A DNA stretch of 40,311 bases from NCBI GenBank assembly GCA_944322755.1, contig CALUPY010000023.1:1-40311 (forward strand). The letters run 5' to 3'. This document shows positions 1-40,311 of this stretch, in pieces. Positions within the stretch are counted from its first letter, which is position 1. Each line of letters starts with the position of its first letter. Both the position numbers and the translations under genes were made by a program. This stretch comes from Candidatus Gastranaerophilales bacterium. GTDB lineage: Bacteria; Cyanobacteriota; Vampirovibrionia; Gastranaerophilales; Gastranaerophilaceae. The notes below the pieces were generated by a model that saw nothing but the letters and a program-made list of their open reading frames with translations, was not told where the DNA came from and searched no databases.

Positions 1-58
1 GCATGTATGAAGCACGCCGCCAGCGTTCGTCCTGAGCCAGGATCAAACTCTCCATTGT
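1..58 (-). rRNA. rrs: 16S ribosomal RNA, 5' end only (partial)
   Basis: The reverse complement of the first bases holds the universal 16S 5' signature: AGAGTTTGATCCTGGCTCAG (the 27F site), followed by GACGAACGCTGGCGGCGTGC. The mature 5' end is placed about seven bases before AGAGTTTG by analogy with other 16S genes, so position 58 is approximate. The rest of the rRNA operon lies beyond the left edge. The bases after GGCGTGC read CTTCATACATGC rather than the more usual CTTAACACATGC. Confidence 0.97.
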
Positions 59-293
59 CAGAAAGTTTATGTCCATCACCGGATAAATCCGGTTGCTCGA
101 CTTTGCTTTAGTTGTGTCCGTTATTTCATTTATTGTTGAATCAACAGGTATATAATCGTTTTTAGCTATTCTATTTTCAAAGTTCAATTTCAGAGCTAAA
201 ATGACACAGCAAATAAACCTCGCTTACTCATTCCAGCAAGTCATCAAGAAAGCCTTTTTGAGACTTCAGGTACCACCCTTTTCTTGTGACGCA
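59..293 (-). promoter_or_regulatory. rRNA operon leader with boxA and processing hairpins
   Basis: This is the transcribed spacer between the rRNA promoter and the 16S 5' end. On the minus strand, 173-186 reads TGAACTTTGAAAAT, which resembles the boxA antitermination element bound by NusB/S10 in rRNA leaders. Close to the 16S start, 78-93 forms a hairpin (ACCGGAT / ATCCGGT). At 134-146 there is a perfect 13-base dyad (TGTTGA A TCAACA). These are probably part of the stems cut by RNase III and other nucleases during 16S maturation. The boxA call rests on similarity and position only. Confidence 0.7.
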
Positions 294-299
294 ATTGGT

Positions 300-328
300 A
301 TCTTACTACCAATAAATTTAATTGTCAA
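300..328 (-). promoter_or_regulatory. rRNA operon promoter
   Basis: On the minus strand a perfect -35 box TTGACA (323-328) is followed after exactly 17 bases by TAAGAT (300-305). This is the best sigma-70-type promoter in the window and points straight at the 16S gene, with an expected start near 293. That gives a leader of about 235 nt. Confidence 0.85.
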
Positions 329-606
329 GCATATTTTTTTTATAAACTTTTTCAAAAAATTTAAGCTATAAAATCAATCTTCGACTAGCTTTAACCATTC
401 CAAACAAGTGAATCAGTTTTCGCATTTTTTCTGTGGCCCGCTGACCACTCTATTAATGTAACCTAAAGAAATTTTTATTTCAAGTATATTTTTTCATGTT
501 TTTTTCCTTTTGATTAAATTATTGGCTTTTTTCTTAATATTACTGGATTTACAGCTTCACATTTCTTTATATTTTAAAAAACAGATACATTTTGTAGATG
601 AGGAAA
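329..606. other. Divergent intergenic region without a gene
   Basis: This AT-rich spacer separates the rRNA promoter from the promoter of the secreted protein gene at 673. I see no open frame with a ribosome binding site. The only notable patch is the GC-rich GTGGCCCGCTGACCAC at about 432-447. It forms only a weak four-base stem and has no T run, so I do not call it a terminator. Confidence 0.5.
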
Positions 607-636
607 TTGAATATTTTATACATTATTATTTATATA
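607..636 (+). promoter_or_regulatory. Promoter of the secreted coiled-coil protein gene
   Basis: TTGAAT at 607-612 and TATATA at 631-636 are separated by 18 bases. The expected start near 643 leaves a short leader holding AAGGAG before the ATG at 673. A small dyad GACATGTGTC (643-652) sits on the start region and could be an operator. That last point is only inference. Confidence 0.55.
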
Positions 637-672
637 TAGTTAGACATGTGTCATGATTTTAAGGAGAAAGGC

Positions 673-1095
673 ATGAAAAAAAATATAATTTACTCAACAT
701 TAATCATCTCACTATTATTAGGAGCAACGCAAACCACATTTGCTGACGGCATGCCCTATGAACCAGTGTTTGAATCAGAACCGATATCAGAATCAACACC
801 AGTCACAACAACAGCCGTTTCCAGCCAAAAAACAACACCGGCAAATATAGTAACTACAACTTCAGATACAAGTGTAGATGAGAACAAACTACAAAATGCA
901 TTGATTCAACTGGATAGTGCACAAGTTGAAATAAGAAACAATCTTATTAAATATAAAAACGAATATTCAGAAATAGATAACAAATACAGAGTTATTCAAG
1001 CAGAAAGAAAAGCTAAAAAGCAGCAAGTAAAAGATACAGAAAAAAGAATTAAAACACTGGAAAAGACAAAAGAAAAAATCAGAAAAAGCATGTAA
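673..1095 (+). CDS. Small secreted coiled-coil protein of unknown function
   Basis: The protein has 140 residues from the ATG at 673, which is preceded by AAGGAG at a good distance. An in-frame ATG at 646 lies only about three bases past the predicted transcript start and has no ribosome binding site, so it was not used. Residues 1-24 form a signal peptide: KK, a hydrophobic core IIYSTLIISLLLGA, and a likely cleavage after TTFA. A Thr/Ser-rich stretch follows (about 30-70). The C-terminal half is highly charged, with a heptad pattern typical of a coiled coil. I recognise no family. It is probably exported to the periplasm or outside. It is monocistronic, closed by the hairpin at 1104. Confidence 0.75.
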   Translation: MKKNIIYSTLIISLLLGATQTTFADGMPYEPVFESEPISESTPVTTTAVSSQKTTPANIVTTTSDTSVDENKLQNALIQLDSAQVEIRNNLIKYKNEYSEIDNKYRVIQAERKAKKQQVKDTEKRIKTLEKTKEKIRKSM

Positions 1096-1103
1096 TAAAG
1101 ATT

Positions 1104-1132
1104 AAAGCCGCCTTTTGCAAGGTGGCTTTTTT
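1104..1132. terminator. Intrinsic terminator between convergent genes
   Basis: An eleven-pair stem (AAAGCCGCCTT with AAGGTGGCTTT, one G-T pair) with a TTGC loop runs into six T residues on the plus strand. It lies between the stop at 1095 and the convergent stop at 1137. On the minus strand the stem is followed by TTTAATCTTT, so it may also stop the deacylase transcript. Confidence 0.85.
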
Positions 1133-1136
1133 ATTG

Positions 1137-1601
1137 CTAATTGCACACATCAACCCAGCCATTACTTTGTGCAAGATTCCAGAGTTCATCACATGTCAAC
1201 TCAATTGCAGAATTCGAACTGCCGCATGCCGGATATACAGTATTATATTTTTTAAGCGATATGTCCATGTATACCTTTACATTTTCATTATCAATAGCAA
1301 AAGGACAAACTCCGCCTATGGCATGCCCTGTATATTCGATGACTTCTTCAGGGCAAAGCATCTTTGCTTTCGTAGCGAAGTAGGATTTGTATTTTTTATT
1401 GTCAATTTTTACATCCCCTGCACAAACTATAAGGATACAGTGATTATCAACTTTAAAAGAAAGTGTTTTTGCAATCCTTCCCGGATCAACGCTCAGAGCT
1501 TTTGCGGCAAGCTCCACAGTTGCACTTGAAACATCAAAAATTTTTATTTTATTTTCATAGCCAAACTTTGAAAGATAAGTTCTAACTTTTTCTATACTCA
1601 T
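1137..1601 (-). CDS. YbaK/EbsC-family aminoacyl-tRNA deacylase-like protein
   Basis: This 154-residue protein has the length and layout of the YbaK/ProX/EbsC fold, a set of trans-editing enzymes that remove wrong amino acids from tRNA, for example Cys or Ala from tRNA-Pro. Visible family marks are the RIAKTLSF stretch with the conserved lysine (about residue 45), and the GHAIGGVCPFA segment (about 91-101), matching the family's GxxxGGxxPxG loop. After that loop come VKVYMD and a YPACGSSNSAIELT segment near the C terminus. The start is supported by AAGGAG seven bases upstream. The substrate cannot be told from the sequence. It is transcribed alone, convergent with the secreted protein gene. 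The family is fairly sure, the specificity unknown. Confidence 0.85.
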   Translation of the reverse strand: MSIEKVRTYLSKFGYENKIKIFDVSSATVELAAKALSVDPGRIAKTLSFKVDNHCILIVCAGDVKIDNKKYKSYFATKAKMLCPEEVIEYTGHAIGGVCPFAIDNENVKVYMDISLKKYNTVYPACGSSNSAIELTCDELWNLAQSNGWVDVCN

Positions 1602-1928
1602 AGCATTCTCCTTTTTTATAAATATAACAGATATATTACAAACTGTAACGAAAAAAATTTTTTCTGAAATTTGCAGCCGTATATATTTTTTATATATCTG
1701 AGTAAGTATGTGTTTTGATTTTCTTAATTCTTCACAGAATAATGCACATTCGTCCTAAATACAATCGGTTAAAGATTCTCGTTCTTTTTAAAACTGAATA
1801 TTCTGTAGATTTGTAACTATTTGTTAAGATTTTTTCCAAAATCCTAAAGTTCTTCATCAATAGTGCCGACATGCATGACAAGTCTAAACAATCACTATGC
1901 TAAACGTCATTTAAATCATGGAGTAAAA
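1602..1928. other. Intergenic region with promoter-like sites
   Basis: This AT-rich spacer should hold the minus-strand promoter of the YbaK-like gene; TTACAG, 16 bases, TATATT is a fair match around 1615-1645. It may also hold plus-strand signals for the genes at 1929 and 2127. TAAGAT at 1825-1830, the same -10 hexamer as the rRNA promoter, is a candidate but lacks a good -35 box. A hairpin GATTTT/AAAATC follows at about 1829-1844. Nothing here is decisive. Confidence 0.35.
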
Positions 1929-2063
1929 ATGTTCACAAATTTAAAAAACAACACATTAGCAAGATTTCTAAACATCTTACTTTTGGCAAGAAGCAGAATA
2001 ATCAGACAGATACAGAGCCTGTATGCTTTCAGGTCGTACAGATTTGAAGTAATTCGAATTTAA
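1929..2063 (+). CDS. Possible small basic amphipathic protein (44 residues)
   Basis: An ATG at 1929 is preceded by GGAG at a normal distance and opens a 44-residue frame. The product has seven arginines and a hydrophobic, leucine-rich middle (ARFLNILLLARSRII), so it could form a cationic amphipathic helix. The frame is also open upstream to an ATG at 1863, which has no ribosome binding site. It ends 63 bases before the rod-protein gene and may be co-transcribed with it. I recognise no family. It could equally be a chance frame in the leader of the next gene, and length alone cannot decide. Confidence 0.35.
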   Translation: MFTNLKNNTLARFLNILLLARSRIIRQIQSLYAFRSYRFEVIRI

Positions 2064-2126
2064 AAACAAAAAATTTATGTGCAGAAAATCAAAAGGTGAA
2101 ATTATAAAGAAAGGACAAAAAAAATT

Positions 2127-4466
2127 ATGGAAAATTTCGACTTACAAGTTTTAAGAAAAAGCTTACAGAGTTTGCTTCCAACAGAGAAAACTGAAAATAA
2201 TCGTCCCACTGTGGAAATAAACGCTGACGCATTATTTGAAACAGCTATTTTCTTAACAATTAACTCAGCAGCAAACGGTTCAAGCTTAGATCTGACAGAA
2301 TCAGGAGCAATTGACAAAGAAGACAATACAGAAAAAGCTGATGCAACAGATGAGAAAGATTTTGCTGCAGAATTCAAAGAAAATTTACTCAATCTTATCA
2401 ACAGCTTATCCGGTAAAAATAAGGTAGACAAAACGGAACAAAAAGAAGAAGAAAATAAAACAGATGTACAAGACAAAGATAAACTTGATGCAGAAAACGC
2501 ATTCGTTGATAAATTAGAAAACTTCCAGAAAGCAATTACTGCATTACTGACAGCATTAGCAGAAAAATTCGGTACTGATACAGAAAATAAAACAGAAGAT
2601 AAAACAGACACAGATAACTCAGTAAACAACAATAATAACAATGCAAATGCTAATGAAGGTGTTGATTCACAAAAGCTTCAGGAAGCATTACAGAAATTGT
2701 TAGATAAATTTATGAATGCTGACAAGACTGAAGAAACAGAAGAAGATAAAGAAACGAACGCTGACGGCTCAACATTAAAAACAGAAGACTTAGTCGGCGC
2801 CGATCTTGAAGAATTCGAAAAAATTGCATCTCAGTCTCCTGCTTTCCAGGCTTTAATTGAAGCATGCGGTGCTGATAAAGTATTCGAAATGCTTGATGAA
2901 GATGGTGACGGAAAATTAAGCGATGAAGAACTTGCAAAAGTAGCGGGTCTTGATGGCAACGCTGAAGACATTTCAATGGATGACTTCCTTATGAATCTTA
3001 TCACAAAAATGATGGGAGCAGAAGGCCTTGAAGAAATAACCGGTGAAGAAGATGAAGAAACCGGCGATGAAGAAATGGGTGCAGGCGCAGCAGGCGGTGC
3101 AACAGGCGCAGGCGGTACTAGCGGTGCAGGTGGTACGAGCGGCGCAGGCTCAGGCGGAGGAGTCTCCGGCATGGGCAGCAGCATGGGAGCAGCAAGCATG
3201 CCTCAAAGCAGCGAAATGACCGCAGAAGAACTTGATGAACAGATTGCAGAACTTGAAAACTCTTTAATCCCAGAAGCGGAACAAGCTATTGAAGAATTAA
3301 AAGCAGAAAAAGAACAAGCAGTCACTGACTTAAACTCACAACTTGAAGAAATCGCAGCTAATATTGAATCAAAAGAAGCTGAAATTTCAGAAGTTGACGG
3401 TCAAATTCAAGAAAAAGATACCCAGATTCAGGATGTTGACGGTCAAATTCAGGAAATTGACGGACAAATTGACGAAAAAGATGCACAAATTCAGGATGTT
3501 GATGGTCAAATTCAGGAAATTGACGGACAAATTGATGAAAAAGATGCACAAATTCAGGATGTTGATGGTCAAATCCAGGATGTTGACGGTCAAATTCAGG
3601 ATACAGAACAGCAAATCACAGAAAAAGATAACGCAATCGCTGAAAAAGACAATGCAATCACACAAAAAGATAATGCAATTGCACAAAAAGACAATGAAAT
3701 TTCAACAGTTACAAACCAAATCAGCAGCGTAAACAGTGAAATTTCTTCAATAAGTAGCAATATTTCTTCTCTCCAAAGCCAGTTGAGTTCAATTCCAACC
3801 TCAACAGGTGACGAAGCAGCTGACGCAGCTAATGCATCACAAAGAGCAGCATTACAAAATCAAATTTCACAGCTAGAACAGCAAAAGAGCGCTAAAGAAG
3901 GTGAAAAAGCCGACTTAGAAGGAAGAAAAGCTGACTTAGAAGGCGAAAAAGCTGAACTCGAAGGCGAAAAAGCTGAACTTGAAGGTGAAAAAGCTGAACT
4001 TGAAGGTGAAAAAGCTGAACTCGAAGGCAAAAAAGCTGAACTCGAAGGACAGAAAAATGAATTAGAACAGCAAAAAACTCAGCTTGAAGAAGAAAAAGCT
4101 CAGTTAGAAGAACAGAAAGAGCCGCTTGTTCAACAAAAAGAACAGCTTGAAGAAGAAAAAGCTCAGTTAGAAGAACAGAAAGAGCCGCTTGTTCAACAGA
4201 AAGAACAGCTTGAAGAAGAAAAAGCTCAGTTAGAAGAACAGAAAGAAGGCCTTGTCCAAGAAAAAGAAGAACTAGAAGCACAAAGAACTGATGTTGAAGC
4301 TGAACTTCAACAGACAGAAGAATCATATGATACACAAATAGAAGAAGCTGAAGCTGAACTTAATGCTCACAAAGAAGAACTTGAAGAACTGAAAGAGCAG
4401 AAAGAAGAAGTAGAAGCTGACGAAGACAAAGAAAAAGAAGAAGATGATGAAGATCATCAACATTAA
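2127..4466 (+). CDS. Large EF-hand and heptad-repeat coiled-coil rod protein
   Basis: The protein has 779 residues and begins shortly after AAAGGA. There is no signal peptide. Residues 1-245 are acidic, with a stretch of asparagines (about 167-174). A canonical calcium-binding EF-hand loop lies at 257-268 (D257, D259, D261, K263, S265, E268), followed by a degenerate second loop around 276-287. Residues 317-360 are a Gly/Ala/Ser-rich hinge. From about 365 to 770 nearly everything is heptad coiled coil, in three repeat blocks: QIQDVDG/QIQEIDG/QIDEKDA units (424-495), ELEGEKA units (591-643) and three 21-residue units (652-714). The tail is very acidic and ends in HQH. A scaffold or structural filament is the natural guess, but I know of no named family. 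A strong terminator follows. Confidence 0.85.
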   Translation: MENFDLQVLRKSLQSLLPTEKTENNRPTVEINADALFETAIFLTINSAANGSSLDLTESGAIDKEDNTEKADATDEKDFAAEFKENLLNLINSLSGKNKVDKTEQKEEENKTDVQDKDKLDAENAFVDKLENFQKAITALLTALAEKFGTDTENKTEDKTDTDNSVNNNNNNANANEGVDSQKLQEALQKLLDKFMNADKTEETEEDKETNADGSTLKTEDLVGADLEEFEKIASQSPAFQALIEACGADKVFEMLDEDGDGKLSDEELAKVAGLDGNAEDISMDDFLMNLITKMMGAEGLEEITGEEDEETGDEEMGAGAAGGATGAGGTSGAGGTSGAGSGGGVSGMGSSMGAASMPQSSEMTAEELDEQIAELENSLIPEAEQAIEELKAEKEQAVTDLNSQLEEIAANIESKEAEISEVDGQIQEKDTQIQDVDGQIQEIDGQIDEKDAQIQDVDGQIQEIDGQIDEKDAQIQDVDGQIQDVDGQIQDTEQQITEKDNAIAEKDNAITQKDNAIAQKDNEISTVTNQISSVNSEISSISSNISSLQSQLSSIPTSTGDEAADAANASQRAALQNQISQLEQQKSAKEGEKADLEGRKADLEGEKAELEGEKAELEGEKAELEGEKAELEGKKAELEGQKNELEQQKTQLEEEKAQLEEQKEPLVQQKEQLEEEKAQLEEQKEPLVQQKEQLEEEKAQLEEQKEGLVQEKEELEAQRTDVEAELQQTEESYDTQIEEAEAELNAHKEELEELKEQKEEVEADEDKEKEEDDEDHQH
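3396..3611 (+). repeat. In-frame 21-bp heptad repeats (QIQ-DVDG type)
   Basis: Tandem units of seven codons encode alternating QIQDVDG, QIQEIDG and QIDEKDA heptads. DNA copies are nearly identical, differing by a few third-position changes. They code for the first block of the rod and are a likely place for copy-number change by slippage or recombination. Confidence 0.9.
3897..4049 (+). repeat. In-frame 21-bp heptad repeats (EKAELEG type)
   Basis: About seven consecutive seven-codon units encode EKADLEG, RKADLEG, then several EKAELEG, KKAELEG and QKNELEQ. The middle copies differ only by silent changes such as GAAGGC/GAAGGT and CTC/CTT. This suggests recent local expansion under protein-level constraint. 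Confidence 0.9.
4080..4268 (+). repeat. Three tandem 63-bp in-frame repeats
   Basis: Units at 4080-4142, 4143-4205 and 4206-4268 each encode 21 residues: QLEEEKA, QLEEQKE, then PLVQQKE or GLVQEKE. Units one and two differ by a single silent base, and the third has diverged at its end. Each unit is three heptads, so gain or loss of a copy keeps the coiled-coil phase. Confidence 0.93.
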
Positions 4467-4487
4467 TCAAATGTAAGTCGGAAGACA

Positions 4488-4523
4488 AAGAAAAGCGGAT
4501 TCTTATAGGGATCCGCTTTTCTT
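4488..4523 (+). terminator. Intrinsic terminator after the rod-protein gene
   Basis: A stem of thirteen pairs (AAGAAAAGCGGAT with ATCCGCTTTTCTT) with a ten-base loop ends in a T-rich tract, 20 bases after the stop codon at 4466. Confidence 0.85.
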
Positions 4524-4571
4524 ATTTTAATAGCATTAATACTAACAACTTTGTTAAGATTTGTAAAAGCC

Positions 4572-4609
4572 AAAAATACTACACTGATTGCTTTTATAAA
4601 AATACTACA
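4572..4609 (+). promoter_or_regulatory. Direct repeat upstream of the glycosidase promoter (possible operator)
   Basis: The 12-base sequence AAAAATACTACA occurs exactly at 4572-4583 and again at 4598-4609, 26 bases apart. The second copy begins an inverted repeat, AATACTA CATATA TAGTATT (4601-4620), that runs into the -35 box at 4619. Position and repetition suggest binding by a regulator. None is identified. Confidence 0.45.
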
Positions 4610-4618
4610 TATATAGTA

Positions 4619-4647
4619 TTGAAGAGCATTAAAATATATGTTACACT
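4619..4647 (+). promoter_or_regulatory. Promoter of the phosphodiester glycosidase gene
   Basis: TTGAAG (4619-4624), a 17-base spacer and TACACT (4642-4647) form a good sigma-70-type promoter. The expected start near 4654 leaves a leader of about 26 bases containing AAAGGA. Confidence 0.65.
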
Positions 4648-4679
4648 AGTAGTAGAAAGGATAAAAAAAATATTACATC

Positions 4680-5963
4680 ATGAATACTATGCTATATGAG
4701 CATCATAAAAATATAGGTAAGATTATCAACAATTCACTATATTTTACTGTACTCTTAGCAATCTTCTCTTCTCAAAACATGATGTCTCAAAACCCTCTAT
4801 ACGCTTATGCAACAGAAATCCCTAAAATTTCGTATGCAAACAGCGCAATTCTTCCGCAAGAAACATCCGCCCCTGACGTACAGACATTTAGCCTTACGGA
4901 AGAAAAACAAAGGTGGGAGGCAATGCTCAGGCAGCGCTACAAGAATGGAAGCATAAAGACCGTTGCAGAAGGCGTAAAACACATTCGTATGTTGAAGTAT
5001 ATCAACTCCAGACCAATAAAAATAAATATTGTAGAAATAAACACAAAAGTAAATCCAAATTTAGAAATAACACCACAATTAGCATCAAAAAATTTAAAAC
5101 ACAGGGCAACTATTAGAACTATTGCACAAAAAAATAATTCTATCGCCGCAATAAACGGCACATATTTTAAGCCCCAGACAGGAGTACCATTAGGTACACT
5201 CATGATTGACCGTAAAATCTACACAGGCCCTATGCACAACAGGGTCGCCATGGGTATCGGCCCAACTGGTTACAAAATGGCCAAAGTAGAATTTAATTCC
5301 CAAATAAAAAGCAAAAATAATATTTTAAAAATTGATAATATAAATCAGCCGCGCATGCTTTCCACCTATGTACTTATGTATACAAACGACTGGGGGCTTG
5401 AGTCACCGCCACCTCCAAAATACGGGGCAAATTTAGCCATAAGCAAAGAAGGCAAAATAGTATCTTTAAATTTCGGCTCAACTGCTATACCAAAAGACGG
5501 ATACGTTATATCCGGACCAAAAGCAAAGTTAGAGCCGTTTTTTAATGCAAGAAAAATAGATATAGACATAAAAACATATCAAGACGGGGATGATGTCGCC
5601 CATATTATTAGCGGTGGACCATATCTAGTCAAAGACGGCGAGATATATGTTGATGTAACAGCCCAAAAATTAGGCTCGATTACAGGAAGAAACCCGAGAA
5701 CAGCTATTGGTTACACAGAAAATGGCGAATTTATCATGATTACGATAGACGGAAGAGAGCACGCGTCCGTAGGCATGACCCTCACTCAGCTTGCGCGGCT
5801 AATGAAAAGTTTCGGATGTGTTAATGCAATGAATCTTGACGGTGGGGGATCTACTGTCATGTATGTTCAAGGTCAGGTTGTAAATTCGCCCGCCCAAAAA
5901 GGTGGAATACCTATTTCAAATGCATTGACAGTCTACGACAAAACTTCTGTTGCAACAAGGTAA
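4680..5963 (+). CDS. Secreted phosphodiester glycosidase (NAGPA-like) domain protein
   Basis: The 427-residue protein carries the NAGPA/phosphodiester glycosidase domain from about 130 to 425. The hallmarks are an AAINGTYF segment near 155-162, GRNPRTAIGY, ITIDGREHASVGMTLTQLARLM, and the signature NLDGGGST at 385-392. Bacterial members remove or rearrange sugar phosphodiesters and are often linked to envelope polysaccharides. The N terminus has a long export signal: charged residues 1-15, a hydrophobic stretch 19-33, and a likely cleavage near YAYA. The ATG at 4680 is the first in frame. AAAGGA lies 18 bases upstream, a poor distance, so an ATG at 4689 is also possible. It is monocistronic, between its own promoter and a terminator. 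The substrate is unknown. Confidence 0.88.
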   Translation: MNTMLYEHHKNIGKIINNSLYFTVLLAIFSSQNMMSQNPLYAYATEIPKISYANSAILPQETSAPDVQTFSLTEEKQRWEAMLRQRYKNGSIKTVAEGVKHIRMLKYINSRPIKINIVEINTKVNPNLEITPQLASKNLKHRATIRTIAQKNNSIAAINGTYFKPQTGVPLGTLMIDRKIYTGPMHNRVAMGIGPTGYKMAKVEFNSQIKSKNNILKIDNINQPRMLSTYVLMYTNDWGLESPPPPKYGANLAISKEGKIVSLNFGSTAIPKDGYVISGPKAKLEPFFNARKIDIDIKTYQDGDDVAHIISGGPYLVKDGEIYVDVTAQKLGSITGRNPRTAIGYTENGEFIMITIDGREHASVGMTLTQLARLMKSFGCVNAMNLDGGGSTVMYVQGQVVNSPAQKGGIPISNALTVYDKTSVATR

Positions 5964-5981
5964 ACGCATACTCGATACCTG

Positions 5982-6010
5982 AGCGGTCCTAAAAAAGACC
6001 GCTTTTTTTT
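5982..6010 (+). terminator. Intrinsic terminator after the glycosidase gene
   Basis: AGCGGTC (5982-5988) pairs with GACCGCT (5997-6003) around an A-rich loop, followed by an unbroken run of T residues to 6010. Confidence 0.9.
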
Positions 6011-6083
6011 AACAATAGATTATCTGATAAAAATTTTAAAATTATAAAAAAAGTTTTTAGCCTTTTTGTTATAAAATAGCATT

Positions 6084-6242
6084 ATGGAATTCAGATATTT
6101 AAACAAAAATAAGCTTAAAAAGAAAAAAGCCCCTGAAATCAGTATAAAAAACATGGGGGTAAATATAGATAAAAATGAATACAGAGAAATTGTTCTCTCA
6201 AATTCCGCGCATCCGGAAGCTTCTTTCGATAAATATAGATAA
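6084..6242 (+). CDS. Small basic protein (52 residues), probably leaderless
   Basis: An ATG at 6084 opens a 52-residue frame, MEFRYLNKNKLKKKKAPEIS at the start and ending SFDKYR. The first 17 residues are strongly basic, the rest mixed charge, with no hydrophobic segment. No ribosome binding site precedes it. Instead an extended -10 element, TG-T-TATAAA (6067-6075), ends eight bases before the ATG, so the transcript should begin almost at the start codon. The gene sits alone between two strong terminators, the second just after its stop. Promoter, frame and terminator together make it more likely real than chance. I recognise no family. Confidence 0.6.
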   Translation: MEFRYLNKNKLKKKKAPEISIKNMGVNIDKNEYREIVLSNSAHPEASFDKYR

Positions 6243-6316
6243 ATATACAATAATTCGCCCGTGCTAATCTTAATTACCTTATTTTTTAATAACAGCGGGT
6301 ATAGTTTGACTAAAAT

Positions 6317-6347
6317 AAAAAGCCCTCAATTTTATTGAGGGCTTTTT
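6317..6347. terminator. Bidirectional terminator between convergent genes
   Basis: A perfect fourteen-pair stem (AAAAAGCCCTCAAT with its complement) has a TTT loop. It carries T runs on both strands and lies between the small gene ending at 6242 and dnaK ending at 6370 on the other strand. Its symmetry should stop transcription both ways. Confidence 0.93.
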
Positions 6348-6369
6348 AAAAGGATTATTTATGAACAAT

Positions 6370-8214
<1,845 letters not shown>

Positions 8215-8333
8215 TTATTTCTCCTTACGAAATTTTAATCCTTTGACTATATACTTTATACCACTATATTTTTTCATGCCGGAAAAAATAAACAAAAAAT
8301 TAATATTTCCATAAGATTTTAGAAATAATAAGA

Positions 8334-8927
8334 TTAGACAATGTTTTTTGCTTTTGCTATTTCTTTCATTTTTTGAAAACACAAATTCGTCACAACACAG
8401 TCTTTAAGTCCTCTGTGCATGCCCTTGGTATCAAAATTAAAGTATGATGCAATTGTTCCGAGTTTTTTATTGGGCAATGACGGTAAATAAATACGTGCAA
8501 GCCTCAGTGTATCAACATAATCATTAGAAAACGGCAGATTATGGTATCTGTGAAGATTTGTACTGATAAAACCTATATCAAACTTTACATTATGTCCCAT
8601 TATTATACTGCCGGAACAAAAATCAGCAAAACGTTTTATTGCAGTTTTAATATCCGGTGCATTCTCAGTCATAGACTGGTTTATTCCTGTTAAATTACTA
8701 ATATAAGGGCTTATTGCACAGGTCGGTTTTACTAAAGTACTAAACTCCTCCACAACTATGTCATTTTCTACTTTTAGTGCAGACAGTTCGATTATTTCAT
8801 TTTCTTTTGGATTTAATCCCGTTGTTTCAATATCCAGTACTACATAGCTGTCAGGAAAAATTTTCAGGCTTTTGCCTTTTTTGCTAGCGTTTTGTTCTTC
8901 TGTCATTGGTATCAGTCTGTACTGCAC
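8334..8927 (-). CDS. DnaQ-like 3'-5' exonuclease (DEDDh family)
   Basis: The 197-residue protein has the DEDDh exonuclease motifs. Exo I is VVLDIETTGLNPKENEIIELSAL (catalytic Asp and Glu, about 30-52). Exo II is the HNVKFDIGF segment. Exo III is HRGLKDC, with the His and Asp. The fold is that of the epsilon proofreading subunit of DNA polymerase III, but the protein is shorter and could be a stand-alone DnaQ-like enzyme in DNA repair or RNA turnover. The start is a GTG at 8927 with GGAGG five bases upstream. It follows the MATE gene by 32 bases on the same strand, so the two are probably co-transcribed. The next gene downstream is dnaK, with a 122-base gap that likely holds its own promoter. 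Confidence 0.9.
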   Translation of the reverse strand: MQYRLIPMTEEQNASKKGKSLKIFPDSYVVLDIETTGLNPKENEIIELSALKVENDIVVEEFSTLVKPTCAISPYISNLTGINQSMTENAPDIKTAIKRFADFCSGSIIMGHNVKFDIGFISTNLHRYHNLPFSNDYVDTLRLARIYLPSLPNKKLGTIASYFNFDTKGMHRGLKDCVVTNLCFQKMKEIAKAKNIV

Positions 8928-8959
8928 TAAAACCTCCCGGGTATTATAATATTATGATT

Positions 8960-10303
8960 TTACACCAGCTGCTGTGCAAATTCCATACGAAGTTTTTTGA
9001 ATTTTCTGATAACAATTGAGAGAAAAATTACACTTAAGAATAGGAAAGAAACAGCAAGTCCTATCCAGAACCCTAAAAGCGACATATGGTAATGATACGC
9101 AAGCACAAATCCGAACGGAAGTCCGAAGAGCCAGTAGCCTGAAATCAAACAAACTGACGCAACTTTTGTCATCTTTAAGCCTTTCAATATACCGCTAAGA
9201 CAAACCTGAAAACCGTCAAACATTAAATATAGCGCAGCTATATGCATAATAGGTATGCCGAGTTTCATCATTGCAGGCTCTGATGTAAATATACCAAAAA
9301 TTTTTGCAGGAATGAAAAACAGAAAAAGTCCGAACAGTCCCATAAATATTACAGAAATTGCTGTACCCGAGACTGAATAACGCTTGATTTCAGAGAAAAG
9401 TCTAGCTCCGTTGTAGTAACCGACTTTTATCGCAATTGCTGCTGATACAGACATTGGAATCATGTAGGCTGTTGAGGTAATTGTTACCGCTATATTATGC
9501 GTGGCTGCCAGTATACCTGCTTGTTTTCCAACCAGTATTGTAATCAGGTTAAAACCTAAAAACTCTAAGAGCATTGCGGCACCGATTGGTGAACCTATTT
9601 TTAATAACTGTTTTATATAATTTGTATCAAAAAGATTTTCAAAACGAATGAACCTGAAAGTGTAAATAAAAAGAACAAGCCCCATAAATGTTCTGACAGT
9701 AAGAGCGGCAAGCGCAAGACCGATAACACCCAATGCAGGAATTGGTCCAAAACCAAAAACGAGTGAATAAGCCAGCAATGCATTTAATACCAATCCTATG
9801 ACTAATATAAGGTTTGGAAAATTTACAATTTCATGTGCAAGTAAAAACTCTTTCAAACATTGATATATATACATACCAAACAAAGAAAATGCGCAGATAA
9901 AAATATATTCTTTTATCATGGGAACCAACTTGGTCTCAAAACCCATTCTATCAATAAGCGGCACCATGCAAAGCGTGATTATGCAAAAAATTACAGCGAG
10001 TATAAGTGAATAATTTATAGAAGAAATTAAAAATTTTTTTGTTGGTTTTCGATTTCCCCTGTAGTTTGAAAGAACAATAGATATTGCTGACATAAGTCCG
10101 AGACCGATAACAAGAATACAGAATATAATTGAATTTGCTATACTTATTGAAGCAAGAGTGTCTGTCGAATGCTTTGCCGCGATAAAAACATCTGTTGCTC
10201 CGATAAGAATCTGACCAATATTCCCGACTATCAAGGGTATGGAAAGAGATATGATATCTGTTATATATCTTTTATTATTCTGTATTTTTGTTAATATATT
10301 CAT
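8960..10303 (-). CDS. MATE-family multidrug/toxin efflux transporter
   Basis: This is a 447-residue integral membrane protein with about twelve hydrophobic helices in two similar halves, the MatE layout. The first helix region reads SLPLIVGNIGQILIGATDVFIA-like, with the conserved G-x-x-D that opens each MATE half. The second half begins KIGSPIGAAMLLEFLGF. MATE proteins export cationic drugs, toxins or metabolites in exchange for Na+ or H+. The substrate cannot be read from the sequence. The ATG at 10303 has only a weak GAAAG upstream. It is the first gene of a likely two-gene unit with the exonuclease, and its 5' side faces the long region carrying the dispersed repeat. Confidence 0.93.
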   Translation of the reverse strand: MNILTKIQNNKRYITDIISLSIPLIVGNIGQILIGATDVFIAAKHSTDTLASISIANSIIFCILVIGLGLMSAISIVLSNYRGNRKPTKKFLISSINYSLILAVIFCIITLCMVPLIDRMGFETKLVPMIKEYIFICAFSLFGMYIYQCLKEFLLAHEIVNFPNLILVIGLVLNALLAYSLVFGFGPIPALGVIGLALAALTVRTFMGLVLFIYTFRFIRFENLFDTNYIKQLLKIGSPIGAAMLLEFLGFNLITILVGKQAGILAATHNIAVTITSTAYMIPMSVSAAIAIKVGYYNGARLFSEIKRYSVSGTAISVIFMGLFGLFLFFIPAKIFGIFTSEPAMMKLGIPIMHIAALYLMFDGFQVCLSGILKGLKMTKVASVCLISGYWLFGLPFGFVLAYHYHMSLLGFWIGLAVSFLFLSVIFLSIVIRKFKKLRMEFAQQLV

Positions 10304-10376
10304 AATCTTTCGGCTTCTATTAAATTGTGCGAGAAAATACGTTCACGTCATTTCATTCATTATCACGAATTTTTTG

Positions 10377-10524
10377 AGTGTCATTTGAAAAGGTGAACAG
10401 GTGCCGGCTGCGTTGAGCGAAACTAGACTGGCACACCGTGTGAGGCAAAGTCGAACCCAGTGCCCATATGAGCCCAAACCACGCTTTTGGCGAATGTCTG
10501 ATTTCAATAGAACCTGCGACACTA
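10377..10524. repeat. GC-rich intergenic element sharing a repeat with the right edge of the window
   Basis: This patch is clearly richer in G and C than the sequences around it. It contains a seven-pair stem (GTGCCGG 10401-10407 with CTGGCAC 10428-10434) and a small CACA/TGTG hairpin. AGTGTC and GACACT lie near its two ends. Positions 10447-10493 match the reverse complement of 40265-40311 at 36 of 47 bases, with a core AAACCACGCTTTT identical in both. It sits in the divergent region between the MATE and acpP genes. No convincing gene is present. It is probably a copy of a dispersed, hairpin-forming intergenic repeat. Confidence 0.6.
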
Positions 10525-10583
10525 GATTATATATAACATAAGAAAACTTTTGTTGCACGTCTCAGAAAATAGAAGCTGTTTAT

Positions 10584-10678
10584 TAAAAACGACTAAATAA
10601 TTTTAGTAAAATACTTGGCAGCTAAAGTTTGTAAAATAATTAAAAATGGTCGTTTTTACAGAAAATTTGTACTACAAA
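10584..10678. promoter_or_regulatory. Inverted repeats upstream of acpP (possible operators)
   Basis: TAAAAACGAC (10584-10593) and GTCGTTTTTA (10649-10658) are perfect complements, 55 bases apart. Eight bases further on is a perfect 13-base dyad, TTTGTA C TACAAA (10666-10678). Between the long arms lie a small CTAAA/TTTAG hairpin and AGTA-AAA-TACT. Their position 75 to 170 bases before the acpP promoter suggests control of fatty-acid synthesis. No regulator is identified, and the match to known FapR or FabT boxes is poor. Confidence 0.4.
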
Positions 10679-10753
10679 GAAATGTATTTTTTTAAATTTT
10701 TACATTGCAGGATGTAAATAAATTTTAAATGTCGTTATTATCACTTTACAAAA

Positions 10754-10781
10754 TTGCATATTTATATTGAAATAGTATAAT
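10754..10781 (+). promoter_or_regulatory. acpP promoter
   Basis: TTGCAT (10754-10759), a 16-base spacer and a perfect TATAAT (10776-10781). The expected start near 10788 gives a leader of about 40 bases with GAGG before the acpP ATG. Confidence 0.75.
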
Positions 10782-10827
10782 AAATAGTGAAAAACGAGTA
10801 GTTAATTTAAAATGAGGTAGAAAAAAC

Positions 10828-11061
10828 ATGAGTACAGTTCTTGAGAGAGTTAAAAAAGTTGTAGTTGAACAATTAAGCGTTGATGAAGCATTGGTTACTC
10901 CTGAAGCCAGCTTTACAGGTGATCTTGGTGCTGATTCGCTTGATACAGTTGAATTAGTTATGGCTTTTGAAGAAGAATTCGGATGCGAAATCCCTGATGA
11001 AGAAGCTGAAAAAATCGCAACTGTTCAAGATGCAGTAAACTACATTGAATCTCATTCATAA
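10828..11061 (+). CDS. acpP: Acyl carrier protein
   Basis: The 77-residue acidic protein has the full ACP sequence, with the phosphopantetheine attachment serine at S37 in [10 protein letters not shown]. The preceding FTGDLG and the following [16 protein letters not shown] are typical. It carries growing acyl chains on the phosphopantetheine arm during fatty-acid synthesis in the cytoplasm, and also supplies acyl groups to acyltransferases. GAGG lies upstream of the ATG, and a strong promoter is at 10754. fabF follows after 145 bases in the usual acpP-fabF order. The gap between them holds a strongly paired element that may alter how much of the downstream gene is made. Confidence 0.98.
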
Positions 11062-11080
11062 TTGTAGTTAAAGTAAATGA

Positions 11081-11172
11081 ATATATTTGCGAGGGGTCGG
11101 CTAGGTTTTGTTCTATATAGAACTTAATATTGTACAAATTTTAAATTAGCCATAAACTCCTCGCAAATTTAT
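11081..11172 (+). ncRNA. Candidate structured RNA element between acpP and fabF
   Basis: The spacer folds on paper into nested stems. The outer helix is ATTTGCGAGGGG (11085-11096) with CTCCTCGCAAAT (11157-11168), twelve pairs including one G-T. Inside it GGCTA (11099-11103) pairs with TAGCC (11147-11151). An apical hairpin GTTCT-ATAT-AGAAC occupies 11110-11123, and a TTGTACAA dyad lies at 11130-11137. No T run follows, so it is not a simple terminator. It could be a processing or stability element, a cis-regulator of fabF, or a small RNA. TTGTAC, 17 bases, TAAACT (11130-11158) is a possible internal promoter. Function is unknown. Confidence 0.5.
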
Positions 11173-11206
11173 ATCAACCGGAATAGAATAAAGGTATAAG
11201 TTAAAA

Positions 11207-12463
11207 ATGAATAAAAGAAGAGTAGTTGTCACTGGGATGGGTATAGTATCGCCTTTCGGTGTTGGATTGAATAAATTTTGGAACAGTCTTCTGGAAGGCA
11301 AAAGCGGTATTTCTACCATTGAACGTATTCCGCTGGACGGTCATACGGTTCATATTGCAGGCGAAGTTAAGAACTTTAATCCGGAAGACTATCTGGATCC
11401 GAAAGATGCCCGCAGAATGGACAGATATAATCAGTTTGCAATGGTTGCTGCAGATGAGGCAATTAAAGATTCAGGTATAATTGCAGGAGAAAATGTAGAC
11501 CCGTACAGATATGGAGTGATAGTAGGTTCTGCAGCAGGCGGTTTTGACACGTTTGAAAAACAGCATGACATTATAACCGCCAAAGGACCTACAAAATGCT
11601 CACCGTTTACTGTTCCTATGATTATTGCAGATATGGGAGCAGGCAGAATTTCAATTAAACACGGAGCTAAAGGTGTTAATAAGGCTGTTGTAACAGCTTG
11701 TGCGACTTCTGCACATTCAGTAGGCGATGCTTTTCGTTCTATTCAGTGGAATGATGCGGATGTTATTGTTGCTGGCGGCGCTGAAGCTGTTATCACAAAA
11801 CTCGGTATTGGCGCGTTTACCAGTGCCAGAACATTATCAAAACATAATGATGAACCGCAAAAAGCATCAAGACCTTATGACAAAGACCGCGACGGTTTTA
11901 TTATGTCAGAAGGAGCAGCTGTTTTAATTCTTGAAGAATTGGAACATGCTAAAAAACGCGGTGCGAAAATTTATGCAGAAGTAGTAGGCTACGGTCAAAC
12001 TGCTGATGCGTATGATATTGTTGCGCCTGCTGCAGATGGTGCCGGTGCTGCAAAAGCGATGGAGCTTGCTGTACAAGATGCAGGTATAAAACCGGAACAA
12101 GTTGATTATGTAAACGCTCACGGTACAAGTACCGGATTGGGCGATATCGCTGAATCTCAGGCAATCGCAAGAGTTTTTGGCGATTTAGACAAAAATCCGC
12201 ACCTTAAAGTAAGCTCTACAAAATCAATGCATGGTCACATGCTTGGTGCCACAGGCGCTGCTGAATCAATTGTTTGCATAGAGGTTATTAATAACGGAAT
12301 TATTCCTCCTACAATAAACCTCGACAATCAGGATGAAGCGGTTGCAAATCTGAACTATGTTCCACATAAAGCCCAAAAAGCTGAAGTTAAGTATGCTTTA
12401 ACAAATTCATTTGGTTTTGGTGGACATAATGCTTCAATATTATTCAAAAAGTATGAAGCATAA
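11207..12463 (+). CDS. fabF: 3-oxoacyl-[acyl-carrier-protein] synthase II
   Basis: The 418-residue protein is a full-length condensing enzyme. The catalytic triad is visible: C165 in VTACATSAHS, H305 in VNAHGTSTGLGD and H344 in KSMHGHMLGATGA, with K339 just before it. The C terminus has NSFGFGGHNASILF, the usual FabF glycine-rich motif. It condenses malonyl-ACP with acyl-ACP to lengthen the chain by two carbons in type II fatty-acid synthesis, and in many bacteria it is needed for temperature-dependent or unsaturated chain lengthening. Its partner acpP is directly upstream. The ribosome binding site is weak (AAAGG some distance from the ATG). A strong terminator follows. Confidence 0.98.
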   Translation: MNKRRVVVTGMGIVSPFGVGLNKFWNSLLEGKSGISTIERIPLDGHTVHIAGEVKNFNPEDYLDPKDARRMDRYNQFAMVAADEAIKDSGIIAGENVDPYRYGVIVGSAAGGFDTFEKQHDIITAKGPTKCSPFTVPMIIADMGAGRISIKHGAKGVNKAVVTACATSAHSVGDAFRSIQWNDADVIVAGGAEAVITKLGIGAFTSARTLSKHNDEPQKASRPYDKDRDGFIMSEGAAVLILEELEHAKKRGAKIYAEVVGYGQTADAYDIVAPAADGAGAAKAMELAVQDAGIKPEQVDYVNAHGTSTGLGDIAESQAIARVFGDLDKNPHLKVSSTKSMHGHMLGATGAAESIVCIEVINNGIIPPTINLDNQDEAVANLNYVPHKAQKAEVKYALTNSFGFGGHNASILFKKYEA

Positions 12464-12481
12464 AAAATGGATATTTAAGAC

Positions 12482-12511
12482 AAAAAAGAGAGCTTAAAGC
12501 TCTCTTTTTTT
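12482..12511 (+). terminator. Intrinsic terminator after fabF
   Basis: GAGAGCT (12488-12494) and AGCTCTC (12498-12504) pair around TAA. The stem is extended by an A tract on the left and a long T run on the right, so it can act in both directions. Confidence 0.92.
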
Positions 12512-12541
12512 AATGCAAATTTTTTACTTATATATGCAAAA

Positions 12542-12561
12542 CCCTGATAAAAATACCAGGG
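12542..12561 (-). terminator. Probable terminator of nrdJ
   Basis: On the minus strand CCCTGGTA pairs with TATCAGGG (eight pairs, one G-U) around TTTT and is followed by four T residues. It lies about 33 bases after the nrdJ stop. Confidence 0.6.
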
Positions 12562-12593
12562 CTTGTGTGTTTTATTCTTGTTTAAACTGATAA

Positions 12594-14564
12594 TTATGAA
12601 CATCCGGAGTATCCGCAATTAAGACAGATAAAACAACCTTCGCCGTAACCGAGAATTGCTCCGCATTCAGGGCATTTGTGTTCTTCGCCTTCATGCTGTT
12701 CTTCTATTTCTACTGATTTAATTTCAGGCATTTTCTTTTCTTCTTTTTTCTCAAGATTCATCGGTTGGAATTGTCTTGAGTTGTTTCTGTAAACAGTTAT
12801 ACCTTTGAGGTTATTTTCAAAAGCTAGTTTGTAGGAATCCGCAACATCTTCTCGTGTTGCATTTTCTTCAAAGTTAACTGTTTTAGAAACAGCATTATCT
12901 GTATGAAGCTGGAATGCTGCCTGCATTTTTACGTGCCAGTATGGAGAAACATCGTGTGCACATACAAATATTTTCTTTGCTTCCTCCGGTACTTCGCTGC
13001 AATGCGCAAGTGTACCGTCAATCGAGATTTTCTTCATCAATTCTTCTGAATAAAATCCGTGTTCTCTTGCATAAGCTTCAAATATCGGATTAACTTCCAC
13101 AAGTTTTGTACCATCCATCACGTCTCTGATAAATACAAGCCCGAACAGAGGTTCAACACCTCCTGACGCACTTGCAATCATTGAAATAGTTCCGGTCGGG
13201 GCAATACAAGTAGTAGTAGCATTTCTTATACCCACCTGTGCAATTTGTCTATCTAGTTCAGCCCACATATCGTCTGTAATAATGCCGGCTGATTTGCCTT
13301 TATATTTTTTCGTAAGCCAGTTTTGACCGTCATATATGCTGCCTTTAAAATTGTTAAATCTGCCTCTTGTTTTGGCAAATTCGATGGATTTTACTTTTGA
13401 ATGATAATCAATAAATTCCATAATTTGCGCAGCCAGTTTGGTTCCTTCTTCTGAATTGTAACCAATACCAAGCTGCATTAACATATCAGCCCAACCCATT
13501 ACGCCAAGACCGATTTTTCTGTTATTTTGAACCATTTCGCTTATTTGAGGAAGCGGATAGTTGTTTATTGCAATTACATTATCAAGGAAATGTATTGCCA
13601 TTTTTGTAACAGAAGCAAGTTTATCCCAGTCTACGCTCAGATTGTCTTTTTCTCCTTTAAGCATTAATCCAAGATTAATTGAACCGAGGTTGCAAGCTTC
13701 GTAAGGAAGTAGCGGAACCTCACCGCAGGGGTTAGTTGATTCAATTTCTCCGATTAACGGAGTCGGGTTATCATAATTCATTTTGTCAATAAATATGATA
13801 CCAGGCTCTCCGTTTCTCCATGCGCCGTCAACAATTAAATCAAAAACTTCTTTTGCGTTAAGTTTTCCAACGGGCTGTTTTGTTCTCGGATGAATGAGTT
13901 CGTAGTCTCCGCCTTGTTTTAAAGCTTCCATAAATTTATCAGTAATTGCAACAGAAATATTGAAATTGTTTAATCTGTTGTTATCTGATTTGCAATTAAT
14001 AAATTCAAGAATATCAGGATGGTCAACACGGAGAATTCCCATGTTTGCACCTCTTCTTGTCCCGCCCTGTTTAACTGCTTCTGTTGCAGCATTAAACACT
14101 TCCATAAAGCTTACCGGCCCTGAAGAAACACCCATTGTAGAGCGGACAACATCGTTTTTGGGTCTCAACCTCGAGAAAGAAAATCCGGTACCGCCGCCTG
14201 ATTTATGTATTAATGCAGTATTTTTTACTGTTTCAAAAATGCCTTCCAATGAATCTTCAACAGGCAGAACAAAACAAGCCGCAAGCTGTCCGAGTTCTCT
14301 GCCCGCATTCATAAGAGTCGGTGAATTGGGCATAAAATAGCGGTTTGTTATAAAATCATAAAATTCTTTTGTTGTTTCTTTTATTTCAGAATCGGTTGCA
14401 CCGAATTGTCTGTCAGCTTCGGCAAGAGTTGATGCAACACGCATAAATAAATCTTTCGGTGTTTCTGTCGGTACTCCGTTTTTGTCTCTTTTAAGGTATC
14501 TTTTTTCAAGAACTTTAATTGCGTTCTTAGACAAGTTTAGTTTTTCTTCCATTTCAAGGCTCAC
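12594..14564 (-). CDS. nrdJ: Class II (adenosylcobalamin-dependent) ribonucleotide reductase
   Basis: The 656-residue protein converts ribonucleotides to deoxyribonucleotides, using a radical generated from adenosylcobalamin. Key residues are visible: C97 in LAACFVLPV, the active-site NPCGE (N278, C280, E282), and [12 protein letters not shown] (about 168-178). Near the C terminus a cysteine cluster (CPEC, CFIC, CGYSGC) likely binds zinc or reduces the active site. Class II enzymes need no oxygen and no second subunit, which suits life with or without oxygen, but require B12. The start is GTG at 14564 with GGGGGAG eight bases upstream; an ATG at 14552 is a weaker choice. I see no cobalamin riboswitch or clear NrdR box. 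It is monocistronic. Confidence 0.96.
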
Positions 14565-14601
14565 TTTGTGTTCTCCCCCAATCTATTATAAATTACCATG
14601 T

Positions 14602-14630
14602 TATATATTATATAATAAAAAATGTTTCAA
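14602..14630 (-). promoter_or_regulatory. nrdJ promoter
   Basis: On the minus strand TTGAAA (14625-14630) is followed after 17 bases by TATATA (14602-14607), giving an expected start near 14595 and a leader of about 30 bases. The rest of the divergent spacer up to 14842 must also hold the start signals for plsC on the plus strand, but no clear box stands out there. Confidence 0.6.
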
Positions 14631-14842
14631 GCACAAATTAATAACCAATAATAGTTAAGGATATTAAACTTGACATTTTTCAATAGTATTTCATGATGAA
14701 TAAAACCGAAAGTCATGCCTGTACATCATCTTAGTGTATTGAGATAATTGTTCATTAAAATATTTAAACATGTGTATAACTTTTATTTCACAAATATTTC
14801 TGTTAGAATATTGTTATTATACAAAACAGGATGTAATTTTAA

Positions 14843-15481
14843 ATGAGTAAATTTTCAAAAAGAGTAGCAGAGGATTATAATCGTTTTAGACGGGCTTTTC
14901 AGTGGCTTACATGCAATTTTTTTGTATGTAACTTTGTAAAACTTATGTATGATTACAAAGTTGAAGGCAGGGAAAATATCCCACAGGGCGAAAAGTTTAT
15001 TGTCGCAGCAAATCATATTTCAGGGAAAGACCCATTTCTTATCCCGTGTGCACTGAAAAAACCAGTAGCTTTTATGGCAAAAGAAGAACTGTTTGAAAAA
15101 TTCTTTTCTAAAAAACTTATGGACTGGTGCGGAGCTTTTGCTGTAAAAAGAGACAAAGTGGAGGTTTCCACAATAAAAACCGCACTCGCAATAAAAGATA
15201 CCTCATGGATGCTCGGATTATTTCCTCAGGGAACAAGAGATTCGAGCCAAAATATAGACAAAATAACAAAAGGATTCGCAACGTTTGCGAAGGTAACAAA
15301 AACAGGCATTTTGCCAGTAGCTATAATTGGAGCTGACAAAAAAATCAAATGGCCGTTCAGTGAAAAACTAACAATAAAAATCGGTCATATGATTCCCTAC
15401 AGCGATAATGTTGATGAAATGATGAATGAATGGTGCAGAGCTTTATCGGAACTCACCGGGAAAAACTTTGCTCTTGCATAG
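14843..15481 (+). CDS. 1-acyl-sn-glycerol-3-phosphate acyltransferase (PlsC family), first copy
   Basis: The 212-residue protein has the PlsC/LPLAT motifs. The catalytic HxxxxD is H58-D63 in AANHISGKDPF. Motif III is FPQGTRD at 127-133, and a conserved proline segment follows (ILPVAIIG). It is expected to acylate lysophosphatidate at the membrane, using acyl-ACP or acyl-CoA, to make phosphatidate. The usual glutamate of motif III (FPEGTR) is glutamine here. A hydrophobic patch near 22-36 may hold it at the membrane. A second, similar gene follows after 60 bases. The ATG has only AGGATG as an upstream purine stretch. Assignment to the family is firm, but exact acyl acceptor and chain preference are unknown. 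Confidence 0.9.
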   Translation: MSKFSKRVAEDYNRFRRAFQWLTCNFFVCNFVKLMYDYKVEGRENIPQGEKFIVAANHISGKDPFLIPCALKKPVAFMAKEELFEKFFSKKLMDWCGAFAVKRDKVEVSTIKTALAIKDTSWMLGLFPQGTRDSSQNIDKITKGFATFAKVTKTGILPVAIIGADKKIKWPFSEKLTIKIGHMIPYSDNVDEMMNEWCRALSELTGKNFALA

Positions 15482-15541
15482 TTTTCTCGATTGTCATGGA
15501 ATTAAGAATTAAAGAATTAAAGAAAAAAGAAGGAAGTATAA

Positions 15542-16228
15542 ATGTCAAGACACTATTCTAAACGGTCTGCACGGGAGTTTAATTTTTTCAGAAGATGTTT
15601 TCAGCAGCTCTGGATATATCTGATTGGTGTGCCTTTGTTTCATATATTTTATCGTATCAAGATTTACGGACGTGAGAATATCCCGAAAGGAGCAAGGTTT
15701 ATAGTCGCTGCAAATCACATTTCTTATTTAGACCCGTTTATTGTTTCATATGCTGTAAAAAAACCAGTTGCATATATGGCAAAAAAAGAACTGTTTGAAG
15801 AATCATGGCTTCAGACTCTTTGTATGGATTGGCTTGGTGCATTTGCGGTAAACAGAGAGAAACTTGAAGTTTCTACTTTGAAAACCGTAAAAGAGGTTTA
15901 CAAAAGCAGTTGGATGCTGGGTATTTTTCCTCAGGGCGGAATCCGTAAAAATAAAACCATTGAAAAAATAAACAAAGGTTTTGCTGTAATTTCCAAAGCT
16001 GCAAAGTGGGATATCCTGCCTGTTTCTATAACAGGTTGTGAAAAATATAACTGGATACCATTTAAAGGCAAAATGATCGTAAAAATCGGAAAACCTGTTT
16101 CTTATAAACTGACACAGGAAGAAATTATTGATGAATGGGGGCATCAGATTTCTGAAATGTGCGGATATCAATTTGTTCCGACTGTTAATGAAGCTGAATG
16201 CGAAGAAAAAAATTTAACACAGACATAA
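15542..16228 (+). CDS. 1-acyl-sn-glycerol-3-phosphate acyltransferase (PlsC family), second copy
   Basis: The 228-residue protein is clearly a paralogue of the preceding gene. Both share an N-terminal S-x-x-x-S-x-R pattern, GRENIP, AANHIS, KKPVA-MAKKELFE and STLKT/STIKT stretches in the same order. The catalytic H59 and D64 are present (AANHISYLDPF). Motif III is FPQGGIR (129-135): glutamine replaces glutamate as in the first copy, and the Thr of GTR is replaced. This may mean altered binding of the glycerol-phosphate head. AAGGAAG precedes the ATG. The pair probably arose by tandem duplication and may have split acyl-donor or acceptor specificity. dapA follows after 65 bases. Confidence 0.9.
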   Translation: MSRHYSKRSAREFNFFRRCFQQLWIYLIGVPLFHIFYRIKIYGRENIPKGARFIVAANHISYLDPFIVSYAVKKPVAYMAKKELFEESWLQTLCMDWLGAFAVNREKLEVSTLKTVKEVYKSSWMLGIFPQGGIRKNKTIEKINKGFAVISKAAKWDILPVSITGCEKYNWIPFKGKMIVKIGKPVSYKLTQEEIIDEWGHQISEMCGYQFVPTVNEAECEEKNLTQT

Positions 16229-16293
16229 AATTTTCTTGCAATTCGCAGACCTGTTAATTTATACTGGGTTAGGAAAATTTAAAGGAGATATAT

Positions 16294-17181
16294 ATGGCAA
16301 TGCGTTTTGATCTGGGTGAAATTATTACAGCAATGATTACCCCGATGAATGAAAAAAAAGAAATTGATTACCCATCGCTGGAAAAATTGCTGGCACACCT
16401 TATAAACAATGGCTCTGACGCACTATTAATTGCAGGAACAACTGGAGAATCGCCCACTCTGACGCATGAAGAAGAAGTCGAACTTTTTAAATTTGTTAAA
16501 TCAAAAATCGGTTCCAAATGCAAACTCATAATGGGAGCTGGTTCAAATTGTACAATTACTGCTGTTAAGGCTACTCAAAATGCAAAATCAGCAGGTGCTG
16601 ATGCAATACTATCAGTTGTTCCTTATTATAACAAACCATCTCAAAAAGGATTGATTGCTCATTTTTCTGCAATAGCTGAATCAACAGATTTACCTATTAT
16701 ACTGTACAATATACCAGGAAGAACTGGTATATCAATGAAACCTGAAACCATTGCAGAACTTGCGAATAAATACAAAAACATTGCTGCCGTAAAGCAAAGT
16801 CTTGCTGATATGGATATTATTACCGAAACAAGACGACTCTGTCCTGAGGATTTCCTTATTTATTCCGGAGATGACAGTCTGACTCTTCCGATGATGTCTG
16901 TCGGAGCATACGGGGTTATTAGTGTTGCTTCACATATTATCGGCAAGGAAATGAAATCAATGATTAATCTCTATAAATCAGGAAGATTTGAAGAAGCTAC
17001 TGCAATGCACTTGAAATTGTATCCTCTGTTTAAAAAGATATTTATGGCACCTAACCCTGTTCCGATAAAGCAGTGTCTTGCCAGAATGGGTATTATAGAA
17101 AACCATGTAAGACTTCCGCTGGTACCTCTTGATGAACAAGAACGAGCAGAGCTTTATGCTGTACTGGAGCAGTATATTTAG
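16294..17181 (+). CDS. dapA: 4-hydroxy-tetrahydrodipicolinate synthase
   Basis: The 295-residue protein belongs to the DapA/NAL aldolase family. It has GTTGESPTL (T49, T50), the proton-relay tyrosine Y138 in LYNIPGRTG, and the Schiff-base lysine K167 in AAVKQS. It condenses pyruvate with aspartate semialdehyde, the first step of the lysine/diaminopimelate branch needed for peptidoglycan and lysine. The residues after the lysine (QSLADMD) differ from the common EASGD, but other motifs and GDDSLTLPMMSVGAYGVISVASH are typical of DapA. A strong AAGGAG precedes the ATG. trkA starts ten bases after its stop, so dapA, trkA and trkH form an operon. Confidence 0.94.
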   Translation: MAMRFDLGEIITAMITPMNEKKEIDYPSLEKLLAHLINNGSDALLIAGTTGESPTLTHEEEVELFKFVKSKIGSKCKLIMGAGSNCTITAVKATQNAKSAGADAILSVVPYYNKPSQKGLIAHFSAIAESTDLPIILYNIPGRTGISMKPETIAELANKYKNIAAVKQSLADMDIITETRRLCPEDFLIYSGDDSLTLPMMSVGAYGVISVASHIIGKEMKSMINLYKSGRFEEATAMHLKLYPLFKKIFMAPNPVPIKQCLARMGIIENHVRLPLVPLDEQERAELYAVLEQYI

Positions 17182-17190
17182 GGTGGTCGG

Positions 17191-18519
17191 ATGAAAATAG
17201 TAATCTTTGGTGCAAGTGAAATAGGCTGTTTGATTGCTACAGAATTTTTCGAAGACCATGACATAACCATTATAGATAAAGACGAAAATAAAACAGTAGC
17301 ACTGGACAGACTTGATATTATTTATATTGCAGGAAACGGCTCAAATATAAATACACTAAAGAGTGCCAATATTGAAGAAGCTGACATTTTTATTGCCTGT
17401 TCTTGTTTTGACGAGGCTAATATAGTTGCGTGTTTAACTGTAAGCAGATTGAGTGAAGCCAAAACAGTCTGTTTTGTCAGCAAACCAGAATATATAGAAT
17501 CTCTAACTTTGATGAAGAATACAAAATATGAGATGATAGATTATGTTATATGGCCGGAGCAGCTTTTGACACAGGAAATTTTCAGAATAATTACGGTTCC
17601 TGAGGCCGTGGATGTTGAATATTTTGCATCAGGAAAAGCGAGACTCCTTGAATATAGAATAAAAGAAGATTCTGTACTACTGGGTAAAAAAATTAAAGAG
17701 TACCCGTTTGTTGAGAATACACTTGTTGTCGGTATTACAAGGGATTGTAATTTATTTATACCGGATGGCGAAACTGAATTTTTACTTAACGACAAAGTTA
17801 TTTTAATGGGTTATTCAACATCACTGGATATACTTGCCAACAGGCTGTTTCAGAACAGTGAAAAAATAAAGGATGCAACGATTATCGGCGGCGGCAACGT
17901 CGGGCTTATGCTTGCACAAAATCTGGAAAAAGTCGGTATCAGAACAAAAATCATCGAACAGGACTATAAACGCTGTGAAGATTTAACAGAAGAATTAAAA
18001 AACACGCTTGTACTATATGGAGATGGTACTAATATAGAACTTTTACAACAGGAGGATGTATCCGATGATGATGTGGTAATAAGCGTTACAAATAACGATG
18101 AAAAAAATCTCCTCTGTTCGCTTTTGTCAAAACAGCTCGGCGCAAAACGTGTAATAACCAGAGTTTCTAAATCTTCTAATATTCCGTTGTTTGAAAAAGT
18201 CGGCATTGATGTTGCTATTTCTCCGAAAGAAGCATCAATACATGAAATAAAAAATAACCTAATAGACACCGACGTAGCGATACTTGCGACAGTTGAAAGC
18301 GGTCAGGGTAGGATAATTGAAACAGTTGTACCGGATAGTTTTGTTCCTGTTGCTGTTATGGACTTAAAATTTCCGGCAAAAGCATTGATTGCTATAATAC
18401 AAAGAGGCGCAAAAGTTATTATTCCCAAAGGTAATACAATAGTGCAGCCGTTTGACCAGCTGATTATTTTCACAAAAGACGAAGATTCACAAAAAATAAA
18501 AGAATATTTTAAGAAATAG
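17191..18519 (+). CDS. trkA: Trk potassium-uptake regulatory subunit TrkA
   Basis: The 442-residue cytoplasmic protein has two tandem RCK units. Each has an NAD-binding Rossmann fold (IFGASEIGCLIATEF at 3-17; IIGGGNVGLMLAQNL at about 231-245), an acidic residue that holds the ribose, and a following TrkA-C domain. It forms the ring under TrkH that gates K+ uptake in response to nucleotides. In the first Rossmann motif the middle position is GASEIG rather than GxGxxG. It starts nine bases after dapA, with GGTGG upstream, and its partner trkH follows ten bases later. This spacing implies co-translation. Family assignment is firm. Confidence 0.95.
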   Translation: MKIVIFGASEIGCLIATEFFEDHDITIIDKDENKTVALDRLDIIYIAGNGSNINTLKSANIEEADIFIACSCFDEANIVACLTVSRLSEAKTVCFVSKPEYIESLTLMKNTKYEMIDYVIWPEQLLTQEIFRIITVPEAVDVEYFASGKARLLEYRIKEDSVLLGKKIKEYPFVENTLVVGITRDCNLFIPDGETEFLLNDKVILMGYSTSLDILANRLFQNSEKIKDATIIGGGNVGLMLAQNLEKVGIRTKIIEQDYKRCEDLTEELKNTLVLYGDGTNIELLQQEDVSDDDVVISVTNNDEKNLLCSLLSKQLGAKRVITRVSKSSNIPLFEKVGIDVAISPKEASIHEIKNNLIDTDVAILATVESGQGRIIETVVPDSFVPVAVMDLKFPAKALIAIIQRGAKVIIPKGNTIVQPFDQLIIFTKDEDSQKIKEYFKK

Positions 18520-18529
18520 TTGAGAGTTT

Positions 18530-19984
18530 ATGAGATTAACATATGTATTTAACGCATTGGGCTTGATATTACGGTGTATTGCATTAGTTATACTTTTGCC
18601 TGCTGCTGTTGCTTTATATTATCATGATTATTCATCGTTGCTACCTTTTTTGTGCGCATCGATAGTTTCTCTGATTTTGAGCTTTCTAATAAGAAAAAAA
18701 TCCGACACATTTGAAAGTTTAAATGACATAAAAAAAACAGAAGCTCTTGCTATAGTGACTGCAGCTTGGGTTTTGTTTGCTTTTATTGCAGCCATTCCGT
18801 ATTTGTTTTACGGATTTGGCTTTTTAGACGCATTATTTGAGGCAGTGTCAGGAATTACAACAACAGGTGCAACCATTCTTACTCATTATAATTACCCGAA
18901 AACAATGTTTTTCTGGCGTTCAATGAGCCAGTGGCTTGGAGGTATGGGTATAATAGTGCTGTTCATTGCTATACTTCCTCAGTTTGCAGTTGCCGGAAGA
19001 CAGATGTTTTTTGCAGAAACACCGGGACCTACCGAGGATAAAATCACGCCCAGAATTAAGCATACAGCGATTGCTATGTGGACAATATACGTACTATTGA
19101 CTTTTATTGAAATAATTTTTCTTAAAATAGCAGGCATGCCGGTTTTTGATTCTGTATGCAATTCTTTTTCAACTTTATCAGGCGGAGGTTTCTCTCCAAA
19201 TGCACAGAGTATAGCCGGATATAATTCTGTTATTATAAAATGGATAATTACCGTTTTTATGTTTTTTGCTGCTATGAACTTTTCTTTGATTTATAAAGTA
19301 TGGAGCAGTAAAAAATTGTCAGTGCTTTTGAAAGATGATGAATTTAAGTTTTATACGGGAATTGTTATCGGGTTTACAATATTTATTGCTATTTGCTTGT
19401 ATTTTTCAAACGGTTACAGTGTTTTTAATTCAATAACAGATTCCTGTTTTCAGGTGCTGAGTATTATTTGTACCTCCGGTGCTGCTTCTGTTGATTTTGC
19501 AAAATGGACTCTGGACGCAAAACTGTTTCTGTTTTTGCTTATGTTTGTCGGCGGTTGTGCGGGTTCTGCATCAGGCGGCTTGAAAATGGTGAGACTTTTG
19601 TTTATCTTTAAATATTTAAGAATACAAATAGCCCGTATATTACATCCGAATGCGGTTTATCCAATAAAGATAAATAATATGGTTGTTCCTGTTGAAGTTT
19701 CAGCACAAATGATTGCATTTATCATATTTTATTATGCATTATTTGCTGTTTCTGCATTTTTAATGTCGTTAATAGAAATGAATGAAGTAATAGGGGTCAC
19801 CGGAAGTATTGCTACTATAGGAAATATTGGCCCGGGATTCGGCAGCGTAATAGGCCCTATGGGAAGTTTTGCTTCTTTGCATCCTGCGTCAAAAGTAATA
19901 GGTATTGTGAATATGCTTGTTGGCAGATTGGAGCTTATTCCATTTCTTGCCATGCTTCATCCTGACTTCTGGCGTTTAAAGTAG
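18530..19984 (+). CDS. trkH: Trk potassium-uptake membrane subunit TrkH
   Basis: The 484-residue membrane protein has the four-repeat TrkH/KtrB pore. The selectivity loops are visible in order: GITTTGATIL, LSGGGFSPNA, CTSGAASVDF and ATIGNIGPGFGS. Between them are paired membrane helices and the early helix pair with WRSMSQWLGGMGIIV. It conducts K+ into the cell under control of the TrkA ring. It is the last gene of the dapA-trkA-trkH run. No clear hairpin follows, and the next gene has its own promoter about 150 bases on. Confidence 0.96.
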   Translation: MRLTYVFNALGLILRCIALVILLPAAVALYYHDYSSLLPFLCASIVSLILSFLIRKKSDTFESLNDIKKTEALAIVTAAWVLFAFIAAIPYLFYGFGFLDALFEAVSGITTTGATILTHYNYPKTMFFWRSMSQWLGGMGIIVLFIAILPQFAVAGRQMFFAETPGPTEDKITPRIKHTAIAMWTIYVLLTFIEIIFLKIAGMPVFDSVCNSFSTLSGGGFSPNAQSIAGYNSVIIKWIITVFMFFAAMNFSLIYKVWSSKKLSVLLKDDEFKFYTGIVIGFTIFIAICLYFSNGYSVFNSITDSCFQVLSIICTSGAASVDFAKWTLDAKLFLFLLMFVGGCAGSASGGLKMVRLLFIFKYLRIQIARILHPNAVYPIKINNMVVPVEVSAQMIAFIIFYYALFAVSAFLMSLIEMNEVIGVTGSIATIGNIGPGFGSVIGPMGSFASLHPASKVIGIVNMLVGRLELIPFLAMLHPDFWRLK

Positions 19985-20179
19985 TTAAAAGATAATGCGC
20001 CTTTAGGAATGCCAACACTATTTTTTCATGTCATTATAAATTATTAAAGGTAAACAAACACAAAAAACTGTATACAACAAATTTATCCTCTTGCTTTACT
20101 TTATTTTACTAATTTTATTTAGTTTTTCTTCATGCTAAAATTATGTCCGATATTAGTAATTATGCGGAGCGAGTTTATT
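19985..20179 (+). promoter_or_regulatory. Intergenic region with promoter of the GH13-like gene
   Basis: TAAAAT at 20136-20141 is a likely -10 box, placing the transcript start near 20148, with TTTAGT/TTTTTC sequences in the -35 region. The leader then contains GCGGAGCGA, a good ribosome binding site ten bases before the ATG at 20180. This argues against the longer in-frame start at 20132, which would lie upstream of the transcript start. I see no terminator for trkH here. Confidence 0.5.
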
Positions 20180-22447
20180 ATGTTTTCTTTTTTACAAAAA
20201 AAATCAGAGCCTGAATCATTAAAAATTAACAAATTATATCAGGGATTGAAAAAAATATATTCAGATAAAATAACAGAAGAAAGAAAAAATTTCCTTAAAA
20301 CAGAAATAGAAAAATACGGATACCTTAGATATCCTTTTATTAAAGCACTGGAAGAACTCTCTCCTGCTGAGGTTTTGTTCGGGTTGGAAATAAAATTTGC
20401 CAAAAACAATGTTTTTGAAAACGATGAGTTTAAGTTTGAAAACAAAGACATCAGCCCTGTAGCAAGAGTAGGAATAACAAATTCCGAATGGATAAACAGA
20501 GAACAGCATAATATAAAACTTATAAACCTTGCAGGTCTTGCTGACGGCAATAAATCCACAAACCCAGCAAAACTCATAAACTGGCTGACGCAGCTTCTCA
20601 TTTTACCATCAGGAAGACCTCAGGACGGTATATTGGCAGATACAATATATCTTATACCATTTCATCCGCGAGAATTCGGCTGTGCATATCTGCCCACAAG
20701 CTCCGAAGTAAGCATGAAGCTTGAAGACAAAGAAATCACTGAAAAACTGGGTATTGATGCTAAAGAACAGGTTCAATTATTTATAAAACTTGCCCAGCTT
20801 GCAGGACATCCGGTAATTTATGATGTATTACCCCAGACAGGCAGATTTTCAAAAATAGTTCTTGCCAATCCGTCAATTGCAAGATGGTATGACATAGAAG
20901 AACTCATCAGCTCTATAAGTACAGCGGTGGATGAAGTTCATAAAACACTTGTTGAAGATTTTGGCGAAGAAGATGCAAAAATTGTAGCGGATTTATACAA
21001 AGCCTCACTTAAAAATGGTTCTTGCGATTTCAGTGAGCATTACAAAAATATCTATGAAAAATTAGATGAAGAGCTTAAAGAAAAGAAAAAAGAACTTTCG
21101 GAAAAAATGCTCACAAAAGAAGAACAGGAAAAAATTCACAAAAAAGTGAAAAAAATTATTGCAGATATACTGGAGGTTAATCCGCATAAGAATCTTAAAG
21201 AAAAAGATATTACAAAACAGGGTGAAATAATCCGTGCTCTAATCGACGCAGGAATGTGGCCCGCTCCGGGCGGCGCCTGGTGCTCCTCAGGAGTTCCTAT
21301 TTTCGACAAAATGGCAGAACATGCGGAATATCCCATATTTAAACATTATGATTTTAAATGTACTGATGTGACACATTTTGCCAATCTGGATTGCCAGACT
21401 CCTTATTATTTTGTATATCTTGAATCCGGGAAATACAACAAAGAAGCAATAAATGCATACATTGATTATCTTCAAAATCTGCAAAAGGATTACAATTTTG
21501 ACGGCTTTAGAGTTGATCATATTGATCACATTGTTGATGAGGTTTCGGAAAAAGACGGTGTGCCAATCAGTTATCGAGCGCCAAGATGTGTGCTTGGCAA
21601 AGCCAATGAAACAATGAAAAAAGAAGTTCCTCATTTTGCTGCAATGGCGGAATATATGCTCTGGGACAGATTTTACAAAGAGTATCATGAAGATATGCAT
21701 TTCGATATTTTGTGGGGAGATGACATTATTGCCCAATGTTCAAAGACACCTGCCACTATTATGAACAACAACCATGAACTCGCAGAATACAATATAAAAA
21801 ATCCACAAATAAGCAATTTGTCTATACTGAAAACATATAATAATCAGGACGGAGAATTCAGAGACATAAACCAATACCCCGGACAGTTGGGAAAAGAAGG
21901 GGCTTTGTTCAAGTGGTTTAAGTACAAATTTCTTCCAGGTGGAAAAAATGCCCAACGCCCGGTTATGTACATTGACGGTGATGAATCGTTTACACAACGG
22001 GGCATTGAGAGCGTTATTGGAGCAGAAATTGCTATGAAACGTTCAAAAGACTATGATTTTTATTACAAATTTGATGCAATAGAAAGATTTGCCCTAAATT
22101 CAGAACTCACAAGAGACGGCGAGGCTGAGATATTTGTACAGGACGATGACGGATTTTGCGCCTGGATGGTCTCCAAAGACCCGCTAAAAGAAGCATTTCT
22201 CATACTAGCAAACTACAATGCGCCTTTTGAAAATATGAAAAATGATTCAGGCTCCTATGTAAAAGAAGGTCATGCCGTATTTAACAAAAGCATAAAACTG
22301 CCGTGCGACTATCAAATAGTTTCAGAGTTTATTTATGATGAAAAAATAAAAGACTTTACTGAAATTCAATTTACAGCACCTGAGACAGAGATGACTTTTG
22401 ACAGACTCGAGCCTGCACAGTTTAAAATATTCAAACTGCTGCGTTAA
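20180..22447 (+). CDS. Divergent alpha-amylase (GH13)-like protein
   Basis: The protein has 755 residues from the ATG at 20180, preferred for its ribosome binding site. There is no signal peptide, so it acts in the cytoplasm. A GH13 barrel is suggested by IYLIPFHPREFG near 170, then VIYDVLPQTGRF, and the nucleophile motif GFRVDHIDH (442-450; candidate D446). MAEYMLWDRF may hold the acid/base glutamate, and NNNHE (529-533) takes the place of the usual NHD. The N-terminal 120 residues and a Lys/Glu-rich helical insertion (about 285-340) are unusual. The C-terminal 80 residues look like a beta domain. Overall it resembles sucrose-phosphorylase-type or amylase-type enzymes only weakly. Function, likely in glycogen or oligosaccharide metabolism, is inferred. 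Confidence 0.75.
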   Translation: MFSFLQKKSEPESLKINKLYQGLKKIYSDKITEERKNFLKTEIEKYGYLRYPFIKALEELSPAEVLFGLEIKFAKNNVFENDEFKFENKDISPVARVGITNSEWINREQHNIKLINLAGLADGNKSTNPAKLINWLTQLLILPSGRPQDGILADTIYLIPFHPREFGCAYLPTSSEVSMKLEDKEITEKLGIDAKEQVQLFIKLAQLAGHPVIYDVLPQTGRFSKIVLANPSIARWYDIEELISSISTAVDEVHKTLVEDFGEEDAKIVADLYKASLKNGSCDFSEHYKNIYEKLDEELKEKKKELSEKMLTKEEQEKIHKKVKKIIADILEVNPHKNLKEKDITKQGEIIRALIDAGMWPAPGGAWCSSGVPIFDKMAEHAEYPIFKHYDFKCTDVTHFANLDCQTPYYFVYLESGKYNKEAINAYIDYLQNLQKDYNFDGFRVDHIDHIVDEVSEKDGVPISYRAPRCVLGKANETMKKEVPHFAAMAEYMLWDRFYKEYHEDMHFDILWGDDIIAQCSKTPATIMNNNHELAEYNIKNPQISNLSILKTYNNQDGEFRDINQYPGQLGKEGALFKWFKYKFLPGGKNAQRPVMYIDGDESFTQRGIESVIGAEIAMKRSKDYDFYYKFDAIERFALNSELTRDGEAEIFVQDDDGFCAWMVSKDPLKEAFLILANYNAPFENMKNDSGSYVKEGHAVFNKSIKLPCDYQIVSEFIYDEKIKDFTEIQFTAPETEMTFDRLEPAQFKIFKLLR

Positions 22448-22454
22448 TATTAAG

Positions 22455-22506
22455 TATTGTAACAATATGCAAAAAAATCTGACTTTTTCCTAAAGTTTAT
22501 TAAACT
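22455..22506. promoter_or_regulatory. Two perfect 13-base dyads upstream of a small gene
   Basis: TATTGT A ACAATA (22455-22467) and AGTTTA T TAAACT (22494-22506) are both perfect palindromes around a central base. The second ends about ten bases before TATATAGT, the likely -10 region of the gene at 22560. They could be operators. No regulator is known. Confidence 0.4.
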
Positions 22507-22559
22507 GTAAGCCGATATATAGTGTGTAAGTAATTAACCGGTCAAACAGGAGAAAAGTT

Positions 22560-22937
22560 ATGACAAACAATATTAACGGAATCGGAATCAATACCGGCGC
22601 AGTAAACGGCTATTCTGCAAAGCCTAAAAAAGAAGATGCAAAGGCAGAAGAAAAACAGGAAACTCAACAGCCCCAGGCTCAAGGCAAAGCTCTGAATCCT
22701 GATGATGTACTGACCTTTATGGCTCAACAGGCTGCATTCAACAAACCAGCAAACCTCTATGCGGGAAAATATGACATATCAAAATATGTTACCCCAGAAC
22801 AGGCAGAACGTATTGCAGGTTTTGTAACGAGTTTTGAAGACGAAGTAGCCAAAGGACTTGTCGGTGTAAATGAAGAATTTGGAGACAATATTTCCGAAGC
22901 AGCAAAATACGAAATTGCAGCAGGAATGGTTGTCTAA
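22560..22937 (+). CDS. Hypothetical protein, 125 residues
   Basis: AGGAGAAAA precedes the ATG at a good distance, and a strong terminator follows, so the gene is well supported. The N-terminal 55 residues are low complexity and rich in Asn, Gly, Lys, Glu and Gln (NGIGINTGAVNGY, then KKEDAKAEEKQE). The rest is a compact, probably helical domain with YDISKYVTPEQAERIAGFV and SFEDEVAKGLVGVNEEFG. It has no membrane segment, signal peptide or cysteine. I recognise no family. The disordered head and helical tail resemble the surface or cytoskeleton-associated small proteins common in this kind of lineage, but this is a guess. Confidence 0.75.
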   Translation: MTNNINGIGINTGAVNGYSAKPKKEDAKAEEKQETQQPQAQGKALNPDDVLTFMAQQAAFNKPANLYAGKYDISKYVTPEQAERIAGFVTSFEDEVAKGLVGVNEEFGDNISEAAKYEIAAGMVV

Positions 22938-22981
22938 AATAAGCATCGTGTAATATATAAAACTAAATTGTTTGTCAAATC

Positions 22982-23011
22982 AGGTCTTTTGATTTTTCAA
23001 AAGACCTTTTT
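22982..23011 (+). terminator. Intrinsic terminator between convergent small genes
   Basis: AGGTCTTTTG (22982-22991) pairs perfectly with CAAAAGACCT (22998-23007) and runs into T residues on the plus strand. On the minus strand there is no T run, so it mainly serves the gene ending at 22937. It overlaps the end of the convergent gene by two bases. Confidence 0.9.
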
Positions 23012-23273
23012 ATTTTTGTTCAGGAGACAGTTTTGATGAGTATTCAGCTATAATTCTGGAGATATCATATCCGCCTGCAACCATTTCAAGTATTATCTGA
23101 TGGTTTATTATAACAGTCTCAGTATATTCCATTGTGTCTATATCCAGCACTTCAAATTCAACAAAATCAATGCCGACGTATTTTATTTTTCCGTATTCTG
23201 CCGTAGATCCCCAGCGTAAAAAAACGATTTGTCTTTCAAACTGTTTCAGCTTCTGTACAAGTGTAATAGACAT
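23010..23273 (-). CDS. Small protein with possible Sm/SH3-like barrel, 87 residues
   Basis: The frame starts at 23273 after a purine-rich AAGGGTT. The sequence alternates short beta-type stretches: KLKQFERQIVFLRWGS, YGKIKYVGIDFVEFEVLDI, EYTETVIINHQIILEMV. This is the pattern of Sm-like or SH3-like small barrels such as Hfq/LSm and related cyanobacterial small proteins. That resemblance is structural inference only. It lacks a signal peptide or membrane span. It is transcribed toward the convergent 125-residue gene and stands head-to-head with the small zinc-motif gene at 23363. Confidence 0.65.
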   Translation of the reverse strand: MSITLVQKLKQFERQIVFLRWGSTAEYGKIKYVGIDFVEFEVLDIDTMEYTETVIINHQIILEMVAGGYDISRIIAEYSSKLSPEQK

Positions 23274-23362
23274 AAACCCTTCCCCATAAATTTAAAATAA
23301 AATCTTATATTTTTATAATAACTTTATTGTACATAAAGTCAATAATATTTTATTATAATCAT

Positions 23363-23566
23363 ATGTATATAATAGAGTTAATTGTAAAGCTGCTAAATAA
23401 GAAAAAAGATAAAAAAATTAACATTCCTCAGACGGATTATGAAAAGTGCGAGCATGTTTTTTTACCGGTAGACAGCACTAATGAAGTACTGGCCTGCACA
23501 AAATGCGGTTATATAATACACAGAAAAGATATGGACATAAAAACCAATAATCCGTTCCAAAATTAA
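23363..23566 (+). CDS. Small zinc-motif protein, 67 residues
   Basis: The frame starts MYIIELIVKLLNKKKDKK and holds four potential metal ligands: CEH near residue 29-31, CTKC at about 46-49 and a His near 54. This is like a small zinc ribbon. ATG at 23363 is preferred. A longer reading from TTG at 23327 would use the TTGTAC promoter-like box as codons. There is no ribosome binding site, and TATAAT at 23354-23359 lies only three bases before the ATG. TATAAT at 23314-23319 could instead give a start near 23326. The stop codon overlaps that of the 1221-residue gene on the other strand. I recognise no family. Confidence 0.6.
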   Translation: MYIIELIVKLLNKKKDKKINIPQTDYEKCEHVFLPVDSTNEVLACTKCGYIIHRKDMDIKTNNPFQN

Positions 23567-26500
23567 AGTTTTATATCATTCAGCTGGCAATAGGCTTTAA
23601 AGGATGCAAAATCATTCTGAAGCTCAGCTTCTATGGCCGGAATTTCCATATCTTTTGCCATTACAAGAGCTTTTTTATAAGTTTCGACAATTTTCTGTGC
23701 ATAATTATTTTTATTCTGCGGTTTTTTATGCATCATTTCTTCCAGATATTTTGCATAAAGTTCATAGAGCATTACTTTGTGAAGCTTCATACCATATGTC
23801 TTAACAATAAGCAGTGCTTTTTCTATATACATTCTGGCTGCTTCCATATCGCCTTTTATCATATATATTTCGGCAATAAGGCGTTTGTAGAGAACCATGA
23901 AATAGTAGTTGTTAATTTTGGGATTTTTAGCAACATCAAGAGCTTTTTGTGTAATATCCAGAGCTTTGTCCGTGCCGTCAGTCACAAGTGTGACCTTAGC
24001 AATGTAATACCAGCACAATAAAGCACCCACAGCTATTTTTTCTCTCGCAAAAATAGTAACCTGTTCGTTAAATATATCAAGAGCTTTTGAAAGGTTGTCC
24101 TCCTCCTGCAGTACTTTTCCAAGGAAAGTTTTCAAAAGATTCTTTATTAGTACATCGTTATAGTTGTTTGCGAATGTAACAACAGAGAATAATTCTTCTT
24201 TTATATTGGCCCAGTCACGTTTAAGAATCTTATTCAGAATATTTATAAAATTCCACTGGGAAATAATTTCAGGATCTACTATCTCATTGGCTGTTTTTTG
24301 GGAAATTTCTATAAGTATTCCCTCAGATTTTTTGATTATACCCAGCATGGTGTATGCAAGAGCCTTTGAAAGTGTAACCCTTAGCAGATAATTTTTATTT
24401 GTAATATGATTTTTGGCAACAATTTCGTCAATGAAACTAAGCACACTCAAACATTTTTTATTTCCCTGAATAATTAAAGCGTTTGCAACAATCAAATTGC
24501 ATTCAAGCCATGTTTCATAAATTATACTCATAGGAATATCTTTTGTCGGAATAGATTGAGATATTGCCTGTTCAATTATAGGAATAATTTCATTATTAGC
24601 CGTATTGTAAATTTCTTCAGAATTTCCTATACTTAATATAGCCCGTAGTTTTTTGAACTTTATCAGCGCACTTTCCAGTTTGTATTCAGGGTAATCAATG
24701 AGTTTTAAAACAGTGTCAACCGTTTCTATTACACCGTGATAATTACCTATTGCCTCGCAGCTTTTTGAAAGATAACCGGCAAGTTCTATGATTTTAGGCT
24801 TGTTGCCCAATTTTACCGCAGTAGACAGAGAATTAGAGAGATAATTCATTGCTTCTGATGGTTTTGAAAGATACAGAAGTTTTCCCAGACGTTCCTGAAT
24901 GTTTGTGATAACAAGATTGTTTGTTTCAGGATTAATTTCCTGTGCTATTTTAAGACACTGTTTCTGAGAAAGCGCCCATAGATGCTCATCGCCTAAGTAT
25001 GCACAGAGTTTTACATTGTCTGTCCAAATATTCATTGCAAGCAGTTTTTGGTTCAGATTCTGTGCAACAAGAGCTTTGAGGGCATTGCTTGATAAAGTAT
25101 AATTTCCGATTACATCGAATATTCTTTCATTCAAAAGAGTAAAATCTTCGCTCATTTTTGCTCGTTCATAAACAAATTTCCACATCAGTGTATTTTTAAA
25201 TGCAAACATATTGTCATTAAACTGCGCCAAATAAGCATAGTTCACAAGCATCTGTATAACATTTCTGAAATCATCAAAACTGATTTTCATCACATGTTCG
25301 AGAAGTTTAATATTAAACTTGTTACCCATAATAGCGGCCGTACATAAAGTTCTGTATACGGTCGGGAACTTTTCTTTTAGTATATTGAGTCTTTTCGTAA
25401 GTATCTCAAAAAGGTTCTTCGGCATTTTCAAAGCAATCGGAGTCGTTTTGTATATCAGTTCATTTTCTTTTGTTTCAAAAGCTCCGTTTTCATTCATCAG
25501 AACAAGCATTTGTTCTATAAACGCACTATTGCCTTTTGAATTTTGATAAATTTGTTTAAAAACATCTTCCGGTATAGGATTAGTACCGTTCATAAAAAGT
25601 CTTGTCAAATTTATGGCATGCTCAAGAGTGAGTTTTGAAAGAAAGACATCCTGATACTCATTTTCAGCAATTTTCTCAGAATAGAAATATCCCTGAGAAA
25701 TTCTTTTGTCTTTATATGCAACAACAAGCTTTATGTTATCAGAGAGATAATCTTCATTGATAAAATGCATAAGAAATTCATATGACGCTCCGTCTATCAT
25801 ATCGAAATCATCAATAACGATAATCAGTTTTGACCGCTGTGAAATTTCAAGAATAACTTTTTCCAAAAGTTTAAAACTGTATTCTTTATTTACCAATATT
25901 TCTTCAAAATGCGCGCTTAAAGAAGGATAAAGAAAATTGAACAAATCTCCTGTTTCAGAATCAGTTAAAGTCGGAACAACTTTTTGCAGCAGTTTTTTTG
26001 TTTCTTTCTGGAATTCATTTGACATATTGGAGTAATTTGGTAGGTTAAAAAATGTCAAAAACATTTCCTGAAAAATACCAAACGGGCTAATCTGGGAATT
26101 CGCGCTGCATTCACCCCACAGCCACGCATATTTCATCGGCAATAGTTCATTGAACAGATATCTGAGTACAGTAGATTTTCCGTAACCTTCCGGGCTGCTA
26201 AGCCCTATAATTTTTTTGTCATTGCTATTAATAGCAGCAACCATCAAATTTTTTGATTTCAGCTGATCAATTTCCTGCATCGAATCATCAAGAACTTCCT
26301 GAACAGTATTTTCCTGAAGCTCATCATCAGCCGGTTCTGCTATTTCTTCTTCCCTATCAGACGAAACCAAAGGCTCATTTTTTTTTTCTTCGGCCTGTAC
26401 AACAGGTATACCCTGTGCCGGCTTCGGAGTTTGTTGAACAGCTTGCTCCTGCACAGGAGGGTTTATATTTGGGGCAGAGTCCTGAGAAGCCGGAGGCATA

Positions 26501-27228
26501 GGCTGAGCAGACGGCTCATTTACAGGAGTGCTTTGTTCCCCGTAAAAATACTCATCATCATCTGCTAATGTGCTCAAATCAAAAAAGCCATCATCCTCTT
26601 CATAATTATTGGAACTTTCAGTTGTATTATCCGCATTTTTGACCGGAATATCATCAGCAAATTCTTCTTCTTCCTGTTTTTCTATCAGAGCCTCGTAATT
26701 ATCCGAAAAATCTTCGACCTCTTCTGCTTTTTTTTCTTCCTGTACAGACTCCGGGGTGTCAAGTTCGATTTCAGGGAGTTCTTCTGTCAACATCTGTGTA
26801 TTGTTTTCTTCTGTAACAGGAGAATCAAACGACTGAACAGAAGATTGAAGCTCAATTTTTTGTTCCTCAAATAGTGTATAAGGCTTTGCTTCCTGTATTG
26901 ACGGAAAAAAATCATCTTTCGGTGCTTCAATAGTTTCTTGAACAGTTTCTGTCTCTTTTAAGTCTTCTATTTTGGGTGATACAGTTTCTTCTTCAATTTT
27001 TGGCACAAATTCACATCCGCATTTTCTGCAATTTTTTGCATCAGGATGATTTGCACTTCTGCATGATGGACAATATTTTATCAATTGTCTGTGGCAGTGT
27101 GCACAGTATTCAGCGGTAATAAGGTTCAGCGATTTGCAGCCGGGGCAAACTGTCTGAACTTTAGCACCGCAAAAATTACATCTTAAACTATTTGCATCTA
27201 TTTCTTTTTTGCATCGAATGCAATGCAT
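23563..27228 (-). CDS. Large triple-zinc-ribbon, P-loop ATPase and TPR signalling protein
   Basis: The 1221-residue protein begins with three CxxC...CxxC zinc ribbons (Cys 3, 6, 17, 20; 28, 31, 42, 45; 53, 56, 67, 70). A disordered acidic, Pro/Gln-rich linker follows (about 75-315). Next is a P-loop ATPase of the AAA_16/STAND kind: Walker A SPEGYGKST near 345-353, where Ser replaces the first Gly, and Walker B LIIVIDDFD at 468-476. From about 640 to 1200 it is helical with TPR-like repeats. This layout matches STAND regulators and cyclase-linked ATPase/TPR proteins, but I find neither a cyclase domain nor a DNA-binding helix-turn-helix. It is the last gene in the direction of the sigma/anti-sigma genes, 62 bases after the sigma gene. 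It has no clear ribosome binding site. A signal-sensing scaffold is inferred. Confidence 0.82.
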   Translation of the reverse strand: MHCIRCKKEIDANSLRCNFCGAKVQTVCPGCKSLNLITAEYCAHCHRQLIKYCPSCRSANHPDAKNCRKCGCEFVPKIEEETVSPKIEDLKETETVQETIEAPKDDFFPSIQEAKPYTLFEEQKIELQSSVQSFDSPVTEENNTQMLTEELPEIELDTPESVQEEKKAEEVEDFSDNYEALIEKQEEEEFADDIPVKNADNTTESSNNYEEDDGFFDLSTLADDDEYFYGEQSTPVNEPSAQPMPPASQDSAPNINPPVQEQAVQQTPKPAQGIPVVQAEEKKNEPLVSSDREEEIAEPADDELQENTVQEVLDDSMQEIDQLKSKNLMVAAINSNDKKIIGLSSPEGYGKSTVLRYLFNELLPMKYAWLWGECSANSQISPFGIFQEMFLTFFNLPNYSNMSNEFQKETKKLLQKVVPTLTDSETGDLFNFLYPSLSAHFEEILVNKEYSFKLLEKVILEISQRSKLIIVIDDFDMIDGASYEFLMHFINEDYLSDNIKLVVAYKDKRISQGYFYSEKIAENEYQDVFLSKLTLEHAINLTRLFMNGTNPIPEDVFKQIYQNSKGNSAFIEQMLVLMNENGAFETKENELIYKTTPIALKMPKNLFEILTKRLNILKEKFPTVYRTLCTAAIMGNKFNIKLLEHVMKISFDDFRNVIQMLVNYAYLAQFNDNMFAFKNTLMWKFVYERAKMSEDFTLLNERIFDVIGNYTLSSNALKALVAQNLNQKLLAMNIWTDNVKLCAYLGDEHLWALSQKQCLKIAQEINPETNNLVITNIQERLGKLLYLSKPSEAMNYLSNSLSTAVKLGNKPKIIELAGYLSKSCEAIGNYHGVIETVDTVLKLIDYPEYKLESALIKFKKLRAILSIGNSEEIYNTANNEIIPIIEQAISQSIPTKDIPMSIIYETWLECNLIVANALIIQGNKKCLSVLSFIDEIVAKNHITNKNYLLRVTLSKALAYTMLGIIKKSEGILIEISQKTANEIVDPEIISQWNFINILNKILKRDWANIKEELFSVVTFANNYNDVLIKNLLKTFLGKVLQEEDNLSKALDIFNEQVTIFAREKIAVGALLCWYYIAKVTLVTDGTDKALDITQKALDVAKNPKINNYYFMVLYKRLIAEIYMIKGDMEAARMYIEKALLIVKTYGMKLHKVMLYELYAKYLEEMMHKKPQNKNNYAQKIVETYKKALVMAKDMEIPAIEAELQNDFASFKAYCQLNDIKL

Positions 27229-27290
27229 GATAATATACCAACTTATTACATTTATAGAAATATTATATTATAAAAAATTTAAATCTGTAT

Positions 27291-27902
27291 CTATTTGTTA
27301 AAATGAGATTTTACGATTTCAGCTATTTCAAGAAGTCTTTTACTTACTTCAGACTGCGAAAGCTGGGTTATTTCAGCGATTTCACGTTGTTTCTTTTCTT
27401 TAACGTATCTTAAAAAGAATATTCTTAAATATTCTTTATTCGGATTATTTTTATGTGCAACAAGCACTATATCCACAACTTTTTGCAGTAAATCTTTTCT
27501 TACTATTCTTTCTTCAAAATTATTTTTCGGATCCGAAACATTGTAAAGATTTACAATCTGAGGCTCAGCTACAGCAACAGGGACAGATGATACGGGCATA
27601 GCCGCTTCCCGCACGAACTGCTGCGCCGGCGTAGGATCCAGCAGTACCTCGCGGGTGGATACATACTTATTTGAATGGCGTCTGATTCTGCCGGAGGACC
27701 TTAATACCGTAAGAATGGATGTATTCACAACTTTTGCAAGATAACTTTCAAAATTTTTAATTTCATTGTTATCAAACAATGTATAAGAACGTTGATAAGC
27801 TTCAGAGCAAAAGTCCTCAAACAAATCTTCGTTTCCGATATATTTATTATTTAATCTAACAAGTCTCTCTATTATTGTCCGTTGTTCCTGAATTGTATTC
27901 AA
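27291..27902 (-). CDS. ECF-like RNA polymerase sigma factor
   Basis: The 203-residue protein has the two-domain layout of extracytoplasmic-function sigma factors. A region-2-like N-terminal part (about 10-90: LFEDFCSEAYQRSYTLF, ESYLAKVVNTSILTVLRSSGRIRRH) is followed by a Pro/Val-rich linker (about 100-115). A region-4-like C-terminal part (about 135-200) ends in a helix-turn-helix, KQREIAEITQLSQSEVSKRLLEI. The start appears to be TTG at 27902 with AGGG four bases upstream, and there is no ATG in frame nearby. It follows the anti-sigma-like gene by 80 bases on the same strand. That pairing strongly supports a regulated sigma factor. The target promoters are unknown. Sequence divergence from classical ECF groups keeps the group uncertain. 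Confidence 0.82.
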   Translation of the reverse strand: MNTIQEQRTIIERLVRLNNKYIGNEDLFEDFCSEAYQRSYTLFDNNEIKNFESYLAKVVNTSILTVLRSSGRIRRHSNKYVSTREVLLDPTPAQQFVREAAMPVSSVPVAVAEPQIVNLYNVSDPKNNFEERIVRKDLLQKVVDIVLVAHKNNPNKEYLRIFFLRYVKEKKQREIAEITQLSQSEVSKRLLEIAEIVKSHFNK

Positions 27903-27982
27903 TTTCCCTAACCCATCTGATTATAAACACAGGGATAACCTGTTAATTTTATAATAACACAGATTTTAAAATTAGAAAAATT

Positions 27983-30892
27983 TTAGAAATTTATTATCAA
28001 AGAAAGATTATAATCCCCCTTAACATCTTTTATATTCGGGGCATTTACGTATTTTAACGTTTCTTTAATACTTCGTAATACTACATTATCAATCTGCTCT
28101 GAACCACTGGAATCAAGAACCTGTAAATTCTTTATTTCATTATTTTTTGTTACCTGGAAATTAAGGTGAATTTTGTTATTATATGCAAATTCTGTAGTAT
28201 TTGCCAAATCATTTTGAAGGTTTATCTGTAAATTTTTGCCTGCAACCTGCAGATAATTTTTGAACGCATCATTTTGCGCAAGTTTATCATTCACATTCCA
28301 GGATATCTTTGTAATAGTCAAAGCAGACGGCTGCTCAGAGAATACGTTTGTCATTGATTTATTAATATCTTGAGGAACTGCCGGTTCTTCTTCTGCCTCA
28401 GGATTTTTATTGCCAAAGTCAAATAAAGCAGCACCATCAGTAGAATTTTCATCACTATCCGGCTGTCCTGGCAAGGATTTTCCAAACTTCATGAAGTATG
28501 TTGTGGTTCCTCCGGCAAGCAGTATCAGAAAAACAAATAAGCTTACGGCCAGTTTCTTTGTCTTGCTTACAGCTGATTTTACAACAGGAGGCTCTTCTAC
28601 TGTAATTTTACTTTCCTGTCCGCCTGACGGATTTGTTTCGTCATAAAGCATTTCAATATCACCATTTTCCGGCTGCGATGAAAGCTTTTGTGCAATTTGT
28701 TTCGGAACAGAAGTTGCTCCAGCGGAATCTTCATTCACAGTATGGACGCTGTCATCGGCAAGCATTGACATCAATTCGTCATCCATAATGCTCTGCAGTT
28801 CAGGAGCAATTCCACTATCTTCCTGCAGCTGCTGAGATGAAGAAGTAACAGTTTCAGCCTGCATCGAAGAAACAGCCGTATCCTCTTCAACCAAATCGTC
28901 ATCACTGGCATCTAGCAGACTTCTCAAATCATCGTCAAACATTGCCTGCAAATCTTCGCTCAACTCTTCTTTTTCTTCACCTTTATCATTATCAGTTTCT
29001 TCCATAACAGGGGCAGCAATTTGTGCAGTTATCCCTTCTTCCTCGGTTTCAGGTTTTGCATCAATCTCCGGCTCTGATGTTAAAGAATCATTCACAAGAT
29101 TTTCATCCGGAACAATATCCGCTGTTTCAGCAAGTATACTTTCGTTTTTTTCAGGTTCTTCTGCAGCCGGTATTATAGAATCTGACGGCAAATCTTCGAT
29201 TTCTTCTTTTATTTCCAAATCAGAATCATCATCAGTTAAAAGTTCCGGTTCATCACCTAAAAGCAGCAAATGATCATTTACAGGCTCTTCTTCAAGCATA
29301 ACATCCTCTGGTTCCCGTATTTCTTCCAGAGGAGAGGAACTTTCTTCTTCAAGGATTTCATCATCTGCATCAATCATATCCAATGTAATATCTTCATTCT
29401 TCGGTTCTTGCGGCAGCTCCTGTGCATTTATTTCTTCATCAGGTGTTAACTCCGAAAGTTCAAATGAATCAGTTTGAACAGAGTTGTCTTGATTTTTTCC
29501 GTCAATGATATTGAATGTGTCCGTGGAATCAGATATGGAGTCAAGGGAACTGTCTGACTCCGCGGGAAACGATTCGGCACTGACGCCTGACTCCTCTTGC
29601 ATTCCTGATATAGTTATATCATTTTCCGCTTCATCATCTGCAAAATCCAACAAAAAGTCATCCTCGGTATTATTAGAACCCAAAAGCTCATCAGTACTAT
29701 CTTTCAATTCAGGAGTACCTGTTGTTTTTTCTGTGTCCTGCGGTTGTTGTATATCTAAAATGTCATCTCCTGTTTTAATCTCATTTACAACTGAGTCATC
29801 AGCATCGGACACGATGGATAATTCAGGTATATTTTCCACTACATTAATAACAGTTTCACCCGATTCTGTTCCCGCAATTTCTTCCGCGTTCAATACATCA
29901 GCAGCGCCCAGTTCTAATAGCGTTTCCTGAGACATTTTTTCGTCATTATTTTCTTCCGGATATTCGAGCAAAAACGGGGTTTCTTCTTTTTCTTCGTTGT
30001 CAGGTAAAACTTCTTCTGCTGCAAATTCCGGAGTATTAATCAGGTCTTCTGTCTCTTCACTTGGTTCACCGGCATAATCATCTGTGTCCAAAGGCTGACC
30101 GATAATAAGGGTCTGCTCTTCATCTTCCTCCGGTAAAAAGACGGGCTGCGCTTCAGGCAGGCTATATGCTCTTGTCAAAGCACCCGTCAAAATATCAAGA
30201 GTCTGGTCATTTAACAGGTCAGGATACTTATTCAGCTGTCTTACAACATTATCAAACTCATTCATCTCGGACAATTTTTCGCGGCAGAAAGAGCATTTCA
30301 TTACATGTTGAATAAAGAACACTTTTTCACTGTCAGAAATTTCTCCGTCAAGAAAAGCAATAGCAAGCTCTTCTATCTTTGCATGCGCTTCTTTTGAAAA
30401 AATCTGCTGTTTTTTTTCAATTTTGCTGAGTGCATTTTTTAATCCGCTGATAGGTTTGAGCAGATTTATATCATATTCAAGATATTCAGAATCACTTTTG
30501 ATCTGAGGAAGTTGTGATGATTCTATATACCCGAGAGGTTCTATATTTTCAACATCGTCTGTCATTCTCACAACCAAATATATTTCAGGAGTTGCATAAA
30601 ATTTTTCATGTGATTTCGGAATACAGAAAACATTTTCATCAAACACAACTCTCACATCAACCCTGATATCATCAGAATACAAATCAGCAATTTCCAATAC
30701 ATCATCAAGAGAAGTTATTTTAAATAAACTGTTTTTATGCTTAAGTTTAAGCTCCCCATCATCAAGAAGGTCGCTAACAGACATTGCTGCCACACTCAAA
30801 ACAAAAACTCTCTTTCTAATTTCAGCAGACGAAAGTTTAATTGCTAAATTTTTTGCATTGTCTAAAACAAGTTTATTCACCTTTTTCATCAT
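27983..30892 (-). CDS. Membrane anti-sigma-like protein with zinc motif, long acidic linker and TonB-C-like tail
   Basis: The 969-residue protein has four parts. Residues 1-165 are a folded alpha/beta region of unknown family. Residues 170-240 resemble a zf-HC2 anti-sigma domain, with H196, C200 and C203 in the HxxxCxxC zinc motif. About 250-780 is extremely acidic and Pro/Ser-rich. It contains a repeated short motif, LQAMFDDDLRSLL at 648-660 and LQSIMDDELMSML at 699-711. One membrane span lies at 781-801. The outer part ends in a domain (about 853-969) with TonB C-terminal features: NFQVTKNNEIKNLQVLDSSG and VLRSIKETLKYVNAP. The N terminus is therefore cytoplasmic. It likely holds the sigma factor encoded just downstream and reads envelope state. 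AGGAGAG precedes the ATG. Confidence 0.82.
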   Translation of the reverse strand: MMKKVNKLVLDNAKNLAIKLSSAEIRKRVFVLSVAAMSVSDLLDDGELKLKHKNSLFKITSLDDVLEIADLYSDDIRVDVRVVFDENVFCIPKSHEKFYATPEIYLVVRMTDDVENIEPLGYIESSQLPQIKSDSEYLEYDINLLKPISGLKNALSKIEKKQQIFSKEAHAKIEELAIAFLDGEISDSEKVFFIQHVMKCSFCREKLSEMNEFDNVVRQLNKYPDLLNDQTLDILTGALTRAYSLPEAQPVFLPEEDEEQTLIIGQPLDTDDYAGEPSEETEDLINTPEFAAEEVLPDNEEKEETPFLLEYPEENNDEKMSQETLLELGAADVLNAEEIAGTESGETVINVVENIPELSIVSDADDSVVNEIKTGDDILDIQQPQDTEKTTGTPELKDSTDELLGSNNTEDDFLLDFADDEAENDITISGMQEESGVSAESFPAESDSSLDSISDSTDTFNIIDGKNQDNSVQTDSFELSELTPDEEINAQELPQEPKNEDITLDMIDADDEILEEESSSPLEEIREPEDVMLEEEPVNDHLLLLGDEPELLTDDDSDLEIKEEIEDLPSDSIIPAAEEPEKNESILAETADIVPDENLVNDSLTSEPEIDAKPETEEEGITAQIAAPVMEETDNDKGEEKEELSEDLQAMFDDDLRSLLDASDDDLVEEDTAVSSMQAETVTSSSQQLQEDSGIAPELQSIMDDELMSMLADDSVHTVNEDSAGATSVPKQIAQKLSSQPENGDIEMLYDETNPSGGQESKITVEEPPVVKSAVSKTKKLAVSLFVFLILLAGGTTTYFMKFGKSLPGQPDSDENSTDGAALFDFGNKNPEAEEEPAVPQDINKSMTNVFSEQPSALTITKISWNVNDKLAQNDAFKNYLQVAGKNLQINLQNDLANTTEFAYNNKIHLNFQVTKNNEIKNLQVLDSSGSEQIDNVVLRSIKETLKYVNAPNIKDVKGDYNLSLIINF

Positions 30893-30926
30893 TTTTAAGT
30901 TCTCTCCTCACTATACCTGGAGCCGA

Positions 30927-31244
30927 TTATACTTCCCGCCATTCCTGCACTTCCGGTAAAACCGGAAATTCCGATTCCATTTTTTTCAGCAAAAGCCTGA
31001 AAAACGGAGATTTTTTTTGTATATAAACCTCATATTCTGCTTTGAGTGCGCGAGTTTCGGCTTGTTGTAATTTGTTATTCCGGTAATTTTTGTCTTCTTT
31101 TTTACCTCTAATTCCATCCTCAAATTTTTCGGCTGCCGTGTTCAAAAAGGGGTGTTTGTTCTTTGGGGCGTCATTTAGATTCTGCTCCAGACAGTACAAC
31201 TTTTCAAACGCGGCTAATACCGCAAGTGATTTGTCAAGTTCCAT
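30927..31244 (-). CDS. Hypothetical helical protein upstream of the anti-sigma gene, 105 residues
   Basis: GAGGAAA lies before the ATG at a normal distance, and the stop is 34 bases before the anti-sigma-like gene, so it is probably the first gene of that transcript. The product is charged and helical (RNNKLQQAETRALKAEYEVYIQKK) with one cysteine and no signal peptide or membrane span. A short basic hydrophobic stretch (FFRLLLKKM) lies near the C terminus. I recognise no family. Its place suggests a role with the sigma/anti-sigma pair. Confidence 0.65.
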   Translation of the reverse strand: MELDKSLAVLAAFEKLYCLEQNLNDAPKNKHPFLNTAAEKFEDGIRGKKEDKNYRNNKLQQAETRALKAEYEVYIQKKSPFFRLLLKKMESEFPVLPEVQEWREV

Positions 31245-31345
31245 ACTTGTTTCCTCTTTTGTGAGTGAAGCACGGGTAATAAAAAAATCACTCTATTAAC
31301 TTAGATTACATTTCGAAAAAAAATATTCCAAAATAAAAAAAATAG

Positions 31346-31354
31346 TGTTATAAT
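31346..31354 (+). promoter_or_regulatory. Extended -10 promoter of the small membrane protein gene
   Basis: TG at 31346-31347, one base, then a perfect TATAAT at 31349-31354 make an extended -10 element. TTCCAA about 17 bases upstream is a poor -35, as is usual for this class. It implies a leader of about 124 nt before 31485. The leader holds a short AAACC/GGTTT hairpin but no riboswitch I recognise. Confidence 0.6.
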
Positions 31355-31484
31355 GTAAAGAAATGTATCATGTTATTGTGTAAAAACCGGTCTCTTAGCA
31401 ACAAAAAACCTTTATCGGGTTTATAGCTATTGAAGTAAAAAAGTTATCCATCATGTAGAAATTAAATAAAAAAGGAGTCTTATT

Positions 31485-31886
31485 ATGTCAGTCAACCTTT
31501 CATCGGGAATTGTACCATTGTCACAGGAAACTATTTCCAGACCGCCTAAATATACACAGGCAAATACCCAGCAGCAACCAACAGCAAGCACTCCAATGAC
31601 CACAGATGAAACTGCTCCTAAGAGCAGCCACTGGTTTTTGAAAACAATCGGAGCTATTGTTGTAATCGGCGCGGCACTCGGACTGGGCAGAAAATATGTT
31701 CCTGCTTTGAAAAATATCAACCTTTCGCAAGCTGCAGATGAAGGTGCAAAATGGTACCAAAAAGGTCTCAGATATGTTGCACAGGCCGGTGAATATATCA
31801 ACAACAAAGCAGTTACAAGCTGGAACTGGATAAAAGCATTGCCGTCTAAAATCGGTATCGGAAAAAAAGCAGAAGCCGCAGAATAA
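31485..31886 (+). CDS. Small single-span membrane protein, 133 residues
   Basis: AAGGAG precedes the ATG, and a strong terminator follows. Residues 1-47 are polar and rich in Thr, Ser, Gln and Pro. A glycine-rich membrane segment (about 51-68: FLKTIGAIVVIGAALGLG) is followed by a basic residue pair and a mixed amphipathic tail with several tryptophans (GAKWYQKG, SWNWIKALPSKIGIGKK). There is no cleavable signal. Topology is probably one span with the basic side in the cytoplasm. I recognise no family. The N-terminal style matches the 125-residue gene at 22560, hinting at a lineage-specific group. Confidence 0.72.
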   Translation: MSVNLSSGIVPLSQETISRPPKYTQANTQQQPTASTPMTTDETAPKSSHWFLKTIGAIVVIGAALGLGRKYVPALKNINLSQAADEGAKWYQKGLRYVAQAGEYINNKAVTSWNWIKALPSKIGIGKKAEAAE

Positions 31887-31907
31887 TTTTTAATATGATT
31901 TATAGAC

Positions 31908-31941
31908 AAAAACAGCCGGTTTTTTCCCGGCTGTTTTTTTT
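31908..31941 (+). terminator. Intrinsic terminator after the small membrane protein gene
   Basis: AACAGCCGG (31911-31919) pairs with CCGGCTGTT (31927-31935), extended by A and T tracts, with a long T run on the plus strand. Confidence 0.93.
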
Positions 31942-31943
31942 AC

Positions 31944-31973
31944 TTGCTTAAATGTTCAAATATATAGTAAAGT
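31944..31973 (+). promoter_or_regulatory. Promoter of the YitT-family gene, implying a leaderless transcript
   Basis: TTGCTT (31944-31949) and TAAAGT (31968-31973) are 18 bases apart. The expected transcript start is at 31980-31981, on the ATG itself. No ribosome binding site exists before the ATG, which fits a leaderless message. TATAGT at 31963-31968 is an alternative -10 that would allow about eight leader bases. Confidence 0.5.
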
Positions 31974-31980
31974 ATTAATT

Positions 31981-32829
31981 ATGAAAAAAATTCTTTCAAA
32001 TTTTATTTTTCTTACACTCGGAGCGTTTATTGCAGCATTTGCAATTGAGAGTTTTCTTGTACCGAACAAAATTATTGACGGCGGAGTCGTTGGTATATCC
32101 ATTATGATGAATTACAAGACCCATTTGCCGTTAGGTCTTTATATTTTTATTTTAAACCTGCCATTCATATTTCTGGCATTGAAAAAAATGGGAAAGATTT
32201 TTGTGCTTTCAACTTTTTATGCAGTAGCAATGCTCTCTGTCGGAGTTTCTATGATTCCGGTATGGACAAACGGCAGACATGTTTCTGATCCGTTTCTTGC
32301 TTGTATTTTCGGAGGTGTTATACTCGGACTCGGTGTCGGCCTTATACTGAGAAACAACGGTTCTCTGGACGGAACGGAAATCGTGGCAATTCGAATTGCT
32401 AAAACATGGGGATTCTCTGTCGGTGAGATAGTTATGTTTTTTAATCTTTTCATTTTTACCGCAGCAGGTGTTGTTTTTGAAAACTGGCAGAGCGCAATGT
32501 ATTCAATAATCGCATACTTTATCACATACCGGGTTATAGATATTGTTATAGACGGTTTAAATGAGTCTAAATCTATCAGAATAATAACAGACCTTTCTCA
32601 AGAAATCGGCTCGGCCATAATGGAACAGTTTGATGTTAGTGTTACTTATATCGATGCAACAGGCGGTTTTTCGGGACAGAAAAAACGTATGATTTATTGC
32701 ATAATAAGCCGTCTTGAAATTATGAAGCTAAAAACCCTCGTAAAAACAATAGATCCGAGTGCATTTATTGCTGTTGAAAATGTTCATGAAGTTGATGGTG
32801 TAAGAATAAAGAGCCACAAGGCGATATAA
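31981..32829 (+). CDS. YitT family membrane protein (DUF161/DUF2179)
   Basis: The 282-residue protein has five or six membrane helices in its first 170 residues (ITLG-type first helix, then PNKIIDGGVVGISIMM, LGVGLILRNNGSLDGTEI). The cytoplasmic C-terminal domain of about 80 residues (SIRIITDLSQEIGSAIM...VTYIDATGGFSGQKKRMIYCIISRLEI) is the DUF2179 part of this family. The glycine-rich GSLDGTEIVA motif is conserved. Function of YitT proteins is not established; transport of a small metabolite is often supposed. It is monocistronic and ends before a bidirectional terminator. Confidence 0.93.
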   Translation: MKKILSNFIFLTLGAFIAAFAIESFLVPNKIIDGGVVGISIMMNYKTHLPLGLYIFILNLPFIFLALKKMGKIFVLSTFYAVAMLSVGVSMIPVWTNGRHVSDPFLACIFGGVILGLGVGLILRNNGSLDGTEIVAIRIAKTWGFSVGEIVMFFNLFIFTAAGVVFENWQSAMYSIIAYFITYRVIDIVIDGLNESKSIRIITDLSQEIGSAIMEQFDVSVTYIDATGGFSGQKKRMIYCIISRLEIMKLKTLVKTIDPSAFIAVENVHEVDGVRIKSHKAI

Positions 32830-32960
32830 AAGATTTAGATTTATAAACCTGTATACGAAACATCCCCACCGGTCAAAGAAAGCTTTAGATTGCAGAAATT
32901 TCCTTTATTGTAAAAGTGTATTCTTTATAAAAAACCGGCTGCATAGTCAAAAGAAAAAAG

Positions 32961-32990
32961 AAAAAGCAGAGATTTTCTCTCTGCTTTTTT
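32961..32990. terminator. Bidirectional terminator between the YitT and winged-helix genes
   Basis: AAAAAGCAGAGA (32961-32972) pairs over twelve bases with TCTCTGCTTTTT around TTTTC. A T run follows on the plus strand and a long A tract precedes it, giving T residues on the minus strand too. The spacer to its left (32830-32960) holds no gene. Confidence 0.92.
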
Positions 32991-33017
32991 GTATGGTAAC
33001 TGTTATTTAAATTTAAG

Positions 33018-33575
33018 TTAAGCTTTTAATATAAAACCGCCGTTTTCTGCATTTTGCAGCGCATCTTCATTCATTTTAGCTCTTAAATTTTTTATATATT
33101 TATAAACATAGTCTCTTGGAAGCTCAAGAACTTGTGCAAGATCTTTTGCATATACAATCGTATTTTTGTGATTAAGCAAATGATCAAGCACAGCCGACTC
33201 TCTTGGAGTTAAATTCTTTTTAAAAGTAAGCTGTATATCTTCAACATTTTGATTTTCGGTAGTTTTTTTAGTTGATTTATTTCGTTTTGATTGTTCTTTT
33301 TTTACTGATTTTAAAATATCTTTAATATCCAGATTACGTTCTATATCAAAAGACTGTCTGGCAAGTTCGCTTATTTTTTCATTTTTTATTTTTCTTGGAA
33401 TAACTGCTGTTTCATTGGTATAGTAATTTTTTTCAATCATTTCATCAACAACATCATGAGTTTCTTTTTCTTCAGATATAACTTTTCCCAATCTTTTAGC
33501 ATATTCTTCAAGTGTTATTCTCTCGAGCGAACTTCTCCATTGTTTAATTTCCTCTTTGCTCAGATATTCTGGCAT
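33018..33575 (-). CDS. Winged-helix DNA-binding protein, 185 residues
   Basis: The first half is charged and helical, with SSLERITLEEYAKRLGKVI and a Lys/Thr-rich hinge (about 90-110). The C-terminal 75 residues carry a helix-turn-helix typical of the winged-helix response-regulator type: LTPRESAVLDHLLNHKNTIVYAKDLAQVLELPRDYVYKYIKNLRAKMNE, ending GGFILKA. That C-terminal pattern resembles OmpR-like trans_reg_C domains. There is no receiver domain, so it is an orphan DNA-binding protein. AAGGAG precedes the ATG. Its own upstream region has a seven-base dyad (33627-33658) flanking a -10 box, suggesting self-regulation. Targets are unknown. Confidence 0.78.
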   Translation of the reverse strand: MPEYLSKEEIKQWRSSLERITLEEYAKRLGKVISEEKETHDVVDEMIEKNYYTNETAVIPRKIKNEKISELARQSFDIERNLDIKDILKSVKKEQSKRNKSTKKTTENQNVEDIQLTFKKNLTPRESAVLDHLLNHKNTIVYAKDLAQVLELPRDYVYKYIKNLRAKMNEDALQNAENGGFILKA

Positions 33576-33626
33576 ATTAATAAATCTCCTTGACTCGAAC
33601 TATTACTTAAAATCCCATTCCTATTT

Positions 33627-33658
33627 CCAAGTTATGTATAATCTAGCATAAAACTTGG
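33627..33658 (-). promoter_or_regulatory. Dyad over the promoter of the winged-helix gene (possible autoregulatory operator)
   Basis: CCAAGTT (33627-33633) and AACTTGG (33652-33658) are perfect complements separated by 18 bases. Between them, on the minus strand, TATACA (33635-33640) is a likely -10 box; TTTATC lies 17 bases before it. A protein bound to both arms would cover the promoter. Confidence 0.5.
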
Positions 33659-33714
33659 ATAAAAATCTCTAAATATGTACAAATTTTAAAATTATTTATT
33701 AAAAAATTTACAAA

Positions 33715-34863
33715 CTAAAGATTTATTAATTTTCTAACTTTTTCCCTTGTAATTTTGTCCTGTTCAATGATTGTTTCTATATCAGGACTTGAAATATTTT
33801 TATGATTTTCAAGCATTTCTTTTGTAATTTCATAAATCCGCCACAAAGAAATTTGACCGTTCAAAAATGCAAATACAGCTTCTTCATTAGCCGCATTCAG
33901 GCAAACTGTATAAGTGCCGCCAGCTTTTCCGGCTTCATATGCTAGTTTAAGACAGGGAAATTTTTCTAAATCAGGCTCTTCAAAATCAAGGCGTGCTGCT
34001 TTTACAAAATCAAAACTGTCTGTTTTTATACCCTTTAGACGCTTTGGATAGGACAGTGCATATTGTATAGGGATATGCATACTGGGAAATCCGAGCTGAG
34101 CGATTACACTTCCGTCATAATACTCAACAGCACTGTGCACAATACTTTGCGGATGCACAACAACTTTTATATTTTCGTAATCCATATTGAAAAGATGATG
34201 TGCCTCTATGACTTCCAACCCTTTATTCATCAATGTAGCTGAATCTATAGTTATTTTCTTACCCATATTCCACTTTGGGTGATGAAGAGTTTCTTCTACA
34301 GTTGCTTTTTTTATATCATCAATTGTTTTATTTCTAAAAGGTCCGCCCGATGCAGTAATAATAAGTCTTTGAACATCTTCTGCATTTTTTATGCACTGAT
34401 GGATTGCACTATGCTCACTGTCCACCGGTAAAATTTTTACATTTTTTTCTCCTGCACGTCTCATCACAATATCACCGGCCATAACAAGGGTTTCTTTATT
34501 AGCCAAAGCAATATCAATACCGGATTCTATTGCCCTAAGAGTCGGTTTTAGACCGACTTTTCCGGAAACAGAAACAAGAATCATTTCATTTTCTTTATCA
34601 GTACAAATTTCCTCAAGCCCGGAATCTCCATACAGAATATTTAAATCATTATATTCTTGTTTTAAAATTTGAGCATTTGCCTGTGATTTTACACAAACAT
34701 TTTTCGGTCTGATATATCTAATTTGCTCTCTTATTTTTTCGATATTATCACCTGCGCAAAGAGAAACTACTTCAAAGACGTCCGGCATTTTCGAAATTAC
34801 TTCGATTGCCTGCGTACCGATTGAGCCGGTTGAGCCTAAAATTGAAATCTTTTTCTTTTTCAC
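33715..34863 (-). CDS. dxr: 1-deoxy-D-xylulose 5-phosphate reductoisomerase
   Basis: The 382-residue enzyme has the NADPH-binding start ISILGSTGSIGTQAIEVI (residues 6-23), the ALANKETLVMAGD segment, PVDSEHSAIHQCI with the metal-binding acids, TASGGPF, and WNMGKKITIDSATLMNKGLEVIEAHHLF. It makes 2-C-methyl-D-erythritol 4-phosphate, the first committed step of the non-mevalonate isoprenoid pathway. The start is a GTG at 34863 with a weak GGA upstream; no better ATG is in frame. It is 62 bases after speB on the same strand, at the end of the pilMN-pilO-speB-dxr run. Confidence 0.97.
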   Translation of the reverse strand: MKKKKISILGSTGSIGTQAIEVISKMPDVFEVVSLCAGDNIEKIREQIRYIRPKNVCVKSQANAQILKQEYNDLNILYGDSGLEEICTDKENEMILVSVSGKVGLKPTLRAIESGIDIALANKETLVMAGDIVMRRAGEKNVKILPVDSEHSAIHQCIKNAEDVQRLIITASGGPFRNKTIDDIKKATVEETLHHPKWNMGKKITIDSATLMNKGLEVIEAHHLFNMDYENIKVVVHPQSIVHSAVEYYDGSVIAQLGFPSMHIPIQYALSYPKRLKGIKTDSFDFVKAARLDFEEPDLEKFPCLKLAYEAGKAGGTYTVCLNAANEEAVFAFLNGQISLWRIYEITKEMLENHKNISSPDIETIIEQDKITREKVRKLINL

Positions 34864-34925
34864 TTTTTTTAATCCGTAATCTAATTCTTTCTAATTATAG
34901 CACAATAGAGAATAATAAATGATAT

Positions 34926-35762
34926 TTATAATATCATCAGCACATCACGGATAACTTTAGCTGTTATCGCAGTAGAGACTTCACTTTTGTCATAATCTGG
35001 AGCAAGTTCGACTACATCAGCACCAACTATATCAAAATCTTTCAGATATTTAACCCATTCACATAATTGCGTATATGAAAGTCCTCCTGCCTCCGGGGTT
35101 CCTGTACCGGGGACAACAGAAGGATCCAATACATCAATATCTATAGTCAAAAATATTTTTTCACCTTTAAACACATCAAGCTCCTGCGGGGAATGAATAA
35201 GAGTTCCATACTCTTTCATTAAGTTAAATTCTTCCTGCAATCCCGAACGAATTCCAATCTGCCGTATATTATGGAATCCGGCAAGCTCGCCGATTCTTCT
35301 CATAACAGAAGCATGAGAAAGTTTTTCACCGAGATAATCTTCTCTAAGATCAGTATGCGCATCAAAATGCACTATTTTCAAATCAGGATATTTTTCAATA
35401 CAAGCCTTTACCGCAGGATAAGTTACGAGATGTTCTCCGCCAATACCAAAAAACTTTTTTCCGTCTATATACACCTGACGTGCATTTTCTTCAATCAAAT
35501 CCAATGATGCTTTTGTGTTTCCAAGAGGGAATTCTAACTCACCAGCATCAAAAAAACTTACATCCTCCAGATGTTTTTTAAACACCGGTGAATAATCTTC
35601 CAGTCCCCAGCTTGCAAGGCGAAGTCTCTCCGGAGCAAACCTGCTGCCAGGTCTATATGAACACGTACCGTCAAAAGGAAGTCCAATCATTACAATTTTA
35701 GATTTTTCATAATCAGACTTAGCCCCAATCCAGTCACGGGATAAAAAAGGTCCTTTTAACAT
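34926..35762 (-). CDS. speB: Agmatinase / ureohydrolase family protein
   Basis: The 278-residue protein has the arginase/agmatinase fold. The two-manganese centre is marked by GGEHLVTYPAV (His), HFDAHTDLRED (Asp-x-His-x-Asp) and IDIDVLDPSVVPGTGTPEAGG (Asp-x-Asp). Agmatinase hydrolyses agmatine to putrescine and urea in polyamine synthesis. Other ureohydrolases such as formimidoylglutamase share these ligands, so the substrate is inferred from overall similarity and size. AAGGT precedes the ATG. It starts eight bases after pilO, so it is probably translated from the same message. No speA is nearby. Confidence 0.85.
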   Translation of the reverse strand: MLKGPFLSRDWIGAKSDYEKSKIVMIGLPFDGTCSYRPGSRFAPERLRLASWGLEDYSPVFKKHLEDVSFFDAGELEFPLGNTKASLDLIEENARQVYIDGKKFFGIGGEHLVTYPAVKACIEKYPDLKIVHFDAHTDLREDYLGEKLSHASVMRRIGELAGFHNIRQIGIRSGLQEEFNLMKEYGTLIHSPQELDVFKGEKIFLTIDIDVLDPSVVPGTGTPEAGGLSYTQLCEWVKYLKDFDIVGADVVELAPDYDKSEVSTAITAKVIRDVLMIL

Positions 35763-35770
35763 ATTTTACC

Positions 35771-36325
35771 TTATTTCTTTGAATACAGTGCTATATCAAC
35801 TTTACCTTTAAGAATTTTTTTGTTTCTTTCATAAGGTGTAAGATCAACTCTTGCAATATTGATAAGGTAAGGATAATTATAAATTATATTAAAATAAGAC
35901 TTAAACTGAGAATATGTACCGATAAGTTCAAGTTTTACCACACATACATTGTAGTAATCTTTAATATTGTCGTAGATTACGTCACCGGATGGCGCAGTAT
36001 TGTATTCTATTGAATACAGCTTCATTTTATTTTCTTTAGCAGCAGAAATAATATCCTCAAACATTATACCAAATGTAGAAATAGCATCTCCAGAGCTGCC
36101 TGCTTCGTTTGTATAAATAGGCTTTGCATCTTGCTGCGCAAGTACTTCTTCCTGCTGTTGTTTTTGTTTCATGCTGTCAACTTCAGCTTGCAGCGACGCA
36201 ACTTCTGCCTTTTGCGTTTTCACAGCGCTATATGAATTATACACTTCCTGAGCTTTCGGGACTATATAATATATTCCGGCACCCAATGCAATAACTAATA
36301 CTAATAAAAATATGTTTTTATTCAC
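35771..36325 (-). CDS. pilO: PilO-like type IV pilus inner-membrane protein
   Basis: The 184-residue protein has one N-terminal membrane helix (about 4-22: NIFLLVLVIALGAGIYYIVP), then a coiled coil (about 30-62) and a periplasmic alpha/beta domain, the PilO layout. It likely pairs with PilN in the ring that links the cytoplasmic PilM layer to the secretin. The start is GTG at 36325 with AAAGGA six bases upstream. It follows the PilM-PilN fusion by 29 bases. No PilP or PilQ gene is in the window. The assignment comes from layout and neighbour; sequence identity is low, as is usual for PilO. Confidence 0.82.
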   Translation of the reverse strand: MNKNIFLLVLVIALGAGIYYIVPKAQEVYNSYSAVKTQKAEVASLQAEVDSMKQKQQQEEVLAQQDAKPIYTNEAGSSGDAISTFGIMFEDIISAAKENKMKLYSIEYNTAPSGDVIYDNIKDYYNVCVVKLELIGTYSQFKSYFNIIYNYPYLINIARVDLTPYERNKKILKGKVDIALYSKK

Positions 36326-36354
36326 GATTTATCCTTTCGAACTCAATGAAATTT

Positions 36355-38040
36355 TTATTGAAGAGTTGGCAAATCCTGTACTTTAGGAATTCCGCCATCT
36401 GCCGCAGCAGGAGCATTCGGATCTACCGGAAGCGGATTACCGTTCGCGTCAACTCCGGCCGCAGCTTGTGCCGCAGCTTCAGCTTCCTGTGTTTTTACCT
36501 GTACGTAGTTAGAATTTGTCAATTCAAAGTTATATACCAAATCTGTTGCCTGATCAACATCAACATATGCATTTTCATCTTTGATTCCCAATTTTGAAAG
36601 AATTAAAGATGAATTAGGCACCTGTTCTTTTAAACCTCTAAAGAAGAGATATACGTCATCAACAGAAACAGTCTCGCCTTTTATTGCAAAAGAGCCTTTG
36701 TCATCAGCATAGAAGCTGTTCAACCAGACTTTTTGAGGAATATCGACACCGATTGCATTATAATAAGAAACAGTGCTCGTCATATTTTCCACAATTCTTT
36801 TAGAAGCTGTATAAATATCGATTTTTCCTTTATTTTGTTTTAAATCTTCAAGTTCTTTCTTTAATGTTTGCTGTTGGGTTTCTAACTGGGCTTTTTCAGC
36901 ATTAAGCTTGGATATTGAAGAGTCCAACCCAAAAATAATTCCATAAGAAACAGCCCCTATAATCAACAAAGCAACAACCAAAAGCATAGTAACTTTATCT
37001 TTTTCTATTTCAGTACCAAAAAAGTCTACTGTATCAGGAGCTTTGTAATCTGATATATCAAGGAAATTAAACGCAATACTGAATTCTCTGACTTTATAAA
37101 TAGCAGCACCAATAGCTTCCGGTGTAATAAGCGGAACATAATTGGGCAGAATGTTCAAATCCACATTCATTATAGAATTCTTTGCATATTTGTTACATTC
37201 AAGGAAGAGAACTTCACCAGCGCGTTTCATTTGAATTGCGAGAATTTCTGCACTGATATAGTTAGTTTCACTGATTATCATAAGCCGGTCTGACGGAAAT
37301 TTTGCAAGAGCTGCAGAGGCTGCCTGTCCGACGGCTATATATACTTCGTCATTACTAAATGATTTAAGAGCCAAAGGATCTTCAAAATAGTCTATAACAT
37401 TGTATTTGTTCATTGAAAATACAGCATAACTATTTTGTGAAACGAGTAAGATATTCCAGTTTCTGGAACCCTGGGCAAAGTTTTTGGTAATCTCTGTATA
37501 TTCCAGTGTTTTTAACAGTGAAGAATATGTGTTTTCAATAGCTATTAATGTGGCACCAATATCGTTAAAAATTGATTTAATAGCCTCAACAACACCCTCC
37601 TGAATAGCAGCATATAAAACATATCTGTTTTCGGTTTTATTGTTAGCCTGAACCTCAATCCAGCTGACAACAGGTGTATTTTTTTTGAAAAGATAGTTTT
37701 GTTCAACTTCCGATGTCAAAGCAGTGGTAACACTTTCATCATCCAGCGTGGTCGGAAGATATGTATGTGCAAAATGCACGTTCGGAAGGTTAACAACCAC
37801 ATTTGAATTCTGAGGACTAATACCCAGCTCCGAGAAAAGCTCCAATACGCTGTTTTTAAACTGGGCGTAATCTTCAATTTCTCTGGTTGAAGGGTTATAG
37901 GCTAAAGGGCGATTTGCATATTTAATAACAGATTTTGTTGCAGGATCAACCTGTATCATTTCCAATCCCACATTCAAGGATACTGATATCCCGACTATTG
38001 CTTTAGCTTTTGTTCCAAGACTTGATAAAAAACTACTCAT
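36355..38040 (-). CDS. PilM-PilN fusion, type IV pilus assembly
   Basis: The 561-residue protein joins two normally separate pilus proteins. Residues 1-330 are PilM-like, an actin-fold domain with IVGISVSLNVGLEMIQV at the start, the VVVNLPNVHF strand, and a second half ending VPLITPEAIGAAIY. A short linker leads to PilN: a membrane helix at about 350-371, a coiled coil (374-405) and a periplasmic ferredoxin-like domain to about 520. The last 40 residues are Ala/Pro-rich. In most bacteria PilM binds a short N-terminal peptide of PilN, so fusion would make that contact permanent. The gene starts an operon with pilO. The upstream region is divergent with rlmB. Confidence 0.85.
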   Translation of the reverse strand: MSSFLSSLGTKAKAIVGISVSLNVGLEMIQVDPATKSVIKYANRPLAYNPSTREIEDYAQFKNSVLELFSELGISPQNSNVVVNLPNVHFAHTYLPTTLDDESVTTALTSEVEQNYLFKKNTPVVSWIEVQANNKTENRYVLYAAIQEGVVEAIKSIFNDIGATLIAIENTYSSLLKTLEYTEITKNFAQGSRNWNILLVSQNSYAVFSMNKYNVIDYFEDPLALKSFSNDEVYIAVGQAASAALAKFPSDRLMIISETNYISAEILAIQMKRAGEVLFLECNKYAKNSIMNVDLNILPNYVPLITPEAIGAAIYKVREFSIAFNFLDISDYKAPDTVDFFGTEIEKDKVTMLLVVALLIIGAVSYGIIFGLDSSISKLNAEKAQLETQQQTLKKELEDLKQNKGKIDIYTASKRIVENMTSTVSYYNAIGVDIPQKVWLNSFYADDKGSFAIKGETVSVDDVYLFFRGLKEQVPNSSLILSKLGIKDENAYVDVDQATDLVYNFELTNSNYVQVKTQEAEAAAQAAAGVDANGNPLPVDPNAPAAADGGIPKVQDLPTLQ

Positions 38041-38090
38041 TTACTAATTCCATACTTTTATTTTTTACTAACACATTTATAAAACTGTAA

Positions 38091-38118
38091 GTTACTTATA
38101 ATTATATTATAGTATAAT
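38091..38118 (+). promoter_or_regulatory. Probable rlmB promoter
   Basis: A perfect TATAAT (38113-38118) is preceded after 16 bases by GTTACT (38091-38096). The expected start near 38125 leaves a leader of about 28 bases with AGAGAAAG before the ATG at 38153. The same 112-base spacer must hold the divergent pilMN promoter. Confidence 0.55.
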
Positions 38119-38152
38119 GATTATGGCAATAAATAAAGAGAAAGTAATATAA

Positions 38153-38911
38153 ATGGTGGATAAAGAAAGCATAATATACGGCAAAAACAGTATAACAGAA
38201 GCTCTTGTGTCAGGGAAAAGACAGATTAACAAAATTTTGATTTCAAAAAACACTAATTCAGATTCAAAAATACAGGAGATTGTTAATCTTGCCCGTTCAA
38301 AAGGGATTGTTTTTCAATTTGTACCTAAAGAAAAATTTTCAATATATTCTGAGTTTCCTCACCAGGGCGTTGTTGCGCAAATTTCGCCGGTAAAGTATAC
38401 AGAATTGGACAATTTTTTAGAGAAAAGTACCGGATATAAAAGCGTGGTAATCCTTGACGGCGTAGAGGATCCGCATAATGTAGGCTCGATAATAAGAACA
38501 GCTGTTTGTGCAGGATACGACGCAATAATAATCCCCTCAAGAAGAAATGCACAAGTGAATGCAACCGTAGAAAAAGCATCTGCAGGAGCTATTAACCACA
38601 TAGCAATCATTCAGGTTAATAGTCTTTCGAATACAATCGAAAAGCTTAAAAAACACAACTACTGGATAATTGCAGCAGATGCACAAGGAAAAGATAATTA
38701 TTATGACATAGATTATTGCAATATGAGTTTTGCACTTATTATGGGCGGAGAAGAGACCGGTGTTTCCAGAAATAATTTGAACAAATCAGATTTCATTGTT
38801 AAAATACCAATGTTAAGAAATTTTAACTCTCTTAATGTTTCAAATGCTGCCTCTGCTATTATCTATGAAAGTGTTAGGCAAAAGTTACAAACAACTAAAG
38901 ATAGTGTATAA
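38153..38911 (+). CDS. rlmB: 23S rRNA (guanosine-2'-O-)-methyltransferase, RlmB/TrmH family
   Basis: The 252-residue protein is a SPOUT methyltransferase with an N-terminal substrate-binding domain (about 1-75: YGKNSITEALVSGKRQINKILIS) and a knotted catalytic domain. The motifs are in order: LDGVEDPHNVGSIIRTAVCAG, VEKASAGAINHI, and the S-adenosylmethionine knot LIMGGEETGVSR...IPMLRNFNSLNVSNAASAIIYE. RlmB methylates a conserved guanosine in the ribosomal peptidyl-transferase region. TrmH-family members with a similar domain can also modify tRNA, so the exact target is inferred from domain layout. rpoD follows after 18 bases and is probably co-transcribed. Confidence 0.92.
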   Translation: MVDKESIIYGKNSITEALVSGKRQINKILISKNTNSDSKIQEIVNLARSKGIVFQFVPKEKFSIYSEFPHQGVVAQISPVKYTELDNFLEKSTGYKSVVILDGVEDPHNVGSIIRTAVCAGYDAIIIPSRRNAQVNATVEKASAGAINHIAIIQVNSLSNTIEKLKKHNYWIIAADAQGKDNYYDIDYCNMSFALIMGGEETGVSRNNLNKSDFIVKIPMLRNFNSLNVSNAASAIIYESVRQKLQTTKDSV

Positions 38912-38929
38912 TTTTATAAAGAGGTTGTA

Positions 38930-39928
38930 ATGACAAACAAAGTCGATAAATATTCACACGATGATACACCTGATGAAACTGATGAAGTTTCACTGGAAGA
39001 AATAGAATCCGAACCTGATGATGATGAACTTATCATGTCGGTTGAGGAACCAAAAACTGCTGAAAGTGTCAGCACTATTAATGCTGACGATTCTGTCAAA
39101 ATATATTTACAGCAGATAGGCAAAATTCCTCTTCTTACTCCGGAAGAAGAGCTTGCAGTCGCACGTGACATAAAAGAACACAACTCTGACCGTTCAAAAG
39201 AAATTCTGGTAAATGCAAATTTGAGACTTGTTGTCAGTATTGCAAAAAAATACATAGGACGAGGTCTTTCTTTTCTTGATTTAATTCAGGAGGGGAACAT
39301 GGGGCTTATGAAAGCAGCTGAAAAGTTTGATTATGCAAAGGGCTACAAATTCTCGACATATGCAACCTGGTGGATACAACAGTCTATTACACGCGCCATC
39401 GCTGACAAATCAAGAATTATACGTCTTCCGGTGCATATGATTGAAACTCTGAGTAAGATTAAAAAAGTTACAATGGATTTAACAACAGAGACAGGAAAAG
39501 CCCCGTCAAAAGAAGAAATCGCTTACAGAGTAGGCATTCCAGTCAGCAAACTTTCAGCCCTGATAAAATCCGCACAGTCTACAATCAGCATAGAAACCCC
39601 TGCAACAGTAAAAGATGAATCCTCGAAACTCGGCGATTTTATTGTTGATGAACACACTCTTTCGCCGGACACAAAAGTAACACAGGAAAACCTTTTCGAT
39701 GATATAAGAAAAATGCTGAACCAGCTCAGTCCGAAAGAACGCGATGTTTTGATAATGAGATACGGGCTCAATGATGACGGAGCAAGAAAGACGCTGGAAG
39801 AAATCGGCTCAAGATACGGCGTCTCCCGTGAACGCATACGCCAGATAGAAAACAGGGCTATAAGCAAATTGAAAAAAATATGTAAAAATCATAATCTCAG
39901 CAAAGGGTTAAAAAATTATTTTAATTAA
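38930..39928 (+). CDS. rpoD: Principal RNA polymerase sigma-70 factor
   Basis: The 332-residue protein has the core of the primary sigma factor. Region 1.2 is about 54-85 ([27 protein letters not shown]). Region 2 is about 95-165 with [33 protein letters not shown] and [15 protein letters not shown]. Region 3 is about 170-250. Region 4 is about 265-325 ([14 protein letters not shown], then [19 protein letters not shown]). The first 50 residues are very acidic and short, instead of a long region 1.1. These contacts match the TTGACA/TATAAT-type boxes seen across the window. AGAGG precedes the ATG. rlmB lies immediately upstream. The small size resembles SigA of some Gram-positive and cyanobacterial types. 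Confidence 0.95.
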
Positions 39929-40311
39929 CGGATTTTGATTTATTAAATTCCAGTTGGGCAAGGTCCTGATTCTCAACCGAGAGTTTTAATCTACTGTCAT
40001 GCTGGCGGATTTTGGCAAGTGCGCCGTGTGCCCGAAGGGCACCCAGCACGTCCTGCGAAGGAATTTGATACGAGTGATTTTTTGCTAAGCAAAAATGAAC
40101 GAGTGAAAAAATTCCGAGCTGCCAATAATCCAAGACTCTGTGTTCAGCATCTTACCGGTTCGGGGTTTTGTGTGGTTTGCGGGGTTTGTAAGATCCTGAA
40201 CAGACACGATTGTTGTGGCGTTTTCGTCCCTCAGGTCCGAATCCGCTTCTTGGATTACGGGCGCTCGCAAAAAGCGTGGTTTTTGCTCGCATGGGCACTT
40301 GCTTCGCATCG
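39929..40311. repeat. GC-richer, hairpin-rich intergenic region with dispersed repeat, cut by the window edge
   Basis: No convincing gene lies here. It is richer in G and C than the genes around it and forms several stems. GTGCCC-GAA-GGGCAC is at 40028-40042, inside GTGC/GCAC arms. GGAATTT/AAATTCC (40060-40066 and 40109-40115) encloses TTTTTGC-TAA-GCAAAAA (40079-40095), flanked by CGAGTGA direct repeats. A long hairpin has arms TGTTCAG-C-ATCTTAC (40141-40155) and GTAAGAT-C-CTGAACA (40188-40202). Its loop is G/T-rich, with four G tracts that could form a two-layer quadruplex. Positions 40265-40311 match the reverse complement of 10447-10493. A dispersed intergenic element is likeliest. A structured RNA is possible. 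Confidence 0.6.

What the first reader, a model, noticed from the sequence alone, without database searches (positions are those of the whole stretch)
23563..31244. Possible new envelope-to-transcription signalling cassette
Four genes lie in one direction: a 105-residue helical protein, a 969-residue anti-sigma-like membrane protein, an ECF-like sigma factor, and a 1221-residue protein with three zinc ribbons, a P-loop ATPase and TPR repeats. The zinc motif HxxxCxxC followed by a sigma gene is the classic anti-sigma/sigma pairing, although anti-sigma first is the less common order. Both big proteins pair an N-terminal zinc module with a long acidic disordered linker. I know of no described system with this set.
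Basis: partly seen in the sequence, partly recalled or inferred. Interest (0 to 1): 0.8.

Follow-up and report, generated by a model that had tools for sequence, protein, structure and literature searches.

The report
Membrane switch controlling a sigma factor
In nearly all gut relatives of cyanobacteria examined, a gene trio encodes a transcription switch and what looks like its membrane-anchored lock, built from parts not previously seen together and driven by a promoter found once per genome; it gives a testable role to DUF1822, a cyanobacterial protein family of unknown function.

Summary
In detail: four codirectional genes lie at 23563-31244. Three form a real, conserved cassette of Candidatus Gastranaerophilales (gut relatives of cyanobacteria). 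They were found in 110-115 of 117 sampled genomes of the order, and lay adjacent in the same order in 65 of 80 fetched loci. The fourth, the 105-residue gene, is restricted to the window's genus. The 203-residue protein is an ECF sigma factor. The 969-residue protein is most likely its membrane anti-sigma factor. Its architecture is one I found nowhere described: DUF1822, then an RsiW-like anti-sigma domain, a ~515-residue acidic linker, one transmembrane helix and a TonB-type C-terminal domain. DUF1822 is cyanobacterial, of unknown function, and has a predicted PD-(D/E)XK-like fold. In true cyanobacteria DUF1822 is also encoded beside sigma-like genes, a link one paper mentions in passing. 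A two-part promoter, GGAAT-N15-G(T/C)nnTC, lies just before the operon in three families. In 17 of 18 genomes searched it is the only perfect (15) or a one-mismatch (2) site, so the loop looks self-regulated. Sigma/anti-sigma binding, the signal, and the role of the third protein (zinc ribbons, ATPase, TPR) are inferred. The zinc motif is not universal. New variant of a known kind.

The parts
27983..30892 (-). 969-aa predicted membrane anti-sigma factor, first conserved gene of the cassette
   Evidence: ORF; homologue in 112/117 genomes of the order; one TM in 104/113 homologues
30413..30877 (-). DUF1822 domain (residues 6-160)
   Evidence: PF08852 hit in 65/69 homologues, best 2.7e-17, above cut-off in many order relatives; hhalign to cyanobacterial DUF1822 97.7%, E 1.6e-12; PD-(D/E)XK-like fold, Z up to 8.7
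30173..30400 (-). class I anti-sigma (zinc) domain, residues 165-240, H196-C200-C203
   Evidence: zf-HC2 in 53/69 homologues; RsiW E 0.0063, RslA 0.029, DdvA 0.071 by sequence; RsiW Z 7.1, RslA Z 6.5
28613..30157 (-). acidic, probably disordered linker, residues 246-760
   Evidence: 31% D+E, 3% K+R
28496..28552 (-). single transmembrane helix, residues 781-799
   Evidence: hydropathy
27986..28318 (-). TonB-type C-terminal domain, residues 859-969
   Evidence: TonB_2 26/26 and TonB_C 25/26 homologues
27291..27902 (-). ECF sigma factor (sigma2 about 1-82, sigma4 about 129-203)
   Evidence: TIGR02937 54.9 > 42.9 bits, 60/60 homologues; AlphaFold model; the 50 fold matches shown are nearly all sigma-factor entries
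23563..27228 (-). 1221-aa protein: three zinc ribbons, acidic linker, AAA/STAND-like ATPase, TPR
   Evidence: Pfam, six CxxC and Walker motifs; homologue in 115/117 genomes
31303..31329 (-). predicted ECF-type promoter GGAATATTTTTTTTCGAAATGTAATCT (GGAAT-N15-GTAATC)
   Evidence: in 70/115 operon upstreams against 4/576 control upstreams; only 0-mismatch site of this genome
30927..31244 (-). 105-aa orphan ORF between promoter and anti-sigma gene; genus-restricted, not a conserved part
   Evidence: only own genome among 117; present in L204-L206; no phage hit
31485..31886 (+). divergent 133-aa small protein with one hydrophobic stretch, conserved neighbour
   Evidence: 44 homologues at the same position

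Best explanation
The cassette is an ECF sigma factor held by a membrane-anchored class I anti-sigma factor of a new architecture. The 969-aa protein has its N-terminus in the cytoplasm. Its zinc anti-sigma domain (165-240) clamps the sigma factor between sigma2 and sigma4, assisted by the neighbouring DUF1822 domain. A long acidic tether and one transmembrane helix connect it to a TonB-type domain in the periplasm, which senses an envelope state. The signal frees the sigma factor, by an unknown step (shape change or proteolysis). The sigma factor then transcribes its own operon from the GGAAT-N15-G(T/C)nnTC promoter. This makes more anti-sigma factor (brake), more sigma factor (positive feedback) and the zinc-ribbon ATPase/TPR protein, the likely cytoplasmic output or modulator. 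Shown computationally: gene order, sigma fold, anti-sigma-domain fold, DUF1822, TM, TonB-type domain, promoter conservation and its near-uniqueness per genome. Inferred: binding, topology, signal, release, recognition of this promoter by this sigma factor, role of the ATPase.
For: Sigma: TIGR02937 above cut-off, 60/60 homologues, two helical domains joined by a low-confidence linker, and fold matches led by ECF sigma factors, including structures bound to anti-sigma factors. Anti-sigma domain: the three best PDB sequence matches of its profile are anti-sigma factors; RsiW Z 7.1 and RslA Z 6.5; the Hx3Cx2C lies across predicted helices 2 and 3 as described for this class (PMC7406223). Pairing: adjacent in 65/80 loci; SIG and MEM are missing together more often than chance (p 0.0013). 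DUF1822 beside sigma-like genes also in true cyanobacteria. Envelope: one TM in 104/113, TonB_2 in 26/26. Autoregulation: promoter in 70/115 upstreams against 4/576 control ORFs. A perfect match lies only before this operon in 15 of 18 genomes, two more have it there with one mismatch, and one (G033) showed no such site; every other site checked in the second set lies inside coding sequence. Autoregulation and a co-encoded anti-sigma factor are usual for ECFs (PMC8103513).
Against: No complex was predicted or measured. The zinc ligands are lost in about half of the order-wide sample. In a few genera the three genes are scattered, and in families f2, f3, f4 and f6 the ATPase gene is elsewhere. 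No target other than the operon itself was found, which is unusual for a stress sigma factor. The promoter was not found upstream of 45/115 operons, and other sigma factors of the genome (11 more above the model cut-off) could read it.
Confidence: 0.74

Rival explanations
1. The 969-aa protein is a TonB- or TolA-like force transducer that happens to be co-encoded with a sigma factor; its zinc module binds something other than sigma.
For: The C-terminal domain is TonB-type in all homologues tested; the genome has three MotA/ExbB-family genes.
Against: No TonB-dependent receptor barrel is detectable in the genome. The zinc module's best relatives are anti-sigma factors by sequence and fold. The DUF1822-sigma neighbourhood also occurs in cyanobacteria, where the DUF1822 proteins examined lack the TonB-type part.
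Confidence: 0.12
2. DUF1822 itself is the sigma partner (anti-sigma or co-activator), and the zinc domain is a secondary, dispensable addition.
For: DUF1822 is the part shared with sigma-adjacent cyanobacterial proteins, none of which carries HxxxCxxC in the 20 checked. DUF1822 residues (D70, D79, R81, P92, Y105, G121) are kept where the zinc ligands are lost.
Against: The anti-sigma-domain region persists in zinc-less members (R204 kept in 33/40), and zinc-free class I anti-sigma domains are common (PMC7406223).
Confidence: 0.25
3. The cassette is a stress or conflict (cell-death-like) system of the kind described around DUF1822 and ECF sigma in EACC2-caspase neighbourhoods; the ATPase/TPR protein is its sensor-effector.
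For: A published note of ECF sigma + DUF1822 in such neighbourhoods (PMC8195603); a cyanobacterial DUF1822 operon seen here with CHAT and CHASE2; a STAND-like ATPase with TPR here.
Against: Found in almost every genome sampled of the order and usually single copy, unlike mobile defence loci; no PADLOC hit; no caspase, CHAT or EACC domain by Pfam in the window proteins.
Confidence: 0.1

Closest known systems
RsiW/SigW of Bacillus subtilis and other class I (ASDI) anti-sigma / ECF pairs
   Same: ECF sigma with only sigma2 and sigma4; adjacent membrane anti-sigma with an Hx3Cx2C three-helix bundle; conserved ECF-type promoter before the operon.
   Different: Anti-sigma gene first; anti-sigma domain internal, after DUF1822; ~515-aa acidic linker; TonB-type periplasmic domain; third gene for a zinc-ribbon ATPase/TPR protein.
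DUF1822 (PF08852) operons of cyanobacteria with ECF-like sigma (mentioned in PMC8195603)
   Same: DUF1822 gene next to an ECF-like sigma gene.
   Different: There DUF1822 is soluble, without zinc motif, TM or TonB-type domain, follows sigma, and is sometimes followed by CHASE2/CHAT proteins.
FecI/FecR-type cell-surface signalling
   Same: Membrane anti-sigma with a periplasmic part and an ECF sigma (own knowledge of the family).
   Different: No TonB-dependent receptor barrel detectable in the genome; zinc-type anti-sigma domain; operon appears autoregulated, which FecI-like ECFs are not (PMC8103513).
GltJ/AgmX-like and BlaR1-TonB fusions (from memory, a lead only)
   Same: Cytoplasmic zinc or signalling module, TM, TonB-type periplasmic domain.
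   Different: No sigma partner of this kind; not compared here.

Membership tests
ECF (group IV) sigma factor | sigma2 and sigma4 domains only | tested here: met
   TIGR02937 54.9 > 42.9 bits; model with two helical domains; fold matches to ECF sigma factors
ECF (group IV) sigma factor | linker between sigma2 and sigma4 shorter than 50 residues | tested here: met
   about residues 83-128 in the window, borderline; not met in genus g15, where the sigma homologue is 276-623 aa
ECF (group IV) sigma factor | autoregulated promoter with AAC-type -35 and CGT-type -10 (features as in PMC8103513) | tested here: inconclusive
   conserved GGAAT-N15-G(T/C)nnTC before the operon; the letters differ from AAC/CGT and recognition was not measured
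Class I (ASDI) anti-sigma factor | three-helix bundle plus helix 4, with Hx3Cx2C across helices 2 and 3 when zinc-binding | tested here: met
   helices 167-181, 187-199, 201-222, then short helices 225-244; RsiW and RslA matches; the match to RsiW is modest (Z 7.1, rmsd 6.7)
Class I (ASDI) anti-sigma factor | binds and inhibits the neighbouring ECF sigma | not testable with these tools
   no complex prediction or assay available
DUF1822 (PF08852) | match to the family profile | tested here: met
   65/69 homologues match and many exceed the cut-off; hhalign 97.7%, E 1.6e-12. The window's own copy alone is not detected by the Pfam model
TonB energy transducer | TonB C-terminal domain | tested here: met
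   TonB_2 22.7 bits against 22 for the window domain; 26/26 homologues
TonB energy transducer | serves TonB-dependent outer-membrane receptors | tested here: not met
   no PF00593 match in the 2.19 Mb, 99.97% complete genome
FecIR cell-surface signalling | cognate TonB-dependent receptor | tested here: not met
   none adjacent in the window
EACC2-caspase / CHAT conflict cassette | caspase-like (CHAT or similar) effector in the operon | tested here: not met
   no such Pfam domain in the window proteins
PD-(D/E)XK nuclease superfamily (for DUF1822) | core fold and catalytic D...(D/E)xK | tested here: inconclusive
   fold matches Z 7-8.7 to many members but Foldseek E > 0.01; conserved D70...D79-x-R81, arginine instead of lysine

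The most novel reading that the evidence does not exclude
DUF1822 founds a phylum-wide class of ECF sigma regulators built on a retired nuclease (PD-(D/E)XK) fold. In gut cyanobacterial relatives it was fused to a zinc anti-sigma domain, a long acidic tether and a TonB-type periplasmic domain. This gives a self-contained switch whose sigma factor serves, by sequence motif, only its own operon, so that the ATPase/TPR protein is the sole output.
Probability: 0.3. Interest if true: 0.8.

Novelty: new variant of a known kind. Interest (0 to 1): 0.62.

Why it matters
A near-universal regulatory cassette of an uncultured gut lineage gets a mechanism that can be tested in standard hosts. DUF1822, a cyanobacterial family of unknown function found in only two held papers, gets a concrete hypothesis as a sigma-factor regulator that can be checked in tractable cyanobacteria. 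A TonB-type domain attached to an anti-sigma factor, in a genome without detectable TonB-dependent receptors, suggests a use of that domain in signalling rather than in energy transfer. The near-unique promoter predicts one clear target to assay.

Tried and rejected
1) First own-genome promoter search had the spacer one base too long and found nothing; corrected. 2) Regulon search: the near-matches checked in the second genome set lie inside coding sequence and numbers in both sets are not far above the reversed-pattern controls, so no further targets are claimed. 3) The 105-aa gene as a cassette member: rejected; no phage hit. 4) Defence system: no PADLOC hit. 5) FecIR / TonB receptor reading: no receptor barrel. 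6) The sigma next to the ATPase paralogue on contig C21 as a second cassette: its neighbour reads as a histidine kinase, so rejected. 7) Neighbouring genes as a functional clue: they look like ordinary housekeeping genes that change between genera (by eye). 8) No held paper was found that combines an anti-sigma factor with a TonB C-terminal domain and a zinc finger, or describes Melainabacteria sigma factors of this kind by title and abstract. 9) The PD-(D/E)XK match is kept only as a lead (Foldseek E > 0.01).

Full report
WHAT WAS CHECKED. The four ORFs are at the stated coordinates on the minus strand, with gaps of 34, 80 and 62 nt, compatible with one transcript. The window lies in a 2.19 Mb, 99.97% complete genome in 43 contigs. 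The closest named relatives are Candidatus Gastranaerophilales, non-photosynthetic gut relatives of cyanobacteria.

CONSERVATION. In an order-wide sample of 117 genomes, the sigma gene was found in 110, the N-terminal part of the 969-aa protein in 112 and the ATPase/TPR protein in 115. The 105-aa protein was found only in the window's genome. In 80 loci fetched by a scan of 84,980 species genomes, the order membrane protein - sigma - ATPase is intact and codirectional in 65; several of the rest have a diverged or truncated upstream gene or lie near contig ends. The 105-aa gene recurs at the same place only in the three closest relatives, L204-L206. A divergent small gene (31485-31886) is conserved at the same position in 44 genomes or loci. 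In families f2, f3, f4 and f6 the membrane and sigma genes mostly stay together (not in f6) while the ATPase gene lies elsewhere. In genera g18, g19 and g23 the genes are scattered. Absence of sigma and absence of the membrane protein coincide more than expected (3 genomes lack both; p 0.0013).

THE SIGMA FACTOR. Pfam alone is sub-threshold. The curated NCBI model TIGR02937 is exceeded (54.9 against 42.9 bits), and 60 of 60 homologues match it. The AlphaFold model has two confident helical domains (residues 2-82 and 129-202) joined by a low-confidence linker. The best fold matches are led by ECF sigma factors in polymerase or anti-sigma complexes; sigma4 matches E. coli sigmaE region 4 on its -35 DNA (TM 0.61 by target length) and SigR region 4 (0.68). 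Foldseek E-values are only about 0.003, because the relative placement of the two domains is not defined.

THE MEMBRANE PROTEIN. Four parts are recognisable. (1) Residues about 6-160 are DUF1822. The window copy alone is not detected by the Pfam model. But 65 of 69 homologues match it (best 2.7e-17), relatives in the same family exceed the curated cut-off, and profile-profile comparison with 18 cyanobacterial DUF1822 proteins gives 97.7%, E 1.6e-12 over 148 columns. The predicted structure (mean pLDDT 88, pTM 0.81) resembles PD-(D/E)XK nucleases (Eco15I Z 8.7, NhoI 8.0, DpnI 8.0, Hjc 7.9, PvuII 7.1). Since Foldseek E is above 0.01 and such Z values can be a shared arrangement only, this is a lead. 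The conserved D70, D79 and R81 look like a D...D-x-R remnant. (2) Residues about 165-240 are a class I anti-sigma domain. The best PDB sequences for its profile are RsiW (E 0.0063), RslA (0.029) and DdvA (0.071); folds RsiW Z 7.1 and RslA Z 6.5; zf-HC2 in 53 of 69 homologues. The ligands are present in 23 of 44 order-wide members, including families f2, f3 and f4, and absent in f5, f7 and many f1 genera. This fits ancestral presence and repeated loss, but no tree was built. Published class I groups also mix zinc and non-zinc members (PMC7406223). (3) Residues 246-760 are 31% acidic and 3% basic. (4) One TM (781-799) is followed by a TonB-type domain. No TonB-dependent receptor barrel is detectable in this genome, though ExbB/MotA-family genes are.

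THE THIRD PROTEIN. Three zinc ribbons (six CxxC in 102 of 107 homologues), an AAA_16/STAND-like ATPase region and TPRs. A paralogue on contig C21 carries the same ribbons and TPR, an ATPase region without a recognisable P-loop and, by eye, a degenerate cyclase-like stretch. Its link to the sigma factor rests on gene order and the shared promoter alone.

THE PROMOTER. Aligned upstream regions show TTGGAATATTTT-N9-TG(T/C)nnTCT, that is GGAAT-N15-G(T/C)nnTC, before the first gene. GGAATATT occurs within 130 nt in 70 of 115 upstreams, against 4 of 576 upstreams of other genes in the same loci and a mean of 1.3 in shuffles; 63 carry the full two-part motif, in families f1, f2 and f4. The 115 upstreams include related and partly duplicated genomes, so the counts are not independent events. 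In genome-wide searches of 18 genomes the perfect match lies before this operon in 15; in two more the site is there with one mismatch; in one (G033) the operon site was not recovered. Near matches elsewhere are not far above the reversed-pattern control in number, and in the second set they lie inside coding sequence. The simplest reading is autoregulation with no other detectable target of the same motif. That this sigma factor is the one that reads it is inference; 11 other genes of the genome also exceed the sigma model cut-off.

RELATION TO CYANOBACTERIA. In true cyanobacteria, sigma-like genes precede DUF1822 in many loci (profile matches E 1e-4 to 1e-10). Some are clear ECF-type (L188 by Pfam; L189 69.8 bits), others degenerate or undetected by the models. 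One following gene is a CHAT/CHASE2 protein. The 20 DUF1822 proteins checked there lack the zinc motif, and 19 of 20 lack a predicted TM. The only held discussion of this pairing is one sentence in Kaur et al. 2021 (PMC8195603). The 2024 survey of cyanobacterial sigma factors contains no mention of Melainabacteria in its text (PMC11119718).

CONCLUSION. The anatomy supports a membrane anti-sigma / ECF sigma switch of new architecture with a self-directed promoter. Sensing by the TonB-type domain, release and output are inferred. It is a new variant of a known kind.

Noticed in passing
L147:6897-8645 (+), L148:8533-9363 (-): In genus g15 the sigma homologue is 276-623 aa; the gene read here (582 aa) carries long acidic repeats between what look like sigma2 and sigma4. 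Function as a sigma factor is doubtful; Pfam finds nothing in it.
   Followed up: partly
L112:6581-10057 (+), own genome contig C21: Paralogue of the ATPase/TPR protein with the same zinc ribbons, a degenerate cyclase-like stretch and no recognisable P-loop, next to a histidine-kinase-like gene and another ECF-type sigma.
   Followed up: partly
L184-L203 (cyanobacterial genomes): Cyanobacterial DUF1822 falls into two visibly different types: one with the 'VADL...GxLECRP' core shared with the window protein, one without it.
   Followed up: no
L118:10514-11092, L119:12924-13508, L151:10239-11972: Where the ATPase gene is elsewhere (families f3, f4), the gene after sigma encodes a secreted or membrane protein without Pfam match above threshold; possible alternative envelope outputs.
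   Followed up: partly
upstream of the cassette in L207-L229: A second conserved block, TGAAACATTTTGTTACATTATAACA, with inverted repeat TGTTA-N5-TAACA, lies just upstream of the ECF-type promoter; possible operator or the divergent gene's promoter.
   Followed up: no
window 2127-4466 (+): 779-aa protein with long coiled-coil-like repeats (QIDEKDAQIQDVDGQ..., EGEKAELEGEKAELEG...), acidic N-terminal half.
   Followed up: no
L228: MAG labelled 'uncultured Clostridia' carries the cassette with clear Gastranaerophilales identity (57%); probable mislabel or contamination.
   Followed up: no
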